From: Candidatus Staskawiczbacteria bacterium
GTDB taxonomy: Bacteria; Patescibacteriota; Minisyncoccia; Minisyncoccales; Staskawiczbacteraceae
Direction of reading: 5' to 3'
NCBI GenBank assembly: GCA_026395295.1
Contig: JAPLYZ010000004.1
Span: 1-42,454, forward strand
DNA: 42,454 bases
Both the position numbers and the translations under genes were made by a program. The notes under the pieces are model-generated. The model was given only the letters and a program-made list of their open reading frames with translations. It was not told where the DNA came from and searched no databases. Shown here piece after piece: positions 1 to 42,454 of the stretch (the stretch's first letter is position 1; the number at the start of each line of letters is the position of its first letter).

Positions 1-2
1 CC

Positions 3-131
3 CTGGGCTACAAGACGCCTTTTGAATTAATGATAAAGCATGGTATGTTAAATCTTGAATATATCAAATCGTGGAGGAACAATCGTTTTTCTTACGACAT
101 TAACCGTCAATCAGTTGCGATTCGGGGGTGA
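3..131 (+). pseudogene. Transposase C-terminal fragment (DDE integrase-core type), cut by the window edge
   Basis: An open frame enters from the left edge and encodes 42 residues before a TGA. It starts LGYKTPFELM, which matches the end of rve/DDE integrase-core transposases of the IS3/IS481 type, where a conserved Y-x-T-P motif follows the last catalytic residue. The rest is a basic tail (KSWRNNRF). The catalytic DDE residues would lie outside the window, so an intact upstream gene cannot be excluded. The gene converges on rpoC, and two strong hairpins separate them. I infer the right end of an insertion sequence here; no terminal inverted repeat can be confirmed from one end. Confidence 0.55.
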
Positions 132-200
132 ATTTGCAAACCACCCTAATACTTAATTATACACCCATTATAAAACTTTGTCAATCCATTCACGCAACTT

Positions 201-229
201 AATACCCCACTGGTTTAGGGTGGGGTATT
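201..229. terminator. Hairpin terminator between transposase fragment and rpoC
   Basis: Perfect 10-bp stem (AATACCCCAC pairing with GTGGGGTATT) around a 9-nt loop, followed on the plus strand by a T-rich stretch. It probably ends plus-strand transcription from the transposase side and backs up the next hairpin for rpoC. Confidence 0.65.
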
Positions 230-230
230 T

Positions 231-266
231 TAGTAAGTTTTTTGGCTCGAGCCAAAAAACTTACTA
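231..266. terminator. 36-bp perfect palindrome, probable bidirectional terminator of rpoC
   Basis: The 18 bases 231-248 are the exact reverse complement of 249-266. The centre is GGCTCGAGCC, flanked by A/T runs on both sides, so each strand reads as a GC-core hairpin with a T run. It lies 43 bp past the rpoC stop and is the likely end of the rpoB-rpoC transcript. Confidence 0.7.
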
Positions 267-309
267 TTCTTTAACATTCAACAAATTTTATTCAAGGAAT
301 TAACAAATT

Positions 310-3300
310 TTATTCTTTTATTTTGGGAATAAAACCGGTGCCGACTGGAATAAGTTTTCCAATGATTACGTTTTCTTTTAATCCGCGAAGCTTGTCTTCC
401 TTGCCTTCAAGAGAAGCCTTAATCAAAACTCGAGAAGTTTGTTGGAAGGAAGCCGCTGACAGGAATGATTCTGAATTCAAGGCAACCTCGGAAATTCCAA
501 GCAATATCTGGATGCCAACCGGCGGAGTTTTCTTTTCTTGTTTTAGCCTTTCAACTTCTTCGTTGAAAATTGCGCGCTCAACAACTTCTCCTCTTATCCA
601 ATCAGAATCGCCCTCCTCTTTAATTCTTACCCTTGAAAACATTTTCTGGATAATTATCTCAATATGCTTGTCGTTAATATCAACGCCCTGCGAGGAATAA
701 ATTTTTTGCACTTCCTGCAAAACATATCTCTGAGTTGCCTCAACCCCGGAAGTTTTATAAAGTTTTTTCAAATCCAAACTTCCGTCGCACAACGGCTGGT
801 TTTCCTTAACTTCCTGACCTTTCTCAACTATAATGGCTATTCTTCCAGGAATTTTATATTCCATTGTGTCTTTTTTACTGCCAGATTTCTTGGATGGCTG
901 AATTTTAACAATCCTCTGTTCTTCATCAATGCCGATGACTTTACCCTCTGTTAAGGACATTATGGCCTCGCCTTTAGGGGCTCTGCACTCAAAAATTTCC
1001 TCAATTCTAGGCAAACCCTGGGTAATGTCGCCTGCTCCCACAATTCCTCCCAAATGGTGAGTTCTTAATGTCAACTGAGTGCCCGGTTCTCCAATTGCCT
1101 GAGCCGCCACAATGCCAACCGCCTCGCCCAATTTCACAGGGTGGTTTCTGCCTAAGTCCCAACCATAACATTTTTGGCAGACTCTCTGAACCGATTTGCA
1201 GGTTAAAGGAGAAGCCACTGTAACTCTTTCAATTCCGGTTTCCTCTGCGATTGCTTTGGCGGCCTTCCAGTTAATTATTTCTCCTTTTTTGGCAAAAACC
1301 ATTTTGCCGTGTTCAACTGTTTCTAAAGCAGTCCTGCCAACTATTTTGAAAACAAAGTCCTGTTCAATTAAGTCAGCTTCTTTTTTGTAAACAGTCAAAC
1401 CAACTTTATCTCCGCAGTCTTCCTCTGTGATAATCACATCGTGAGCAACATCAACCAGCCTTCTTGTCAGGTACCCGGCAGAAGAAGTTCTCAAAGCTGT
1501 GTCGGCTGTTCCTTTTCTGGCTCCGTGAGTTGAGATAAAATATTCCAGCACGTTAAAGCCCTCTGTGAAAGATGACTTTACAGGGAGTTCTATAATATTT
1601 CCAGATGGGTTGTTCACCAAGCCCTTCATTCCGGCCATTTGAACAGGCTGAGCCCAAGTTCCCCTGGCGCCAGCTGAGATAATTGACATTACAGGACCTT
1701 CGGCAGGCAAAGTAGTTTTCAGCAATGTTTCAATTTTTGTTTTAACAGTCTGCCAAACCAAAATTTTCTGTGAAGTTTTTTCTTCGGGGCTCAAAAGTCC
1801 TTTTTCAAAATGGCTATCAATCTGCCTGACTTCTTGTTCTGCGGTTAATATCAACTCTTTCTTTTCCGGTGGAACTATCAAGTCATCCATGCCCCAGCTA
1901 ATACCGGACAGTGTGCAATATTCAAAACCCAATGTTTTTATGTCGTCTATTATAACAACTGCTTTTTCGTTAGGATATTTTTCAATTATTTCTCTCACCA
2001 AACCTTTTAGAGCCTTGTTATCAATTAATTTGTTCACATAAGGATAATCATCCGGCAAAACAGCGTTCAAAATTAATCTGCCCACAGTTGTCTCAATTAA
2101 TTCCATTTTCTCTGACCCGCCCTGAACCGCGTCGAAGGGTTTCGGGTGAGGAACTTTTATCAAGTCGTTCTGTTTTAAATATCCATAGTCAAATGCTGTG
2201 GTTGCTTCTGAAATGCTTGAATACACTTTTACATTGTTCGGATCTTTTGTGTCTTGCGCAGGGTTTAATTTTGTTAAAAAATAACAACCTAAAGCAATAT
2301 CTCTGAATGGCCCGATTACCGGCATTCCGGTTGCAGGTCTTAAAAGATTTAGCGTTGAAAGCATTGTTTCTCTGGCTTCTTTTTGCGCTTCGTCGGACAA
2401 AGGCAGATAAACTGCCATTTGGTCTCCGTCAAAGTCAGCATTAAACGCTTCGCAAACCAAAGGATGTAATTTTATTGTTTCTCCTTCTGTCAAAAGCGGT
2501 CTGAATGCTTGTATGCCAAGCCTATGCAGAGTTGGAGCTCTGTTAAGCAACACTAATTTATCTTTTATAATTTCTTCCAAGATTGCCCAAACTTCCGGAG
2601 TTTTTTCTTCAACTAGTCTGGCGGCTCCCCTAATGTTGTAAGCCAATTCTTTGTCTAAAATTCTTTTAATGACAAATGGTTTGAAAATTTCCAAAGCCAG
2701 CGTTTTAGGCAAACCGCATTGTGAGAAATGCAATTCCGGACCAACCGCAATAACCGACCTGCCGGAATAATCCACGCGCTTTCCCAAAAGATTTTGTCTG
2801 AACCTTCCCTGTTTTCCTGCAAGCATTGCCGCCAAAGATTTCAACAAGCGCTTTCCGCCTGTTGTGGCTGTTGTGGTAACTCCCTTTCTCATTTCGTTAT
2901 CAATTAAAGCGTCAACAGCTTCCTGTAACATTCTTTTTTCATTTCTGACAATTACCGGCGGAGCTTTTATTTCCTGCAAGTATTTCAATCTATTGTTTCT
3001 GTTTATAACTCTTCTGTATAAATCATTTAAGTCAGAAGAAGCATACCTTCCACCATCTAACTGAACCATTGGCCTCAAATCAGGAGGCAAAACCGGTAAA
3101 ACATCCATAAACATCCATTCCGGCCTTACGTTTGCCTTTAACATTCCTTGAAACAATTTCAATCTTCTTAAAATTTTCTTTCTTGTTGCCGGTGGAGCCT
3201 CTTTTGCTTCTGCGGCTATTTGCTCGGTTTCTTTTTTCAAATCAATTTTTGTAAAAAGATCTCTCACGACTTCCGCTCCGGTTCCCGCCTCAAAAACTTC

Positions 3301-3909
3301 TCCATATTTTAAAGAAAGAGTGTGATAGGCAACCTCAGACAAAATCATCAACGGCTTTATATTCAAAACTTCTTCTTTGGCTTTTTCCCTTGCCTGTTTT
3401 AACTCGCTTTTTGCGGCCTCTGTTTTTTCTTTCTTAACTTTGGACTTATATTCTGACTCAATGGCCTCCATAATCCTGTCGCGGGCCGCTTCATCAATTT
3501 TGGTGATAATATACGAAGAAAAATAAACAACCTTTTCCAATTGCTGCGAGCTCTTGTCCAAAACCAAACCCATTCTTGACGGCACACCCCTCAAAAACCA
3601 AATATGCGAAACCGGGGTGTACAATTTAATGTGTCCCATTCTTTCCCTTCTTACAGAAGATTTTGTCACCTCAACTCCGCACCGATCGCAGACAACTCCT
3701 TTGTACCTTATTCTTTTATATTTCCCGCAGGCGCACTCGTAATCTTTTTCCGGTCCAAAAATTCGTTCGTCAAAAAGCCCGTCCTTTTCAGGCTTCTGGG
3801 TTCTGTAATTAATGGTTTCCGGCTTAATCACCTCGCCATGAGACCAGGACATAATGTCCTCGGGCGAAGCAATTTTTATTCTTATTGATTCTAGGTCAAG
3901 TACTCGCAT
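310..3909 (-). CDS. rpoC: DNA-directed RNA polymerase subunit beta'
   Basis: 1199 residues. This is the largest catalytic subunit of RNA polymerase, which holds the active-site Mg and the clamp. The N-terminal zinc site is C59/C61/C74/C77, the catalytic motif NADFDGDQM lies at 490-498 (Asp 492, 494, 496), and the second zinc site is C832/C904/C911/C914. The bridge-helix and trigger-loop region is intact and the protein ends with the usual beta' C-terminal segment. It starts 23 bp after the rpoB stop and is surely co-transcribed with it. The ATG is preceded by A/T-rich sequence without a Shine-Dalgarno motif. Residues about 588-602, just before the ETTVGR motif, contain a palindromic in-frame insert (see separate entry). 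The length is close to the usual bacterial 1150-1400. Confidence 0.98.
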   Translation of the reverse strand: MRVLDLESIRIKIASPEDIMSWSHGEVIKPETINYRTQKPEKDGLFDERIFGPEKDYECACGKYKRIRYKGVVCDRCGVEVTKSSVRRERMGHIKLYTPVSHIWFLRGVPSRMGLVLDKSSQQLEKVVYFSSYIITKIDEAARDRIMEAIESEYKSKVKKEKTEAAKSELKQAREKAKEEVLNIKPLMILSEVAYHTLSLKYGEVFEAGTGAEVVRDLFTKIDLKKETEQIAAEAKEAPPATRKKILRRLKLFQGMLKANVRPEWMFMDVLPVLPPDLRPMVQLDGGRYASSDLNDLYRRVINRNNRLKYLQEIKAPPVIVRNEKRMLQEAVDALIDNEMRKGVTTTATTGGKRLLKSLAAMLAGKQGRFRQNLLGKRVDYSGRSVIAVGPELHFSQCGLPKTLALEIFKPFVIKRILDKELAYNIRGAARLVEEKTPEVWAILEEIIKDKLVLLNRAPTLHRLGIQAFRPLLTEGETIKLHPLVCEAFNADFDGDQMAVYLPLSDEAQKEARETMLSTLNLLRPATGMPVIGPFRDIALGCYFLTKLNPAQDTKDPNNVKVYSSISEATTAFDYGYLKQNDLIKVPHPKPFDAVQGGSEKMELIETTVGRLILNAVLPDDYPYVNKLIDNKALKGLVREIIEKYPNEKAVVIIDDIKTLGFEYCTLSGISWGMDDLIVPPEKKELILTAEQEVRQIDSHFEKGLLSPEEKTSQKILVWQTVKTKIETLLKTTLPAEGPVMSIISAGARGTWAQPVQMAGMKGLVNNPSGNIIELPVKSSFTEGFNVLEYFISTHGARKGTADTALRTSSAGYLTRRLVDVAHDVIITEEDCGDKVGLTVYKKEADLIEQDFVFKIVGRTALETVEHGKMVFAKKGEIINWKAAKAIAEETGIERVTVASPLTCKSVQRVCQKCYGWDLGRNHPVKLGEAVGIVAAQAIGEPGTQLTLRTHHLGGIVGAGDITQGLPRIEEIFECRAPKGEAIMSLTEGKVIGIDEEQRIVKIQPSKKSGSKKDTMEYKIPGRIAIIVEKGQEVKENQPLCDGSLDLKKLYKTSGVEATQRYVLQEVQKIYSSQGVDINDKHIEIIIQKMFSRVRIKEEGDSDWIRGEVVERAIFNEEVERLKQEKKTPPVGIQILLGISEVALNSESFLSAASFQQTSRVLIKASLEGKEDKLRGLKENVIIGKLIPVGTGFIPKIKE
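2114..2143 (-). repeat. Palindromic repeat inserted in frame in rpoC
   Basis: Minus-strand core CCCTTCGACGCGGTTCAGGG has CCCT/AGGG arms. It closely resembles the copy at 37565-37584 and a repeat I know to be scattered through many bacterial genomes (CCCTTCGACAAGCTCAGGG type). It encodes part of KPFDAVQGGSEK, which looks extra compared with other beta' subunits at this position. Confidence 0.55.
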
Positions 3910-3932
3910 GGGTTTGTTTTTTTAATTTTAAA

Positions 3933-6900
3933 TTAGCGCCTATTGTCTCTTCTCTCTTCTCTGTCGTCGCGAAGTTCGCGCGGCTTTTCTTTGACTTCAA
4001 CCGACATGCCAAGAGATTTTAATTCTGCCACAAGCAAGTTAAATGAAGCCGGAATGTTTGGATTCCTTATTGGCTCGCCTTTCAAAATTGACTCGTAAGC
4101 AGCGGCTCTGCCCTGCACGTCGTCAGATTTTATTGTCAGCATTTCCTGCAAAGTGTGGGCAACCCCATATCCTTCCAATGCCCAGACTTCCATTTCTCCA
4201 AATCTTTGGCCTCCAAATTGCGCTTTTCCTCCCAATGGCTGTTGAGTAATTAACGAATAAGGACCAATTGACCTGGCGTGCACCTTATCATCAACCATGT
4301 GGATCAATTTCATCACATACATGTAGCCGACTGTAATTGGTTTTGGAAATGGCAAGCCTGTTCTTCCGTCATAAAGCGTAGTCTGTCCGGATTCTGGCAA
4401 ACCGGCCAATTTTAATTCTCTTTTTACATCTGTCTGATCAGCTCCCAACAATGCAGGAGAAATTGCGATATAATTTAATTTATGAGCCGCCCAGCCAAGG
4501 TGGGTTTCCAAAATCTGACCTATGTTCATACGAGAAGGAACAGATAACGGAGAAATTATCAGATCAATTGGAGTTCCGTCAGCTAAAAATGGCATTTCTT
4601 CTTCGCGTAAAATTTTTGAAACCACTCCTTTGTTCCCGTGGCGTCCCACTAATTTATCTCCAACTTTAGCTTTTCTGGTTTCGGCAATTTCAACCCTAAT
4701 TCTTTTTATTACCCCTGGCTCCAACTTGAAGCCAAGCTCTCTTGAGAATATTTTTACATTAACAACTTTTCCTTTTTTCCCGTGCTCCATTCTCAAAGAA
4801 GAATCTTTGACGTCTTTGGCTTTGTCTCCAAAAATCGCTCTTAACAATCTTTCTTCCGGAGTTAATTCTGCCTCTCCTTTCGGAGAAATTTTTCCAACTA
4901 AAATATCATTAGGGCCGACTTCGGCTCCAACTCTTACAATTCCTTCTTCATCTAAGTCTTTTAATTTTTCCTCTCCAACATTTGGAATGTCCGATGTTGT
5001 AACCTCGGGCCCCAATTTTGTTTCCCTGACGTCGCAGGTAAAATCTTCAATGTGAATTGAGGTGAATTCGTCTTCTTTGGTAAGCTTTTCTGAAATGGTC
5101 ATTGAGTCCTCAAATCCTCCGCCCCTCAATGGCAAGAAACAAACCAAAATATTTCTGCCCAAAGCCAGCCTGCCCTGGGAAATAGCGGCGCCGTCAGCCA
5201 TCACGTCTCCCTTCTTAACTTCCTCGCCTTTTATGACTATTGGTTTTTGGTGAAAACATGAATACTGGTTAGTTCTGACAAAAGTTTGCAATTCGTATTC
5301 AACCTCGCCTTTTTTGTCATATTGAACTTTAATGTGTTGAGCATCAACCTCTTTGACAACTCCATTGTCTTCTGCAAGTATTACTTGACCGGAATCTCGA
5401 GCGACATTCCTCTCTGTTCCTGTTCCAACCAGTGGAGCTTCGGGCCTTATCAATGGAACTGCCTGACGTTGCATGTTAGAACCCATCAACGCCCTGGAAG
5501 CATCGTCGTGGTTTAAAAATGGGATTAAAGAAGTGGCAACAGAAATAAACTGTTTTGAAGAAACATCAATATAATCAATCGCGGAAATTTCAACCTCGGC
5601 CGGCTCGCCCTTTACTCTTGCTTCAACCTTGTTTGGCGGAATTTCGGGAAGAATTTTCAACGATTCAGTTAAAGGAACCGAGGCTGGCGCTATGCTGTGC
5701 CTCTCTTCTTCTTGAGCCGAAAGATATTCTATTTCGTCAGTCACCTTTCCGTTTTTTACTTTAAAATATGGGGCCTCAATAAAACCATAAGGATTTATTC
5801 TGGCGAAAGAAGCCAAGTGGCCCACCAATCCAACATTAGGACCTTCCGGGGTTTCTATAGGACAAATTCTGCCATAATGAGAGGGTTGAACGTCTCTAAC
5901 TTCAAATCCGGCTCTTTCGCGAGTCAAACCTCCAGGGCCTGTTGTGGTTAATCTTCTCTTGTGCTCTAACTCCGCCAACGGATTTTCGTTATCCATAAAC
6001 TGCGAGAATTGCGAAGAAGCAAAAAATTCTTTGATAACAGCTATCAATGGTCTTGGGTTAATCAGTTGTATCGGAGTGACTGTGCCTGCCTCCAAGGTAG
6101 ACATTTTGTCTTTGATAATTCTTTCCATTCTCATTAAGCCAACTCTCAGCCTATTCTGCAAAAGTTCCGACAATGTTCTCACCCTCCTGTTTCCCAAATG
6201 GTCAACCTGGTCTGGTTTTGCCATTGGATCGTTGTTTAAGCGAATAACCTCCTTAACAACCTCAACAATGTCTTCAATCTTTAACATTCTGTCTTCTTTT
6301 GTTATCTCTTTGCTCAAATCTTTTGGAGCTAAGTTGGGCAACCTCAACCAGGTTTTCCATCTGCCGACTTTTGACAAATCGTATCTGTCAAAATTGAAAA
6401 ACATATTAAAAATCAAATCTTGGGCAGTGTCAGGGGTAACCAAATCTCCCGGTCTCAGCCTTCTGTAAACTTCCACTAAGGCTTCCTTCTGGTCTTTGCA
6501 GGTATCTCTTTTAAGAGTTTCTTTTATATATCTTATTTCTCCGGTGTCCACATCCTTGAAAGCTTTTTCAACTTTTTCAACTCCGTCCAAACCAAGCGCC
6601 ATAAGCAAAGTTGTTGCCGGAACTTTTCTCTTCCTGTTTATTTTCACTCCAATAAAGCCCGATTCTTCTGTTTCAAATTCAAGCCAAGCTCCTCTGTTAG
6701 GAATTATCTTAGAACCGAAATAATTCTTGCCCCTCCAAAGTCTTGCTGTAAAAAAAGCTCCGGGCGAACGGATAAGCTGGGAAACAACCACTCTTTCCAC
6801 TCCGTTTACAACAAAAGTCCCCCTCTCTGTCATAACAGGGAAATCAGCTAAATAAACCTCTTGTTCTTTGACTTCTTTTGTCTTCAAGCTGACAAGCTTG

Positions 6901-7175
6901 ATTTTTACTCTGAGCGCGGTTTCTAAAGAATCATTGTTCTTTTTGGCCTCCAAACCGTTTTTGTAGTTTGGCTTGGAAAGCTTGTAGTCGCCAAACCAAA
7001 GTTCAAATTCTTTGCCGGTGTAATCTCTAATCGGAGAAATTTCCTCCAAAAGTTCTTTAACCCGAACATTCCAAAAATCCTCCCAAGTTTCCTTTTGCAT
7101 TGTCAAAAGGTGGGGAGTTGAAAAAGAGAGCTTAGATTTTGAAAAGTTCTTTACCTTACTTATAATCTCTGCCAT
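3933..7175 (-). CDS. rpoB: DNA-directed RNA polymerase subunit beta
   Basis: 1080 residues, a compact beta subunit as in many small bacterial genomes. The fork, lobe and rifampicin-pocket regions are present, including MDNENPL, HKRRL, GPGGLTRERAGFEVRDV and PIETPEGPN; the C-terminal part carries GGKAQFGGQRFGEMEVWALE. In the rifampicin cluster, the three residues that are usually Ser-Ala-Leu after HKRRL are Thr-Thr-Thr (410-412). The C-terminus ends in a charged RDDREERRDNRR tail. rpoB is first in the rpoB-rpoC operon and has its own promoter and a leader of about 170 nt. No rplJ/rplL genes lie upstream. Confidence 0.98.
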   Translation of the reverse strand: MAEIISKVKNFSKSKLSFSTPHLLTMQKETWEDFWNVRVKELLEEISPIRDYTGKEFELWFGDYKLSKPNYKNGLEAKKNNDSLETALRVKIKLVSLKTKEVKEQEVYLADFPVMTERGTFVVNGVERVVVSQLIRSPGAFFTARLWRGKNYFGSKIIPNRGAWLEFETEESGFIGVKINRKRKVPATTLLMALGLDGVEKVEKAFKDVDTGEIRYIKETLKRDTCKDQKEALVEVYRRLRPGDLVTPDTAQDLIFNMFFNFDRYDLSKVGRWKTWLRLPNLAPKDLSKEITKEDRMLKIEDIVEVVKEVIRLNNDPMAKPDQVDHLGNRRVRTLSELLQNRLRVGLMRMERIIKDKMSTLEAGTVTPIQLINPRPLIAVIKEFFASSQFSQFMDNENPLAELEHKRRLTTTGPGGLTRERAGFEVRDVQPSHYGRICPIETPEGPNVGLVGHLASFARINPYGFIEAPYFKVKNGKVTDEIEYLSAQEEERHSIAPASVPLTESLKILPEIPPNKVEARVKGEPAEVEISAIDYIDVSSKQFISVATSLIPFLNHDDASRALMGSNMQRQAVPLIRPEAPLVGTGTERNVARDSGQVILAEDNGVVKEVDAQHIKVQYDKKGEVEYELQTFVRTNQYSCFHQKPIVIKGEEVKKGDVMADGAAISQGRLALGRNILVCFLPLRGGGFEDSMTISEKLTKEDEFTSIHIEDFTCDVRETKLGPEVTTSDIPNVGEEKLKDLDEEGIVRVGAEVGPNDILVGKISPKGEAELTPEERLLRAIFGDKAKDVKDSSLRMEHGKKGKVVNVKIFSRELGFKLEPGVIKRIRVEIAETRKAKVGDKLVGRHGNKGVVSKILREEEMPFLADGTPIDLIISPLSVPSRMNIGQILETHLGWAAHKLNYIAISPALLGADQTDVKRELKLAGLPESGQTTLYDGRTGLPFPKPITVGYMYVMKLIHMVDDKVHARSIGPYSLITQQPLGGKAQFGGQRFGEMEVWALEGYGVAHTLQEMLTIKSDDVQGRAAAYESILKGEPIRNPNIPASFNLLVAELKSLGMSVEVKEKPRELRDDREERRDNRR

Positions 7176-7189
7176 AAATTAGGTGCTTG

Positions 7190-7256
7190 GGTGTTGAGTT
7201 CTGGATTTTAGACAAGCCTTTAATCAGCTAATGCCTAATGCCTAAGACTCAACACC
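7190..7256 (-). repeat. Inverted repeat in the rpoB leader
   Basis: GGTGTTGAGT (7190-7199) and ACTCAACACC (7247-7256) are perfect 10-bp inverted arms around a 47-nt loop containing a short tandem repeat (taatgcc twice). It lies inside the predicted 5' leader of rpoB, just upstream of the start codon. Confidence 0.5.
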
Positions 7257-7269
7257 TAATTTTACAAAC

Positions 7270-7300
7270 AAAAAATTTCGGTAATAAAAAATAACCGAAA
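7270..7300 (-). terminator. Terminator-like hairpin in the rpoB leader (attenuator candidate)
   Basis: On the minus strand, TTTCGGT pairs with ACCGAAA around an 11-nt AT loop and is followed at once by six T. It lies about 45 nt after the predicted rpoB start site and 95 nt before the ATG. The stem is AT-rich, so strength is uncertain. Confidence 0.45.
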
Positions 7301-7352
7301 CAAAGGTGATGAATTGTTCTTAGAGAAAAATTAAAGTGACCACAGTAAATAC

Positions 7353-7381
7353 ATCTTAATCCTTTTATGTTGATATGTCAA
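7353..7381 (-). promoter_or_regulatory. Sigma70-type promoter for rpoB-rpoC
   Basis: On the minus strand, TTGACA (7376-7381), a 17-bp spacer, then TAAGAT (7353-7358). The -35 is a perfect consensus and lies just before the stop codon of the DUF1189 gene. Predicted start near 7346. Confidence 0.7.
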
Positions 7382-7386
7382 TACTT

Positions 7387-8244
7387 TTAAGCAACCGAGG
7401 CCGGCGCAGGAGATTTTTCGGCGTTTTTATTCAAATTAAGCACGGCGAAAATTATAACTAAAATTGTAAAGAAGAATGGGAATGTGAGCTTAAATGAAAT
7501 TGCTTCAAGAATGCTGATTACAATAATGGCTCCGGTCATAAGTTGCATACCCGCGATGTACGACTTTTTGTAGCCTATTTTTATACCCTTAGTTTTTGCC
7601 ACCAGCCATATCAGCAATGCTCCAAACAAAAGATAAATCATTTTCAGTATTACGGCCATGTAGCCGATTATATAAGCTCCGACAAAAACAATCGGATAAA
7701 GAACAACTATAAATGGCTTTAATGTGTTAATAAAATCTGCAATCTTTCCTCTATTCAAGGTGAAATCTTTCACGCTAGACAAAGGAATTATAGAAATTTT
7801 GTTCTTGTCCAAATATGCTACATTGTCTGCTGTCAACCAAACCCCTGTTTTGTAGGAATTGAAGGTGTCTAAATCAAATTTATTTTTTGTATCAATGACA
7901 ATATAATTCTCTATATTAGATTCATTCCCGCTTGTATTATCGGCGCTTTGGTACTCCTTGGGCGCTCTTATAAAATAGGGCTCCTGTACGTTAGTAGAAA
8001 CCTTCCCGTTTTTGATGGTTATTGTAAGCTCTTGAGGGAAATAGTTTGCCATCTTGGGAGCCTGCTCGGATAAATTATTAACTATTGGAATAAATTTTAC
8101 AGTCACAACAATAGTAAAAACCAAAGCAAAGAGCAAAGCAAAAGCCAAAAGATATTTGAACGAATAAGAGAATGGCTTGGCTATAACCTCTTCATAATAC
8201 TTTGGCCCGTAAATGCTGTTTTTTATTTTTACAAAAATATTCAT
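7387..8244 (-). CDS. DUF1189-family membrane protein
   Basis: 285 residues. The N-terminal pattern (IKNSIYGPKYYEEV, then a hydrophobic helix at about 28-50) matches the DUF1189 family of uncharacterised membrane proteins. An extracytoplasmic domain follows (about 55-180), with a beta-rich segment PQELTITIKNGKVS. Three or four C-terminal helices (about 183-270) and an Ala/Pro tail complete it. It is downstream of rodA with a 39-bp gap, so it may be co-transcribed with a cell-wall gene. The function is unknown; an envelope role is only inferred. The family call rests on pattern recognition without a profile search. Confidence 0.7.
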   Translation of the reverse strand: MNIFVKIKNSIYGPKYYEEVIAKPFSYSFKYLLAFALLFALVFTIVVTVKFIPIVNNLSEQAPKMANYFPQELTITIKNGKVSTNVQEPYFIRAPKEYQSADNTSGNESNIENYIVIDTKNKFDLDTFNSYKTGVWLTADNVAYLDKNKISIIPLSSVKDFTLNRGKIADFINTLKPFIVVLYPIVFVGAYIIGYMAVILKMIYLLFGALLIWLVAKTKGIKIGYKKSYIAGMQLMTGAIIVISILEAISFKLTFPFFFTILVIIFAVLNLNKNAEKSPAPASVA

Positions 8245-8283
8245 AATTTTTAATTTTAATTACTTTTACTATTTATACCAAAT

Positions 8284-9375
8284 TTATTTTTTTGTTGCAA
8301 TACTTTGCAAAATGCCCAAAGAGACAAAGTTGCCTATCAGACCAGAACCGCCGTAGCTTATAAATGGCAAGTAAATTCCCACAACCGGCAATAGAGATAA
8401 ATTCATTCCTATGTTAATGAAAAACTGGGCTGTTAAAATAATGGCAAAACCTGAGGCAAAAAGACGCGGGAAATTTGACTGCGACTCAATGGCAATCTTC
8501 AAAACTCGCCAAACCAAAAATCCATAAACTATAAATAAAAATATGACGCCAATCATCCCCCACTCCTCGGCAATTACAGAAAAAATGAAGTCAGTGTGAG
8601 GCTCGGGCAAAAATCCATATTGCACCTGGCTTCCTTTGCCCAAACCCTGGCCCAAAATTTGACCCGAACCAATTGATATTTTTGTTTGGTTTTGACTCCA
8701 CGAAGCTCCCAGATAATCATAAGGAAAAATGAAAGATGTAATTCTCTGTTTTTGGTAATCTTTAAGCAAAAAACCCCAGGCAAAACCGGCAACTACGAAA
8801 AAGCACAAAGCTAAAATCAAAAAATGTTTTATTTTAATCCCAGATACCAATAAAACCCCAAGCCATATTGATAACAAAACCATAACTCCGCCAAGGTCTG
8901 GTTTTATAAAAACCAATAAGGCCGGGAGCAAAACATAAATGCCGGAAAAAATAATGTGCCTGAATTTATACATTTCAACATGCCTCATTGAAAAATATTT
9001 TGCCAGCAAAATAACTAAAATTATTTTCATTGGCTCAATGGGGTCTAACGATAAAATTCCCAGTTTATACCAGCCCCTTGTGCCCCTGATCACCGGGGCA
9101 AAAAAGTGAAGCCCGGCAAGCATTAACAGACAAACTCCGTATAAAATCAAAATTAAATAGGAATTATTTCTTAAAATTCTGTAATCAAAAAAACTTACCG
9201 CAATCATTGCCAAAAATCCAATTGCAAAAAAAATAATTTGCTTTTCAAAATTAGAAAAGTTGTTTTTAGCCAGGCACGTGCTGTAAATGGCCGCCAATCC
9301 AAAACAAACCAGCACCCCCGCCGGAATAATTATCCCCCAATCCAATTTTTTAATTTGACTAAAAAATATATTCAT
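8284..9375 (-). CDS. rodA: SEDS-family peptidoglycan glycosyltransferase RodA
   Basis: 363 residues, about ten membrane helices. SEDS proteins polymerise lipid II into glycan strands together with a class B penicillin-binding protein. Diagnostic segments are GTRGWYKLGILSLDPIEPMK (97-117), KPDLGG (158-163), GQGLGKGSQVQYGFLPEPHTDF with the loop Asp known to be needed for polymerase activity, and the C-terminal LLPVVGIYLPFISYGGSG. The last motif is shared by RodA and FtsW. RodA is favoured over FtsW by the short N-terminus and overall pattern, but no partner PBP2 is in the window. A direct repeat of AACGCTCATT lies in the short divergent gap to the response regulator. Confidence 0.88.
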   Translation of the reverse strand: MNIFFSQIKKLDWGIIIPAGVLVCFGLAAIYSTCLAKNNFSNFEKQIIFFAIGFLAMIAVSFFDYRILRNNSYLILILYGVCLLMLAGLHFFAPVIRGTRGWYKLGILSLDPIEPMKIILVILLAKYFSMRHVEMYKFRHIIFSGIYVLLPALLVFIKPDLGGVMVLLSIWLGVLLVSGIKIKHFLILALCFFVVAGFAWGFLLKDYQKQRITSFIFPYDYLGASWSQNQTKISIGSGQILGQGLGKGSQVQYGFLPEPHTDFIFSVIAEEWGMIGVIFLFIVYGFLVWRVLKIAIESQSNFPRLFASGFAIILTAQFFINIGMNLSLLPVVGIYLPFISYGGSGLIGNFVSLGILQSIATKK

Positions 9376-9439
9376 AGTAATCTGGTTTTATCAACCAACA
9401 ACGCTCATTAACGCTCATTGAAAAAATCTCCGCACTGAT

Positions 9440-9790
9440 ATGAAAAAAGTTATAATAATCGATGACAAACAGAATCTGCAACAATCGTGGAAAAACCAAC
9501 TACAAGGTAAAGCTGAGGTTGTCAGCGCAACTTCGCTGAGCCAAGCCAGAGAGCAGTTCGCAGCTCATCCCGATGTCGCACTAGTCGTAATGGATGCCTG
9601 TGTGGACAACACCGATGATATGATTGACTCCATACCCTTGACTAAGGAAATCCGCGCACGTTTTGCTGGTCCCATGCTCGCCACCTCTATGTCTCAGAGA
9701 TATAGGCAAAAGCTAATGGAATCTGGGTGCGATCACGAGTGTGGAAAATTAGATGTCGTCCGGAAAATCCTTGAAATCCTGGGCGCATAA
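9440..9790 (+). CDS. Single-domain response regulator (receiver domain only)
   Basis: 116 residues with one receiver domain and no output domain. The acidic pair is D8/D9, the phosphoacceptor is D52 (VVMDAC), the conserved hydroxyl residue is T82/S83 and the Lys is K103. It could pass phosphate or act through protein contacts, as CheY or Spo0F do; the partner kinase is not in the window. It is the only plus-strand gene in the first 31 kb, transcribed away from rodA and ended by its own terminator. The codons are visibly richer in G/C than the neighbours (for example around 9510-9600), which hints at transfer. No Shine-Dalgarno motif precedes the ATG. Confidence 0.85.
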   Translation: MKKVIIIDDKQNLQQSWKNQLQGKAEVVSATSLSQAREQFAAHPDVALVVMDACVDNTDDMIDSIPLTKEIRARFAGPMLATSMSQRYRQKLMESGCDHECGKLDVVRKILEILGA

Positions 9791-9796
9791 GCCAAC

Positions 9797-9822
9797 AGCC
9801 TGCAAATACCCAGGCTTTTTTT
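9797..9822 (+). terminator. Rho-independent terminator of the response regulator
   Basis: AGCCTG (9797-9802) pairs with CAGGCT (9811-9816) around an 8-nt loop, followed by seven T. It lies seven bases after the stop. Confidence 0.8.
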
Positions 9823-9861
9823 ATTTTACTAAATCTAAAATTTTCTACAATAAATTCAACG

Positions 9862-9906
9862 GTAGCGGTGGACCCACTGACGGGTCCGTGGGACCGCTGT
9901 TCCTAC
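9862..9906 (-). repeat. Hairpin repeat A, overlapping the stop of the TrpR-like gene
   Basis: A GC-rich palindrome with GTAG/CTAC ends, AGCGGT/ACCGCT outer arms and GGACCC/GGGTCC inner arms. Its core CCACTGACGGGTCCGTGG (9874-9891) matches repeat B at 16 of 18 positions, in inverted orientation. It also acts as a possible terminator of the regulator gene. Confidence 0.6.
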
Positions 9907-10424
9907 TTAATTTTTTTATTGCCGGCCGATGGGGTGAATAATAAAGCTTCCTTTTCTAATTCTTTGTCGTTAACCTCTAATTTCCCAATCGCGGCGTCTA
10001 ATAAATTGTCCAATAAGAAATGTGCTTTGTATTTTTTCTTCGCCAATGCAAAGGGCGAAAAACTTGTCCTTTCCTTTTCTTCCTTTCTCATTTTCATCAA
10101 TCTCTTCTTGCGATCATCGATCAATTCTTTGACGATTATTTTGTATCCGCTATCATCCTGCAAAAAATTCTTCTGCACATTTGTAATTTTTGATTTTCCC
10201 ACACCCATTAAATCGGCTATTTCGTCATATGTGAACTTCGCCGACAATAGCACCGCAATTTCTACTCGTCTCATTAAGGTCGCTATCTCATCGGCAGACA
10301 ATAAACTTTTGAAAAATAAACGGACCTCGCTTCTATCTTTAAGGCGAGCAATTGTATCATAAAACTCTCCTATCATCTGAATTCTCTTACTTTTCGGCAT
10401 CTCATTGAGGTGGAATACTGGCAT
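9903..10424 (-). CDS. TrpR-like helix-turn-helix protein (YerC/YecD type)
   Basis: 173 residues. Residues about 15-100 match the Trp-repressor-like family: a helical N-terminus (GEFYDTIARLKDRSEVRLFFKSLLSADEIATLMRR is the hallmark region), then an HTH (KFTYDEIADLMGVGKSKITNV) in which the second helix reads DNA. The C-terminal 70 residues are Lys-rich and not recognised. YerC/YecD proteins are poorly characterised; binding of tryptophan is not implied. Two starts are possible: the ATG at 10424 and a second at about 10400 (MPKSKR); neither has a Shine-Dalgarno motif. The gene is bracketed by inverted hairpin repeats A and B. It lies 93 bp after ligA on the same strand. Confidence 0.75.
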   Translation of the reverse strand: MPVFHLNEMPKSKRIQMIGEFYDTIARLKDRSEVRLFFKSLLSADEIATLMRRVEIAVLLSAKFTYDEIADLMGVGKSKITNVQKNFLQDDSGYKIIVKELIDDRKKRLMKMRKEEKERTSFSPFALAKKKYKAHFLLDNLLDAAIGKLEVNDKELEKEALLFTPSAGNKKIK

Positions 10425-10432
10425 AGATTTTT

Positions 10433-10458
10433 AGTACCACCGACCAGTCAGTGGTACT
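10433..10458 (-). repeat. Hairpin repeat B, just upstream of the TrpR-like gene
   Basis: Arms AGTACCAC and GTGGTACT with an inner GAC/GTC pair make a nearly perfect 26-nt hairpin, followed by A/T-rich sequence. It is related to repeat A in inverted orientation. It may end the ligA transcript; a TATAAT box (10486-10491, minus strand) lies between ligA and this hairpin. Confidence 0.6.
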
Positions 10459-10517
10459 ACGCTATTTTGCTACTTTAAATTTGAAATTATAGAGAATCTG
10501 CTTCTGTTTAGTTAGCT

Positions 10518-12566
10518 CTATTCGACCAGTTTCATAAATTCTTGTTCGGAGAGAATTTTTACTCCGAGCTTGCGGGCGCGTTCTGCCTTGCTGCCTGGAT
10601 CTAAGCCTACCACAGCATAGCTGGTTTTTGAAGACACCGATTCGGAAACATCTCCACCAAACTCCCTGATTTTTGCTTTTGCGTCGTTGCGACTCATTGT
10701 TTCCAAACTGCCAGTGAGAACAAATGTCTTGCCACTTAATTTTGCCCCGTCATCCGACGGGGCGCCCCGCCCGACCATTGAGTGAATCTTAACCCTCTTC
10801 TCAAGTTTATCCAAATACTTTTTATTTTCTTTGTTGGCGAACCACTCATAAACCGATTTTGAAACAACCGGACCAATGTCTGAAATGGAATCAAAATCTT
10901 CTAACTTTGCCTCTCTTATTTTTTTTATTGAACCGAAATGCTTTGCCAAATCAATAGCTGTTTCCTCGCCAATGTTTCTGATTCCCAAAGCATAAATAAA
11001 TTTTGCCAAAGTTATCTCTCTTTTCTCCTGAATTGATTTTATTAAATTTTCCGCGGACTTCTCGGCAAACCCCATCATTCGACGGGGCAAGCCTTTTTCT
11101 CCAACCAAAATATCACCCTCCTTAAGATCAAATAAATCTGCCGGGTCAGAAACCAATCCAGCATCAATAAGCTTATCTATAATTTTAGGACCTAGTCCGT
11201 CGATATTAAAGGCGGTTCTGGAAACGAAGTGATAAAAATTTCTCCTTTTCTGGGCGAAACAATTTTTATTAGGGCACCTCAAAAGAACTTCTCCTTCCAT
11301 TTTTACAAGCTTTGCCCCACATGACGGACATTTTTCAGGCATGTTAAAACTTTTCTCCTTTCCTGTTCTCAACTCCGGCAGAACTTTTATAATGTCCGGA
11401 ATTACATCTCCTGCCCTGCCAACAATTACAGTATCCCCAATTTTTAACCCCAGTCTTTTTATTTCGTCCTCGTTGTGCAAAGTTGCCCGGGTAATTGTAA
11501 TTCCTGTAACTTGCACTGGCTCTAAGATTGCCACGGGAGTCATGGCCCCGGTTCTCCCAACCTGAACCTTTATATCTAAAACTTTTGTTGTAGATTGCGC
11601 CTGCGGAAACTTAAAAGCAATTCCTCCTCTTGGAGCTTTACCGACAATTCCCAGTTTTTCAAAAATTTCATTGTTATTTATCAAAACAACAACTCCATCA
11701 ATTTCGTAATCTAATTTCTCTCTTTCTTTTATCCAGTGCTCGCGAAACTGCAAAACTTCTTCTAACGACTTACAATACTTATTGTGTTTATTGGTTTTAA
11801 AACCCAGATCTTTCAAAATTTTATGCTTGTCTTCATGCGTAATTTGTCCGAAATTTGTAAGCAATTCGTAAGCAAACGAGTCTAACTTTCTGCCTGATGT
11901 AATTTTAGGATCTAACTGTCTTACCGAGCCGGCGGCTATATTCCTTGGATTGGCGTAAACTGCCAAACCTTTTTCCTGCTGTTCTTTATTTATTCTTTCA
12001 AATTCTTTTTTAGAAATAAAAACCTCGCCCCGGACAATGAGTTGTTCGGGAATCTGGATTCCCGCTTTCGCGGGAATGACACGAAGAGGAATTGCTTCAA
12101 CGGTTTTTAAATTTTGAGTTATGTCCTCGCCAATATTTCCATCTCCACGCGTAGAGCCTGTTTGCAAAAATCCATTTTTATAAATTAACTCAATTGCCAA
12201 GCCATCAATTTTCAGCTCGCAATAAAAATTTACCTCCTGTTTTTCTTTCTCTGTCAAAAGTTTCATAAATCTTTCCTGCCAGTCTTGCATATCCTCTTTT
12301 GAAAAAGCGTCGTTAAAAGACGTCATCCTCTGCAAGTGCTTCACTTTTTTAAATTCTTTCAAGGCTTTATCGCCAATTCTTTGCGTCGGCGAATCCGAAG
12401 TTATTAAATCGGGAAATTCCTGCTCTAAATCAAAAAGCTCTTTTTTCAAAGAATCTAAAGCCGAGTCAGAAATCTCCTGTTTATCTAAAACATGATAAAG
12501 GTATCGGTGGTGATTAATAACCTCTCTCAGTTTTTCAATTCTATTTTTCGCCTCTTGTTTGTTCAT
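10518..12566 (-). CDS. ligA: NAD-dependent DNA ligase
   Basis: 682 residues, with the full family architecture. The Ia domain contains HYHVLD-like residues (HHRYLYHVLD, 19-28) for NAD; the adenylation domain has the active Lys K119 in CELKIDG; an OB fold follows; the zinc finger is C413/C416/C431/C436; helix-hairpin-helix repeats lie at about 440-590 and a BRCT domain at about 610-682. LigA seals nicks in replication and repair. The gene follows the minor pilin PilX by nine bases and is likely its operon partner. Three palindromic segments are carried in frame at residues about 163-172, 490-500 and 600-609, each with an extra-looking peptide; the catalytic and zinc residues are untouched, so the enzyme should be active. 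Confidence 0.97.
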   Translation of the reverse strand: MNKQEAKNRIEKLREVINHHRYLYHVLDKQEISDSALDSLKKELFDLEQEFPDLITSDSPTQRIGDKALKEFKKVKHLQRMTSFNDAFSKEDMQDWQERFMKLLTEKEKQEVNFYCELKIDGLAIELIYKNGFLQTGSTRGDGNIGEDITQNLKTVEAIPLRVIPAKAGIQIPEQLIVRGEVFISKKEFERINKEQQEKGLAVYANPRNIAAGSVRQLDPKITSGRKLDSFAYELLTNFGQITHEDKHKILKDLGFKTNKHNKYCKSLEEVLQFREHWIKEREKLDYEIDGVVVLINNNEIFEKLGIVGKAPRGGIAFKFPQAQSTTKVLDIKVQVGRTGAMTPVAILEPVQVTGITITRATLHNEDEIKRLGLKIGDTVIVGRAGDVIPDIIKVLPELRTGKEKSFNMPEKCPSCGAKLVKMEGEVLLRCPNKNCFAQKRRNFYHFVSRTAFNIDGLGPKIIDKLIDAGLVSDPADLFDLKEGDILVGEKGLPRRMMGFAEKSAENLIKSIQEKREITLAKFIYALGIRNIGEETAIDLAKHFGSIKKIREAKLEDFDSISDIGPVVSKSVYEWFANKENKKYLDKLEKRVKIHSMVGRGAPSDDGAKLSGKTFVLTGSLETMSRNDAKAKIREFGGDVSESVSSKTSYAVVGLDPGSKAERARKLGVKILSEQEFMKLVE
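10744..10763 (-). repeat. Palindromic repeat inserted in frame in ligA (copy 3)
   Basis: GCCCCGTC and GACGGGGC form a perfect 8-bp stem with a 4-nt loop. It encodes part of RGAPSDDGAK immediately before the BRCT domain, a linker that is usually shorter. It shares its arms with the copy at 11070-11088. Confidence 0.6.
11070..11088 (-). repeat. Palindromic repeat inserted in frame in ligA (copy 2)
   Basis: CCCCATCATTCGACGGGGC, the same family as 10744-10763 with one arm mismatch. It encodes LPRRMMG inside the helix-hairpin-helix region, just before FAEKSAENL, where other LigA proteins run directly into the GF-EKSA motif. Confidence 0.55.
12056..12080 (-). repeat. Palindromic repeat inserted in frame in ligA (copy 1, VIPAKAGIQ type)
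   Basis: ATTCCCGC and GCGGGAAT form a perfect 8-bp stem around TTTC. It encodes VIPAKAGIQ, a peptide known as the translation of a widespread bacterial palindromic repeat. A second copy of the same DNA is intergenic at 25468-25487. Confidence 0.75.
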
Positions 12567-12575
12567 AATTAAAAA

Positions 12576-13373
12576 TTACGGCTGTTGAACGGGATCGGTC
12601 GCCACACTTGCGCAATAGCCAGATGTGCTGATAGTGGCAATACTTACATAATAAGTCACCCCACTTGTTCCACCACTCCATGTGTTTTCATATACGCCTT
12701 GACAATTCCCGTTGTTTCCTCCACTCAACAGTAAAGTTACGACATCGCTATTTTGGTTGTTAGTTATATAAGCTATAACGCTATCTACGTCTCGCTTGCA
12801 TGCTGCGACATTGGCTGTAACGTGCATTACATTTCCTCCCGTAAAAAAAACTGACTTATCTGTCACATTCGGACCTAAGGCGCTTCCAATTTGTCTTGAA
12901 ACGTCTAATTGTACGGCTCTTGTTGTTGTGTTTTTATAAAATCCGTAAGAACTTACAGCTCCCGCGGAAAGTCCGCACTGTCCTCCCGGAATTGCCGATA
13001 CATTGGCATTTATATTGTAATTTTGATCGCCAACAGTAGTCTTAAAAGATACTGTGCAGGCTCCTGTGCAAGCATCTGCGCATCCCGAACTGGGAGTGCA
13101 ACCTGTGCAATCATCACCAGCAGTGCTACAAGAAGCGCATAGCGAACACAACCCCCTCGCCGCTCCGGCTGGCGTTGTCTGCCTATCGTAATATAAAACT
13201 TTCTCAATACCGCTATCGGCAGCATAAAAAGCTATCACAGAGTTTCCAACACTCTTGATGACCTTAATCTCGCTGTACAAAATTGTGCTTATGGTCAAGA
13301 CCACTGCTAAGGCAATTAGCATTATAAAAAAGGTGATAATCAGCGAGACTCCTTTTTGGTAATTATTGAACAT
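12576..13373 (-). CDS. Minor pilin-like protein, PilX type
   Basis: 265 residues. The N-terminus KGVSLIITFFIMLIALAVVL is a prepilin-like hydrophobic helix, but the residue after the cleavage-site Gly is Val and the usual Glu5 is absent; the following AADSGIEKVLYY resembles the PilX N-terminal family. A segment at about 75-107 carries eight Cys, partly as CxxC pairs (CSLC, CASC, CTGC), then a Ser/Thr/Gly-rich C-terminal domain. It is the last of four minor pilin genes below pilD, with a 6-bp gap to the PilW-type gene, and precedes ligA by nine bases. It probably helps prime pilus assembly. The exact type within the PilX group is inferred. Confidence 0.75.
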   Translation of the reverse strand: MFNNYQKGVSLIITFFIMLIALAVVLTISTILYSEIKVIKSVGNSVIAFYAADSGIEKVLYYDRQTTPAGAARGLCSLCASCSTAGDDCTGCTPSSGCADACTGACTVSFKTTVGDQNYNINANVSAIPGGQCGLSAGAVSSYGFYKNTTTRAVQLDVSRQIGSALGPNVTDKSVFFTGGNVMHVTANVAACKRDVDSVIAYITNNQNSDVVTLLLSGGNNGNCQGVYENTWSGGTSGVTYYVSIATISTSGYCASVATDPVQQP

Positions 13374-13379
13374 ATAAAT

Positions 13380-14033
13380 TTATTTGGTGTTCAGGTTTCG
13401 CTGGGAAACTGTTGTTTGAAATGTTTTTCCATTGCTGTCGCCCGGCGCAGTAACATTTAAAAGAGTGGTTATCCTTGGCTGGGGCAAAGGAGTAACAGTG
13501 AAGACAGCCGTATCTTGATCTCCGGATGGACAAGTATTCCCTCCATAGCAACCGTTGTATCCGTTTATTCCAAACCTTACAAAATTTACTTTCATATTAG
13601 ATGATGTCAAAGGAACTTGCGCCACGCCTTTCTTTCTCTCATACAAAACACCATCGGTGTCCAAGAAAAATTCTTGGCAAATATTTCCATTTGAAGCATT
13701 TATAAATTTTATCCCCGTAAAAAAATTATTGATTGGTCTGGTAAGTAAATAATTATAATTTGTATAATAATGACCAAAATTAGGGCTCGTAGGCGAATCA
13801 TCGGTTAAACAAGTGCCGGCAGAATCTTTCACCGCCATTCTCAGCGCTTTTGACATATATTCTTCAGCATAGCTTATTTGGTTTATGAGCTGTTGCTCGG
13901 CTAAAATTCTTTTCTGACTTTTAACAATAGACAAAAAAAGTCCGATGCCCGCGCCGATGATGAACATAAAAACCGCCATAACAACAATTATTTCAATTAA
14001 AGTAAAACCTTTTTTAAAATTTGAAATTGTCAT
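13380..14033 (-). CDS. Minor pilin, PilW/PulJ type
   Basis: 217 residues. A type III prepilin signal is visible: a short basic leader, KKG, then FTLIEIIVVMAVFMFIIGAG with Glu5 of the mature protein. The region after the helix (QQLINQISYAEEYMSKALRMA) resembles PilW/PulJ proteins. The C-terminal half has a few Cys (GTC, GNIC, GYNGCYGGNTC) that could form disulfides after export. It lies five bases below the PilV-type gene and six above PilX, forming a tightly packed operon. It would be matured by the neighbouring PilD and sit at the pilus tip complex. The subtype is called from order and pattern only. Confidence 0.8.
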   Translation of the reverse strand: MTISNFKKGFTLIEIIVVMAVFMFIIGAGIGLFLSIVKSQKRILAEQQLINQISYAEEYMSKALRMAVKDSAGTCLTDDSPTSPNFGHYYTNYNYLLTRPINNFFTGIKFINASNGNICQEFFLDTDGVLYERKKGVAQVPLTSSNMKVNFVRFGINGYNGCYGGNTCPSGDQDTAVFTVTPLPQPRITTLLNVTAPGDSNGKTFQTTVSQRNLNTK

Positions 14034-14038
14034 TTGAA

Positions 14039-14626
14039 TTAGAACCAGTTATAAAAATATTCTGTCACGATTATGGAACCTGGAGTGCCGCTGGAATTGA
14101 GAATATTAGGTTTCACATCCCAGTAAACTTGCGCCGTAACTTTCATAACATGGTCTGCCGTGCAATCACCGGCGGGAAGACACGTCGCTTTTATTTGCCT
14201 CTTGAATTTTGTTTTTTTGGTTGGATCGCTGGTACTAGTGTAGTTATACAAACCACTGGAATTTGTATATAAATAACGGCTTGCCCACGGACTCGCAACC
14301 CATGCCCCAGAAATTCCCGTGCCGGTTGTGTAATCTATCTCGCATCCGTTCGGAGTTATACATTGATCAATACCAGTCGTCCAAGTGAAACTTTGATTGG
14401 ATACAGACTTCAACCAATTAGTGTCTCTTATATTTCTCAACGTCTCTATTCCCTCTTGGGCTAAATACGTTGCCGTTAGCCTGTCTGAATTATCCGCGGT
14501 CAAAATGGTCATCGTAGAAAAAGCGCTGAAAATTCCAACAATTGCTATAGACAAAATAAAAACAGAAATGACCAATTCTATCAATGTGAATCCGCGTCTT
14601 GTTTTCTTATTTGTTTTAATTTCCAT
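14039..14626 (-). CDS. Minor pilin, PilV type
   Basis: 195 residues. The leader MEIKTNKKTRRG is followed by FTLIELVISVFILSIAIVGI, a standard class III signal with Glu5. The segment TYLAQEGIETLRNIRDTNW is typical of PilV/type II pseudopilin I proteins (transition from helix to globular domain). The C-terminal domain has CxxxG-type Cys pairs (CITPNGCE and CLPAGDC). Located between the FimT-type and PilW-type genes with gaps of nine and five bases. Likely part of the minor pilin complex that starts pilus assembly. Confidence 0.82.
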   Translation of the reverse strand: MEIKTNKKTRRGFTLIELVISVFILSIAIVGIFSAFSTMTILTADNSDRLTATYLAQEGIETLRNIRDTNWLKSVSNQSFTWTTGIDQCITPNGCEIDYTTGTGISGAWVASPWASRYLYTNSSGLYNYTSTSDPTKKTKFKRQIKATCLPAGDCTADHVMKVTAQVYWDVKPNILNSSGTPGSIIVTEYFYNWF

Positions 14627-14635
14627 GTTTCAAGA

Positions 14636-15298
14636 TTATTGCACATTTATTAGTCCGGACGTGTTAACAAAAACCGTTCTGCTTGAAGCCGAATCGCTGG
14701 TCAACCCTAAAACAATTCCGATTGTGTTGCCCGAGCTAATGTTGTCTATGCTTATGGTTGGATTCGGCGGAATGAAATTCACGCTAGTGTAAGCTGTGCT
14801 TATATTGCTCACTGATTTTATATACAAATTTGAATTTTGCTGGCTAAGGTCAATTACATCAATAACGCAGTCAGCTGTCGGGACAGTTGTGTCTTGGTCG
14901 CAACAATTGTAGGGCTGACCACCTGCGCAATTATGCGCTCCTGCGTCGGTGTATTTTTTATCATGGGCAGCATTTCCATCAGACACATCAGCATATAATA
15001 AATACTTTGTAGAAATAACGCCCTGGGTTGGATCAACGTAAACATAAATGCCATATCCCTTAGCCGGAACTATGCCACCATTATACTTTATTTGCGCGCC
15101 AGACAAGCCAAAATCCTGAGCCCTTCGTAAATCTTGCGCTAATTTATAGGTAGCCCGAGATATCGCATACTGCGTCTTAATTTTAGGATAATCGGCGATT
15201 AAAATCAAAGAAAAAAACGTGATAATAAAAATCGCAACAACTATCTCTATAAGGGTAATGCCTTTGTCATAAAACTTAGAATCTGAAATGTGAAACAT
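14636..15298 (-). CDS. Minor pilin, FimT/GspH type
   Basis: 220 residues. The leader ends in KG, followed by ITLIEIVVAIFIITFFSLIL with Glu5. The next segment, YKLAQDLRRAQDFGLSG, is the LA-L-RAQ pattern of GspH/FimT proteins. The globular part contains a Cys cluster (NCAGGQPYNCCDQD) and ends in a short beta-rich tail. The gene is directly below pilD with a 4-bp gap. Role inferred: initiation pseudopilin or DNA-binding minor pilin, as FimT is in some competence pili. Confidence 0.82.
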   Translation of the reverse strand: MFHISDSKFYDKGITLIEIVVAIFIITFFSLILIADYPKIKTQYAISRATYKLAQDLRRAQDFGLSGAQIKYNGGIVPAKGYGIYVYVDPTQGVISTKYLLYADVSDGNAAHDKKYTDAGAHNCAGGQPYNCCDQDTTVPTADCVIDVIDLSQQNSNLYIKSVSNISTAYTSVNFIPPNPTISIDNISSGNTIGIVLGLTSDSASSRTVFVNTSGLINVQ

Positions 15299-15302
15299 GA
15301 AA

Positions 15303-16154
15303 TTAAATAAAAAGTTTAAAATACCAATTTATTATTTGCGGAGACCAAAGCATTGCTATAAATGTTCCTATAATTAAAAACGGACCAAAAGGTATTTCAC
15401 TTTTCAAATTCTTTTTATCAAAAACCATCAGCATTACTCCTATTATAGCGCCAAATAAAAAAGCTAAAAATAGGGCAAGTAAAACATTTGGCAGACCCAG
15501 TAAAAGGCCCATTAACACAGCCAACTTTACGTCTCCAAAGCCCATCCACTTGCCTCGAGAAACAAGCCAAATTGCGAAAAAGAAACCCGAGGCAATAACA
15601 ACCGCCAAAACTAAATTCAAGACTGAGGCAGAATTTCCAATTTCTAATTTCAAATTTCTAATCAAATCCCAATGACTAAATGCCAAATTCTCAAAAAACT
15701 TGTAAATAAAAGTTATTATAATTGCGGGGAATAAAACTTTGTCGGGAATCAAATAATGTTTCAGATCATAAACAAAAATTATAATCATTGAATACGAAAC
15801 ATAGAACATAAAACAAAGCCTCGCAAAACTCCAAAATCCTAATCCAGACGGCCAATTCGGGCTGGCCGACAAAAAAATTAGAACGAACAAAATGCCTGTC
15901 GCCAGCTCAGCTAAAGGATACTGAATTGATATATTCTTGCGGCAATATCGGCACTTACCCCTAAGAAGCAAAAAACTAAAAATGGGAAACAAATCTTTCC
16001 ATGACAAAGTGTGTTTACAGTGAGGGCAAAAAGAACGGCCCTTCAGGCTCTTGGACTGCTCTAATCTGTAAATTACGCAATTCAAAAAACTGCCAATGCA
16101 CATGCCGAAGATAAAAACAAAGAGACTGATTGTGGCTTGTAATGTTGTTATCAT
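15303..16154 (-). CDS. pilD: Type IV prepilin peptidase/N-methyltransferase
   Basis: 283 residues. It cleaves prepilin leaders after Gly and methylates the new N-terminus. The N-terminal cytoplasmic domain holds the zinc Cys pairs C43/C46 and C68/C71; the catalytic aspartates of this aspartyl protease family are D130 (in YDLKHYLIPD) and D208 (in MGFGDVK). About eight membrane helices are visible. GSFLNCVIYRL near the N-terminus is the usual family signature. It starts one base after the stop of the metallophosphoesterase gene and precedes four minor pilins. A single pilD would have to serve these and the five pilins at 21-24 kb. Confidence 0.95.
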   Translation of the reverse strand: MITTLQATISLFVFIFGMCIGSFLNCVIYRLEQSKSLKGRSFCPHCKHTLSWKDLFPIFSFLLLRGKCRYCRKNISIQYPLAELATGILFVLIFLSASPNWPSGLGFWSFARLCFMFYVSYSMIIIFVYDLKHYLIPDKVLFPAIIITFIYKFFENLAFSHWDLIRNLKLEIGNSASVLNLVLAVVIASGFFFAIWLVSRGKWMGFGDVKLAVLMGLLLGLPNVLLALFLAFLFGAIIGVMLMVFDKKNLKSEIPFGPFLIIGTFIAMLWSPQIINWYFKLFI

Positions 16155-16155
16155 A

Positions 16156-17028
16156 TTATGGAATTTTTATTACTTTTGTTGTTACATTGTCGCCGTCAAC
16201 TTGAACCTCTATATAATTATGAAAATCGTGTTTAGGGTCTATTCCAACTGCCGACCCTCCCGCGCCTCCTGTTATTATGTATCTTACACCATTTTTAACC
16301 CAGTTATAATAAGCGTGTATGTGTCCAAAAAATACAACGTTGGGTTTGTACTTTTCCATTAGACTGGAAAGCTTTTGAACCTCCGGCGAATTGTTCGAAA
16401 GAGCATCTAAATCGTGGTGAGTGCCCTGACGCGGGTCGTAAAACGGAATATGCATAAAAACAAACTTGTGACTGTAATTTTTCTTCAGCTGTTGCCCCAA
16501 CCATAGCATTTGTTCCGCGCCAACAGCGCCGTTGGCATCATTAGCAACAATAAACAGAGAATTTCCATTGCTGAAAGAATAATAAAAGTTACCAAATGTG
16601 TTTAAGTAATACTTGCCTTCATCCCTGGTCAGATCGTGGTTTCCCACGTCCACCAAAAATGGCGTCTTTTCGTTTTTGATCAAATTATAAAAAAATGGCG
16701 GAGAATTATTAGCCGAGCCAACCTCTAAGTCTCCCACATCAATTGCAAAGGAATAATTATTTTCATCCACTTTCTGCAGAATTTTTCTTAAGGTTGCAGA
16801 ATTGCCTCCATTCTCGGGGTTAACATGGCTATCAGACAAAACAGCAAATCTGAATTTATCAGACTGGCTTTGCTGTATCTTCGCTATTTGTTTATGGTTC
16901 CAATCACCTGCCTGTATCTCATTTGCCGGAACAACCGTGTAATGACGTACCGACAACGCAATAAAAACCACAACAAAAAAAAGACAAAAAATACCTGCTG
17001 TTATTTTCAAATTATTGTTCAACTTCAT
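16156..17028 (-). CDS. Membrane-anchored calcineurin-like metallophosphoesterase
   Basis: 290 residues with one N-terminal helix (about 8-28), so the enzyme domain probably faces outward. The two-metal motifs are in order: SDSH (D66, H68), GD (D100), GNHD (N130, H131), the MHIPFYD His near 193, and GHIH near 236-239. The substrate cannot be told. It is just above pilD, nearly overlapping it, and 65 bp below the GT2 gene, so it sits in a transcript of envelope and pilus genes; a role in lipid-linked sugar or phosphate recycling is possible but only inferred. Confidence 0.85.
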   Translation of the reverse strand: MKLNNNLKITAGIFCLFFVVVFIALSVRHYTVVPANEIQAGDWNHKQIAKIQQSQSDKFRFAVLSDSHVNPENGGNSATLRKILQKVDENNYSFAIDVGDLEVGSANNSPPFFYNLIKNEKTPFLVDVGNHDLTRDEGKYYLNTFGNFYYSFSNGNSLFIVANDANGAVGAEQMLWLGQQLKKNYSHKFVFMHIPFYDPRQGTHHDLDALSNNSPEVQKLSSLMEKYKPNVVFFGHIHAYYNWVKNGVRYIITGGAGGSAVGIDPKHDFHNYIEVQVDGDNVTTKVIKIP

Positions 17029-17093
17029 TATTTTATTTTACCATTTTTCTTCATAATAAAAAATAGCGTAGGCACTGCATTAATTGGACAAGG

Positions 17094-17783
17094 TTATTTG
17101 TAGTTGCGATATTTCAGCATTGCAAGAATGCTTTTTGGTCCTTCGCGCCACCAGCGTATTTTTTTACCATCTTGAAAACTGCGTGGATAATAATGTATTG
17201 GAACTTCTTTTATTTTGTAACCCTTCCTTAACGCCTTGCAAGTTACTTCCTCGCAAAACGAAAAACGCTTTTCTTTTAAGTCTAAACTCTCTAAAATGCC
17301 TTTCTTGAAAACTTTATAGCCTGTGTTTATGTCGCTTACATTTGCGCCGTACAAAAAATTGAAAAAAAATGATATTAATCTTCCGCCCCAAAAATATAAA
17401 TTTGACGAGCGCGGATTTTTTATCATATTTCGCGACCCATAAACAATGTCTGTGTCTCCCACAAGAAACGGCTCAATTAAAGCCGGGTAATCTTTCGGGT
17501 CGTACTCTAAATCAGCATCCTGTATTAAAATAAAATCGCCGGAAACAGCGCCAAGTCCTGTTTTTATTGCCACGCCCTTGCCCTGATTTATTTTGTGCTC
17601 TAGCAACTTAAAATCAATTTTACCTTTCAAGCTGGTCAAAATGTCTAAGGTTTTATCAGTTGAACAATCGTCAACAATAATAATTTCTTTCTCAACATGC
17701 AAAGAAACATCTGCAATTCTTTTAATTACTTCCTGAATTGTTTTCTCTTCATTAAAAACCGGAATAATAATTGAAAGCTTCAT
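17094..17783 (-). CDS. GT2 glycosyltransferase, dolichol-phosphate-mannose-synthase type
   Basis: 229 residues, GT-A fold. The N-terminus IIIPVFNEEKT, the D38/D39 pair in IIVDDCSTD, and the metal-binding D89/D91 in QDADLEYDP are clear, as is the GSRN segment. No C-terminal membrane helices of the GtrB type are evident. Relatives move a hexose from a nucleotide sugar to a polyprenyl phosphate, which would feed the STT3 pathway. It starts eight bases after the STT3 gene and is certainly co-transcribed with it. Confidence 0.88.
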   Translation of the reverse strand: MKLSIIIPVFNEEKTIQEVIKRIADVSLHVEKEIIIVDDCSTDKTLDILTSLKGKIDFKLLEHKINQGKGVAIKTGLGAVSGDFILIQDADLEYDPKDYPALIEPFLVGDTDIVYGSRNMIKNPRSSNLYFWGGRLISFFFNFLYGANVSDINTGYKVFKKGILESLDLKEKRFSFCEEVTCKALRKGYKIKEVPIHYYPRSFQDGKKIRWWREGPKSILAMLKYRNYK

Positions 17784-17791
17784 TTTACAGA

Positions 17792-20275
17792 TTAGTTGAT
17801 AACAATTGTTTTGCCTTGTAAAACATCACTTTCCAAGACCTTGATGTTTCTTATGCTATTCCCCATTTTAACCGTATAATCACCGGCTAAAACATCAGAC
17901 TTTTCTTGTTTGCCAGTTGCATAAGGAACAATAAACTCAAAATTACCGTTTTCTGTTTTTAAAACCTGTTGGTAAATAAACTCTCTGTTCTGATTAGTTT
18001 TAACATTTGTTGAAATTATAATTTCAGAGCCAGGAGTTGCTTTGCCTGATATTTTTGCGCCTTTTACATATTCAAAAACTTTTACCTGTTTGGTTGTTTT
18101 ATATTCCTGCCCCCAAAGCACAGTGTTATCGCTTTTTGATTCATAAAGCAGTCTAAAATGGTTAAGCGCCGGAATAAGTAGACTTACTTTATTATCTTTT
18201 ACTATTTTTGACACCAAAGTCATAGAGCCGTCTAGAAAATACAACCTTGTGCTCATTGCCAAATCAAATTTAGTTGGCTCTGCTTCCGAGATGTTGTTGC
18301 TTGTGTATTCTTGCATATTAGCGTTAACCCATTTTAAGTACATCTTAAAACCGTTATTCGGGTCAGACAGAGAATTACTGGCAATAACATATTTTGCTCT
18401 AAGTTGATCTAAATATCCTGTTGCTTTGCTCTCATCTGTGGCAAGAAAAAAAGTTCCTTCGCCGGGCACCACGCTTCCATCGTCATTTATGTAACCAATT
18501 CCCTGTTGAAAGGGGTTGGCAACCGGCATCCTGTGGCTGTAATAGGTTATGTCGTGACCGACATCACACCGTGCCAAAATGCCATATGCCTGCGCAGGAT
18601 ATTGATATGGTTCAACTTTACCTGTCTTTTTATCTATTGGCGGAGCCTTGTATAAGGCATAGTAATCAAGACCGGGGTCAGGAGTATTGTACCTCAACCA
18701 TATTAACGTACTATACCAATCATCGCCAATTATAACCGGACTCTGGGCAGCTTCCACAATGCTTCGCATCAGATCTGGCACGTTAGAGGGGAATGTATTA
18801 TCTATATTAAACGGAAAAGGATAAAGCGAGAAAAAAACCATATTAAAAATTAAAACTGCAGAACTCACATAAAAATAAAAACGCGAGTAAGAACCCTTGG
18901 TAAATTCATTGGCTTTTCTCATAGCCAGCCAACCGAACTTAAAACCCTCGACAATTATAAAGCCGGCCAACAAAGAAATAACAACCGATAAATAGTAAGA
19001 ATTCCTATTCTGGCCAAAAGCAGGGACAATTCCAACAACAAACAAAATAATAGAAGTCCAAACAATAAGCAATAAATGCTCGGGTTTTCTTTCCTTAACA
19101 AATTTATAAAAAATAATGCCAAGAGAAACCAAGGATAGATAAAAAAGAGCTGAAAAATTAGCGAATCCTCCGCGAATTCTTAACGGTGACATTTCCCCAA
19201 TCATTTGCCGGGCAAATTTGTTATCTACCATTCCGGAATTAACCTCTAATGCTATTTTAATTAGTGTATCCCAGACAGCAGGAATTAAAAATCTCAAAAC
19301 AACTGCTAAAATTACCGAGCCTAAAAACAAAACCAACGGTAAAAAATACGCTTTCTTATTTTTCTTTCTTAAATAGTATCCTGCCAACCCCGTTATTAAA
19401 AATGTTAAAATTCCACCGCTAAAACACAAGAAATGCTGTACACTATATATTCTCCCCTGCAAAAAATTAGGATGGCCGAAAAACGGAGCAATCATTAAAA
19501 GCGCAATAAGAAAAATAACGCACCCGGCCAACAAAATCCACTCTTCGTTTTGACCTAAAAGATATTTTATTAAATAATAGGCTATGACAAAACAGAAAAT
19601 TATAAAAAGGAAAAGCAAAGCGCCGGTCCAAACCAAAAAATACATACCTAAAGCAATGCCTGTTAAAATTGTAAACAGCCAGAATTTTTTATCTCTTATT
19701 ACTTCTCTCAAATCTTTCTCTTTCCTGCCAACTATTAAATAAACAAAAAATAACACGGCCAAAGTTGAGAAAAAAACTTCCCCTACATGGTGGTCGGTGT
19801 TGCCCAACAAAGAACGAAACAAAAACGGAGGCATTATGGCAATTAAAAAAGCTGAAAAAACAGCAACTGGCCGAGACCAAATTTTTTTGGCAAAAAAGTA
19901 GACTAAAAACACCACCAAGCTTCCCATAACTGCAGGATAAAAAGGCGCAATTTTATTTATGGCTGCCAGAGTCGGGTGCCCAAGGCATATTAACCAAATA
20001 ATAACTGCCAACAGTTGGTCGTAAAGCGGACCGAAGTGAATATAAGTTCCGTAAGGAAAATAGGTAAAAGGATCAAAGTAAATGCGACTGGGAAAATGAT
20101 TGCCCAAAAGCTCGTTTTCCACAAGACGCATATGATAGACTCCGTCGTCAGCGGAATATTTTACCGGGTCAGACAACACTGTGTTAGAAACAAAAAAAAC
20201 TCGGAGAAACATCGCCAAGCCAAAAATCAAAACCAGCAATCCAAAAATTAAAATTTTTTTATAAGTCGCCTTCAT
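17792..20275 (-). CDS. STT3-family oligosaccharyltransferase
   Basis: 827 residues from the chosen start. STT3/AglB/PglB enzymes move a lipid-linked glycan to Asn in N-x-S/T. About a dozen membrane helices fill residues 10-480; a soluble C-terminal domain follows. The first loop has the DxD-like SADDGVYHMR (near 43-44), then the NTDHHVGE motif (about 159-166). The C-terminal acceptor motif, normally WWDYG, reads RCDVG (569-573) in the matching context GHDITYY-HRMPVANPFQ. I chose the ATG at 20275 because AGGATTA stands before it; an upstream ATG at 20329 would add 18 non-hydrophobic residues. It lies between the AbiEii-like pair and the GT2 gene, inside the pilus locus. Confidence 0.85.
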   Translation of the reverse strand: MKATYKKILIFGLLVLIFGLAMFLRVFFVSNTVLSDPVKYSADDGVYHMRLVENELLGNHFPSRIYFDPFTYFPYGTYIHFGPLYDQLLAVIIWLICLGHPTLAAINKIAPFYPAVMGSLVVFLVYFFAKKIWSRPVAVFSAFLIAIMPPFLFRSLLGNTDHHVGEVFFSTLAVLFFVYLIVGRKEKDLREVIRDKKFWLFTILTGIALGMYFLVWTGALLFLFIIFCFVIAYYLIKYLLGQNEEWILLAGCVIFLIALLMIAPFFGHPNFLQGRIYSVQHFLCFSGGILTFLITGLAGYYLRKKNKKAYFLPLVLFLGSVILAVVLRFLIPAVWDTLIKIALEVNSGMVDNKFARQMIGEMSPLRIRGGFANFSALFYLSLVSLGIIFYKFVKERKPEHLLLIVWTSIILFVVGIVPAFGQNRNSYYLSVVISLLAGFIIVEGFKFGWLAMRKANEFTKGSYSRFYFYVSSAVLIFNMVFFSLYPFPFNIDNTFPSNVPDLMRSIVEAAQSPVIIGDDWYSTLIWLRYNTPDPGLDYYALYKAPPIDKKTGKVEPYQYPAQAYGILARCDVGHDITYYSHRMPVANPFQQGIGYINDDGSVVPGEGTFFLATDESKATGYLDQLRAKYVIASNSLSDPNNGFKMYLKWVNANMQEYTSNNISEAEPTKFDLAMSTRLYFLDGSMTLVSKIVKDNKVSLLIPALNHFRLLYESKSDNTVLWGQEYKTTKQVKVFEYVKGAKISGKATPGSEIIISTNVKTNQNREFIYQQVLKTENGNFEFIVPYATGKQEKSDVLAGDYTVKMGNSIRNIKVLESDVLQGKTIVIN

Positions 20276-20278
20276 TAT

Positions 20279-20309
20279 GCTTAATCCTATCATTAAAAGG
20301 TGATTAAGC
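20279..20309 (-). repeat. Inverted repeat upstream of STT3
   Basis: GCTTAATC and GATTAAGC are perfect 8-bp arms with a 15-nt loop; the downstream arm holds the AGGATTA ribosome-binding sequence of the STT3 gene, so folding would hide it. Confidence 0.4.
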
Positions 20310-20327
20310 AAACATCTCCGACAAAAC

Positions 20328-20357
20328 AAAATAGCGGAGAAAAACCCCGCTATTTTT
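20328..20357 (-). terminator. Terminator of the AbiEii-like toxin/antitoxin transcript
   Basis: AAAATAGCGG and CCGCTATTTT form a perfect 10-bp stem with a 9-nt loop, 25 bases after the toxin stop. It separates this pair from STT3. Confidence 0.7.
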
Positions 20358-20382
20358 ACAGAGCATTGAAAGCCCTATGTTA

Positions 20383-21051
20383 CTATTTCAACTGCTCATC
20401 TAAAAAGTCTTTTGAGTTTTTGATGAAATATTCTCTAATTTCATCTAAAATTTTAGCCTTGCCACTTTCGTTTTTTGAAATTAAAAAAGGCATTAAATTT
20501 TCCATCTTATCAAAACTCTTAAACGATTCGCTCCAAAAACTTCCCTCTGAAAATTTAACTCCAAACTTATTTTCAACAAGTTCGAGCAATTTTAGAGGCG
20601 TAAATTTTGCTTTCTTTATTAGAAAATAAATATCAAAAAGGTCTTTTACTTCATTCCTGTCGAAAAAGGCCATTGTTTTGTTCGCGGCTATGTCATCTAA
20701 AGAATCAATCAATATTCCCTCCCATTTTTTCCTTGGTGTTAGCGCGGGAAAATTATAAAAAACAAACTCTAATCGCACATTTTCTGAATTGGTTAAAAAA
20801 AATTCATACCTGTCAAAAATTTTCTTTCCCTCCACTTTTGATAATTTCAAAACAGATTTTAAATCATTAACAAATCCAGCAACATCGCCATAGCTAAAAG
20901 GAACATCTGAAAAAAAATCCAGGTCAACAGACAAACGATGTTTTAAATAAACAAAAGACAACATTGTGCCACCTGTCCAATAAAACTTTCCGTTCAGGTT
21001 GCTTTCCTTGAATAAATCCAACACTTTTTTTTGAATTGGAAATAGTTCCAT
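20383..21051 (-). CDS. AbiEii/AbiGii-type nucleotidyltransferase toxin
   Basis: 222 residues. The nucleotidyltransferase core is clear: GGTMLS at 27-32, then DLDFFSD with the metal aspartates D43 and D45, and the family's C-terminal segment DIAANKTMAFFDRNEVKDLFDIYFL. Characterised relatives are GTP-binding transferases or tRNA-modifying toxins paired with an antitoxin (type IV in AbiE). It follows a small 74-residue gene by eight bases, the usual antitoxin-toxin order, and has a terminator right after. A complete standalone defence or stabilisation module inside the pilus locus is inferred. Which molecule it modifies is unknown. Confidence 0.82.
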   Translation of the reverse strand: MELFPIQKKVLDLFKESNLNGKFYWTGGTMLSFVYLKHRLSVDLDFFSDVPFSYGDVAGFVNDLKSVLKLSKVEGKKIFDRYEFFLTNSENVRLEFVFYNFPALTPRKKWEGILIDSLDDIAANKTMAFFDRNEVKDLFDIYFLIKKAKFTPLKLLELVENKFGVKFSEGSFWSESFKSFDKMENLMPFLISKNESGKAKILDEIREYFIKNSKDFLDEQLK

Positions 21052-21059
21052 TTTTTTAC

Positions 21060-21284
21060 CTATAGTTTTTCTCCCAAATAATATGCGAGCATCGCTTTTT
21101 TACCAGGGTCTAACCGTTTCGCTATGCGCCTAAAATACTTTTTAATAACCTCTTTTTCCAGCCCCTTATAGTCATCATAATTAATTTTTCTTTCCAAATA
21201 CCAAAGCCACTGGCGGTCGGTTTTCGGCGCCCAGTTTTTTTTGATGTCATAGTCCCAAAATAATTTTTTATTATCCTGTTTCAT
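21060..21284 (-). CDS. Small partner protein of the AbiEii-like toxin, probable antitoxin
   Basis: 74 residues, rich in Trp, Tyr and Lys (FWDYDIKKNW, RQWLWYLERK). I do not recognise a named family. The pattern (W near the start, then a helical LEKEVIKKYFRRIAKRL) resembles short proteins often found directly upstream of AbiEii-type toxins, which supports an antitoxin role by position. The ATG is at 21284, where the promoter predicts the transcript itself to begin, so its mRNA is probably leaderless. Confidence 0.65.
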   Translation of the reverse strand: MKQDNKKLFWDYDIKKNWAPKTDRQWLWYLERKINYDDYKGLEKEVIKKYFRRIAKRLDPGKKAMLAYYLGEKL

Positions 21285-21290
21285 ATTTTT

Positions 21291-21318
21291 ATTATATCAC
21301 AAAACCAGAAGAATTCAA
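21291..21318 (-). promoter_or_regulatory. Promoter of the AbiEii-like pair
   Basis: Minus strand: TTGAAT (21313-21318), 16-bp spacer, TATAAT (21291-21296) with an extended TGA before it. The start site falls at about 21284, on the ATG. Confidence 0.7.
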
Positions 21319-21401
21319 CTTATTGAATGTACCTATTATCACCCAAACAAAATAGAAGGGATTTTCCTCCGCCATTCTCACTAAACTGCCAAAATGCGGT
21401 C

Positions 21402-21845
21402 TTATGGACAAGCAAAACCAGTAAGACTGGATTCCACGCAACTCGTTTTAGCTATTGTTTCCTTAGCTCCACCGCTATCAACACAAAATGCATTAGTTGA
21501 ATCGCTTTGCAGATTAGCGCAAGCGGCAAATAGACTGGAGTTCTCGGTGGTAACAAGTGAAGAGCCGGCAGCTGTTATGGCGTTAGAAATTACATTAACC
21601 TTTGCTGTAGCATTAAAAACTACACTGCCAAAAGCAGTGCAATTAACATTAAGATAATTAGACCCGCACTGGTCATAATAAGTGGCTCCATTTGTTACTA
21701 ACGAAGTCAAGTTTGCTTTTATGGCTGCGTCTTTGCCCTTGGAAATATAACCGGTTACGTTAACTAACACAATTGCCGCCAAGACTGCGATGATGGCAAT
21801 AACCACGATTAACTCAATGATTGTGAAACCTTTTGATTTATTCAT
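21402..21845 (-). CDS. Type IV pilin 1 of the array
   Basis: 147 residues. A short basic leader MNKSKG is followed by FTIIELIVVIAIIAVLAAIV with Glu5, the type III signal cleaved by PilD. The globular domain carries the array's common Cys motif (AAC ... FCVDSGGAK) and further Cys near the C-terminus. Sequons NCT, NAT and NSS are present. The 5' DNA (21748-21834) is nearly identical to pilin 3. It has its own promoter and is separated from pilin 2 by a terminator, so it is expressed apart from the rest. A major pilin is possible; which pilin dominates cannot be told. Confidence 0.9.
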   Translation of the reverse strand: MNKSKGFTIIELIVVIAIIAVLAAIVLVNVTGYISKGKDAAIKANLTSLVTNGATYYDQCGSNYLNVNCTAFGSVVFNATAKVNVISNAITAAGSSLVTTENSSLFAACANLQSDSTNAFCVDSGGAKETIAKTSCVESSLTGFACP

Positions 21846-21886
21846 TTTATATTTTAAAAAACTTTTAATATTAAAACTTATAATTT

Positions 21887-21924
21887 ATTTTACCCCAACA
21901 TTAAAAGTTTATCAACTTTTAATG
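21887..21924 (-). promoter_or_regulatory. Promoter of pilin 1 with an overlapping dyad
   Basis: Minus strand: TTGATA (21910-21915), 17-bp spacer, TAAAAT (21887-21892). A perfect 11-bp inverted repeat with a 4-nt loop (21899-21924) overlaps the -35, as an operator would. Confidence 0.65.
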
Positions 21925-21948
21925 AAAGCTAACCATTCTATCCCACAA

Positions 21949-21980
21949 CAAAAAAAACAGAGCTCAGTGAAGAACTCTGT
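21949..21980 (-). terminator. Terminator between pilin 2 and pilin 1
   Basis: Minus strand: ACAGAG pairs with CTCTGT around a 12-nt loop and is followed by eight T. It ends the pilin 5 to pilin 2 transcript. Confidence 0.75.
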
Positions 21981-22028
21981 CTTTAGTCTCAACTCCCGAG
22001 AACTAACCCACTGATGACTTAGTAATTT

Positions 22029-22475
22029 TTACGGACAAACGGTTGCTGCCCAAGCGGTGACACAAACTGTGTTTGTTATTGTCTTTTTAGCTCCTGTGCT
22101 GTCAACACAATAAGCATGAGTGCTGTCAGACTTTAATTGCCCGCAAGCGGCATATTCAGTAGCGCTAGCATTGCATTTAGATTTTCCGGTATCGCCCCTA
22201 GTACCATCAATCGCTGTCATAGCGGCAGCGACCACGGGGTTGCTACAAAGGCTGGTATAGCTACCTTTATTTGTAGCGTCGCTATCATAATACTGAGCGG
22301 CATTTATCATTACACCGGCTAAATTCCCCTGTATGGATGCGTCCTTACCTTTGTTAATATACTGCGTAACGTTAACTAACACAATTGCCGCCAAGACTGC
22401 GATGATGGCAATAACTACGATTAACTCAATGATTGTGAAACCTTTTTTATCTCCTTTCATTTTGATTGGATTCAT
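22029..22475 (-). CDS. Type IV pilin 2 of the array
   Basis: 148 residues. Leader of about 12 residues ending in KKG, then the same FTIIELIVVIAIIAVLAAIV helix as pilin 1. The mature part differs strongly from its neighbours but keeps AACGQLKSDSTHAYCVDSTGAK and a C-terminal Cys pair. One sequon (NAS). The DNA at 22369-22446 is shared with pilins 1 and 3. Two starts are possible (MNPIKMKG or MKG); both leave the cleavage site intact. A terminator follows the stop. Confidence 0.9.
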   Translation of the reverse strand: MNPIKMKGDKKGFTIIELIVVIAIIAVLAAIVLVNVTQYINKGKDASIQGNLAGVMINAAQYYDSDATNKGSYTSLCSNPVVAAAMTAIDGTRGDTGKSKCNASATEYAACGQLKSDSTHAYCVDSTGAKKTITNTVCVTAWAATVCP

Positions 22476-22568
22476 TTGATTTTATGATGAGCTCGATATT
22501 AAGCTCGCTTATTTTCCCGACCTTTATCTCAATAAAATTCTCTAAAATTATGCGTCTCCTCCTTGCGA

Positions 22569-23030
22569 CTATTTCGTTGTATCACAAATACCCGAGGATG
22601 GACATGCCACAGCGCATGTTATTGGAGTCCCTAATACACCAGTGGTTGTTAATCTCTTGAGTCCCCTATTGTCGACACATAATACGTTGTAGGGGGAATT
22701 ATTCAGGGTTGAACATGCACACCAGTCCTGGGTCGTGGCAGAACCATTTTGAGTCAGAGCGCCTTTGGCATTCGTGATAGCGGCGCTTACGGTCGTTGTG
22801 AAGATAGTAGTTCCAACATAGTCAGTTCCGAACTTACCAGAGTTATTATAAAAATAATCTGAAGCATTAGTAATCAACGTTCCTAAGTTAGCCGTGATTG
22901 CCGCGTCTCTGCCTTTATTAATGTAACCGGTTACGTTAACTAACACAATTGCCGCCAAGACTGCGATGATGGCAATAACTACGATTAACTCAATGATTGT
23001 GAAACCTTTTTTATTTTTAATTGGATTCAT
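22569..23030 (-). CDS. Type IV pilin 3 of the array
   Basis: 153 residues. Leader MNPIKNKKG, then the common FTIIELIVVIAIIAVLAAIV helix. The C-terminal part has WCACSTLNNSPYNVLCVDN, then extra Cys. Sequons NAS, NNS and NGS. The 5' block 22924-23010 matches that of pilin 1 with one change in 87 bases. The gap to pilin 4 is 72 bp of A/T-rich DNA without a clear promoter, so it is probably read from upstream. Confidence 0.9.
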   Translation of the reverse strand: MNPIKNKKGFTIIELIVVIAIIAVLAAIVLVNVTGYINKGRDAAITANLGTLITNASDYFYNNSGKFGTDYVGTTIFTTTVSAAITNAKGALTQNGSATTQDWCACSTLNNSPYNVLCVDNRGLKRLTTTGVLGTPITCAVACPSSGICDTTK

Positions 23031-23102
23031 TTTTTGTTTTTTAAGTTTTTTAATTATTTTACTAAAATTGTTAAGATAATTCTCGACCTTTAATTTTTGA
23101 CT

Positions 23103-23546
23103 TTAATTACACACAGCAGTAGCAAGAATGCATCTGAAAGCGCAACCCAAACTGCTTAATTTTTTATTTCCGCTGGAGTCTACGCAAAATGAATTATTTC
23201 CGTCGCCGGTATCGTATATTATAGAACATGCGCACCATTTTGTATTATCTGCGCTAACTCGACAAGTCCAAGTGCCCCCTAAATTTCCAGCAAAAAGAGC
23301 GTTACTCACGGGTCCACCGCCAGAAGAATCACTACAAAAATTGTTATAACCGCCGTTACCTAGATTGGCGTCTTCAAAATATTTTGTTCCCCTGGTAACT
23401 AATGACGCAAGATTGCCCTCTATTGAAGCGTTCTTTCCTTTATTGATATATTTTGTCACGTTAACCAACACCACTGCCGCTAAGACTGCGATGATGGCAA
23501 TGACCACGATTAACTCAATGATTGTGAAACCCTCGTGTCTCTTCAT
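23103..23546 (-). CDS. Type IV pilin 4 of the array
   Basis: 147 residues from the ATG at 23546, which gives the normal short leader MKRHEG before FTIIELIVVIAIIAVLAAVV. The frame is open for 34 more codons upstream, but that stretch would give an over-long leader and comes partly from a low-complexity repeat, so I exclude it. The mature part has WCACSIIY and NNSFCVDSSGNKK, then four Cys. The 5' DNA (23460-23531) is similar to pilins 1-3 but with more differences, so it is the most diverged of the four near-identical copies. Confidence 0.88.
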   Translation of the reverse strand: MKRHEGFTIIELIVVIAIIAVLAAVVLVNVTKYINKGKNASIEGNLASLVTRGTKYFEDANLGNGGYNNFCSDSSGGGPVSNALFAGNLGGTWTCRVSADNTKWCACSIIYDTGDGNNSFCVDSSGNKKLSSLGCAFRCILATAVCN

Positions 23547-23661
23547 TATTTGATTGTTTAATTTTATAATATGCAAGAACAATACGCAATAGGAGGGATG
23601 TGGATAACTCCAGACCTGCGGGCTGGAATTTCTAATTTCTAATTTCAAATTTCAAATTACT

Positions 23662-24183
23662 TCAGGTGCAATTTGTTTGTGTTGAAGGGTCGGGGCATTG
23701 AGGCGTCAGAAGACTTGGAATGTTTGTTGCGCAGTAACTGCTACAAATATCTTCTTTTACTCCCCTGCTGTCAACGCAAAAGGCATATTTGCTGTCTGTA
23801 AATTTTCTGGCGCAGGCAACCCACGACTGTCCATAATTAGGTTCAACTTTGCAACAAACTCCTTTAGGGTTGGCATCAGAAGTAGTGGCTGTTTCGTTGT
23901 AGCAAGGGGCGCCAGAATTACGGGCTTGGTCTGGCATTTGCAAAAGACTATTTTTGAGAACGCTTCCTGTGGTTTGGGTTGGATCACAAAGGCCTGCGTA
24001 GCTGTTTCCGTTGCCGTTATAATAAACTTCACCTGCTGGAACCAAAACAGCCAAATTTCCGGAAATATTTGAATCCTTGCCCTTGCCTATATACTGGCTA
24101 ACGCCAAACATAATTATCACAGACAATATGGCAATAATCATTATAACAACAACTAATTCTATAAGGGTGAAACCTTTGTTCAT
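23662..24183 (-). CDS. Type IV pilin 5 of the array
   Basis: 173 residues, the longest and most divergent in the array. Leader MNKG, then FTLIELVVVIMIIAILSVII with Glu5. The C-terminal domain is rich in Cys: CCKVEPNYGQSWVACARK, AFCVDSRGVK, SSYC and others, and has sequons NIS, NET and NCT. The first pilin after pilC (18 bp gap), so it should be the one most tightly tied to the assembly genes. Its 5' DNA lacks the long identity shared by pilins 1-4. Confidence 0.9.
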   Translation of the reverse strand: MNKGFTLIELVVVIMIIAILSVIIMFGVSQYIGKGKDSNISGNLAVLVPAGEVYYNGNGNSYAGLCDPTQTTGSVLKNSLLQMPDQARNSGAPCYNETATTSDANPKGVCCKVEPNYGQSWVACARKFTDSKYAFCVDSRGVKEDICSSYCATNIPSLLTPQCPDPSTQTNCT

Positions 24184-24201
24184 AAATAATTTTTATTTTG
24201 T

Positions 24202-25410
24202 TTACACGGACCCCAAAGCTCCATACAAAGGCTCTATGACTGTAATAGCTAAAAGCGCCACGCCTGCTCCTAAAAAAATAATCAACATCGGCTCTAAAAG
24301 AGCTGTGAACGTGGCAATGGATCTCTTTATCTCTTTATTATAAAAATTAACTATCTCCATTAAATTTTTGTCCAACGTTCCTGTTTCCTCGCCAACCTGA
24401 ATCATCTGCACCACAAACGCCGGAGCATAATCAGGGTATTTTATTAGCACCGAACTTATTCTTTCCCCCTGCGAAACTCTTTCTTCGGTTTCTGTCAAAA
24501 TTCTTTTGTAAACGTTGCTCCCCACTGTATCTCTGGTAATTTTTAACGCGTTGTTAATTGAAAGTCCGGCGCCAATTAAGGTAGAAATGTTTTCCGCAAA
24601 TCTGACAAGAAATGTTTTCTTCAAAAATCCTCCGAAAAATGGAACTCTTAAAGACACCTCGTCATATCTTTTCTTTCCTTCTTTGGTTGTAAAATAATAG
24701 ACTATGAATGCAACCAGCAAAATAAACCCCAGCAATAAAATCCACCCATAGTTTGACAAAAATCCATAAAAGTTAATCATCAACATGGTAAAAAAAGGTG
24801 GCTTTGTTGTGGTTTCTTTTATTAAATCAACCAATCTTGGCATAACGAAAAATATGACTATGGGGATAATCACCAGTAAAACAGATATGACGAATATCGG
24901 ATAAATCATGGCGCTGGTTATCTGGGATTTTATGTCGTGCTCTCTTTCCAAGTGGTCTGAAAGATAATAAAGCGACTCGGAAATTTTTCCCGATGCTTCT
25001 CCTGTTTTTATCAAACTTACATAAAAAACACTGAAAACTTCAGGAAAAGTGGCAAATGATTCCGACAACGGGCTTCCTTCCTCCACCATTTGCGAAACTT
25101 TTAAAATCTTTTCCTTAAAATTTGGGTTTTTAATTTGAATTGCCAAACTCTTTAGCGCCTGCGTAACCGGGACCCGAGATTGCATCATAACAGCCAGTTG
25201 TCTTGAAAATATAGCCAAATCTTTCGTGGAAATTTTGTTCAAAAAACTGATATTTTCTGTGCGAAAAACCAAAGGAGATTGCTCCTTTATAGAAGTGACA
25301 AAAACATTATATTTTTGCAAAAGAAGGGCGGCTGACTCTTTAGATGATGCCTCAACCGTGCCTGTTTCAACTTTGCCCTCTTTTGACCTGGCTTGATATA
25401 AGTATTTCAT
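24202..25410 (-). CDS. pilC: Type IV pilus inner-membrane platform protein
   Basis: 402 residues. Two T2SF (GspF) domains at about 68-190 and 270-395 with three membrane helices (about 168-190, 220-240, 375-395). The N-terminus MKYLYQARSKEGKVETG is typical. SRQLAVMMQSRVPVTQAL and GEETGTLDKNLMEI are the usual repeats of the two halves. PilC is the rotor-like platform that PilB and PilT act on. It lies between pilT and the pilin array; an intergenic REPIN-like repeat separates it from pilT. Confidence 0.95.
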   Translation of the reverse strand: MKYLYQARSKEGKVETGTVEASSKESAALLLQKYNVFVTSIKEQSPLVFRTENISFLNKISTKDLAIFSRQLAVMMQSRVPVTQALKSLAIQIKNPNFKEKILKVSQMVEEGSPLSESFATFPEVFSVFYVSLIKTGEASGKISESLYYLSDHLEREHDIKSQITSAMIYPIFVISVLLVIIPIVIFFVMPRLVDLIKETTTKPPFFTMLMINFYGFLSNYGWILLLGFILLVAFIVYYFTTKEGKKRYDEVSLRVPFFGGFLKKTFLVRFAENISTLIGAGLSINNALKITRDTVGSNVYKRILTETEERVSQGERISSVLIKYPDYAPAFVVQMIQVGEETGTLDKNLMEIVNFYNKEIKRSIATFTALLEPMLIIFLGAGVALLAITVIEPLYGALGSV

Positions 25411-25419
25411 TTTTTATTT

Positions 25420-25491
25420 GTCATCCCCAACTTGATTGGGGATCCAGAGTGCTTTTATTTAATCTAGATTCCCGCTTTCGCGGGAATGACA
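25420..25491. repeat. REPIN-like pair of inverted hairpins between pilT and pilC
   Basis: The first hairpin has ATCCCCAA (25423-25430) and TTGGGGAT (25436-25443); the second has ATTCCCGC (25468-25475) and GCGGGAAT (25480-25487). Outer ends are related in inverted orientation (GTCATCCCC on one strand, GTCATTCCC on the other), and both have a GATCCAGA/GATTCTAGA-like flank. The second hairpin is the same DNA as inside ligA. Confidence 0.75.
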
Positions 25492-25502
25492 CGATGGGTT
25501 GC

Positions 25503-26567
25503 TTATCGCAGGAGGTTTCTTATTTCTCCGGGATCTACCGCGTAGTCCATTGCATTTTTTAAAGATATTTCTTTCTTCCTCACCAGGTCCACCATGGCCC
25601 TGTTCAAAGAAATCATCCCCTCTTTTGCCGAAGTTTCTATTACAGCGGGAATTTCGTGAGTTTTGTCTTCTCTAATCAGGGTAGAAATGGCATTATTGCA
25701 AATCATAACTTCGCAAACAGGAATAAAGCCTCCCTTAATTCTTGGAATCAGTCTTTGAGAAATTATTCCCAGAAGACAGCTTGCCAGCTGGAATTTTATT
25801 TGGTTCTGTTGTTCTGCCGGAAAAACGTCAACTATTCTGTGAATTGTTTGAGCAGCTGAATTGGTGTGCAAAGTTGCAAAAACCAAGTGTCCGGTTTCAG
25901 CGGCGGTAATGGTTGTAGAAATTGTTTCCAAGTCTCTCATTTCTCCAACCATAATAACATCCGGATTCTGCCTAAAAGTGGCTCTTAGCGCTCCGGCAAA
26001 ACTCAACGTATCCAAAGAAACTTCCCTCTGGTCTATTACCGCCCTGTCTATCGGATAGGTATATTCTATGGGGTCTTCAATTGTTATAACGTGAACCGAC
26101 CTTGTATGATTTATTTCGTCTATCATTGCCGCCAAACTCGTGGTTTTTCCCTGACCGGAAGCTCCTGTCACCAAAACAAGGCCTTGTGGGCGCGAAGTAA
26201 AATCGTGCAAAACCGGAGGCAGGGCAAGTTCTTCAATTGTTCTTATTTTAGTGGGAATAAAACGCAAAGCCAAGCTTACAGAACCCCTCTGGAAGAAAAC
26301 ATTCACCCTAAATCTTCCTTTGTCCTCGTGCTCATAAGAAAAATCCATCTCTTTCTCGTCTATAAACTTTTTGCGCTGAAGGTCGGTCATCATTGAAAAA
26401 GCAATGCCTTCCGAATCTTTGGCTGAAATTATTTTTTCTTGTCCCAGCGGAACCAGTTGCCCGGTAATTCTTATGCAAGGCGCGTGCCCGACCGATATAT
26501 CCAGGTCAGAAGCCTCTTCTTTGACCACTATGTCTAAAAGCTTTTTTAAATATTGTAGATACTCCAT
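25503..26567 (-). CDS. pilT: Type IV pilus retraction ATPase
   Basis: 354 residues. PilT depolymerises pili. Walker A is at 135-143 (GASGQGKTT, with K141), the Asp box is EDPIEY, Walker B is IMVGEM with E209, and ATFRQNPDVIMVGEMRD and ATLHTNSA are family hallmarks. The N-terminal PAS-like domain (LDIVVKEEASDLDISVG) is present. The P-loop reads GASGQGKT rather than the usual GPTGSGKS. Twenty bases below pilB. The paired presence of pilB and pilT indicates retractile pili. Confidence 0.93.
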   Translation of the reverse strand: MEYLQYLKKLLDIVVKEEASDLDISVGHAPCIRITGQLVPLGQEKIISAKDSEGIAFSMMTDLQRKKFIDEKEMDFSYEHEDKGRFRVNVFFQRGSVSLALRFIPTKIRTIEELALPPVLHDFTSRPQGLVLVTGASGQGKTTSLAAMIDEINHTRSVHVITIEDPIEYTYPIDRAVIDQREVSLDTLSFAGALRATFRQNPDVIMVGEMRDLETISTTITAAETGHLVFATLHTNSAAQTIHRIVDVFPAEQQNQIKFQLASCLLGIISQRLIPRIKGGFIPVCEVMICNNAISTLIREDKTHEIPAVIETSAKEGMISLNRAMVDLVRKKEISLKNAMDYAVDPGEIRNLLR

Positions 26568-26586
26568 ATTATGAAAATTTTTAATT

Positions 26587-28305
26587 TTACTTTTCTTCCG
26601 TGGCCCTTATTACCTCTTCAATTGTTGTCTGGCCGTTCAAAACTTTCAAAATTCCTTCCTGCTCCATTGTCAGCATGCCTTGCTTCTGAGCTGCTTTAAA
26701 AATCAAACTTTCCAAAGGATTTTTTTGTATCAGCTCGGCAAGTTCCGACGACATTGATAAAACCTCAAAAAGTCCTACCCTGCCCGAATAACCCAAGAAT
26801 CCGCACGCCTCGCATCCTTTTGCCGCATATATTGAGAACGAGTTAACGCCTCCCTCTATTTCTTCTTTTGCGAAAGAAGGAAGACTCTTTATTCTTTCTG
26901 AAATATAACTATGAATTTTTTCCGATGGTTTTATTTTTACCTTGCACTTAGAACACAAAACCCTTACCAATCTCTGCGAAATTACAACTTTCAAAGTAGA
27001 CGGAATCAAAAATGGCCGTACTCCCATATCCATCAGCCTCGGAACAACTCCCACAGAAGAATTAGTGTGTAGAGTAGACAAAACAATATGACCGGTCAAT
27101 GCCGCATTAACAGCCAAGCTTGCTGTTTCTTCGTCTCTTATTTCTCCAACCATTATCACGTTCGGGTCTTGTCTCAAAATTTGGCGGAGACCGCGGGCAA
27201 AGGTGTATCCAATCTCCGGTTTAACTTGCGATTGGTTTACTCCGGCGATAGAATATTCTATTGGATCTTCAACCGTAACAATGTTAACCGAATCCTGGTT
27301 TAATATACGCAAAATTGCATATTGGGTTGTTGTCTTACCCGAACCAGTTGGACCGGTAAACAAAATCATGCCAAAAGGTTTTTTTATGGCTGCTTTAACA
27401 ACATCTAAGCTTCTGCCTTTCATGCCCAATTCTTCAAAAGATCTTAATCCTGTGGACGGATCTAACACCCTAAGCTCAATTTTCTCTCCATAAAGCGTAG
27501 GAAACGTGGAAACTCTAAAATCAATATCCTTTCCGTCTATCTTTTGAGAAAACCTTCCATCTTGGGGCACTCTGTTTTCGTCTATTTTCAAACCGGAAAG
27601 GATCTTAATCCTGGCAATGATCGCCAAATGCACTCTCAATGGCAAAGATAAGCTTGGATAAAGAAGACCGTTCATGCGGAAGCGGATGTTTAATTTATCT
27701 CTGGTTGGTTCTATATGTATATCAGAAGCGTGCGCTTCAAGAGCGTGTCTTAACACAACTAAAACCATTTTTATAATCGGCGCCTCTTCTGTCAGTGTCT
27801 GAATAAGCGACTTTTTTTCTAAGACATCTGTAACCTTTCCCCCGCCCAATTCCTCTAACGCTTTTTCCGTTTCTGCCAATATATTTTTGCGCTGTTTTAA
27901 AAGATTTGCCAAATCGCCCGGAGTTATCAAACAAGTTTTATAAGAAAAACTTTCTTGATTAGCCAAAAATCTTAAAGCGTTTTGGGCTTCTATGTCTTCG
28001 GGATAAACCATGCCAATCTGCACAAAACCCGACTCTTTGGCTATGGACGCCATTTTGTAATTAACAGACGCCTCTTCCGGTATCAGCTCTAAAACTTCAG
28101 GGGGTACCTGGTCAACATCAACTTTTCTCAATGGTATAACCAAAATTTTGCTCTTTAAGTTAAAAAGAAAACTCTCTGACACAATGTTCTGCGATAAAAT
28201 AACCTCTTCCTCTTTCTTGCCGGTTTTTACAACCTGTTCTTTGAGGTTATCTAGTGCCTGCTCGGATAAAAATCCTTGCGCAAATAATTCTTGTAGTAAC
28301 TTCAT
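26587..28305 (-). CDS. pilB: Type IV pilus assembly ATPase
   Basis: 572 residues. The N-terminal T2SSE_N/MshEN-like region spans about 1-150; Walker A GPTGSGKTT lies at 318-326; the Asp box is VEDPIEYS; Walker B is IMVGEI near 384-390. The zinc site is C451/C454 and C498/C501 (CSKC ... CEAC). PilB powers pilus extension. It is below the pilP-position gene by eight bases and above pilT. A hairpin at about 26862-26882 lies within the zinc-site linker but fits the family's usual linker. Confidence 0.95.
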   Translation of the reverse strand: MKLLQELFAQGFLSEQALDNLKEQVVKTGKKEEEVILSQNIVSESFLFNLKSKILVIPLRKVDVDQVPPEVLELIPEEASVNYKMASIAKESGFVQIGMVYPEDIEAQNALRFLANQESFSYKTCLITPGDLANLLKQRKNILAETEKALEELGGGKVTDVLEKKSLIQTLTEEAPIIKMVLVVLRHALEAHASDIHIEPTRDKLNIRFRMNGLLYPSLSLPLRVHLAIIARIKILSGLKIDENRVPQDGRFSQKIDGKDIDFRVSTFPTLYGEKIELRVLDPSTGLRSFEELGMKGRSLDVVKAAIKKPFGMILFTGPTGSGKTTTQYAILRILNQDSVNIVTVEDPIEYSIAGVNQSQVKPEIGYTFARGLRQILRQDPNVIMVGEIRDEETASLAVNAALTGHIVLSTLHTNSSVGVVPRLMDMGVRPFLIPSTLKVVISQRLVRVLCSKCKVKIKPSEKIHSYISERIKSLPSFAKEEIEGGVNSFSIYAAKGCEACGFLGYSGRVGLFEVLSMSSELAELIQKNPLESLIFKAAQKQGMLTMEQEGILKVLNGQTTIEEVIRATEEK

Positions 28306-28313
28306 AATTTTAT

Positions 28314-28772
28314 TTATTTTTTTACAGGCTTAGTTGGCGGTTTAGCTGGAGGAGGCGGAGTTGGGGCTGGCGGGGCAACTTCATAAGGAACAAAAGGATT
28401 ATCTCTGCCCGGTTGCACCTCCTTTAACTCGGTTACAACCAAGCTGTTGCTCTCTAAAGCCACTTTGGCATCATCAACCGAATCAGCTGATATAAAACCT
28501 GTTTTTGGTTTGTTATCTTTAGTAACAGCCTTATAGCTGTACCAAGGGCCCATGTCTGTAAATGGTTGAAGATTTTTAAAATGGTCCGAATCAAAAACAG
28601 CCATATCTATGTTGACCTTTGGTTTATTAAAAACCATTGCAGGGGGGACTTCTTTTGGTTGCGACAAAAAAACTGTAAAAGAAATGGCAATCAAAACCAG
28701 CAAGAACATTATTGTAATTCCCATAAAAAACATCTTCTGTCTTTGTTTTGGTGATATAAATACTACTGCCAC
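28314..28772 (-). CDS. Single-pass membrane protein in the pilP position
   Basis: 152 residues from a GTG. One membrane helix (about 14-36), an extracytoplasmic domain (about 45-120) and a tail made of Pro, Ala and Lys. GRDNPFVPYEV resembles the conserved NPF segment seen in PilP-like proteins, but I would not call it PilP from that alone. Its place between pilO and pilB is where some loci have a small accessory gene. The GTG start is followed directly by a hydrophobic protein; an ATG at residue 14 would remove the short N-terminal cytoplasmic tail. Function: probably alignment with the outer envelope or the pilus platform, inferred. Confidence 0.6.
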   Translation of the reverse strand: MAVVFISPKQRQKMFFMGITIMFLLVLIAISFTVFLSQPKEVPPAMVFNKPKVNIDMAVFDSDHFKNLQPFTDMGPWYSYKAVTKDNKPKTGFISADSVDDAKVALESNSLVVTELKEVQPGRDNPFVPYEVAPPAPTPPPPAKPPTKPVKK

Positions 28773-28791
28773 GCTTTTTTACTTTTAATTT

Positions 28792-29322
28792 TTAATATGA
28801 ATATGTTTTTACTTGCAGGCTAAAACTTCCGGCTGAATCCTTTGGAGAACTAAAAGAAATGCCTGTAACTTCAAAAATACGCGATGACTTTTCTAAAGAC
28901 ATCATAAACCCCAACAACGACTCGTAGCTTCCAGACAGATCAAGTGAAAAAATTAAAGTTTTGACTGTCCCTGCGGCGGTTGTGGTGTTGCCCGAAGAAG
29001 GTTTAGACAAAAATATGTCTTTTAATATCAGCCCGCTATCCTTGGCTGTTTTTTGTAAAAAATAAATGAGCTTGCCCGAAGAAGGATCTTGAGGCAAAGC
29101 ATCATCAATCTTTTTTATATCATCTTTACGGCTTTGCAAGTCAAAATAAGTTCTGTCTGTCCCGGCATAATAATCGTATTCCGCGCGAAACTCGGCTTTC
29201 TTCTGGCCAAGCTCTGTTTGCAAACCTGTAAAAGCATTATATTCCGGCACTACTAAAAAGAACACCAACAATAAGATGATAAAAAGAATAAGGGCAATAG
29301 CAATGGGGCGATCTACTGTCAT
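28792..29322 (-). CDS. pilO: Type IV pilus alignment protein PilO
   Basis: 176 residues. An N-terminal helix (about 7-25) is followed by a coiled coil (EYNAFTGLQTELGQKKAEF) and a ferredoxin-like C-terminal domain (LKDIFLSKP ... IFSLDLSGSYESLLGFMMSLE). It dimerises with PilN in known systems. It overlaps the end of the PilN-like gene by four bases (ATGA), typical of coupled partners. Confidence 0.88.
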   Translation of the reverse strand: MTVDRPIAIALILFIILLLVFFLVVPEYNAFTGLQTELGQKKAEFRAEYDYYAGTDRTYFDLQSRKDDIKKIDDALPQDPSSGKLIYFLQKTAKDSGLILKDIFLSKPSSGNTTTAAGTVKTLIFSLDLSGSYESLLGFMMSLEKSSRIFEVTGISFSSPKDSAGSFSLQVKTYSY

Positions 29323-30359
29323 GTAATCTGATTTATATCTGTTTTCTGTTTTTTAGACCTTTTCTTAAAGAATAAAAACGCTCCTACAGCAACTATCAAG
29401 ACAACCAGTAGTATTATAATTACCGCTATTAATCCGGACTGTTTTGGCTCTCCAGAAGACGTTGCAATTGGAACTATTGGCTTAGGCTGTAACGCCGGCG
29501 GACCGGCAACAATAACTTTCGCTTCGTAGGTTTGAATTGACCCGTCTTGGGCCGTAACTTTGTACGTTACCGGGTCGGTAAAATCCTGAGGAACATTAGA
29601 ATCAGGCTGTAAGACAGCCCCTCCCGACACAACTGCCACTGGCACCAGATTTTTTACGTCTGTGCCATAGGGAACATTCAGCGTAACCGTGTATTTTGAC
29701 TCATCTATAGCTCCAACAACCTCCGGACTTGAAAGAAGGTGAAAAGAAGTTATAAATTTATCGCCAGGCTGGCTTGTCCCAGACTGATCGGGTGGCGTAG
29801 TTGTTTCCAAAATCGGAGGCAAACTGGCAAGATAGCTGAACACGCTCTTGTCTAAAATAAGGTTCAAGCTAAAACCAACTTTCCCCCCTTCTCCCGCTGC
29901 GGCGCTTAGCGACCCTAAGTCTTTAATATATTTATTTTTTTCTAAAACCGCTATTTGCCTGCTGTAAGAGTCCAAATCATCTGTTTCCACCGCCAATTGA
30001 ACGCTACTGCCCTTTCCATCGAAACTAAACTGCTTGAACCAAGTATTAGGCATTGTTTGCGACCGGACAAATGCAAATACGTTAGAAGCAAACCCCTGGC
30101 TTTTTAACAAATTAGCAAAATCGCTAACCTTTTTCTGATAATTAATAACCTCACTTTCGCGCGCTTTCTGCTGGCTGGTTCCCACTGTTTGCAAAGCTTC
30201 CATTTCTTTCTTAATGTCCTCCCTTGTAAAATTATTTTTAACTAAAAAAATTACATAGCAAAAAATCGTAGCTATCAGCAGAGATATCATAAAGTAGAAG
30301 ATGACATCCATCCACCAAAACTTTTTATTCCTTATTTGAGATATTGCAGAAAAATCCAT
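29319..30359 (-). CDS. PilN-like protein fused to an Ig-like domain and a second membrane helix
   Basis: 346 residues; usual PilN has about 200. Residues 15-41 form the first membrane helix, 45-80 a coiled coil, and 95-175 the PilN-type domain. From about 203 to 284 there is an added Ig-like domain (ITSFHL, SKYTVTLNVPYGTDV, DFTDPVTYKVTAQDGS, TYEAKVIV), a pattern seen in bacterial surface repeats. Then a Pro-rich linker and a second helix (310-331) with a basic tail. Order pilM, this gene, pilO supports the PilN role. The C-terminal extension is unusual and could reach toward the cell wall. Confidence 0.75.
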   Translation of the reverse strand: MDFSAISQIRNKKFWWMDVIFYFMISLLIATIFCYVIFLVKNNFTREDIKKEMEALQTVGTSQQKARESEVINYQKKVSDFANLLKSQGFASNVFAFVRSQTMPNTWFKQFSFDGKGSSVQLAVETDDLDSYSRQIAVLEKNKYIKDLGSLSAAAGEGGKVGFSLNLILDKSVFSYLASLPPILETTTPPDQSGTSQPGDKFITSFHLLSSPEVVGAIDESKYTVTLNVPYGTDVKNLVPVAVVSGGAVLQPDSNVPQDFTDPVTYKVTAQDGSIQTYEAKVIVAGPPALQPKPIVPIATSSGEPKQSGLIAVIIILLVVLIVAVGAFLFFKKRSKKQKTDINQIT

Positions 30360-30380
30360 AACTATTACTTTATTATACCA

Positions 30381-31481
30381 CTATGTTTCTAATCCCCCTA
30401 ACGCTACACCTGTTGCGACTGAAAAACTTGGCGCCATTTTTTCAAGGCTTTCTCCTAAAATCGGCGGGTACAAAAGTTCAGAAAAACAATTGGGAATTTC
30501 CACTTTTTTCTTCAAAACTTCGGCAAAATATTCTTTTAGGCCCGGTAAACCGGAAGTGCCACCGGTTAAATATACGGCATCAACTTCTCTGCCTTCCTGC
30601 TGATAAAAATCAGACAGCACTTTTTTAATTTCAAGAACCAATGGATCTATCAACAGATATAAAGTTTTAGAAATTTCTTCTTTCAACGAGGTTAACCCCT
30701 CCCTGTTCTTCAACTCCTCGGCTTCACCGTGGCCCAGTCCCAGAGATGAAGATATGCTATAAGTTAGCTGGCTTCCGGCAAAATCAAAACTGTAGCTCTT
30801 TTTTAAACTTTTTTTATCAATCATATTAATGGTTGTGCTTTGAACACCTATATCCACCACACAAATGCAATTTTTGTTTTCCCTTACCAGCGCCCTGCGC
30901 AATCCCAAAGCTTCCGCCTCTATAGCATAGAGTTCGAGCCCGGCAAGTTGCGCCACCTTTTGATAATCTTGTATGGTTTGGTTTGGAATGGCAACTAAAA
31001 ATATTTTCAAGCCCGATTGCCTGTCTCCCGGAGTTCCGCCTATCAACTGCCAATCTAATGTTGTTTCCGAAACGGGCAAAGGTATATACTGAGAAGCATT
31101 ATAGTAAACCGCGTTTTTTAGTTCACTCGCGTCCATGGGCGGTAATTCAAAAGATGTGCAAAAAGTTGAAAAATCAGGAACAGAAAATATGACTGCCTTA
31201 GTTTTTATTCTGGCTTCGTCTAAAACAGCCCTAATGGCTCGGGAAACAAAATAGTTTGAAAGCAAATAACTGCCCTTTTCAGCGTTGCGAAAAGGCTCTT
31301 TGTAAAGAGAGGCCGATTTAATTTCTCCATAATTTTCCAGAGTTTTGCCCTGCCCCCACCTTGATATTTCAACAACTTTTATTGATGCGGTGCCAATGTC
31401 AATGCCAACCATTTTTTTGGGGAAAAACATTTTCAGGGGATTGGAGAATATATTTAATTTGTCTATAATAGAGTTAGACAT
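30381..31481 (-). CDS. pilM: Type IV pilus actin-like ATPase PilM
   Basis: 366 residues from the ATG at 31481. Actin/FtsA fold with the phosphate-1 motif VGIDIGTASIKVVE, a second one at CVVDIGVQSTTINMI and the adenosine motif VYLTGGTSGLPGL. PilM binds PilN and links the motor to the inner-membrane parts. Two upstream ATGs (31511 and 31490) exist, but a TATAAT box at 31489-31494 would put the transcript start near 31482, so the 31481 ATG fits. First gene of the pilus operon. The start site is nearly back-to-back with comF. Confidence 0.9.
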   Translation of the reverse strand: MSNSIIDKLNIFSNPLKMFFPKKMVGIDIGTASIKVVEISRWGQGKTLENYGEIKSASLYKEPFRNAEKGSYLLSNYFVSRAIRAVLDEARIKTKAVIFSVPDFSTFCTSFELPPMDASELKNAVYYNASQYIPLPVSETTLDWQLIGGTPGDRQSGLKIFLVAIPNQTIQDYQKVAQLAGLELYAIEAEALGLRRALVRENKNCICVVDIGVQSTTINMIDKKSLKKSYSFDFAGSQLTYSISSSLGLGHGEAEELKNREGLTSLKEEISKTLYLLIDPLVLEIKKVLSDFYQQEGREVDAVYLTGGTSGLPGLKEYFAEVLKKKVEIPNCFSELLYPPILGESLEKMAPSFSVATGVALGGLET

Positions 31482-31488
31482 TTTATTC

Positions 31489-31494
31489 ATTATA
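31489..31494 (-). promoter_or_regulatory. -10 box for pilM operon
   Basis: Perfect TATAAT on the minus strand. No good -35 at the expected distance. Its start site would coincide with the ATG of pilM, giving a leaderless mRNA. Confidence 0.55.
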
Positions 31495-31506
31495 CAATAA
31501 AAATAA

Positions 31507-31512
31507 TACAAT
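31507..31512 (+). promoter_or_regulatory. -10 box for comF
   Basis: TACAAT on the plus strand, seven bases before the GTG start at 31519. The -35 region is weak. The two divergent -10 boxes are only 12 bp apart. Confidence 0.45.
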
Positions 31513-31518
31513 TACACT

Positions 31519-32313
31519 GTGGATAACCCAACGCCTAAAATTAAAGAGTTTTTACTGGATCTTTTCTTCCCAAAGTTTTGTTTGGGGTGTCAAAAAGAAG
31601 GCACATATTTATGCGACGACTGCCGGGCGCTTTTAGACATTGCAGAGTTTGATTATTGCCTTTGCGAAACAAAACCCATTAGACTCGCTTGCTTCGATGC
31701 GACTCAGCACAAGTCGCTTGCTCAGGGCAAGCCTCAGGCAAAATGCGACCGATGTAAAGAAAAAGAACTTTCCGGGCTTTATTCTGCCCTGCCCTATAAA
31801 GATAACCAGCTAACCAAAAATTTAATCTACCAATTTAAATATCAACCCTACCTGAAAGACTTGGCAAAAACCTTGGCAAGCATTTTGATTGAACATTTTG
31901 TGCTGGCGAAAAAAAATACCGATGAGATTTGGGAAAATTCAATTTTGGTTCCAATTCCTCTTGATAAAAAGAAATTGAAAACCCGCGGATACAACCAGTC
32001 AGAAGAACTGGCAAAAGAGCTTTCAAAAATTTTACTAATTCCGGTTGTTTCGGATATTTTAGTAAAAGTAAAAAATACAAAACCGCAAATGGAACTGACA
32101 AAAACAGGAAGAGAAAAAAATCTACAAGGCGCTTTTGCCGTCAAACCCGCCTTCGCTTCTGAGCTTCGGCGAAGCAAAGTCTTTTTAGTTGACGATGTTT
32201 ACACCACCGGATCTACAATGCAAGAGTGCGCAAAAGTTCTGAAAGAAGCCGGAGCAAAACAAGTTTGGGGCATAGTCCTGGCCCGCGAAGAACTGCATTT
32301 TACCTTGCCATAG
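31519..32313 (+). CDS. comF: ComF-family phosphoribosyltransferase-like protein
   Basis: 264 residues from a GTG. The N-terminal zinc finger has C21/C24/C32/C35; a second Cys set (C47, C49, C76, C79) follows. The phosphoribosyltransferase domain holds the PRPP motif VFLVDDVYTTGSTM. ComF is needed for DNA uptake in many naturally competent bacteria, and the gene is back-to-back with the pilus operon. Two palindromic segments are present: 31699-31738 (residues about 61-74, splitting the second Cys set) and 32151-32175 (AFASELRRSK). Both look like inserts compared with typical ComF. No Shine-Dalgarno precedes the GTG. Confidence 0.9.
   Translation: MDNPTPKIKEFLLDLFFPKFCLGCQKEGTYLCDDCRALLDIAEFDYCLCETKPIRLACFDATQHKSLAQGKPQAKCDRCKEKELSGLYSALPYKDNQLTKNLIYQFKYQPYLKDLAKTLASILIEHFVLAKKNTDEIWENSILVPIPLDKKKLKTRGYNQSEELAKELSKILLIPVVSDILVKVKNTKPQMELTKTGREKNLQGAFAVKPAFASELRRSKVFLVDDVYTTGSTMQECAKVLKEAGAKQVWGIVLAREELHFTLP
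31699..31738 (+). repeat. Palindromic segment inserted in frame in comF (site 1)
   Basis: Overlapping hairpins GCGACT/AGTCGC and GCTTGC/GCAAGC. The GCTCAGGGCAAGC part recalls the repeat at 37565-37588. It encodes TQHKSLAQGKPQA in the zinc-finger linker. Confidence 0.5.
32151..32175 (+). repeat. Palindromic segment inserted in frame in comF (site 2)
   Basis: CTTCGC (32151-32156) pairs with GCGAAG (32169-32174), with a GCTTC/GAAGC hairpin nested. It encodes FASELRRS just before the PRPP-binding strand, where ComF proteins normally run straight into the hydrophobic LVDD. Confidence 0.45.
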
Positions 32314-33466
32314 CCATGGCTTGTTCGGTGAGTATTTGGATAAGCTGGGTGATGAGAGCTACGAGTTGTTGTTTGATTTGGACGATTAGCTCGGCTTTAG
32401 CTTGTCCGCCTAATTTTTGCTGAGGCAGGTCTTGAGATGGCTGGTAGTTGGGGTTGATTACTTCTTGAAAGGTGGAGGGTTGTTGAGATTGTTGTTGACT
32501 GATGGAGTTTAGAAACAAGACTCCTCCGGCTGATCCATTGTCAACGAAGTTAGCCTGAATGGTGTGGGTGGCAGTGACGTTAGTGAAGGTGTATGAGGTT
32601 TGTGCTCCGACTGACGAGCCGTCTACTAAAACATCTGTGATGTGGCAACCTGTGTTGGGAGTAATGGTGAAGGTTTGATTGGCATCGTATGTGACCGAGG
32701 TGGCGGTACTGGGGCTGATAGTCCCGCAGCTACTTCCTGTTGATACTGACGGGGTGATAATTCGCGGATACCACGCTGTGGTTGGTTTGTAAGTTGTTTG
32801 ATTATGGTCAAACTGTATCCAGCCTGCGTTTTCAGACCAAGCGTAACCTGTGAAGTTGCCTGAAGAGTCTATTGTGACTTGTGAGTCTGTTGGGTGAAAG
32901 TTAATCCAACCTATGCTTTCTCCCCAAGCGTAGCCTGAGAGATTGCCATGACCATCGTTGACTATTCCCCAGTTGGTGGAAGTTGTATTTGTGGCTCCGG
33001 CTACTCCATCGTAATCAAGCTGGATCCAACCGATATTCTCTAACCATAGATAACCAGTGAGACCGGCTGTGGTAACTGTCACCCCTCCATCAGTGGAATT
33101 GAAGTTAGCCCAGCCGACGTTTTCTCCCCAGCCGTAGTTAGTGGTGTTGCTTGTGGCTGAAGCGAGGAATGGGAATGCGAAGAGAATGGATAAGGTGAAA
33201 GTTATTAACCCCGTTAGAAATAGGGAACGTTTTAGACGATTCCTAAGATAGCGCTTTCCCATTCCAGATTTTAAATATTTTTCTCTCATAGTTGCGTCTT
33301 GTTGATTGTTACAAGCTTCGTAATAAATTATTTCAAAAGGACCTCTGCCTTTGGTTGATAACACCTCGTTGTTATTATGTTGTCTAAAACGTTCCCGTAG
33401 ATTATGCGTAAATCCTGTGTACCACTTGTTATCCTTTTTACTTCTTAAAACATAATTATACATCAT
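32300..33466 (-). CDS. GIY-YIG nuclease module fused to a secreted repeat protein
   Basis: 388 residues. Residues 1-83 are a GIY-YIG endonuclease-like domain (NYVLRS ... WYTG, the catalytic Arg in NLRERFRQH, and Glu in MREKYLK). The basic end of that domain runs straight into a hydrophobic stretch and signal-peptide-like cleavage site (LTGLITFTLSILFAFPFLASA). Four GW-type repeats follow (YGWGENVGWANF, WLENIGWIQL, YAWGESIGWINF, YAWSENAGWIQF), then a divergent InlB B-repeat-like domain (about 250-312) and a QL-rich helical tail typical of CPR surface proteins. At least nine N-x-S/T sequons. An inner ATG at 33262 could start a plain secreted protein. The tail converges on comF and overlaps it by 14 bases. 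Confidence 0.65.
   Translation of the reverse strand: MMYNYVLRSKKDNKWYTGFTHNLRERFRQHNNNEVLSTKGRGPFEIIYYEACNNQQDATMREKYLKSGMGKRYLRNRLKRSLFLTGLITFTLSILFAFPFLASATSNTTNYGWGENVGWANFNSTDGGVTVTTAGLTGYLWLENIGWIQLDYDGVAGATNTTSTNWGIVNDGHGNLSGYAWGESIGWINFHPTDSQVTIDSSGNFTGYAWSENAGWIQFDHNQTTYKPTTAWYPRIITPSVSTGSSCGTISPSTATSVTYDANQTFTITPNTGCHITDVLVDGSSVGAQTSYTFTNVTATHTIQANFVDNGSAGGVLFLNSISQQQSQQPSTFQEVINPNYQPSQDLPQQKLGGQAKAELIVQIKQQLVALITQLIQILTEQAMAMAR
33208..33222. repeat. Left 15-bp inverted repeat around the GIY-YIG module
   Basis: ACCCCGTTAGAAATA, the exact reverse complement of 33469-33483. On the coding strand it reads through LFLTG of the signal-peptide-like segment. Confidence 0.75.
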
Positions 33467-33468
33467 TT

Positions 33469-33483
33469 TATTTCTAACGGGGT
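33469..33483. repeat. Right 15-bp inverted repeat around the GIY-YIG module
   Basis: TATTTCTAACGGGGT, just before the start codon at 33466. With the left copy it frames a 276-bp unit that is the GIY-YIG domain and little else. Confidence 0.75.
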
Positions 33484-33513
33484 AAAGATTTATTTTTTTG
33501 TTGACATGAGTTT

Positions 33514-33519
33514 ATTTTA
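33514..33519 (-). promoter_or_regulatory. Extended -10 for the GIY-YIG fusion gene
   Basis: TGCTAAAAT on the minus strand; no clear -35. Predicted start near 33507, outside the inverted repeats. Confidence 0.4.
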
Positions 33520-33544
33520 GCACAATGATGGTTCTTGAGGAAAT

Positions 33545-34816
33545 TTATTGAGCGACGACGACCCATATTGGAGATAAGCTACTATTAACAGTACTGTTGT
33601 TTCCTTTACCACCAGCTGGAGATAATATCAACGCGGAAAGAGCACTGCTGGGATATGGTTCAGCAGACCATAAGTATAAAGAATTAGTCCACGCGTTGGT
33701 TCCATAAAGCAAACTCGCATCACCTCCAAATGTTCCTTTCATTGCTTGCACTAATTCGCTGGTAATAGGAATTCTCGAAGTTCCTCCAGCACTATACCAA
33801 GAAATATTGAGTCTATCATAATAATCGTTCATCACTCCATCATTAGTAAAACTATGAGTGCCGTTTATTCCACTAGTTAAATCTTTTATTCCGTCCCAAG
33901 CGTCAGCGATAGACAAAGCAGAGGGAGCATTGTTCACATAACCATATTGTTTGCCAGTTCCTCCGGCATTCGTCCAAGTGCTTCCGCCAGAATCAGGACC
34001 ACAACCAGTTAAAGTTGTTGAATAAGCATTTGTGGCATCTTTATCCCAGACTGAACCATCAGGGAAAACTAGATCACCTCTATCGGCTGTGCAATTCCCT
34101 AAGTTGGTACTGTTAGCGCTAACTACTGCATATGTCTGTAAGGCACTTTGATCAAAGTTTGTTTGATTATTAGAACCATTCCATCCACCAGGAGAACCAA
34201 CATAGGAAGCAGATGCTTTCAAAGTAGCATTGTCACTCGTAGTAGTACAAGTTGTCGCACCAGCACAATATGTGTATGTTATGCCATTCCACCAGTTTGC
34301 AGCTCCGATTTCTATTGCCCAATTTAAGTTTCCATTTATACCAATCCAAGAGCCAGTTCCGTTTTTAGTCCATGTGTAAGTAGTCCCTGTGTAATTTCCA
34401 GTTGTCCCAAAGATGCTAGTCCCACTCTTGATGTTTGTAGCTTGCAGATTTGTGTCTCCGGCAGTAGCGGTTTTGGAACCAGAATAGATGCCATTTGGAA
34501 TAGTGAAGGTTAGTAAGCCATTGCCTCCTGTGACATTAGAGCCAGCGCTTGGAATAGAATTGTATATATCATCTAGTGTGTGCATTGTGGAACCGGGAGC
34601 TCCTGAGGGAAAATTGAATGAAGTGTTCTTTGTGGCAGAAGTGCCATTTGCTAGTTTTTGATAGATTTGTTCTAAGGTATACATTCTGCCTGCGCTGGTG
34701 GGAGAACCGGGTGAATCAATGTTCCCTGCGTATACAAACAAAGACACCATGGCGTAGGTTAAAGATACACTGCAGATTGCAATTCCAAGAGTGCGAAGGA
34801 GTTGTTTGTTGAACAT
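33545..34816 (-). CDS. Secreted surface protein with a DUF1566-like C-terminus
   Basis: 423 residues. A signal peptide or anchor at 1-30 (LRTLGIAICSVSLTYAMVSLFVYAG). The next part has MYTLEQIYQKL and MHTLDDIYNSI, then NIKSGTSIFGTTGNYTG; these short motifs are common in CPR exported proteins. The C-terminal half (WNGITYTYCAGATTC ... YLWSAEPYPSS) resembles DUF1566/fimbrial Lcl-like domains. The sequence contains 15 N-x-S/T sequons in 423 residues, unusually dense. An extended -10 box lies 34-39 bases upstream. Function unknown; a cell-surface adhesin-like protein is inferred. Confidence 0.7.
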   Translation of the reverse strand: MFNKQLLRTLGIAICSVSLTYAMVSLFVYAGNIDSPGSPTSAGRMYTLEQIYQKLANGTSATKNTSFNFPSGAPGSTMHTLDDIYNSIPSAGSNVTGGNGLLTFTIPNGIYSGSKTATAGDTNLQATNIKSGTSIFGTTGNYTGTTYTWTKNGTGSWIGINGNLNWAIEIGAANWWNGITYTYCAGATTCTTTSDNATLKASASYVGSPGGWNGSNNQTNFDQSALQTYAVVSANSTNLGNCTADRGDLVFPDGSVWDKDATNAYSTTLTGCGPDSGGSTWTNAGGTGKQYGYVNNAPSALSIADAWDGIKDLTSGINGTHSFTNDGVMNDYYDRLNISWYSAGGTSRIPITSELVQAMKGTFGGDASLLYGTNAWTNSLYLWSAEPYPSSALSALILSPAGGKGNNSTVNSSLSPIWVVVAQ

Positions 34817-34849
34817 GGCTTTTAAAATTTAATAATTAATTGTTATTTT

Positions 34850-34855
34850 ATTATA
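34850..34855 (-). promoter_or_regulatory. Extended -10 promoter of the 423-residue surface protein
   Basis: TGATATAAT on the minus strand; predicted start near 34843, leader about 27 nt, no Shine-Dalgarno. Confidence 0.6.
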
Positions 34856-34902
34856 TCAAAAAGTAAGATATAAGGGAAGTGAATAAAAACGCAGTGGAAA
34901 AA

Positions 34903-34933
34903 TAAAAAAGCTCGGGCACAAGTGCGACCGAGC
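34903..34933 (-). terminator. Terminator of the CDP-alcohol phosphatidyltransferase gene
   Basis: Minus strand: GCTCGG pairs with CCGAGC and GCAC with GTGC inside; six T follow. Confidence 0.8.
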
Positions 34934-34957
34934 ATTGAGTATTATGGAACAACGAAG

Positions 34958-35572
34958 TTATGGCAACGATGGCAATGTTCTACGGCAGTTTGCAATATGT
35001 CCCTTGACGCTCATTGTGGCAAAAAGAGTGGCCGCCAACAAAACGCCGAGCACAGAAAATATTACGTACGACGGAACCGCCATACCATGCTCTCTTGCCA
35101 ATATGATTAGCAGGCACGCCATAATAACCACGCATTCTGAAACCATTTTCCACTTTCCCCAGTTAGTTGCCGATGCATCTGCGTTCTTTCTTACTTCCTT
35201 CCATAATGTCCCCAAAAGAATGATTTCAGCAAACACCAACGGGCAAAAAAACCATTTCAACGGGTGGTCAACCGTGGGGTGCCAAAGAAGGAAAAGCAAC
35301 ATTGTAATTTGGAAATCCTTGTCTCGAAAACGGTCAACTGCTTTTCCAAAATCGCTTACACTGCCAGCGTATCCCTTTCGCTCGCAAAAGCGCGCCACTT
35401 TCCCATCAAACCAATCTGTTGCAGCTACCCCTGCAGCAAATACCAAAATCCCGCTCGTCCATTTTGTGTGGAAAAATATAATCCACTTTATAACCTGGCA
35501 GAAAAAAATTCCGGTCAAGGTTATGATGTTCGCCGTGTTTCTAATTAGCCAGCTTAAATTTGCGTTGTTCAT
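34958..35572 (-). CDS. CDP-alcohol phosphatidyltransferase family protein
   Basis: 204 residues, about five or six membrane helices. The catalytic motif is D53-x-x-D56-G57-x-x-A60-R61, then G76-KAV-D80-RFR-D84. The usual spacer between AR and G is eight residues; here it is 14 (FCERKGYAGSVSDF), a clear departure. The family makes phospholipids such as phosphatidylglycerol-phosphate from a CDP-lipid; the acceptor alcohol is unknown here. Unlike most genes in this window it has a good ribosome-binding site (GGAGAG, 35577-35582) and a more G/C-rich sequence, which suggests transfer. A promoter lies at 35609-35636. Confidence 0.8.
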   Translation of the reverse strand: MNNANLSWLIRNTANIITLTGIFFCQVIKWIIFFHTKWTSGILVFAAGVAATDWFDGKVARFCERKGYAGSVSDFGKAVDRFRDKDFQITMLLFLLWHPTVDHPLKWFFCPLVFAEIILLGTLWKEVRKNADASATNWGKWKMVSECVVIMACLLIILAREHGMAVPSYVIFSVLGVLLAATLFATMSVKGHIANCRRTLPSLP

Positions 35573-35608
35573 AGTTCTCTCCAGTATCTTTTCAAAGAGC
35601 CACGTTGA

Positions 35609-35636
35609 CTTATAATTAGATGCTAAGACAATTCAA
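35609..35636 (-). promoter_or_regulatory. Promoter of the CDP-alcohol phosphatidyltransferase gene
   Basis: Minus strand: TTGAAT (35631-35636), 16-bp spacer, TATAAG (35609-35614). Confidence 0.45.
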
Positions 35637-35650
35637 AATTTTAGTCAAAT

Positions 35651-35685
35651 AAAAAATGCGGCGTGTTAGACACTCCACATTTTTT
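35651..35685 (-). terminator. Terminator after the carbonic-anhydrase-like gene
   Basis: An AAAAAATG...CATTTTTT hairpin with GTGT/ACAC inside and three single mismatches; a T run ends it on either strand. Confidence 0.55.
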
Positions 35686-35709
35686 ACTTGATATTTTACA
35701 CTTAATATT

Positions 35710-36096
35710 TTAAATCCTTTCCACTGTTTTCCAGTCCGCGTCAACCCACAAAAGAATAATTTCAACCTGATAGCCGAACGACTCGGCTGTTTTTTTAGCT
35801 TTTTTCAAGTGTTCTATTTGTTCTTCTTTTGTTGCCGGATTTCCCGCGCATCCTGCATGCCCCACAATTGCTACAATTTTCGAGCCATGGTGGTGAACAG
35901 ATATTCCAACGCATTTTTTTATATCCTCCTGCAACGCTTTGTCTAAATTATCTGCCAAAATTTTATTCGGCCCGGGCTCTGTAACCATGTCAACATAATC
36001 AACGCCGTAATTTTTCTGCATATATTTTTTAACGGCGTCTTGGACTCTGCCGTCCATACAATTTACCGCGCACGCAAATGTTTTTTTGTTTTCCAT
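35710..36096 (-). CDS. Short beta-carbonic-anhydrase-like protein
   Basis: 128 residues from the ATG at 36096. The beta-class zinc and catalytic motifs are seen as C13-x-D15-x-R17 (NCMDGR) and H80-x-x-C83 (GHAGC). Typical beta-carbonic anhydrases have about 200 residues, so this is a minimal form; related short proteins are known in CPR genomes but their activity is not established to my knowledge. The frame is open ten codons further upstream, but that stretch overlaps the preceding gene's end. It follows the membrane protein by ten bases on the same strand. Assigning carbonate chemistry is inference from the motif alone. Confidence 0.7.
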   Translation of the reverse strand: MENKKTFACAVNCMDGRVQDAVKKYMQKNYGVDYVDMVTEPGPNKILADNLDKALQEDIKKCVGISVHHHGSKIVAIVGHAGCAGNPATKEEQIEHLKKAKKTAESFGYQVEIILLWVDADWKTVERI

Positions 36097-36106
36097 ATTT
36101 TTAAAA

Positions 36107-36577
36107 TTAAAAAAACAATGGCACAATTCCGCCCAATGCTAAAATGAATACAAAAAAAGCAAACTTAAATATTTTTTCTTTAAGCGTGCTCCGTCTGTAA
36201 ACAACATTTATAATTGAGTAAACTGCCATCAAAAGTATCAACAGAGCAAAATAGCAAACGGCAATGCTCTTATAAATTTGAGCCGTCATCAAGCCCACCG
36301 CGTTCAAGATAAAAATACTGCCGATGTTATTTGTGAACCAGCCTAAAATATCCCACAATTCAACTTTTTCCCAATGACCAATCTTCGCGTAAGCTAAGCT
36401 GGAAACAAAAAGCATCGGGATGGCAAGAACTATTTGCGCGATTATAAAAACGCTAAATTTTGAGGGGTTCAAAGTCCAAATCAAAGTTAATATAAAAAAC
36501 AAACTCCCCATCATAAAAGAATTTATAGTAACCTTGGAAGAAGCTTTATTAGAGTTTATTTGGAAGATATCTTTCAT
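36107..36577 (-). CDS. Hypothetical multi-helix membrane protein
   Basis: 156 residues from the ATG at 36577; the open frame extends into the tRNA-Ser gene, so the farther start is rejected. About four or five membrane helices (VTINSFMMGSLFFILTLIW, VFIIAQIVLAIPMLFVSSL, IGSIFILNAVGLM, VCYFALLILLMAVY, FAFFVFILALGGIVP). No family recognised. It begins 17 bases after tRNA-Ser(GCU) on the same strand, so it is likely read from the tRNA promoter, and it precedes the carbonic-anhydrase-like gene. Confidence 0.65.
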   Translation of the reverse strand: MKDIFQINSNKASSKVTINSFMMGSLFFILTLIWTLNPSKFSVFIIAQIVLAIPMLFVSSLAYAKIGHWEKVELWDILGWFTNNIGSIFILNAVGLMTAQIYKSIAVCYFALLILLMAVYSIINVVYRRSTLKEKIFKFAFFVFILALGGIVPLFF

Positions 36578-36593
36578 AAATTTATTTTGAAAG

Positions 36594-36676
36594 CGGAGGA
36601 GGTGGGAATCGAACCCACAGGCCCCCGAAGGGGCAGAGATTAGCAATCTCTTGCAATACCGTTATGCGACTCCTCC
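36594..36676 (-). tRNA. tRNA-Ser(GCU)
   Basis: 83 nt. Acceptor GGAGGAG/CTCCTCC, anticodon loop with GCT, long variable arm GCCCC-TTCG-GGGGC and T loop TTCGATT. The CCA end is not encoded. Reads AGC/AGU. Confidence 0.95.
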
Positions 36677-36687
36677 ATTTTTATTCC

Positions 36688-36716
36688 ATACTACATCTTT
36701 ATTTGATAAATTTCAA
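36688..36716 (-). promoter_or_regulatory. Promoter of tRNA-Ser(GCU)
   Basis: Minus strand: TTGAAA (36711-36716), 17-bp spacer, TAGTAT (36688-36693). Predicted start near 36681, about five bases before the mature tRNA. It overlaps the divergent promoter for tRNA-Ser(UGA). Confidence 0.65.
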
Positions 36717-36731
36717 ATTTTGTGATAAAAA
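36703..36731 (+). promoter_or_regulatory. Promoter of tRNA-Ser(UGA)
   Basis: Plus strand: TTGATA (36703-36708), 17-bp spacer, TAAAAA (36726-36731) with an extended TG. Start near 36738, next to the tRNA 5' end. Confidence 0.55.
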
Positions 36732-36738
36732 TAAAGGC

Positions 36739-36823
36739 GGAGGAATCGCATAGTGGCTATTGCACCGCTCTTGAAAAGCGGAACCCCGCAAGGGGTTCGT
36801 GGGTTCGAGTCCCACTTCCTCCG
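36739..36823 (+). tRNA. tRNA-Ser(UGA)
   Basis: 85 nt. Acceptor GGAGGAA/TTCCTCC, anticodon stem CCGCT/AGCGG with TGA, long variable arm with AACCCC/GGGGTT pairing, T loop TTCGAGT. No encoded CCA. Reads UCN, mainly UCA/UCG. Confidence 0.95.
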
Positions 36824-36828
36824 CATAT

Positions 36829-36900
36829 GTCCCCATAGCTCAATGGATAGAGCGCAGCCCTGCGAAGGCTGAAATGCAGGTTCAACTCCCGCTGGGGACA
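36829..36900 (+). tRNA. tRNA-Arg(GCG)
   Basis: 72 nt. Acceptor GTCCCCA/TGGGGAC, anticodon stem CAGCC/GGCTG, loop CTGCGAA giving anticodon GCG, short variable loop, T stem with one A-C mismatch. It follows tRNA-Ser(UGA) by five bases. Most bacteria use ACG (read as inosine) for CGU/CGC, so GCG is unusual. Confidence 0.88.
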
Positions 36901-36911
36901 CAATAAAAAAT

Positions 36912-37667
36912 ATGAAAACAAAAAAAATAATAGTTTTGCTAATAATTTTAATTGCCGTTGTCGCGGTTGACGTTTTTTTACAATATTCTCATATTCTCGA
37001 GAATATGAGAATATCTTTCGTGAATAAGCCGGGTACAATGGCTATTCAAGACAAAACAATTACTGACAACACAAAACCGTTTGCCATCAAAATTGTTTAT
37101 CCGCAGATAGCCGGACTTGACGATTTTAATCAAAAAGCAAAAGCAATTGTTGATAAAGAAATAAATGACTTCAAAACAAATTCGCTGGCAAATGACGAGG
37201 TGGTAAAAAAAGTTGACCCCACAAGCTATGCAAATTATCCAAGAGAGTACGCATTAAATATTGGCTATGACAAAGGAAAAATTGACAACAATGTCGCAAG
37301 CGTGGTTTTTAATGTTTATACTTTTGAGGGCGGCGCGCATGGAGTAAGTTATTTTGTAGCATTAAATTATGATGTAAAAAATAGAAAAGAAATCACTCTG
37401 GTGGATTTATTCCCAAACCAGCAAGATTATCTGCAAAAAATTTCTGACTACTGCATCAAAGATTTAACAAAACAAATAATAACAGAAATGGGCAGCACCG
37501 AGGGCTCGTGGTTGCAAGATGGCGCCGGACCAAAAGCAGAAAATTTCCAGTATTTTTTAATTAACCCTTCAACAAGCTCAGGGCAAGCAACAATCACTTT
37601 TTACTTTCCCCAATACCAAGTTGCCCCAGGCGTCGCCGGCGACTTCAAAGTTACAATGCCAAGATAA
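36912..37667 (+). CDS. DUF3298-type exported protein
   Basis: 251 residues. One N-terminal membrane helix or signal (about 5-23), then an extracytoplasmic domain matching DUF4163/DUF3298, with the GGAHG loop (TFEGGAHGVSYFVALNYD) and the C-terminal ITFYFPQYQVAPGVAG. Related domains occur in the anti-sigma factor RsiV and in PdaC-like proteins. It starts 11 bases after tRNA-Arg and likely shares its transcript. Residues about 218-226 (NPSTSSGQA) come from a palindromic repeat and interrupt the conserved beta strand just before TITFYF. No Shine-Dalgarno. Confidence 0.8.
   Translation: MKTKKIIVLLIILIAVVAVDVFLQYSHILENMRISFVNKPGTMAIQDKTITDNTKPFAIKIVYPQIAGLDDFNQKAKAIVDKEINDFKTNSLANDEVVKKVDPTSYANYPREYALNIGYDKGKIDNNVASVVFNVYTFEGGAHGVSYFVALNYDVKNRKEITLVDLFPNQQDYLQKISDYCIKDLTKQIITEMGSTEGSWLQDGAGPKAENFQYFLINPSTSSGQATITFYFPQYQVAPGVAGDFKVTMPR
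37565..37588 (+). repeat. Palindromic repeat inserted in frame in the DUF3298 gene
   Basis: CCCTTCAACAAGCTCAGGGC (37565-37584) then AAGC. It differs by one base from a repeat I recall as common in bacteria (CCCTTCGACAAGCTCAGGGC). It encodes PSTSSGQA. Confidence 0.7.
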
Positions 37668-37677
37668 AAACACAAAA

Positions 37678-37708
37678 AAATCCGCGAATTTTTCTCCGCG
37701 GATTTTTT
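37678..37708 (+). terminator. Terminator of the tRNA/DUF3298 transcript
   Basis: AAATCCGCG and CGCGGATTT form a 9-bp stem with a 10-nt loop, followed by a run of T. It also works toward the small minus-strand gene next to it. Confidence 0.8.
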
Positions 37709-37722
37709 AATTATTCTGATTT

Positions 37723-37899
37723 TTATTTACTTCTAGTCTGAACTGTTGCTACAATGCTGAATGCTAACGAATAAGCACTCATTATTAGGAGCCAACCTAC
37801 AAAATCTTCAATTCTCCCCGAACCATCACCGCAAGCCACCAATAATGCTAACGACGATAAAATTATTCCCACTATTGCTAAAACTCTTGTTGCTTTCAT
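37723..37899 (-). CDS. Small two-helix membrane protein
   Basis: 58 residues from the ATG at 37899. MKATRVLAIVGIILSSLALL is followed by VACGDGSGRIEDF, then WLLIMSAYSLAFSIVATV and a basic TRSK end. Two hydrophobic segments with an acidic loop. The ACGDG part could be a lipobox-like site (LLVACG), so a small lipoprotein is a possibility. No family is recognised. It sits alone in a 405-bp interval between two plus-strand genes and has its stop beside the terminator of the DUF3298 gene. Codon spacing and hydrophobic pattern look real, but the coding status needs transcript support. Confidence 0.5.
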   Translation of the reverse strand: MKATRVLAIVGIILSSLALLVACGDGSGRIEDFVGWLLIMSAYSLAFSIVATVQTRSK

Positions 37900-37969
37900 A
37901 TTTTTAATCTTAATAAATAAACTTTAATTTTGACCTTTGACCTTTGACTTTTAAGTTTACTTTATGATA

Positions 37970-37978
37970 CCCCCCCCC
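37970..37978. repeat. Nine-base C run in a gene-free stretch
   Basis: A homopolymer of nine C in AT-rich DNA between the small membrane gene and the 159-residue gene. Nearby are two tandem copies of TGACCTT. It could be a slippage site or an assembly ambiguity. Confidence 0.5.
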
Positions 37979-38037
37979 AGCTGGCAGTTGTCAAATTTTA
38001 AACACCTCATTTCCCCCATTTGACCCGAATGGCTTTA

Positions 38038-38066
38038 TTGTTTTAATCGCCGAGTTTTGGTAAGAT
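38038..38066 (+). promoter_or_regulatory. Promoter of the 159-residue gene
   Basis: TTGTTT (38038-38043), 17-bp spacer, TAAGAT (38061-38066). The start falls at about 38073, on the ATG, so the mRNA should be leaderless. Confidence 0.6.
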
Positions 38067-38072
38067 AGATTA

Positions 38073-38552
38073 ATGGAAGATGTAAGCAACTATCAAAAAT
38101 TAAGAAATGATGCGCAAAGTTTTTATAATTCAATAGGAAAAATTTATTCTCCTGCTTTTAATCAGGAAATTTATTTTACTTCCGAGGGATTCAATCATAT
38201 TGTTTTTAAGGGTTCAAGAACCGAAAGAGAAAGACCGTCGCAAATCTTAAGATTCAAATTGCTTCCGTTAGCGGTAAAATTGGCAAAACTTTCTACCACC
38301 TATCAAGAGTTTGAAGAAACCATAAAAGAATTTGATGTAAAAAGTTTTAAAAAGAGAATTCGGAAAAGCAAAGTTGTAAAATATTGGGGCATAATTGCCA
38401 TAATTGACGGCAGAAAAATAAAAGTGATAATCAGGAAAATCGGCGACATGGGTAATTTGCATTTTTGGAGCGTTGTGCCCGGCTGGATAACCAACAAATA
38501 TAGAGATACTAAATTATTTACAGCCATGAAGGGCAACCCGGAAGAAGATTAA
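38073..38552 (+). CDS. Hypothetical 159-residue protein, possible BECR-fold nuclease relative
   Basis: 159 residues, Lys-rich and soluble, with no signal peptide. The segments EIYFTSEGFNHIVFKGSRTERERPSQI and VIIRKIGDMGNLHFWSVVPGW have the spacing of His/Arg-containing motifs in PBECR-type nuclease domains (phage barnase, EndoU and RelE relatives), but I cannot confirm this from the sequence. It is a single gene with its own promoter and a weak hairpin (38561-38575) after it. No partner antitoxin is visible next to it. Treat the function as unknown. Confidence 0.5.
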   Translation: MEDVSNYQKLRNDAQSFYNSIGKIYSPAFNQEIYFTSEGFNHIVFKGSRTERERPSQILRFKLLPLAVKLAKLSTTYQEFEETIKEFDVKSFKKRIRKSKVVKYWGIIAIIDGRKIKVIIRKIGDMGNLHFWSVVPGWITNKYRDTKLFTAMKGNPEED

Positions 38553-38560
38553 ACAAAAAC

Positions 38561-38580
38561 ACCGCTTCTGGCGGTATCTT
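38561..38580 (+). terminator. Weak hairpin after the 159-residue gene
   Basis: ACCGC pairs with GCGGT around a 5-nt loop, followed by a short T-rich tail. Only a weak candidate. Confidence 0.4.
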
Positions 38581-38684
38581 TGTGGTGCCTGCCTTCAGCT
38601 TATGTATTAGCCGAATAGAGCTGACGCTCCACAAGCACATTTTAATTATAGTCTATGGCAAAGGCTTATGTCAAGCACTTTGCC
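38580..38684 (+). promoter_or_regulatory. Structured region upstream of recG
   Basis: A long imperfect hairpin with TTGTGG/CCACAA ends lies at 38580-38634. A TATAGT box at 38647-38652 precedes a strong hairpin (38657-38684) with GGCAAAGGCTT opposite AAGCACTTTGCC (one bulge). If that box is used, the recG mRNA would begin with this stem-loop. recG starts 13 bases later without a Shine-Dalgarno. Confidence 0.4.
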
Positions 38685-38697
38685 AAAATAAATTCAA

Positions 38698-40881
38698 ATG
38701 GAAATAATCGCGCTTCAAACAGCTGTTGAAAAAGTTCCAAGGATTGGGACAGCTTACGCAAAACGGTTAAAAAAGTTCGGCATAAAAACTGTGCAGGATC
38801 TGCTTTTTTATTTTCCAACAAGATATGATGATTTTTCGGAAATAATTTCAATTAAAGATGCCAAACAAAGGTTAGGAGACGTTGTCTGTGTTCAAGGAAG
38901 AATTACAGATATTGAAAGCAGCCATACCTGGAAAAATTTTGTAAATTTAACGCAGGTGACAATCCAAGATGATACTGCTGAAATTAATGTTATCTGGTTT
39001 AACCAGCCGTATCTGGCAAAGTCGTTAAAAGAAGATAACTTTATTTGCTTAGCCGGAAAAGTTAGCTTGGGCAAAGATGGCCTTTTTTTCAACAGCCCAG
39101 CCTACGAAAGAATAAACGATATCGGAGAAAATGATGAGCTGACACATACCGGCAGAATTGTGCCGGTTTACTCAGAAACACGGGGCGTAACCTCGCGATG
39201 GCTAAGATATATTATCAAACCATTGCTTTACAGATTTGCCGACCAAATTCAGGAAACTTTGCCCAAAGAAATTATAAAAAAATATAAATTTTTACCGATA
39301 CAAGAAGCTGTTTGGCAATTACATTTCCCGGATTCTTTTGAACATGCCGACGCTGCAAAATCGCGCTTCTCTTTTGAAGATATATTTTTAATACAACTCA
39401 ACGTTTTAAAGGAAAAAATAAAGTTGATGCAGAAGAAAGCTGCCGCCTGCCCGATGAATGCAGACTTGATGAAAAGCTTTACTGATTCTTTGCCTTTCCA
39501 GCTAACCGACTCGCAAAAAAAATGCGCTTTTGCAATCTTAAAAGACTTGGAGAAAACTGTTCCGATGTCCAGGCTTCTTGAGGGCGACGTTGGCTCTGGC
39601 AAAACCGTCGTAGCCACAATGGCAGCCCTAAATGTTGTGAAGTGCCAGCACCAAGTTGCCTTCATGGCCCCAACGGAAATTTTAGCAAAACAGCATTTCA
39701 GATCTGTTTCAGAAATGCTGAAAAACTTCGACGTCAGTATTGGAATGATGACCGGCAAAGACGCCAGGATATCCAGAAAGGGAGAAACTTTTGAGGTCTC
39801 TAAAAAAAGCTTTAATGGCGACCTGGAAAATAAACAAATAGATATCGCAATCGGCACTCATTCCCTAATTCAAAAAGGTGTTATTTTTAAAGATTTAGCC
39901 CTAGTAATTTTAGACGAGCAACACCGTTTCGGTGTTGAACAGAGAGACCACCTTATAAAAAACAAAAAAATAGTCCCCCACTTACTTTCAATGACGGCTA
40001 CTCCAATCCCAAGAACGCTGGCGCTAACGGTTTATGGAGATTTAGATTTATCTTTGATAGATGAAATGCCCGCAAACAGGAAAAAAATAAAAACAATTAT
40101 TGTAGAACCGGCTCAACGGAAAGAAGCTTATGACTTTATAAGAAAAGAAGTTGAAGGCGGCAAGGGAGTCTTTGTGATTTTCCCAAAAATTGATTCGCTG
40201 GCCACAAAGGCAAAAGAGGCACTAGAAAAAAATGGGCCGGTAACGGGCTCTTTCGTACCGCAGAACTATGATTTGGGGCGCCTGGGTATAAACGAGGTCA
40301 AAGCCTTAAAAGAAGAATACGAAAGATTGTCTAAAGAAGTTTTCCCGGATTTAAGGATTACAATGTTGCACGGAAAAATGAAAGCGGCAGAAAAAGAAAG
40401 AATAATGTTAGACTTTAAAAAAGGAGAAATAGACATTTTACTTTCCACCTCTGTTGTCGAAGTTGGAGTTGACGTGCCAAGAGCCACAATTATGATGATT
40501 GAGGGCGCCGAGCGTTTTGGCCTTTCACAGCTTCACCAGTTCCGAGGAAGAGTTGGCAGGTCAGACATGCAGTCATACTGCTTCCTGTTCACCACAGACC
40601 CGAGTATGCTCAACCGCAAGCGTTTAAAAGCTTTGGTTGATTCAAATAACGGTTTTGAGCTGGCCGAAAAAGATTTGGAAATCCGCGGACCGGGTTCTCT
40701 TTACGGAACTCAACAATGGGGAGTGCCCGATATCGCGATGCAAGGGTTATCAAATATATTTTTAGTAGAAAAAACTAGGGCTGCCGCTAAAGAAATTTTA
40801 GAAAAAGACCCCGAACTTAAAGAATACCCAGAATTGAAAGAAAGATTAAAACAATTTCAGACTAGAATCCATTTCGAATAA
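38698..40881 (+). CDS. recG: ATP-dependent DNA helicase RecG
   Basis: 727 residues, a little longer than the usual 690. The N-terminal wedge/OB domain (FPTRYDDFSEI and GDVVCVQGRIT) binds branched DNA; the helicase core has Walker A GDVGSGKT (296-303), the DEQH box (406-409), the TAT motif SMTATPIPRTLALT, and the C-terminal motifs STSVVEVGVDVP and QFRGRVGRS. The C-terminal TRG segment and YGTQQWG are present. RecG reverses stalled forks and resolves branched recombination intermediates. Two segments in the core (around residues 345-385 and 500-550) are longer than in E. coli. Ends at a strong terminator. Confidence 0.97.
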   Translation: MEIIALQTAVEKVPRIGTAYAKRLKKFGIKTVQDLLFYFPTRYDDFSEIISIKDAKQRLGDVVCVQGRITDIESSHTWKNFVNLTQVTIQDDTAEINVIWFNQPYLAKSLKEDNFICLAGKVSLGKDGLFFNSPAYERINDIGENDELTHTGRIVPVYSETRGVTSRWLRYIIKPLLYRFADQIQETLPKEIIKKYKFLPIQEAVWQLHFPDSFEHADAAKSRFSFEDIFLIQLNVLKEKIKLMQKKAAACPMNADLMKSFTDSLPFQLTDSQKKCAFAILKDLEKTVPMSRLLEGDVGSGKTVVATMAALNVVKCQHQVAFMAPTEILAKQHFRSVSEMLKNFDVSIGMMTGKDARISRKGETFEVSKKSFNGDLENKQIDIAIGTHSLIQKGVIFKDLALVILDEQHRFGVEQRDHLIKNKKIVPHLLSMTATPIPRTLALTVYGDLDLSLIDEMPANRKKIKTIIVEPAQRKEAYDFIRKEVEGGKGVFVIFPKIDSLATKAKEALEKNGPVTGSFVPQNYDLGRLGINEVKALKEEYERLSKEVFPDLRITMLHGKMKAAEKERIMLDFKKGEIDILLSTSVVEVGVDVPRATIMMIEGAERFGLSQLHQFRGRVGRSDMQSYCFLFTTDPSMLNRKRLKALVDSNNGFELAEKDLEIRGPGSLYGTQQWGVPDIAMQGLSNIFLVEKTRAAAKEILEKDPELKEYPELKERLKQFQTRIHFE

Positions 40882-40882
40882 A

Positions 40883-40908
40883 AAAACACCGCCCAATGGC
40901 GGTGTTTT
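40883..40908. terminator. Strong terminator between recG and the membrane GT2 gene
   Basis: AAAACACCGCC and GGCGGTGTTTT form a perfect 11-bp stem with a CAAT loop; A/T runs on both sides make it bidirectional, serving convergent genes. Confidence 0.85.
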
Positions 40909-40917
40909 AGATTGCTT

Positions 40918-40947
40918 ATTTTCTAACCTTCTCAGTTACCCAGAAAC
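40918..40947 (-). pseudogene. Duplicated 3' end of the membrane GT2 gene
   Basis: Read on the minus strand, this encodes FWVTEKVRK and a stop, the same nine residues that end the GT2 gene at 41058, but with several synonymous base differences. Nothing upstream in this copy continues as GT2 coding sequence, so it is a remnant or a duplicated tail. Confidence 0.6.
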
Positions 40948-41089
40948 GTCGTTCGCACGGCTCACTCCTTCAAAACCCACGATTCTGAATAATTTCCTAT
41001 ACGGGAGGATTTAGTAAATCCTCCCGACCCCTCCTAAGTTTCTGGGTAACAGAAAAATTACTTTCGTACTTTTTCAGTTACCCAGAAAC
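40935..41089. repeat. Three copies of a 13-bp motif flanking the GT2 tail
   Basis: GTTACCCAGAAAC occurs at 40935-40947 and 41077-41089 in direct orientation and at 41038-41050 inverted. The last copy lies within the GT2 coding end, the first in the duplicated tail. Confidence 0.7.
41002..41026. repeat. Strong hairpin between the GT2 gene and its duplicated tail
   Basis: CGGGAGGATTT and AAATCCTCCCG form a perfect 11-bp stem with an AGT loop. No T run follows, so it is not a normal terminator. It is framed by the 13-bp inverted copies. Confidence 0.6.
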
Positions 41090-42454
41090 CCATGTACTTG
41101 CCAAGCATCAAACGGATTTGGGCGTCTAAAGACGGGATCGAACCAAATAAAATTAAGGTTACGGGCAAGAAAATCCATTGCAAAAAAACAGTGGATCTTT
41201 TTAGTATTCTTATATACCATTTTATTGTCTTTGGAATTGGAGGCAAAAGCATTGTACTTAGTATCGCAGAAACAAGCATGCCAAGCATTGAGATTGTCAT
41301 TATCTGGCTTGTTAAAATTGGCAGGTTGAAAGACAAAACAGAAAAATTAAATTTCTGTCCGCCCAAAAGTATCGGCAGCCAACCCAATAAAAATAACAAA
41401 AGCGCAGCAGTGGCCCAAGACCAAAATCCGTCTAAAATTGTGTAAAGGTGGCCAATTTTATGCCACAAAGATATTTTTTTATTATTTAAAAACCCGAACA
41501 TTATGTATGGTATTTCCGCGCATCCCCAGGCCCATCGTTTCTGTTGTTTGTATTGGTTTAAAATCGTGCGCCAGAAATTCTTTGCCATTACAGCATCCAT
41601 GGAAACCAAATAATAAAGAGGTATTACTCTATAGTTTCCGTCGTATTTTAAATAAGCTCTCCAAAAAATACGGGAATCGTCAGATACTACATTTGTGGGA
41701 TACCCAACGTCAAAAAATACTTTAGCCGGAGTTGAGTGCGAGGAATAGGTTGTAAGCTTCTCAGACCTCTCCTGTTGAATCATCTGCCAGAAAGTGTTGG
41801 AAGTAGACACGACCCTGGAAAATGCGCTGGCAGACCAAATATTGTTGTTATAAACGGGAATTGGCTGATAACTTGCGTACATAGCATCTTTTTCCGTCAA
41901 ATAATACCAGGTCAAACAGGAAAAATATTGAGGAAAAACCTTTGTATCAATATCAAATGTTGAAATTAAAATATTTTCGTACGGTATTTTTAGTTTATCA
42001 ATAATTTTTTCCTTTGCTTCCCTGCCCGCATATGCCGTGTTTGAACCCTTGCCGCTTATCTCCCCTTCTACCCGATCAGAGTGCACTGAAACTAAAAACT
42101 TATAAAACTTATCAGAATAACTTTCGGCTATTTCATTTGCCTGCTTCTCAAAAAATGGACCGGCTCTTCCCTCAACAGCCAAAACAATAATCATTTTTTC
42201 TTTCGGATAATCAGACTTTATTAAAGTCTCAATACTTTCCAAAATAAGTCCTTTGCCCTCTTTATATGTGGGCAAAATAATCACGTGATATATGTCCTTC
42301 CAATCGGGATATGACCCAGAGGGTACCCCGGGTCGCTTTATTTTTTTCAACTCCTTTAGCCAATCCTTTCTCATATTGCTTTTAACTTTCTGGTATCCAA
42401 CCAGCTGATGCAAAGAAAAATAGAATATTCTGATCAAATAATAAAAACAAAAAC
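41058..42454 (-). CDS. Membrane GT2 glycosyltransferase, partial at its 5' end
   Basis: The frame is open to the right edge, so the N-terminus is outside the window. The visible part starts inside a hydrophobic stretch (FCFYYLIRIFYFS). The GT-A domain has IILPTYKEGK, a DxD-like DID (in STFDID), a late acidic SDDSR and the QxxRW motif as QQKRW, which is the signature of processive GT2 enzymes of the cellulose-synthase type. Three or four C-terminal membrane helices follow. It likely makes or exports a polysaccharide; the product is unknown. It ends in FWVTEKVRK and shares 13-bp motifs with the duplicated tail downstream. Confidence 0.85.
   Translation of the reverse strand, partial: FCFYYLIRIFYFSLHQLVGYQKVKSNMRKDWLKELKKIKRPGVPSGSYPDWKDIYHVIILPTYKEGKGLILESIETLIKSDYPKEKMIIVLAVEGRAGPFFEKQANEIAESYSDKFYKFLVSVHSDRVEGEISGKGSNTAYAGREAKEKIIDKLKIPYENILISTFDIDTKVFPQYFSCLTWYYLTEKDAMYASYQPIPVYNNNIWSASAFSRVVSTSNTFWQMIQQERSEKLTTYSSHSTPAKVFFDVGYPTNVVSDDSRIFWRAYLKYDGNYRVIPLYYLVSMDAVMAKNFWRTILNQYKQQKRWAWGCAEIPYIMFGFLNNKKISLWHKIGHLYTILDGFWSWATAALLLFLLGWLPILLGGQKFNFSVLSFNLPILTSQIMTISMLGMLVSAILSTMLLPPIPKTIKWYIRILKRSTVFLQWIFLPVTLILFGSIPSLDAQIRLMLGKYMGFWVTEKVRK

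Follow-up and report, generated by a model that had tools for sequence, protein, structure and literature searches.

The window, i.e. the whole 42,454-nucleotide stretch of DNA analysed here, contains a 274-bp unit that is almost certainly a mobile element with terminal inverted repeats (TIRs) and 4-bp target-site duplications (TSDs). Judging from the comparisons described below, its GIY-YIG protein likely moves the element, and the best explanation overall is probably an autonomous, insertion sequence (IS)-like element with a GIY-YIG nuclease as its sole product and candidate mobiliser. With reasonable, though not strong, confidence we propose that it represents a new class of autonomous DNA transposon of less than 290 bp, in which a stand-alone GIY-YIG protein serves as transposase on folded DNA and one helix of the fold (helix 2) is formed by the gene's own codons. 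At 274 bases, the element could rank among the smallest known transposons that move themselves. Short, gene-less copies are probably MITE-like derivatives with the same ends, some of them in frame in proteins.

A first-pass annotation of this DNA had described 15-bp inverted repeats that frame a GIY-YIG module, with a reading frame continuing into a GW-repeat surface protein. Both were recovered as described: ACCCCGTTAGAAATA at 33208-33222 (plus strand) returns as its reverse complement at 33469-33483 with 0 mismatches, and the frame runs on. Missing from that annotation was a second, nested 15-bp inverted repeat, which pairs 33223-33237 with 33382-33396. The outermost A/T of each framing 15-mer is part of the flanking tetranucleotide and lies outside the element proper, CCCC...GGGG (33209-33482, 274 bp). 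The window copy has the following features:

33209..33482, minus strand: whole mobile element CCCC...GGGG, coding copy of 274 bp, with a layout common to dozens of coding copies
33209..33222, unstranded: terminal inverted repeat CCCCGTTAGAAATA, adjoining the 3' end of the gene (repeat comparison)
33469..33482, unstranded: terminal inverted repeat TATTTCTAACGGGG (as read on the plus strand), upstream of the gene (repeat comparison)
33205..33208, unstranded: flanking tetranucleotide TTAA (YNNR), imperfect target-site duplicate (sequence and flank comparison)
33483..33486, unstranded: flanking tetranucleotide TAAA (YNNR), imperfect target-site duplicate (sequence and flank comparison)
33209..33466, minus strand: GIY-YIG nuclease ORF, 86 codons up to ...SLFLTG, which is encoded by the terminal repeat (PF01541, E 6.8e-14; model pLDDT 92)
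32300..33466, minus strand: read-through ORF, GIY-YIG plus GW-repeat secreted protein, 388 aa (ORF and Pfam)
33260..33262, minus strand: internal ATG, candidate start of MGKRYLRNRLKRSLFLTGLITFTLSILFAFPFLASA (sequence alone)
33382..33396, unstranded: helix 2 strand inside the ORF, codons of (R)ERFRQ (covarying and conserved in 42 aligned elements)
33223..33237, unstranded: helix 2 partner strand directly inside the terminal repeat, codons of RLKRSL (covarying and conserved in 42 aligned elements)

The ORF on the minus strand (33466-32300) begins immediately inside the right arm, and its residues 2-67 match the Pfam family GIY-YIG (PF01541, E 6.8e-14). The GIY-YIG frame has no stop codon within the element; it crosses the left arm (codons ...CTA TTT CTA ACG GGG, encoding LFLTG) and continues as a signal-peptide-like, GW-rich protein. 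The flanks TTAA and TAAA are not an exact duplicate. They have TAA in common, the three bases adjoining the element, and could represent a TAAA duplication minus one base.

These ends recur throughout the 903-kb genome, where the 10-mer CCCCGTTAGA occurs 25 times and the reversed-pattern control once. All but one of the 25 occurrences (24) fall into 12 inverted pairs spanning 29-281 bp, a pairing that is far above chance genome-wide; the 13-mer CCCCGTTAGAAAT occurs nine times. Bases next to the 10-mer vary jointly within a pair (AAAT, AAGT, AGGT, AAGC), and the conserved TIR consists of CCCCGTTAGA plus three to five such co-varying bases. Two of the 12 pairs carry a GIY-YIG gene, the second one lying at G000:C8:5953-6233. 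The first-pass annotation had raised the concern that the repeats might be unique and absent from other GIY-YIG genes; they frame this second gene and dozens more in other genomes. The remaining ten pairs are gene-less and 29-129 bp long, and the short copies have the form of MITEs or Rickettsia palindromic elements, i.e. a non-coding palindrome with a TSD. Exact 4-bp direct repeats flank eight of the 12 pairs. The settings of the copies (a tRNA leader, murB, a gene start, intergenic DNA) have only YNNR in common. At the coding copy C8:5953-6233, the element end together with the duplicate (GGGG|TGAA) would give a GTG start codon to a pgk-like gene. The genome also contains two close GIY-YIG paralogues (..FEKYLKSSSG..; L010 at G000:C14:6382 and L013 at G000:C20:11744) that have no framing repeats.

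The duplications were quantified on pairs from many phyla. Of 203 unique pairs, 97 were flanked by exact 4-bp direct repeats, compared to 13.5 expected (maximum 25) when the right flanks were re-paired, and identity over five flanking bases was found in 0 of 203, which fixes the length of the duplication at 4 bp. The target context is R-YNNR-Y, with YNNR at 159/172 and 160/172 flanks (~92%) versus 47 and 43 in shifted controls (~26%). In over half of the coding copies the two flanks differ, mainly as TTCA...TAAA (28/172), which a plain 4-bp TSD does not explain; a search further out for direct repeats in this class gave none. Speculatively, such flanks could arise if the cut is staggered and the overhangs match imperfectly. 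An IS200/IS605-like guide-sequence model was also considered for the fixed TTCA...TAAA flanks, but is unfit for the general case because copies with identical arms have different tetranucleotides.

Five copies, one of them with a GIY-YIG gene, have empty sites in genomes of the same genus. At the tRNA-Tyr gene, ten relatives read GGGCGTGTGGCTGAG and the own genome reads GGGCGTG[40 bp]CGTGTGGCTGAG, where the start of the tRNA is restored by the element's GGG. The murB copy is a 23-residue in-frame insertion that is missing from the relatives and from the aligned PDB MurB chains. Also empty in relatives are the sites of an 80-bp copy, a 29-bp copy and the GIY-YIG copy C8:5953-6233 (TSD TTCA), which precedes the pgk-like gene (named by inspection). 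For the window copy, a DNA-level search of the genus for an empty orthologous site gave no match outside its own genome. Multi-copy TIRs (12 pairs in the own genome, many elsewhere), a TSD of fixed length and empty sites at five loci together agree with the structural definition of a DNA transposon or insertion sequence, and the term 'transposon-like element', which the first-pass annotation had offered next to 'homing', is well chosen.

The 10-mer CCCCGTTAGA was present in 27 of 38 relatives, several of which have many pairs. Within the phylum the distribution is patchy, with a short-hairpin copy in 13 of 287 genomes. In GTDB species genomes, at least 111 stretches have the ends at a span of 258-288 bp. 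Host lineages among the matches listed comprise CPR lineages, Omnitrophota, Bacteroidota, Desulfobacterota, Nitrospirota, Planctomycetota, Elusimicrobia and others, and 79 of 99 unique units of 255-295 bp contain the GIY-YIG motif. A tree of related proteins mixes host phyla, many of its forks being unresolved with so short an alignment. A phage, plasmid or virus origin was rejected, as the window protein had no match in 50,697 phages or 72,556 plasmids and the coding-size element pattern none in IMG/VR; a defence system was rejected as well (no PADLOC match). Four families of the order contain a conserved non-coding element of ~130 nt with CCCCGTTAGA-type ends and a strong internal stem-loop near the 3' repeat (L209, L217, L218, L220, L226, L229, L244).

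A coding element is about 262-288 bp long, and its sole product is a stand-alone GIY-YIG nuclease of ~86 aa. In the window copy, GIY-YIG is the only Pfam match in the element's ORF, there is no room for another gene, and, tested as a classical IS, the element has no transposase of the DDE, HUH, tyrosine or serine type. The GIY-YIG catalytic site comprises Tyr, Tyr-x-Gly, Arg, His and Glu. The window protein belongs to PF01541, with Tyr, Tyr-Gly, Arg and Glu of the catalytic domain present; across the 79 coding copies, 77 frames are intact and Y, Y, G, R, H and E of the site are nearly or fully invariant. The AlphaFold2 model (pLDDT 92) is closest to UPF0213 (1zg2) and Slx1 (7cq2), followed by I-TevI. 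The last codons of the ORF are the terminal repeat itself (..SLTG / ..LTG). The gene itself lacks a stop codon and usually takes TAA or TGA from the flank; 54 of 79 copies have a stop as the first codon of the flank.

Coding copies have, in addition to the terminal helix, a second helix of 13-15 bp between an ORF-internal segment and the segment inside the 3' repeat. In both own coding copies, the segment directly inside the 3' repeat is a 15-nt complement of an ORF segment, at the same place and with different sequence. Over the 79 coding copies, the longest complementary run averages 11.0 nt versus 5.7 with a shuffled tail. An alignment of 42 elements gave 94.4% paired cells, 117 compensatory cells and a covariation score of 0.268 for the two helices; when the partner was slid by 1-3 columns, 31-54% of the cells were paired (maximum 53.8%), with at most 22 compensatory cells and a covariation of at most 0.102. 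Helix 2 pairs the codons of the DLRKRF motif with those of the C-terminal LKRFL segment. In the subfamily ..NYLTG there is no helix at this position.

Other GIY-YIG subfamilies have ends of their own. Within the order, 20 of 66 GIY-YIG loci were framed by inverted repeats with a score of 12 or more, compared to 0.8 expected when ends were drawn from different loci; about 46 of the 66 genes have no framing repeat. The repeat type tracks the protein subfamily: CCCCGTTAGA occurs with ..GMGKRYLKNRLK, the repeats CCCCGTAG(TAG)AATTTC, usually between TATG repeats, with ..TSQGRRLLKRRLKEYLY, and CCCCC(C)ACC-like repeats with ..NLKxxxxAYxQLKxRIKNSL. At the level of sequence, this co-diversification of repeat type and protein subfamily argues most strongly for a nuclease that acts on its own ends. 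The CCCCGTAG-type GIY-YIG elements are probably inserted at the start codons of downstream genes; TATG is seen on both sides of L282, L300, L303, L297 and L310. A different subfamily with inverted repeats of 18-26 bp (CCCCGCACACAATTTGC / CCCCCTCCTAACTTTGCT) is found in two genomes (L294, L362), where it sits at the 5' portion of the gene for RNase P RNA (RF00010, E 6.6e-20 and 2.4e-30) with the flanks CAATCG...AGGAAA in both. At L280 and L281 (CCCTGTGAAATAA / CCCTGTTAAATAA repeats), the outer flank (TTCA, TTAA) complements the segment just inside the repeat, which is reminiscent of a guide sequence.

Slx1 is a nuclease that cuts branched DNA. A reasoned guess, which we favour moderately, is that the GIY-YIG protein of the element acts on folded single-stranded or cruciform DNA. 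With its fold close to Slx1, it would recognise the folded ends in either form and cut them and the YNNR target, the cuts being staggered by 4 nt; the 4-bp duplication would then be left by the host's repair and ligation. The short copies would be moved in trans by the same enzyme. To our knowledge, strand transfer is not a known activity of GIY-YIG enzymes.

It is also conceivable, if unlikely, that an unrelated host or transposon enzyme moves these TIR/TSD elements in trans and that the GIY-YIG gene is a captured passenger. In six relatives that are rich in short elements (G008, G016, G019, G025, G036, G037), no coding copy with these ends was detected, which leaves room for a different mobiliser, and no GIY-YIG transposase was described in the literature searched. 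However, no other gene was found between matching ends: larger TSD-matched pairs, examined as composite cargo, only span neighbouring elements. The GIY-YIG gene moreover fills the element, its codons form the terminal repeat and helix 2, nearly all of its frames (77/79) are intact, and the other GIY-YIG subfamilies have different inverted repeats, all of which speaks against a passenger.

The two-helix fold, conserved on the coding strand, could also point to an element that acts as a folded transcript and moves by reverse transcription of an RNA intermediate, in the manner of EN+ Penelope-like elements, which pair GIY-YIG with a reverse transcriptase. We consider this improbable: the element contains no reverse transcriptase, and G.U is not commoner than A.C on the sense strand of helix 2 (27 vs 25 and 13 vs 10). 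Since the two mismatches are about equally common, selection on helix 2 appears to act on DNA rather than RNA. That the unit is a homing endonuclease gene (or degenerate intron) and spreads through cleavage of a single cognate allele, the 'homing' option of the first-pass annotation, is very improbable despite the GIY-YIG domain and a weak similarity to the group I intron endonuclease TIGR01453 (25.2 bits vs a cut-off of 56). Homing requires one fixed target, and the insertion sites are diverse and unrelated apart from YNNR, with short duplications and inverted-repeat ends; a group I/II intron or known RNA family was rejected, with no Rfam match at the 12 own-genome elements. That the coding unit is immobile and merely framed by unrelated palindromes such as regulatory hairpins, as the simple hairpins of the shortest copies might suggest, is refuted beyond reasonable doubt by the TSD statistics, the empty sites (one for a coding copy) and the recurrence in many phyla.

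Prokaryotic transposable elements are sorted by a few transposase chemistries (DDE, HUH, tyrosine, serine, Cas1). A GIY-YIG-driven element, if confirmed, would add another one, at a size below that of usual IS, and, together with related GIY-YIG subfamilies that have ends of their own (CCCCGTAG..., CCCCCCACC...), it would constitute a superfamily across many bacterial phyla. IS200/IS605 and REP/RAYT systems likewise have a small enzyme that recognises folded ends, in their case for single-strand transposition, and non-autonomous relatives that share the ends; the present elements differ in having true inverted repeats, 4-bp duplications and, in the predicted role, a GIY-YIG enzyme in place of HUH. 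Free-standing GIY-YIG homing endonucleases of the I-TevI type have the catalytic fold in common with the element's protein, but the element lacks a fixed target and has its own inverted repeats and target duplications. UPF0213 and Slx1, the nearest solved folds, are not known as mobile. We found no description of the element in a full-text literature search, whose scope excluded ISfinder and preprints. In-frame Rickettsia palindromic elements have been described alongside other prokaryotic MITEs (PMC10969869). They are likewise short, multi-copy and palindromic with inverted ends, some of them in frame in genes; here, by contrast, a GIY-YIG gene, the candidate mobiliser, lies within coding copies that share the ends of the short ones, and the elements occur in many phyla with a 4-bp YNNR target. 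GIY-YIG and ORF-less insertions have also been reported in CPR rRNA genes (PMC11270868), for which no mechanism is given; the terms 'inverted repeat' and 'palindrom' are absent from the main text. Identity with these insertions is a lead only, as a motif scan for elements in rRNA genes gave none among the copies collected here. If our reading is correct, the GIY-YIG enzyme would supply the missing mobiliser for palindromic elements that lie in proteins, possibly also for the CPR rRNA insertions that are still unexplained, would help to explain the high frequency of small GIY-YIG genes in reduced CPR genomes, and would offer a natural 274-bp model for structure-guided DNA integration.

Homologues of the GW protein in the genus start with a Met and signal peptide of their own and lack a GIY-YIG domain. 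The anatomy of the window locus thus fits the earlier suggestion that a nuclease cassette was inserted where another gene starts. The frame enters the secreted-protein gene because no stop follows the element, and the fusion to the surface protein is probably accidental. From the sequence, MGKRYLRNRLKRSLFLTGLITFTLSILFAFPFLASA, starting at the internal ATG (33260..33262), is a putative signal peptide donated by the element. Next to the element, a minus-strand ORF of 423 aa (window 33545-34816), without a Pfam match, has an N-terminal hydrophobic segment.
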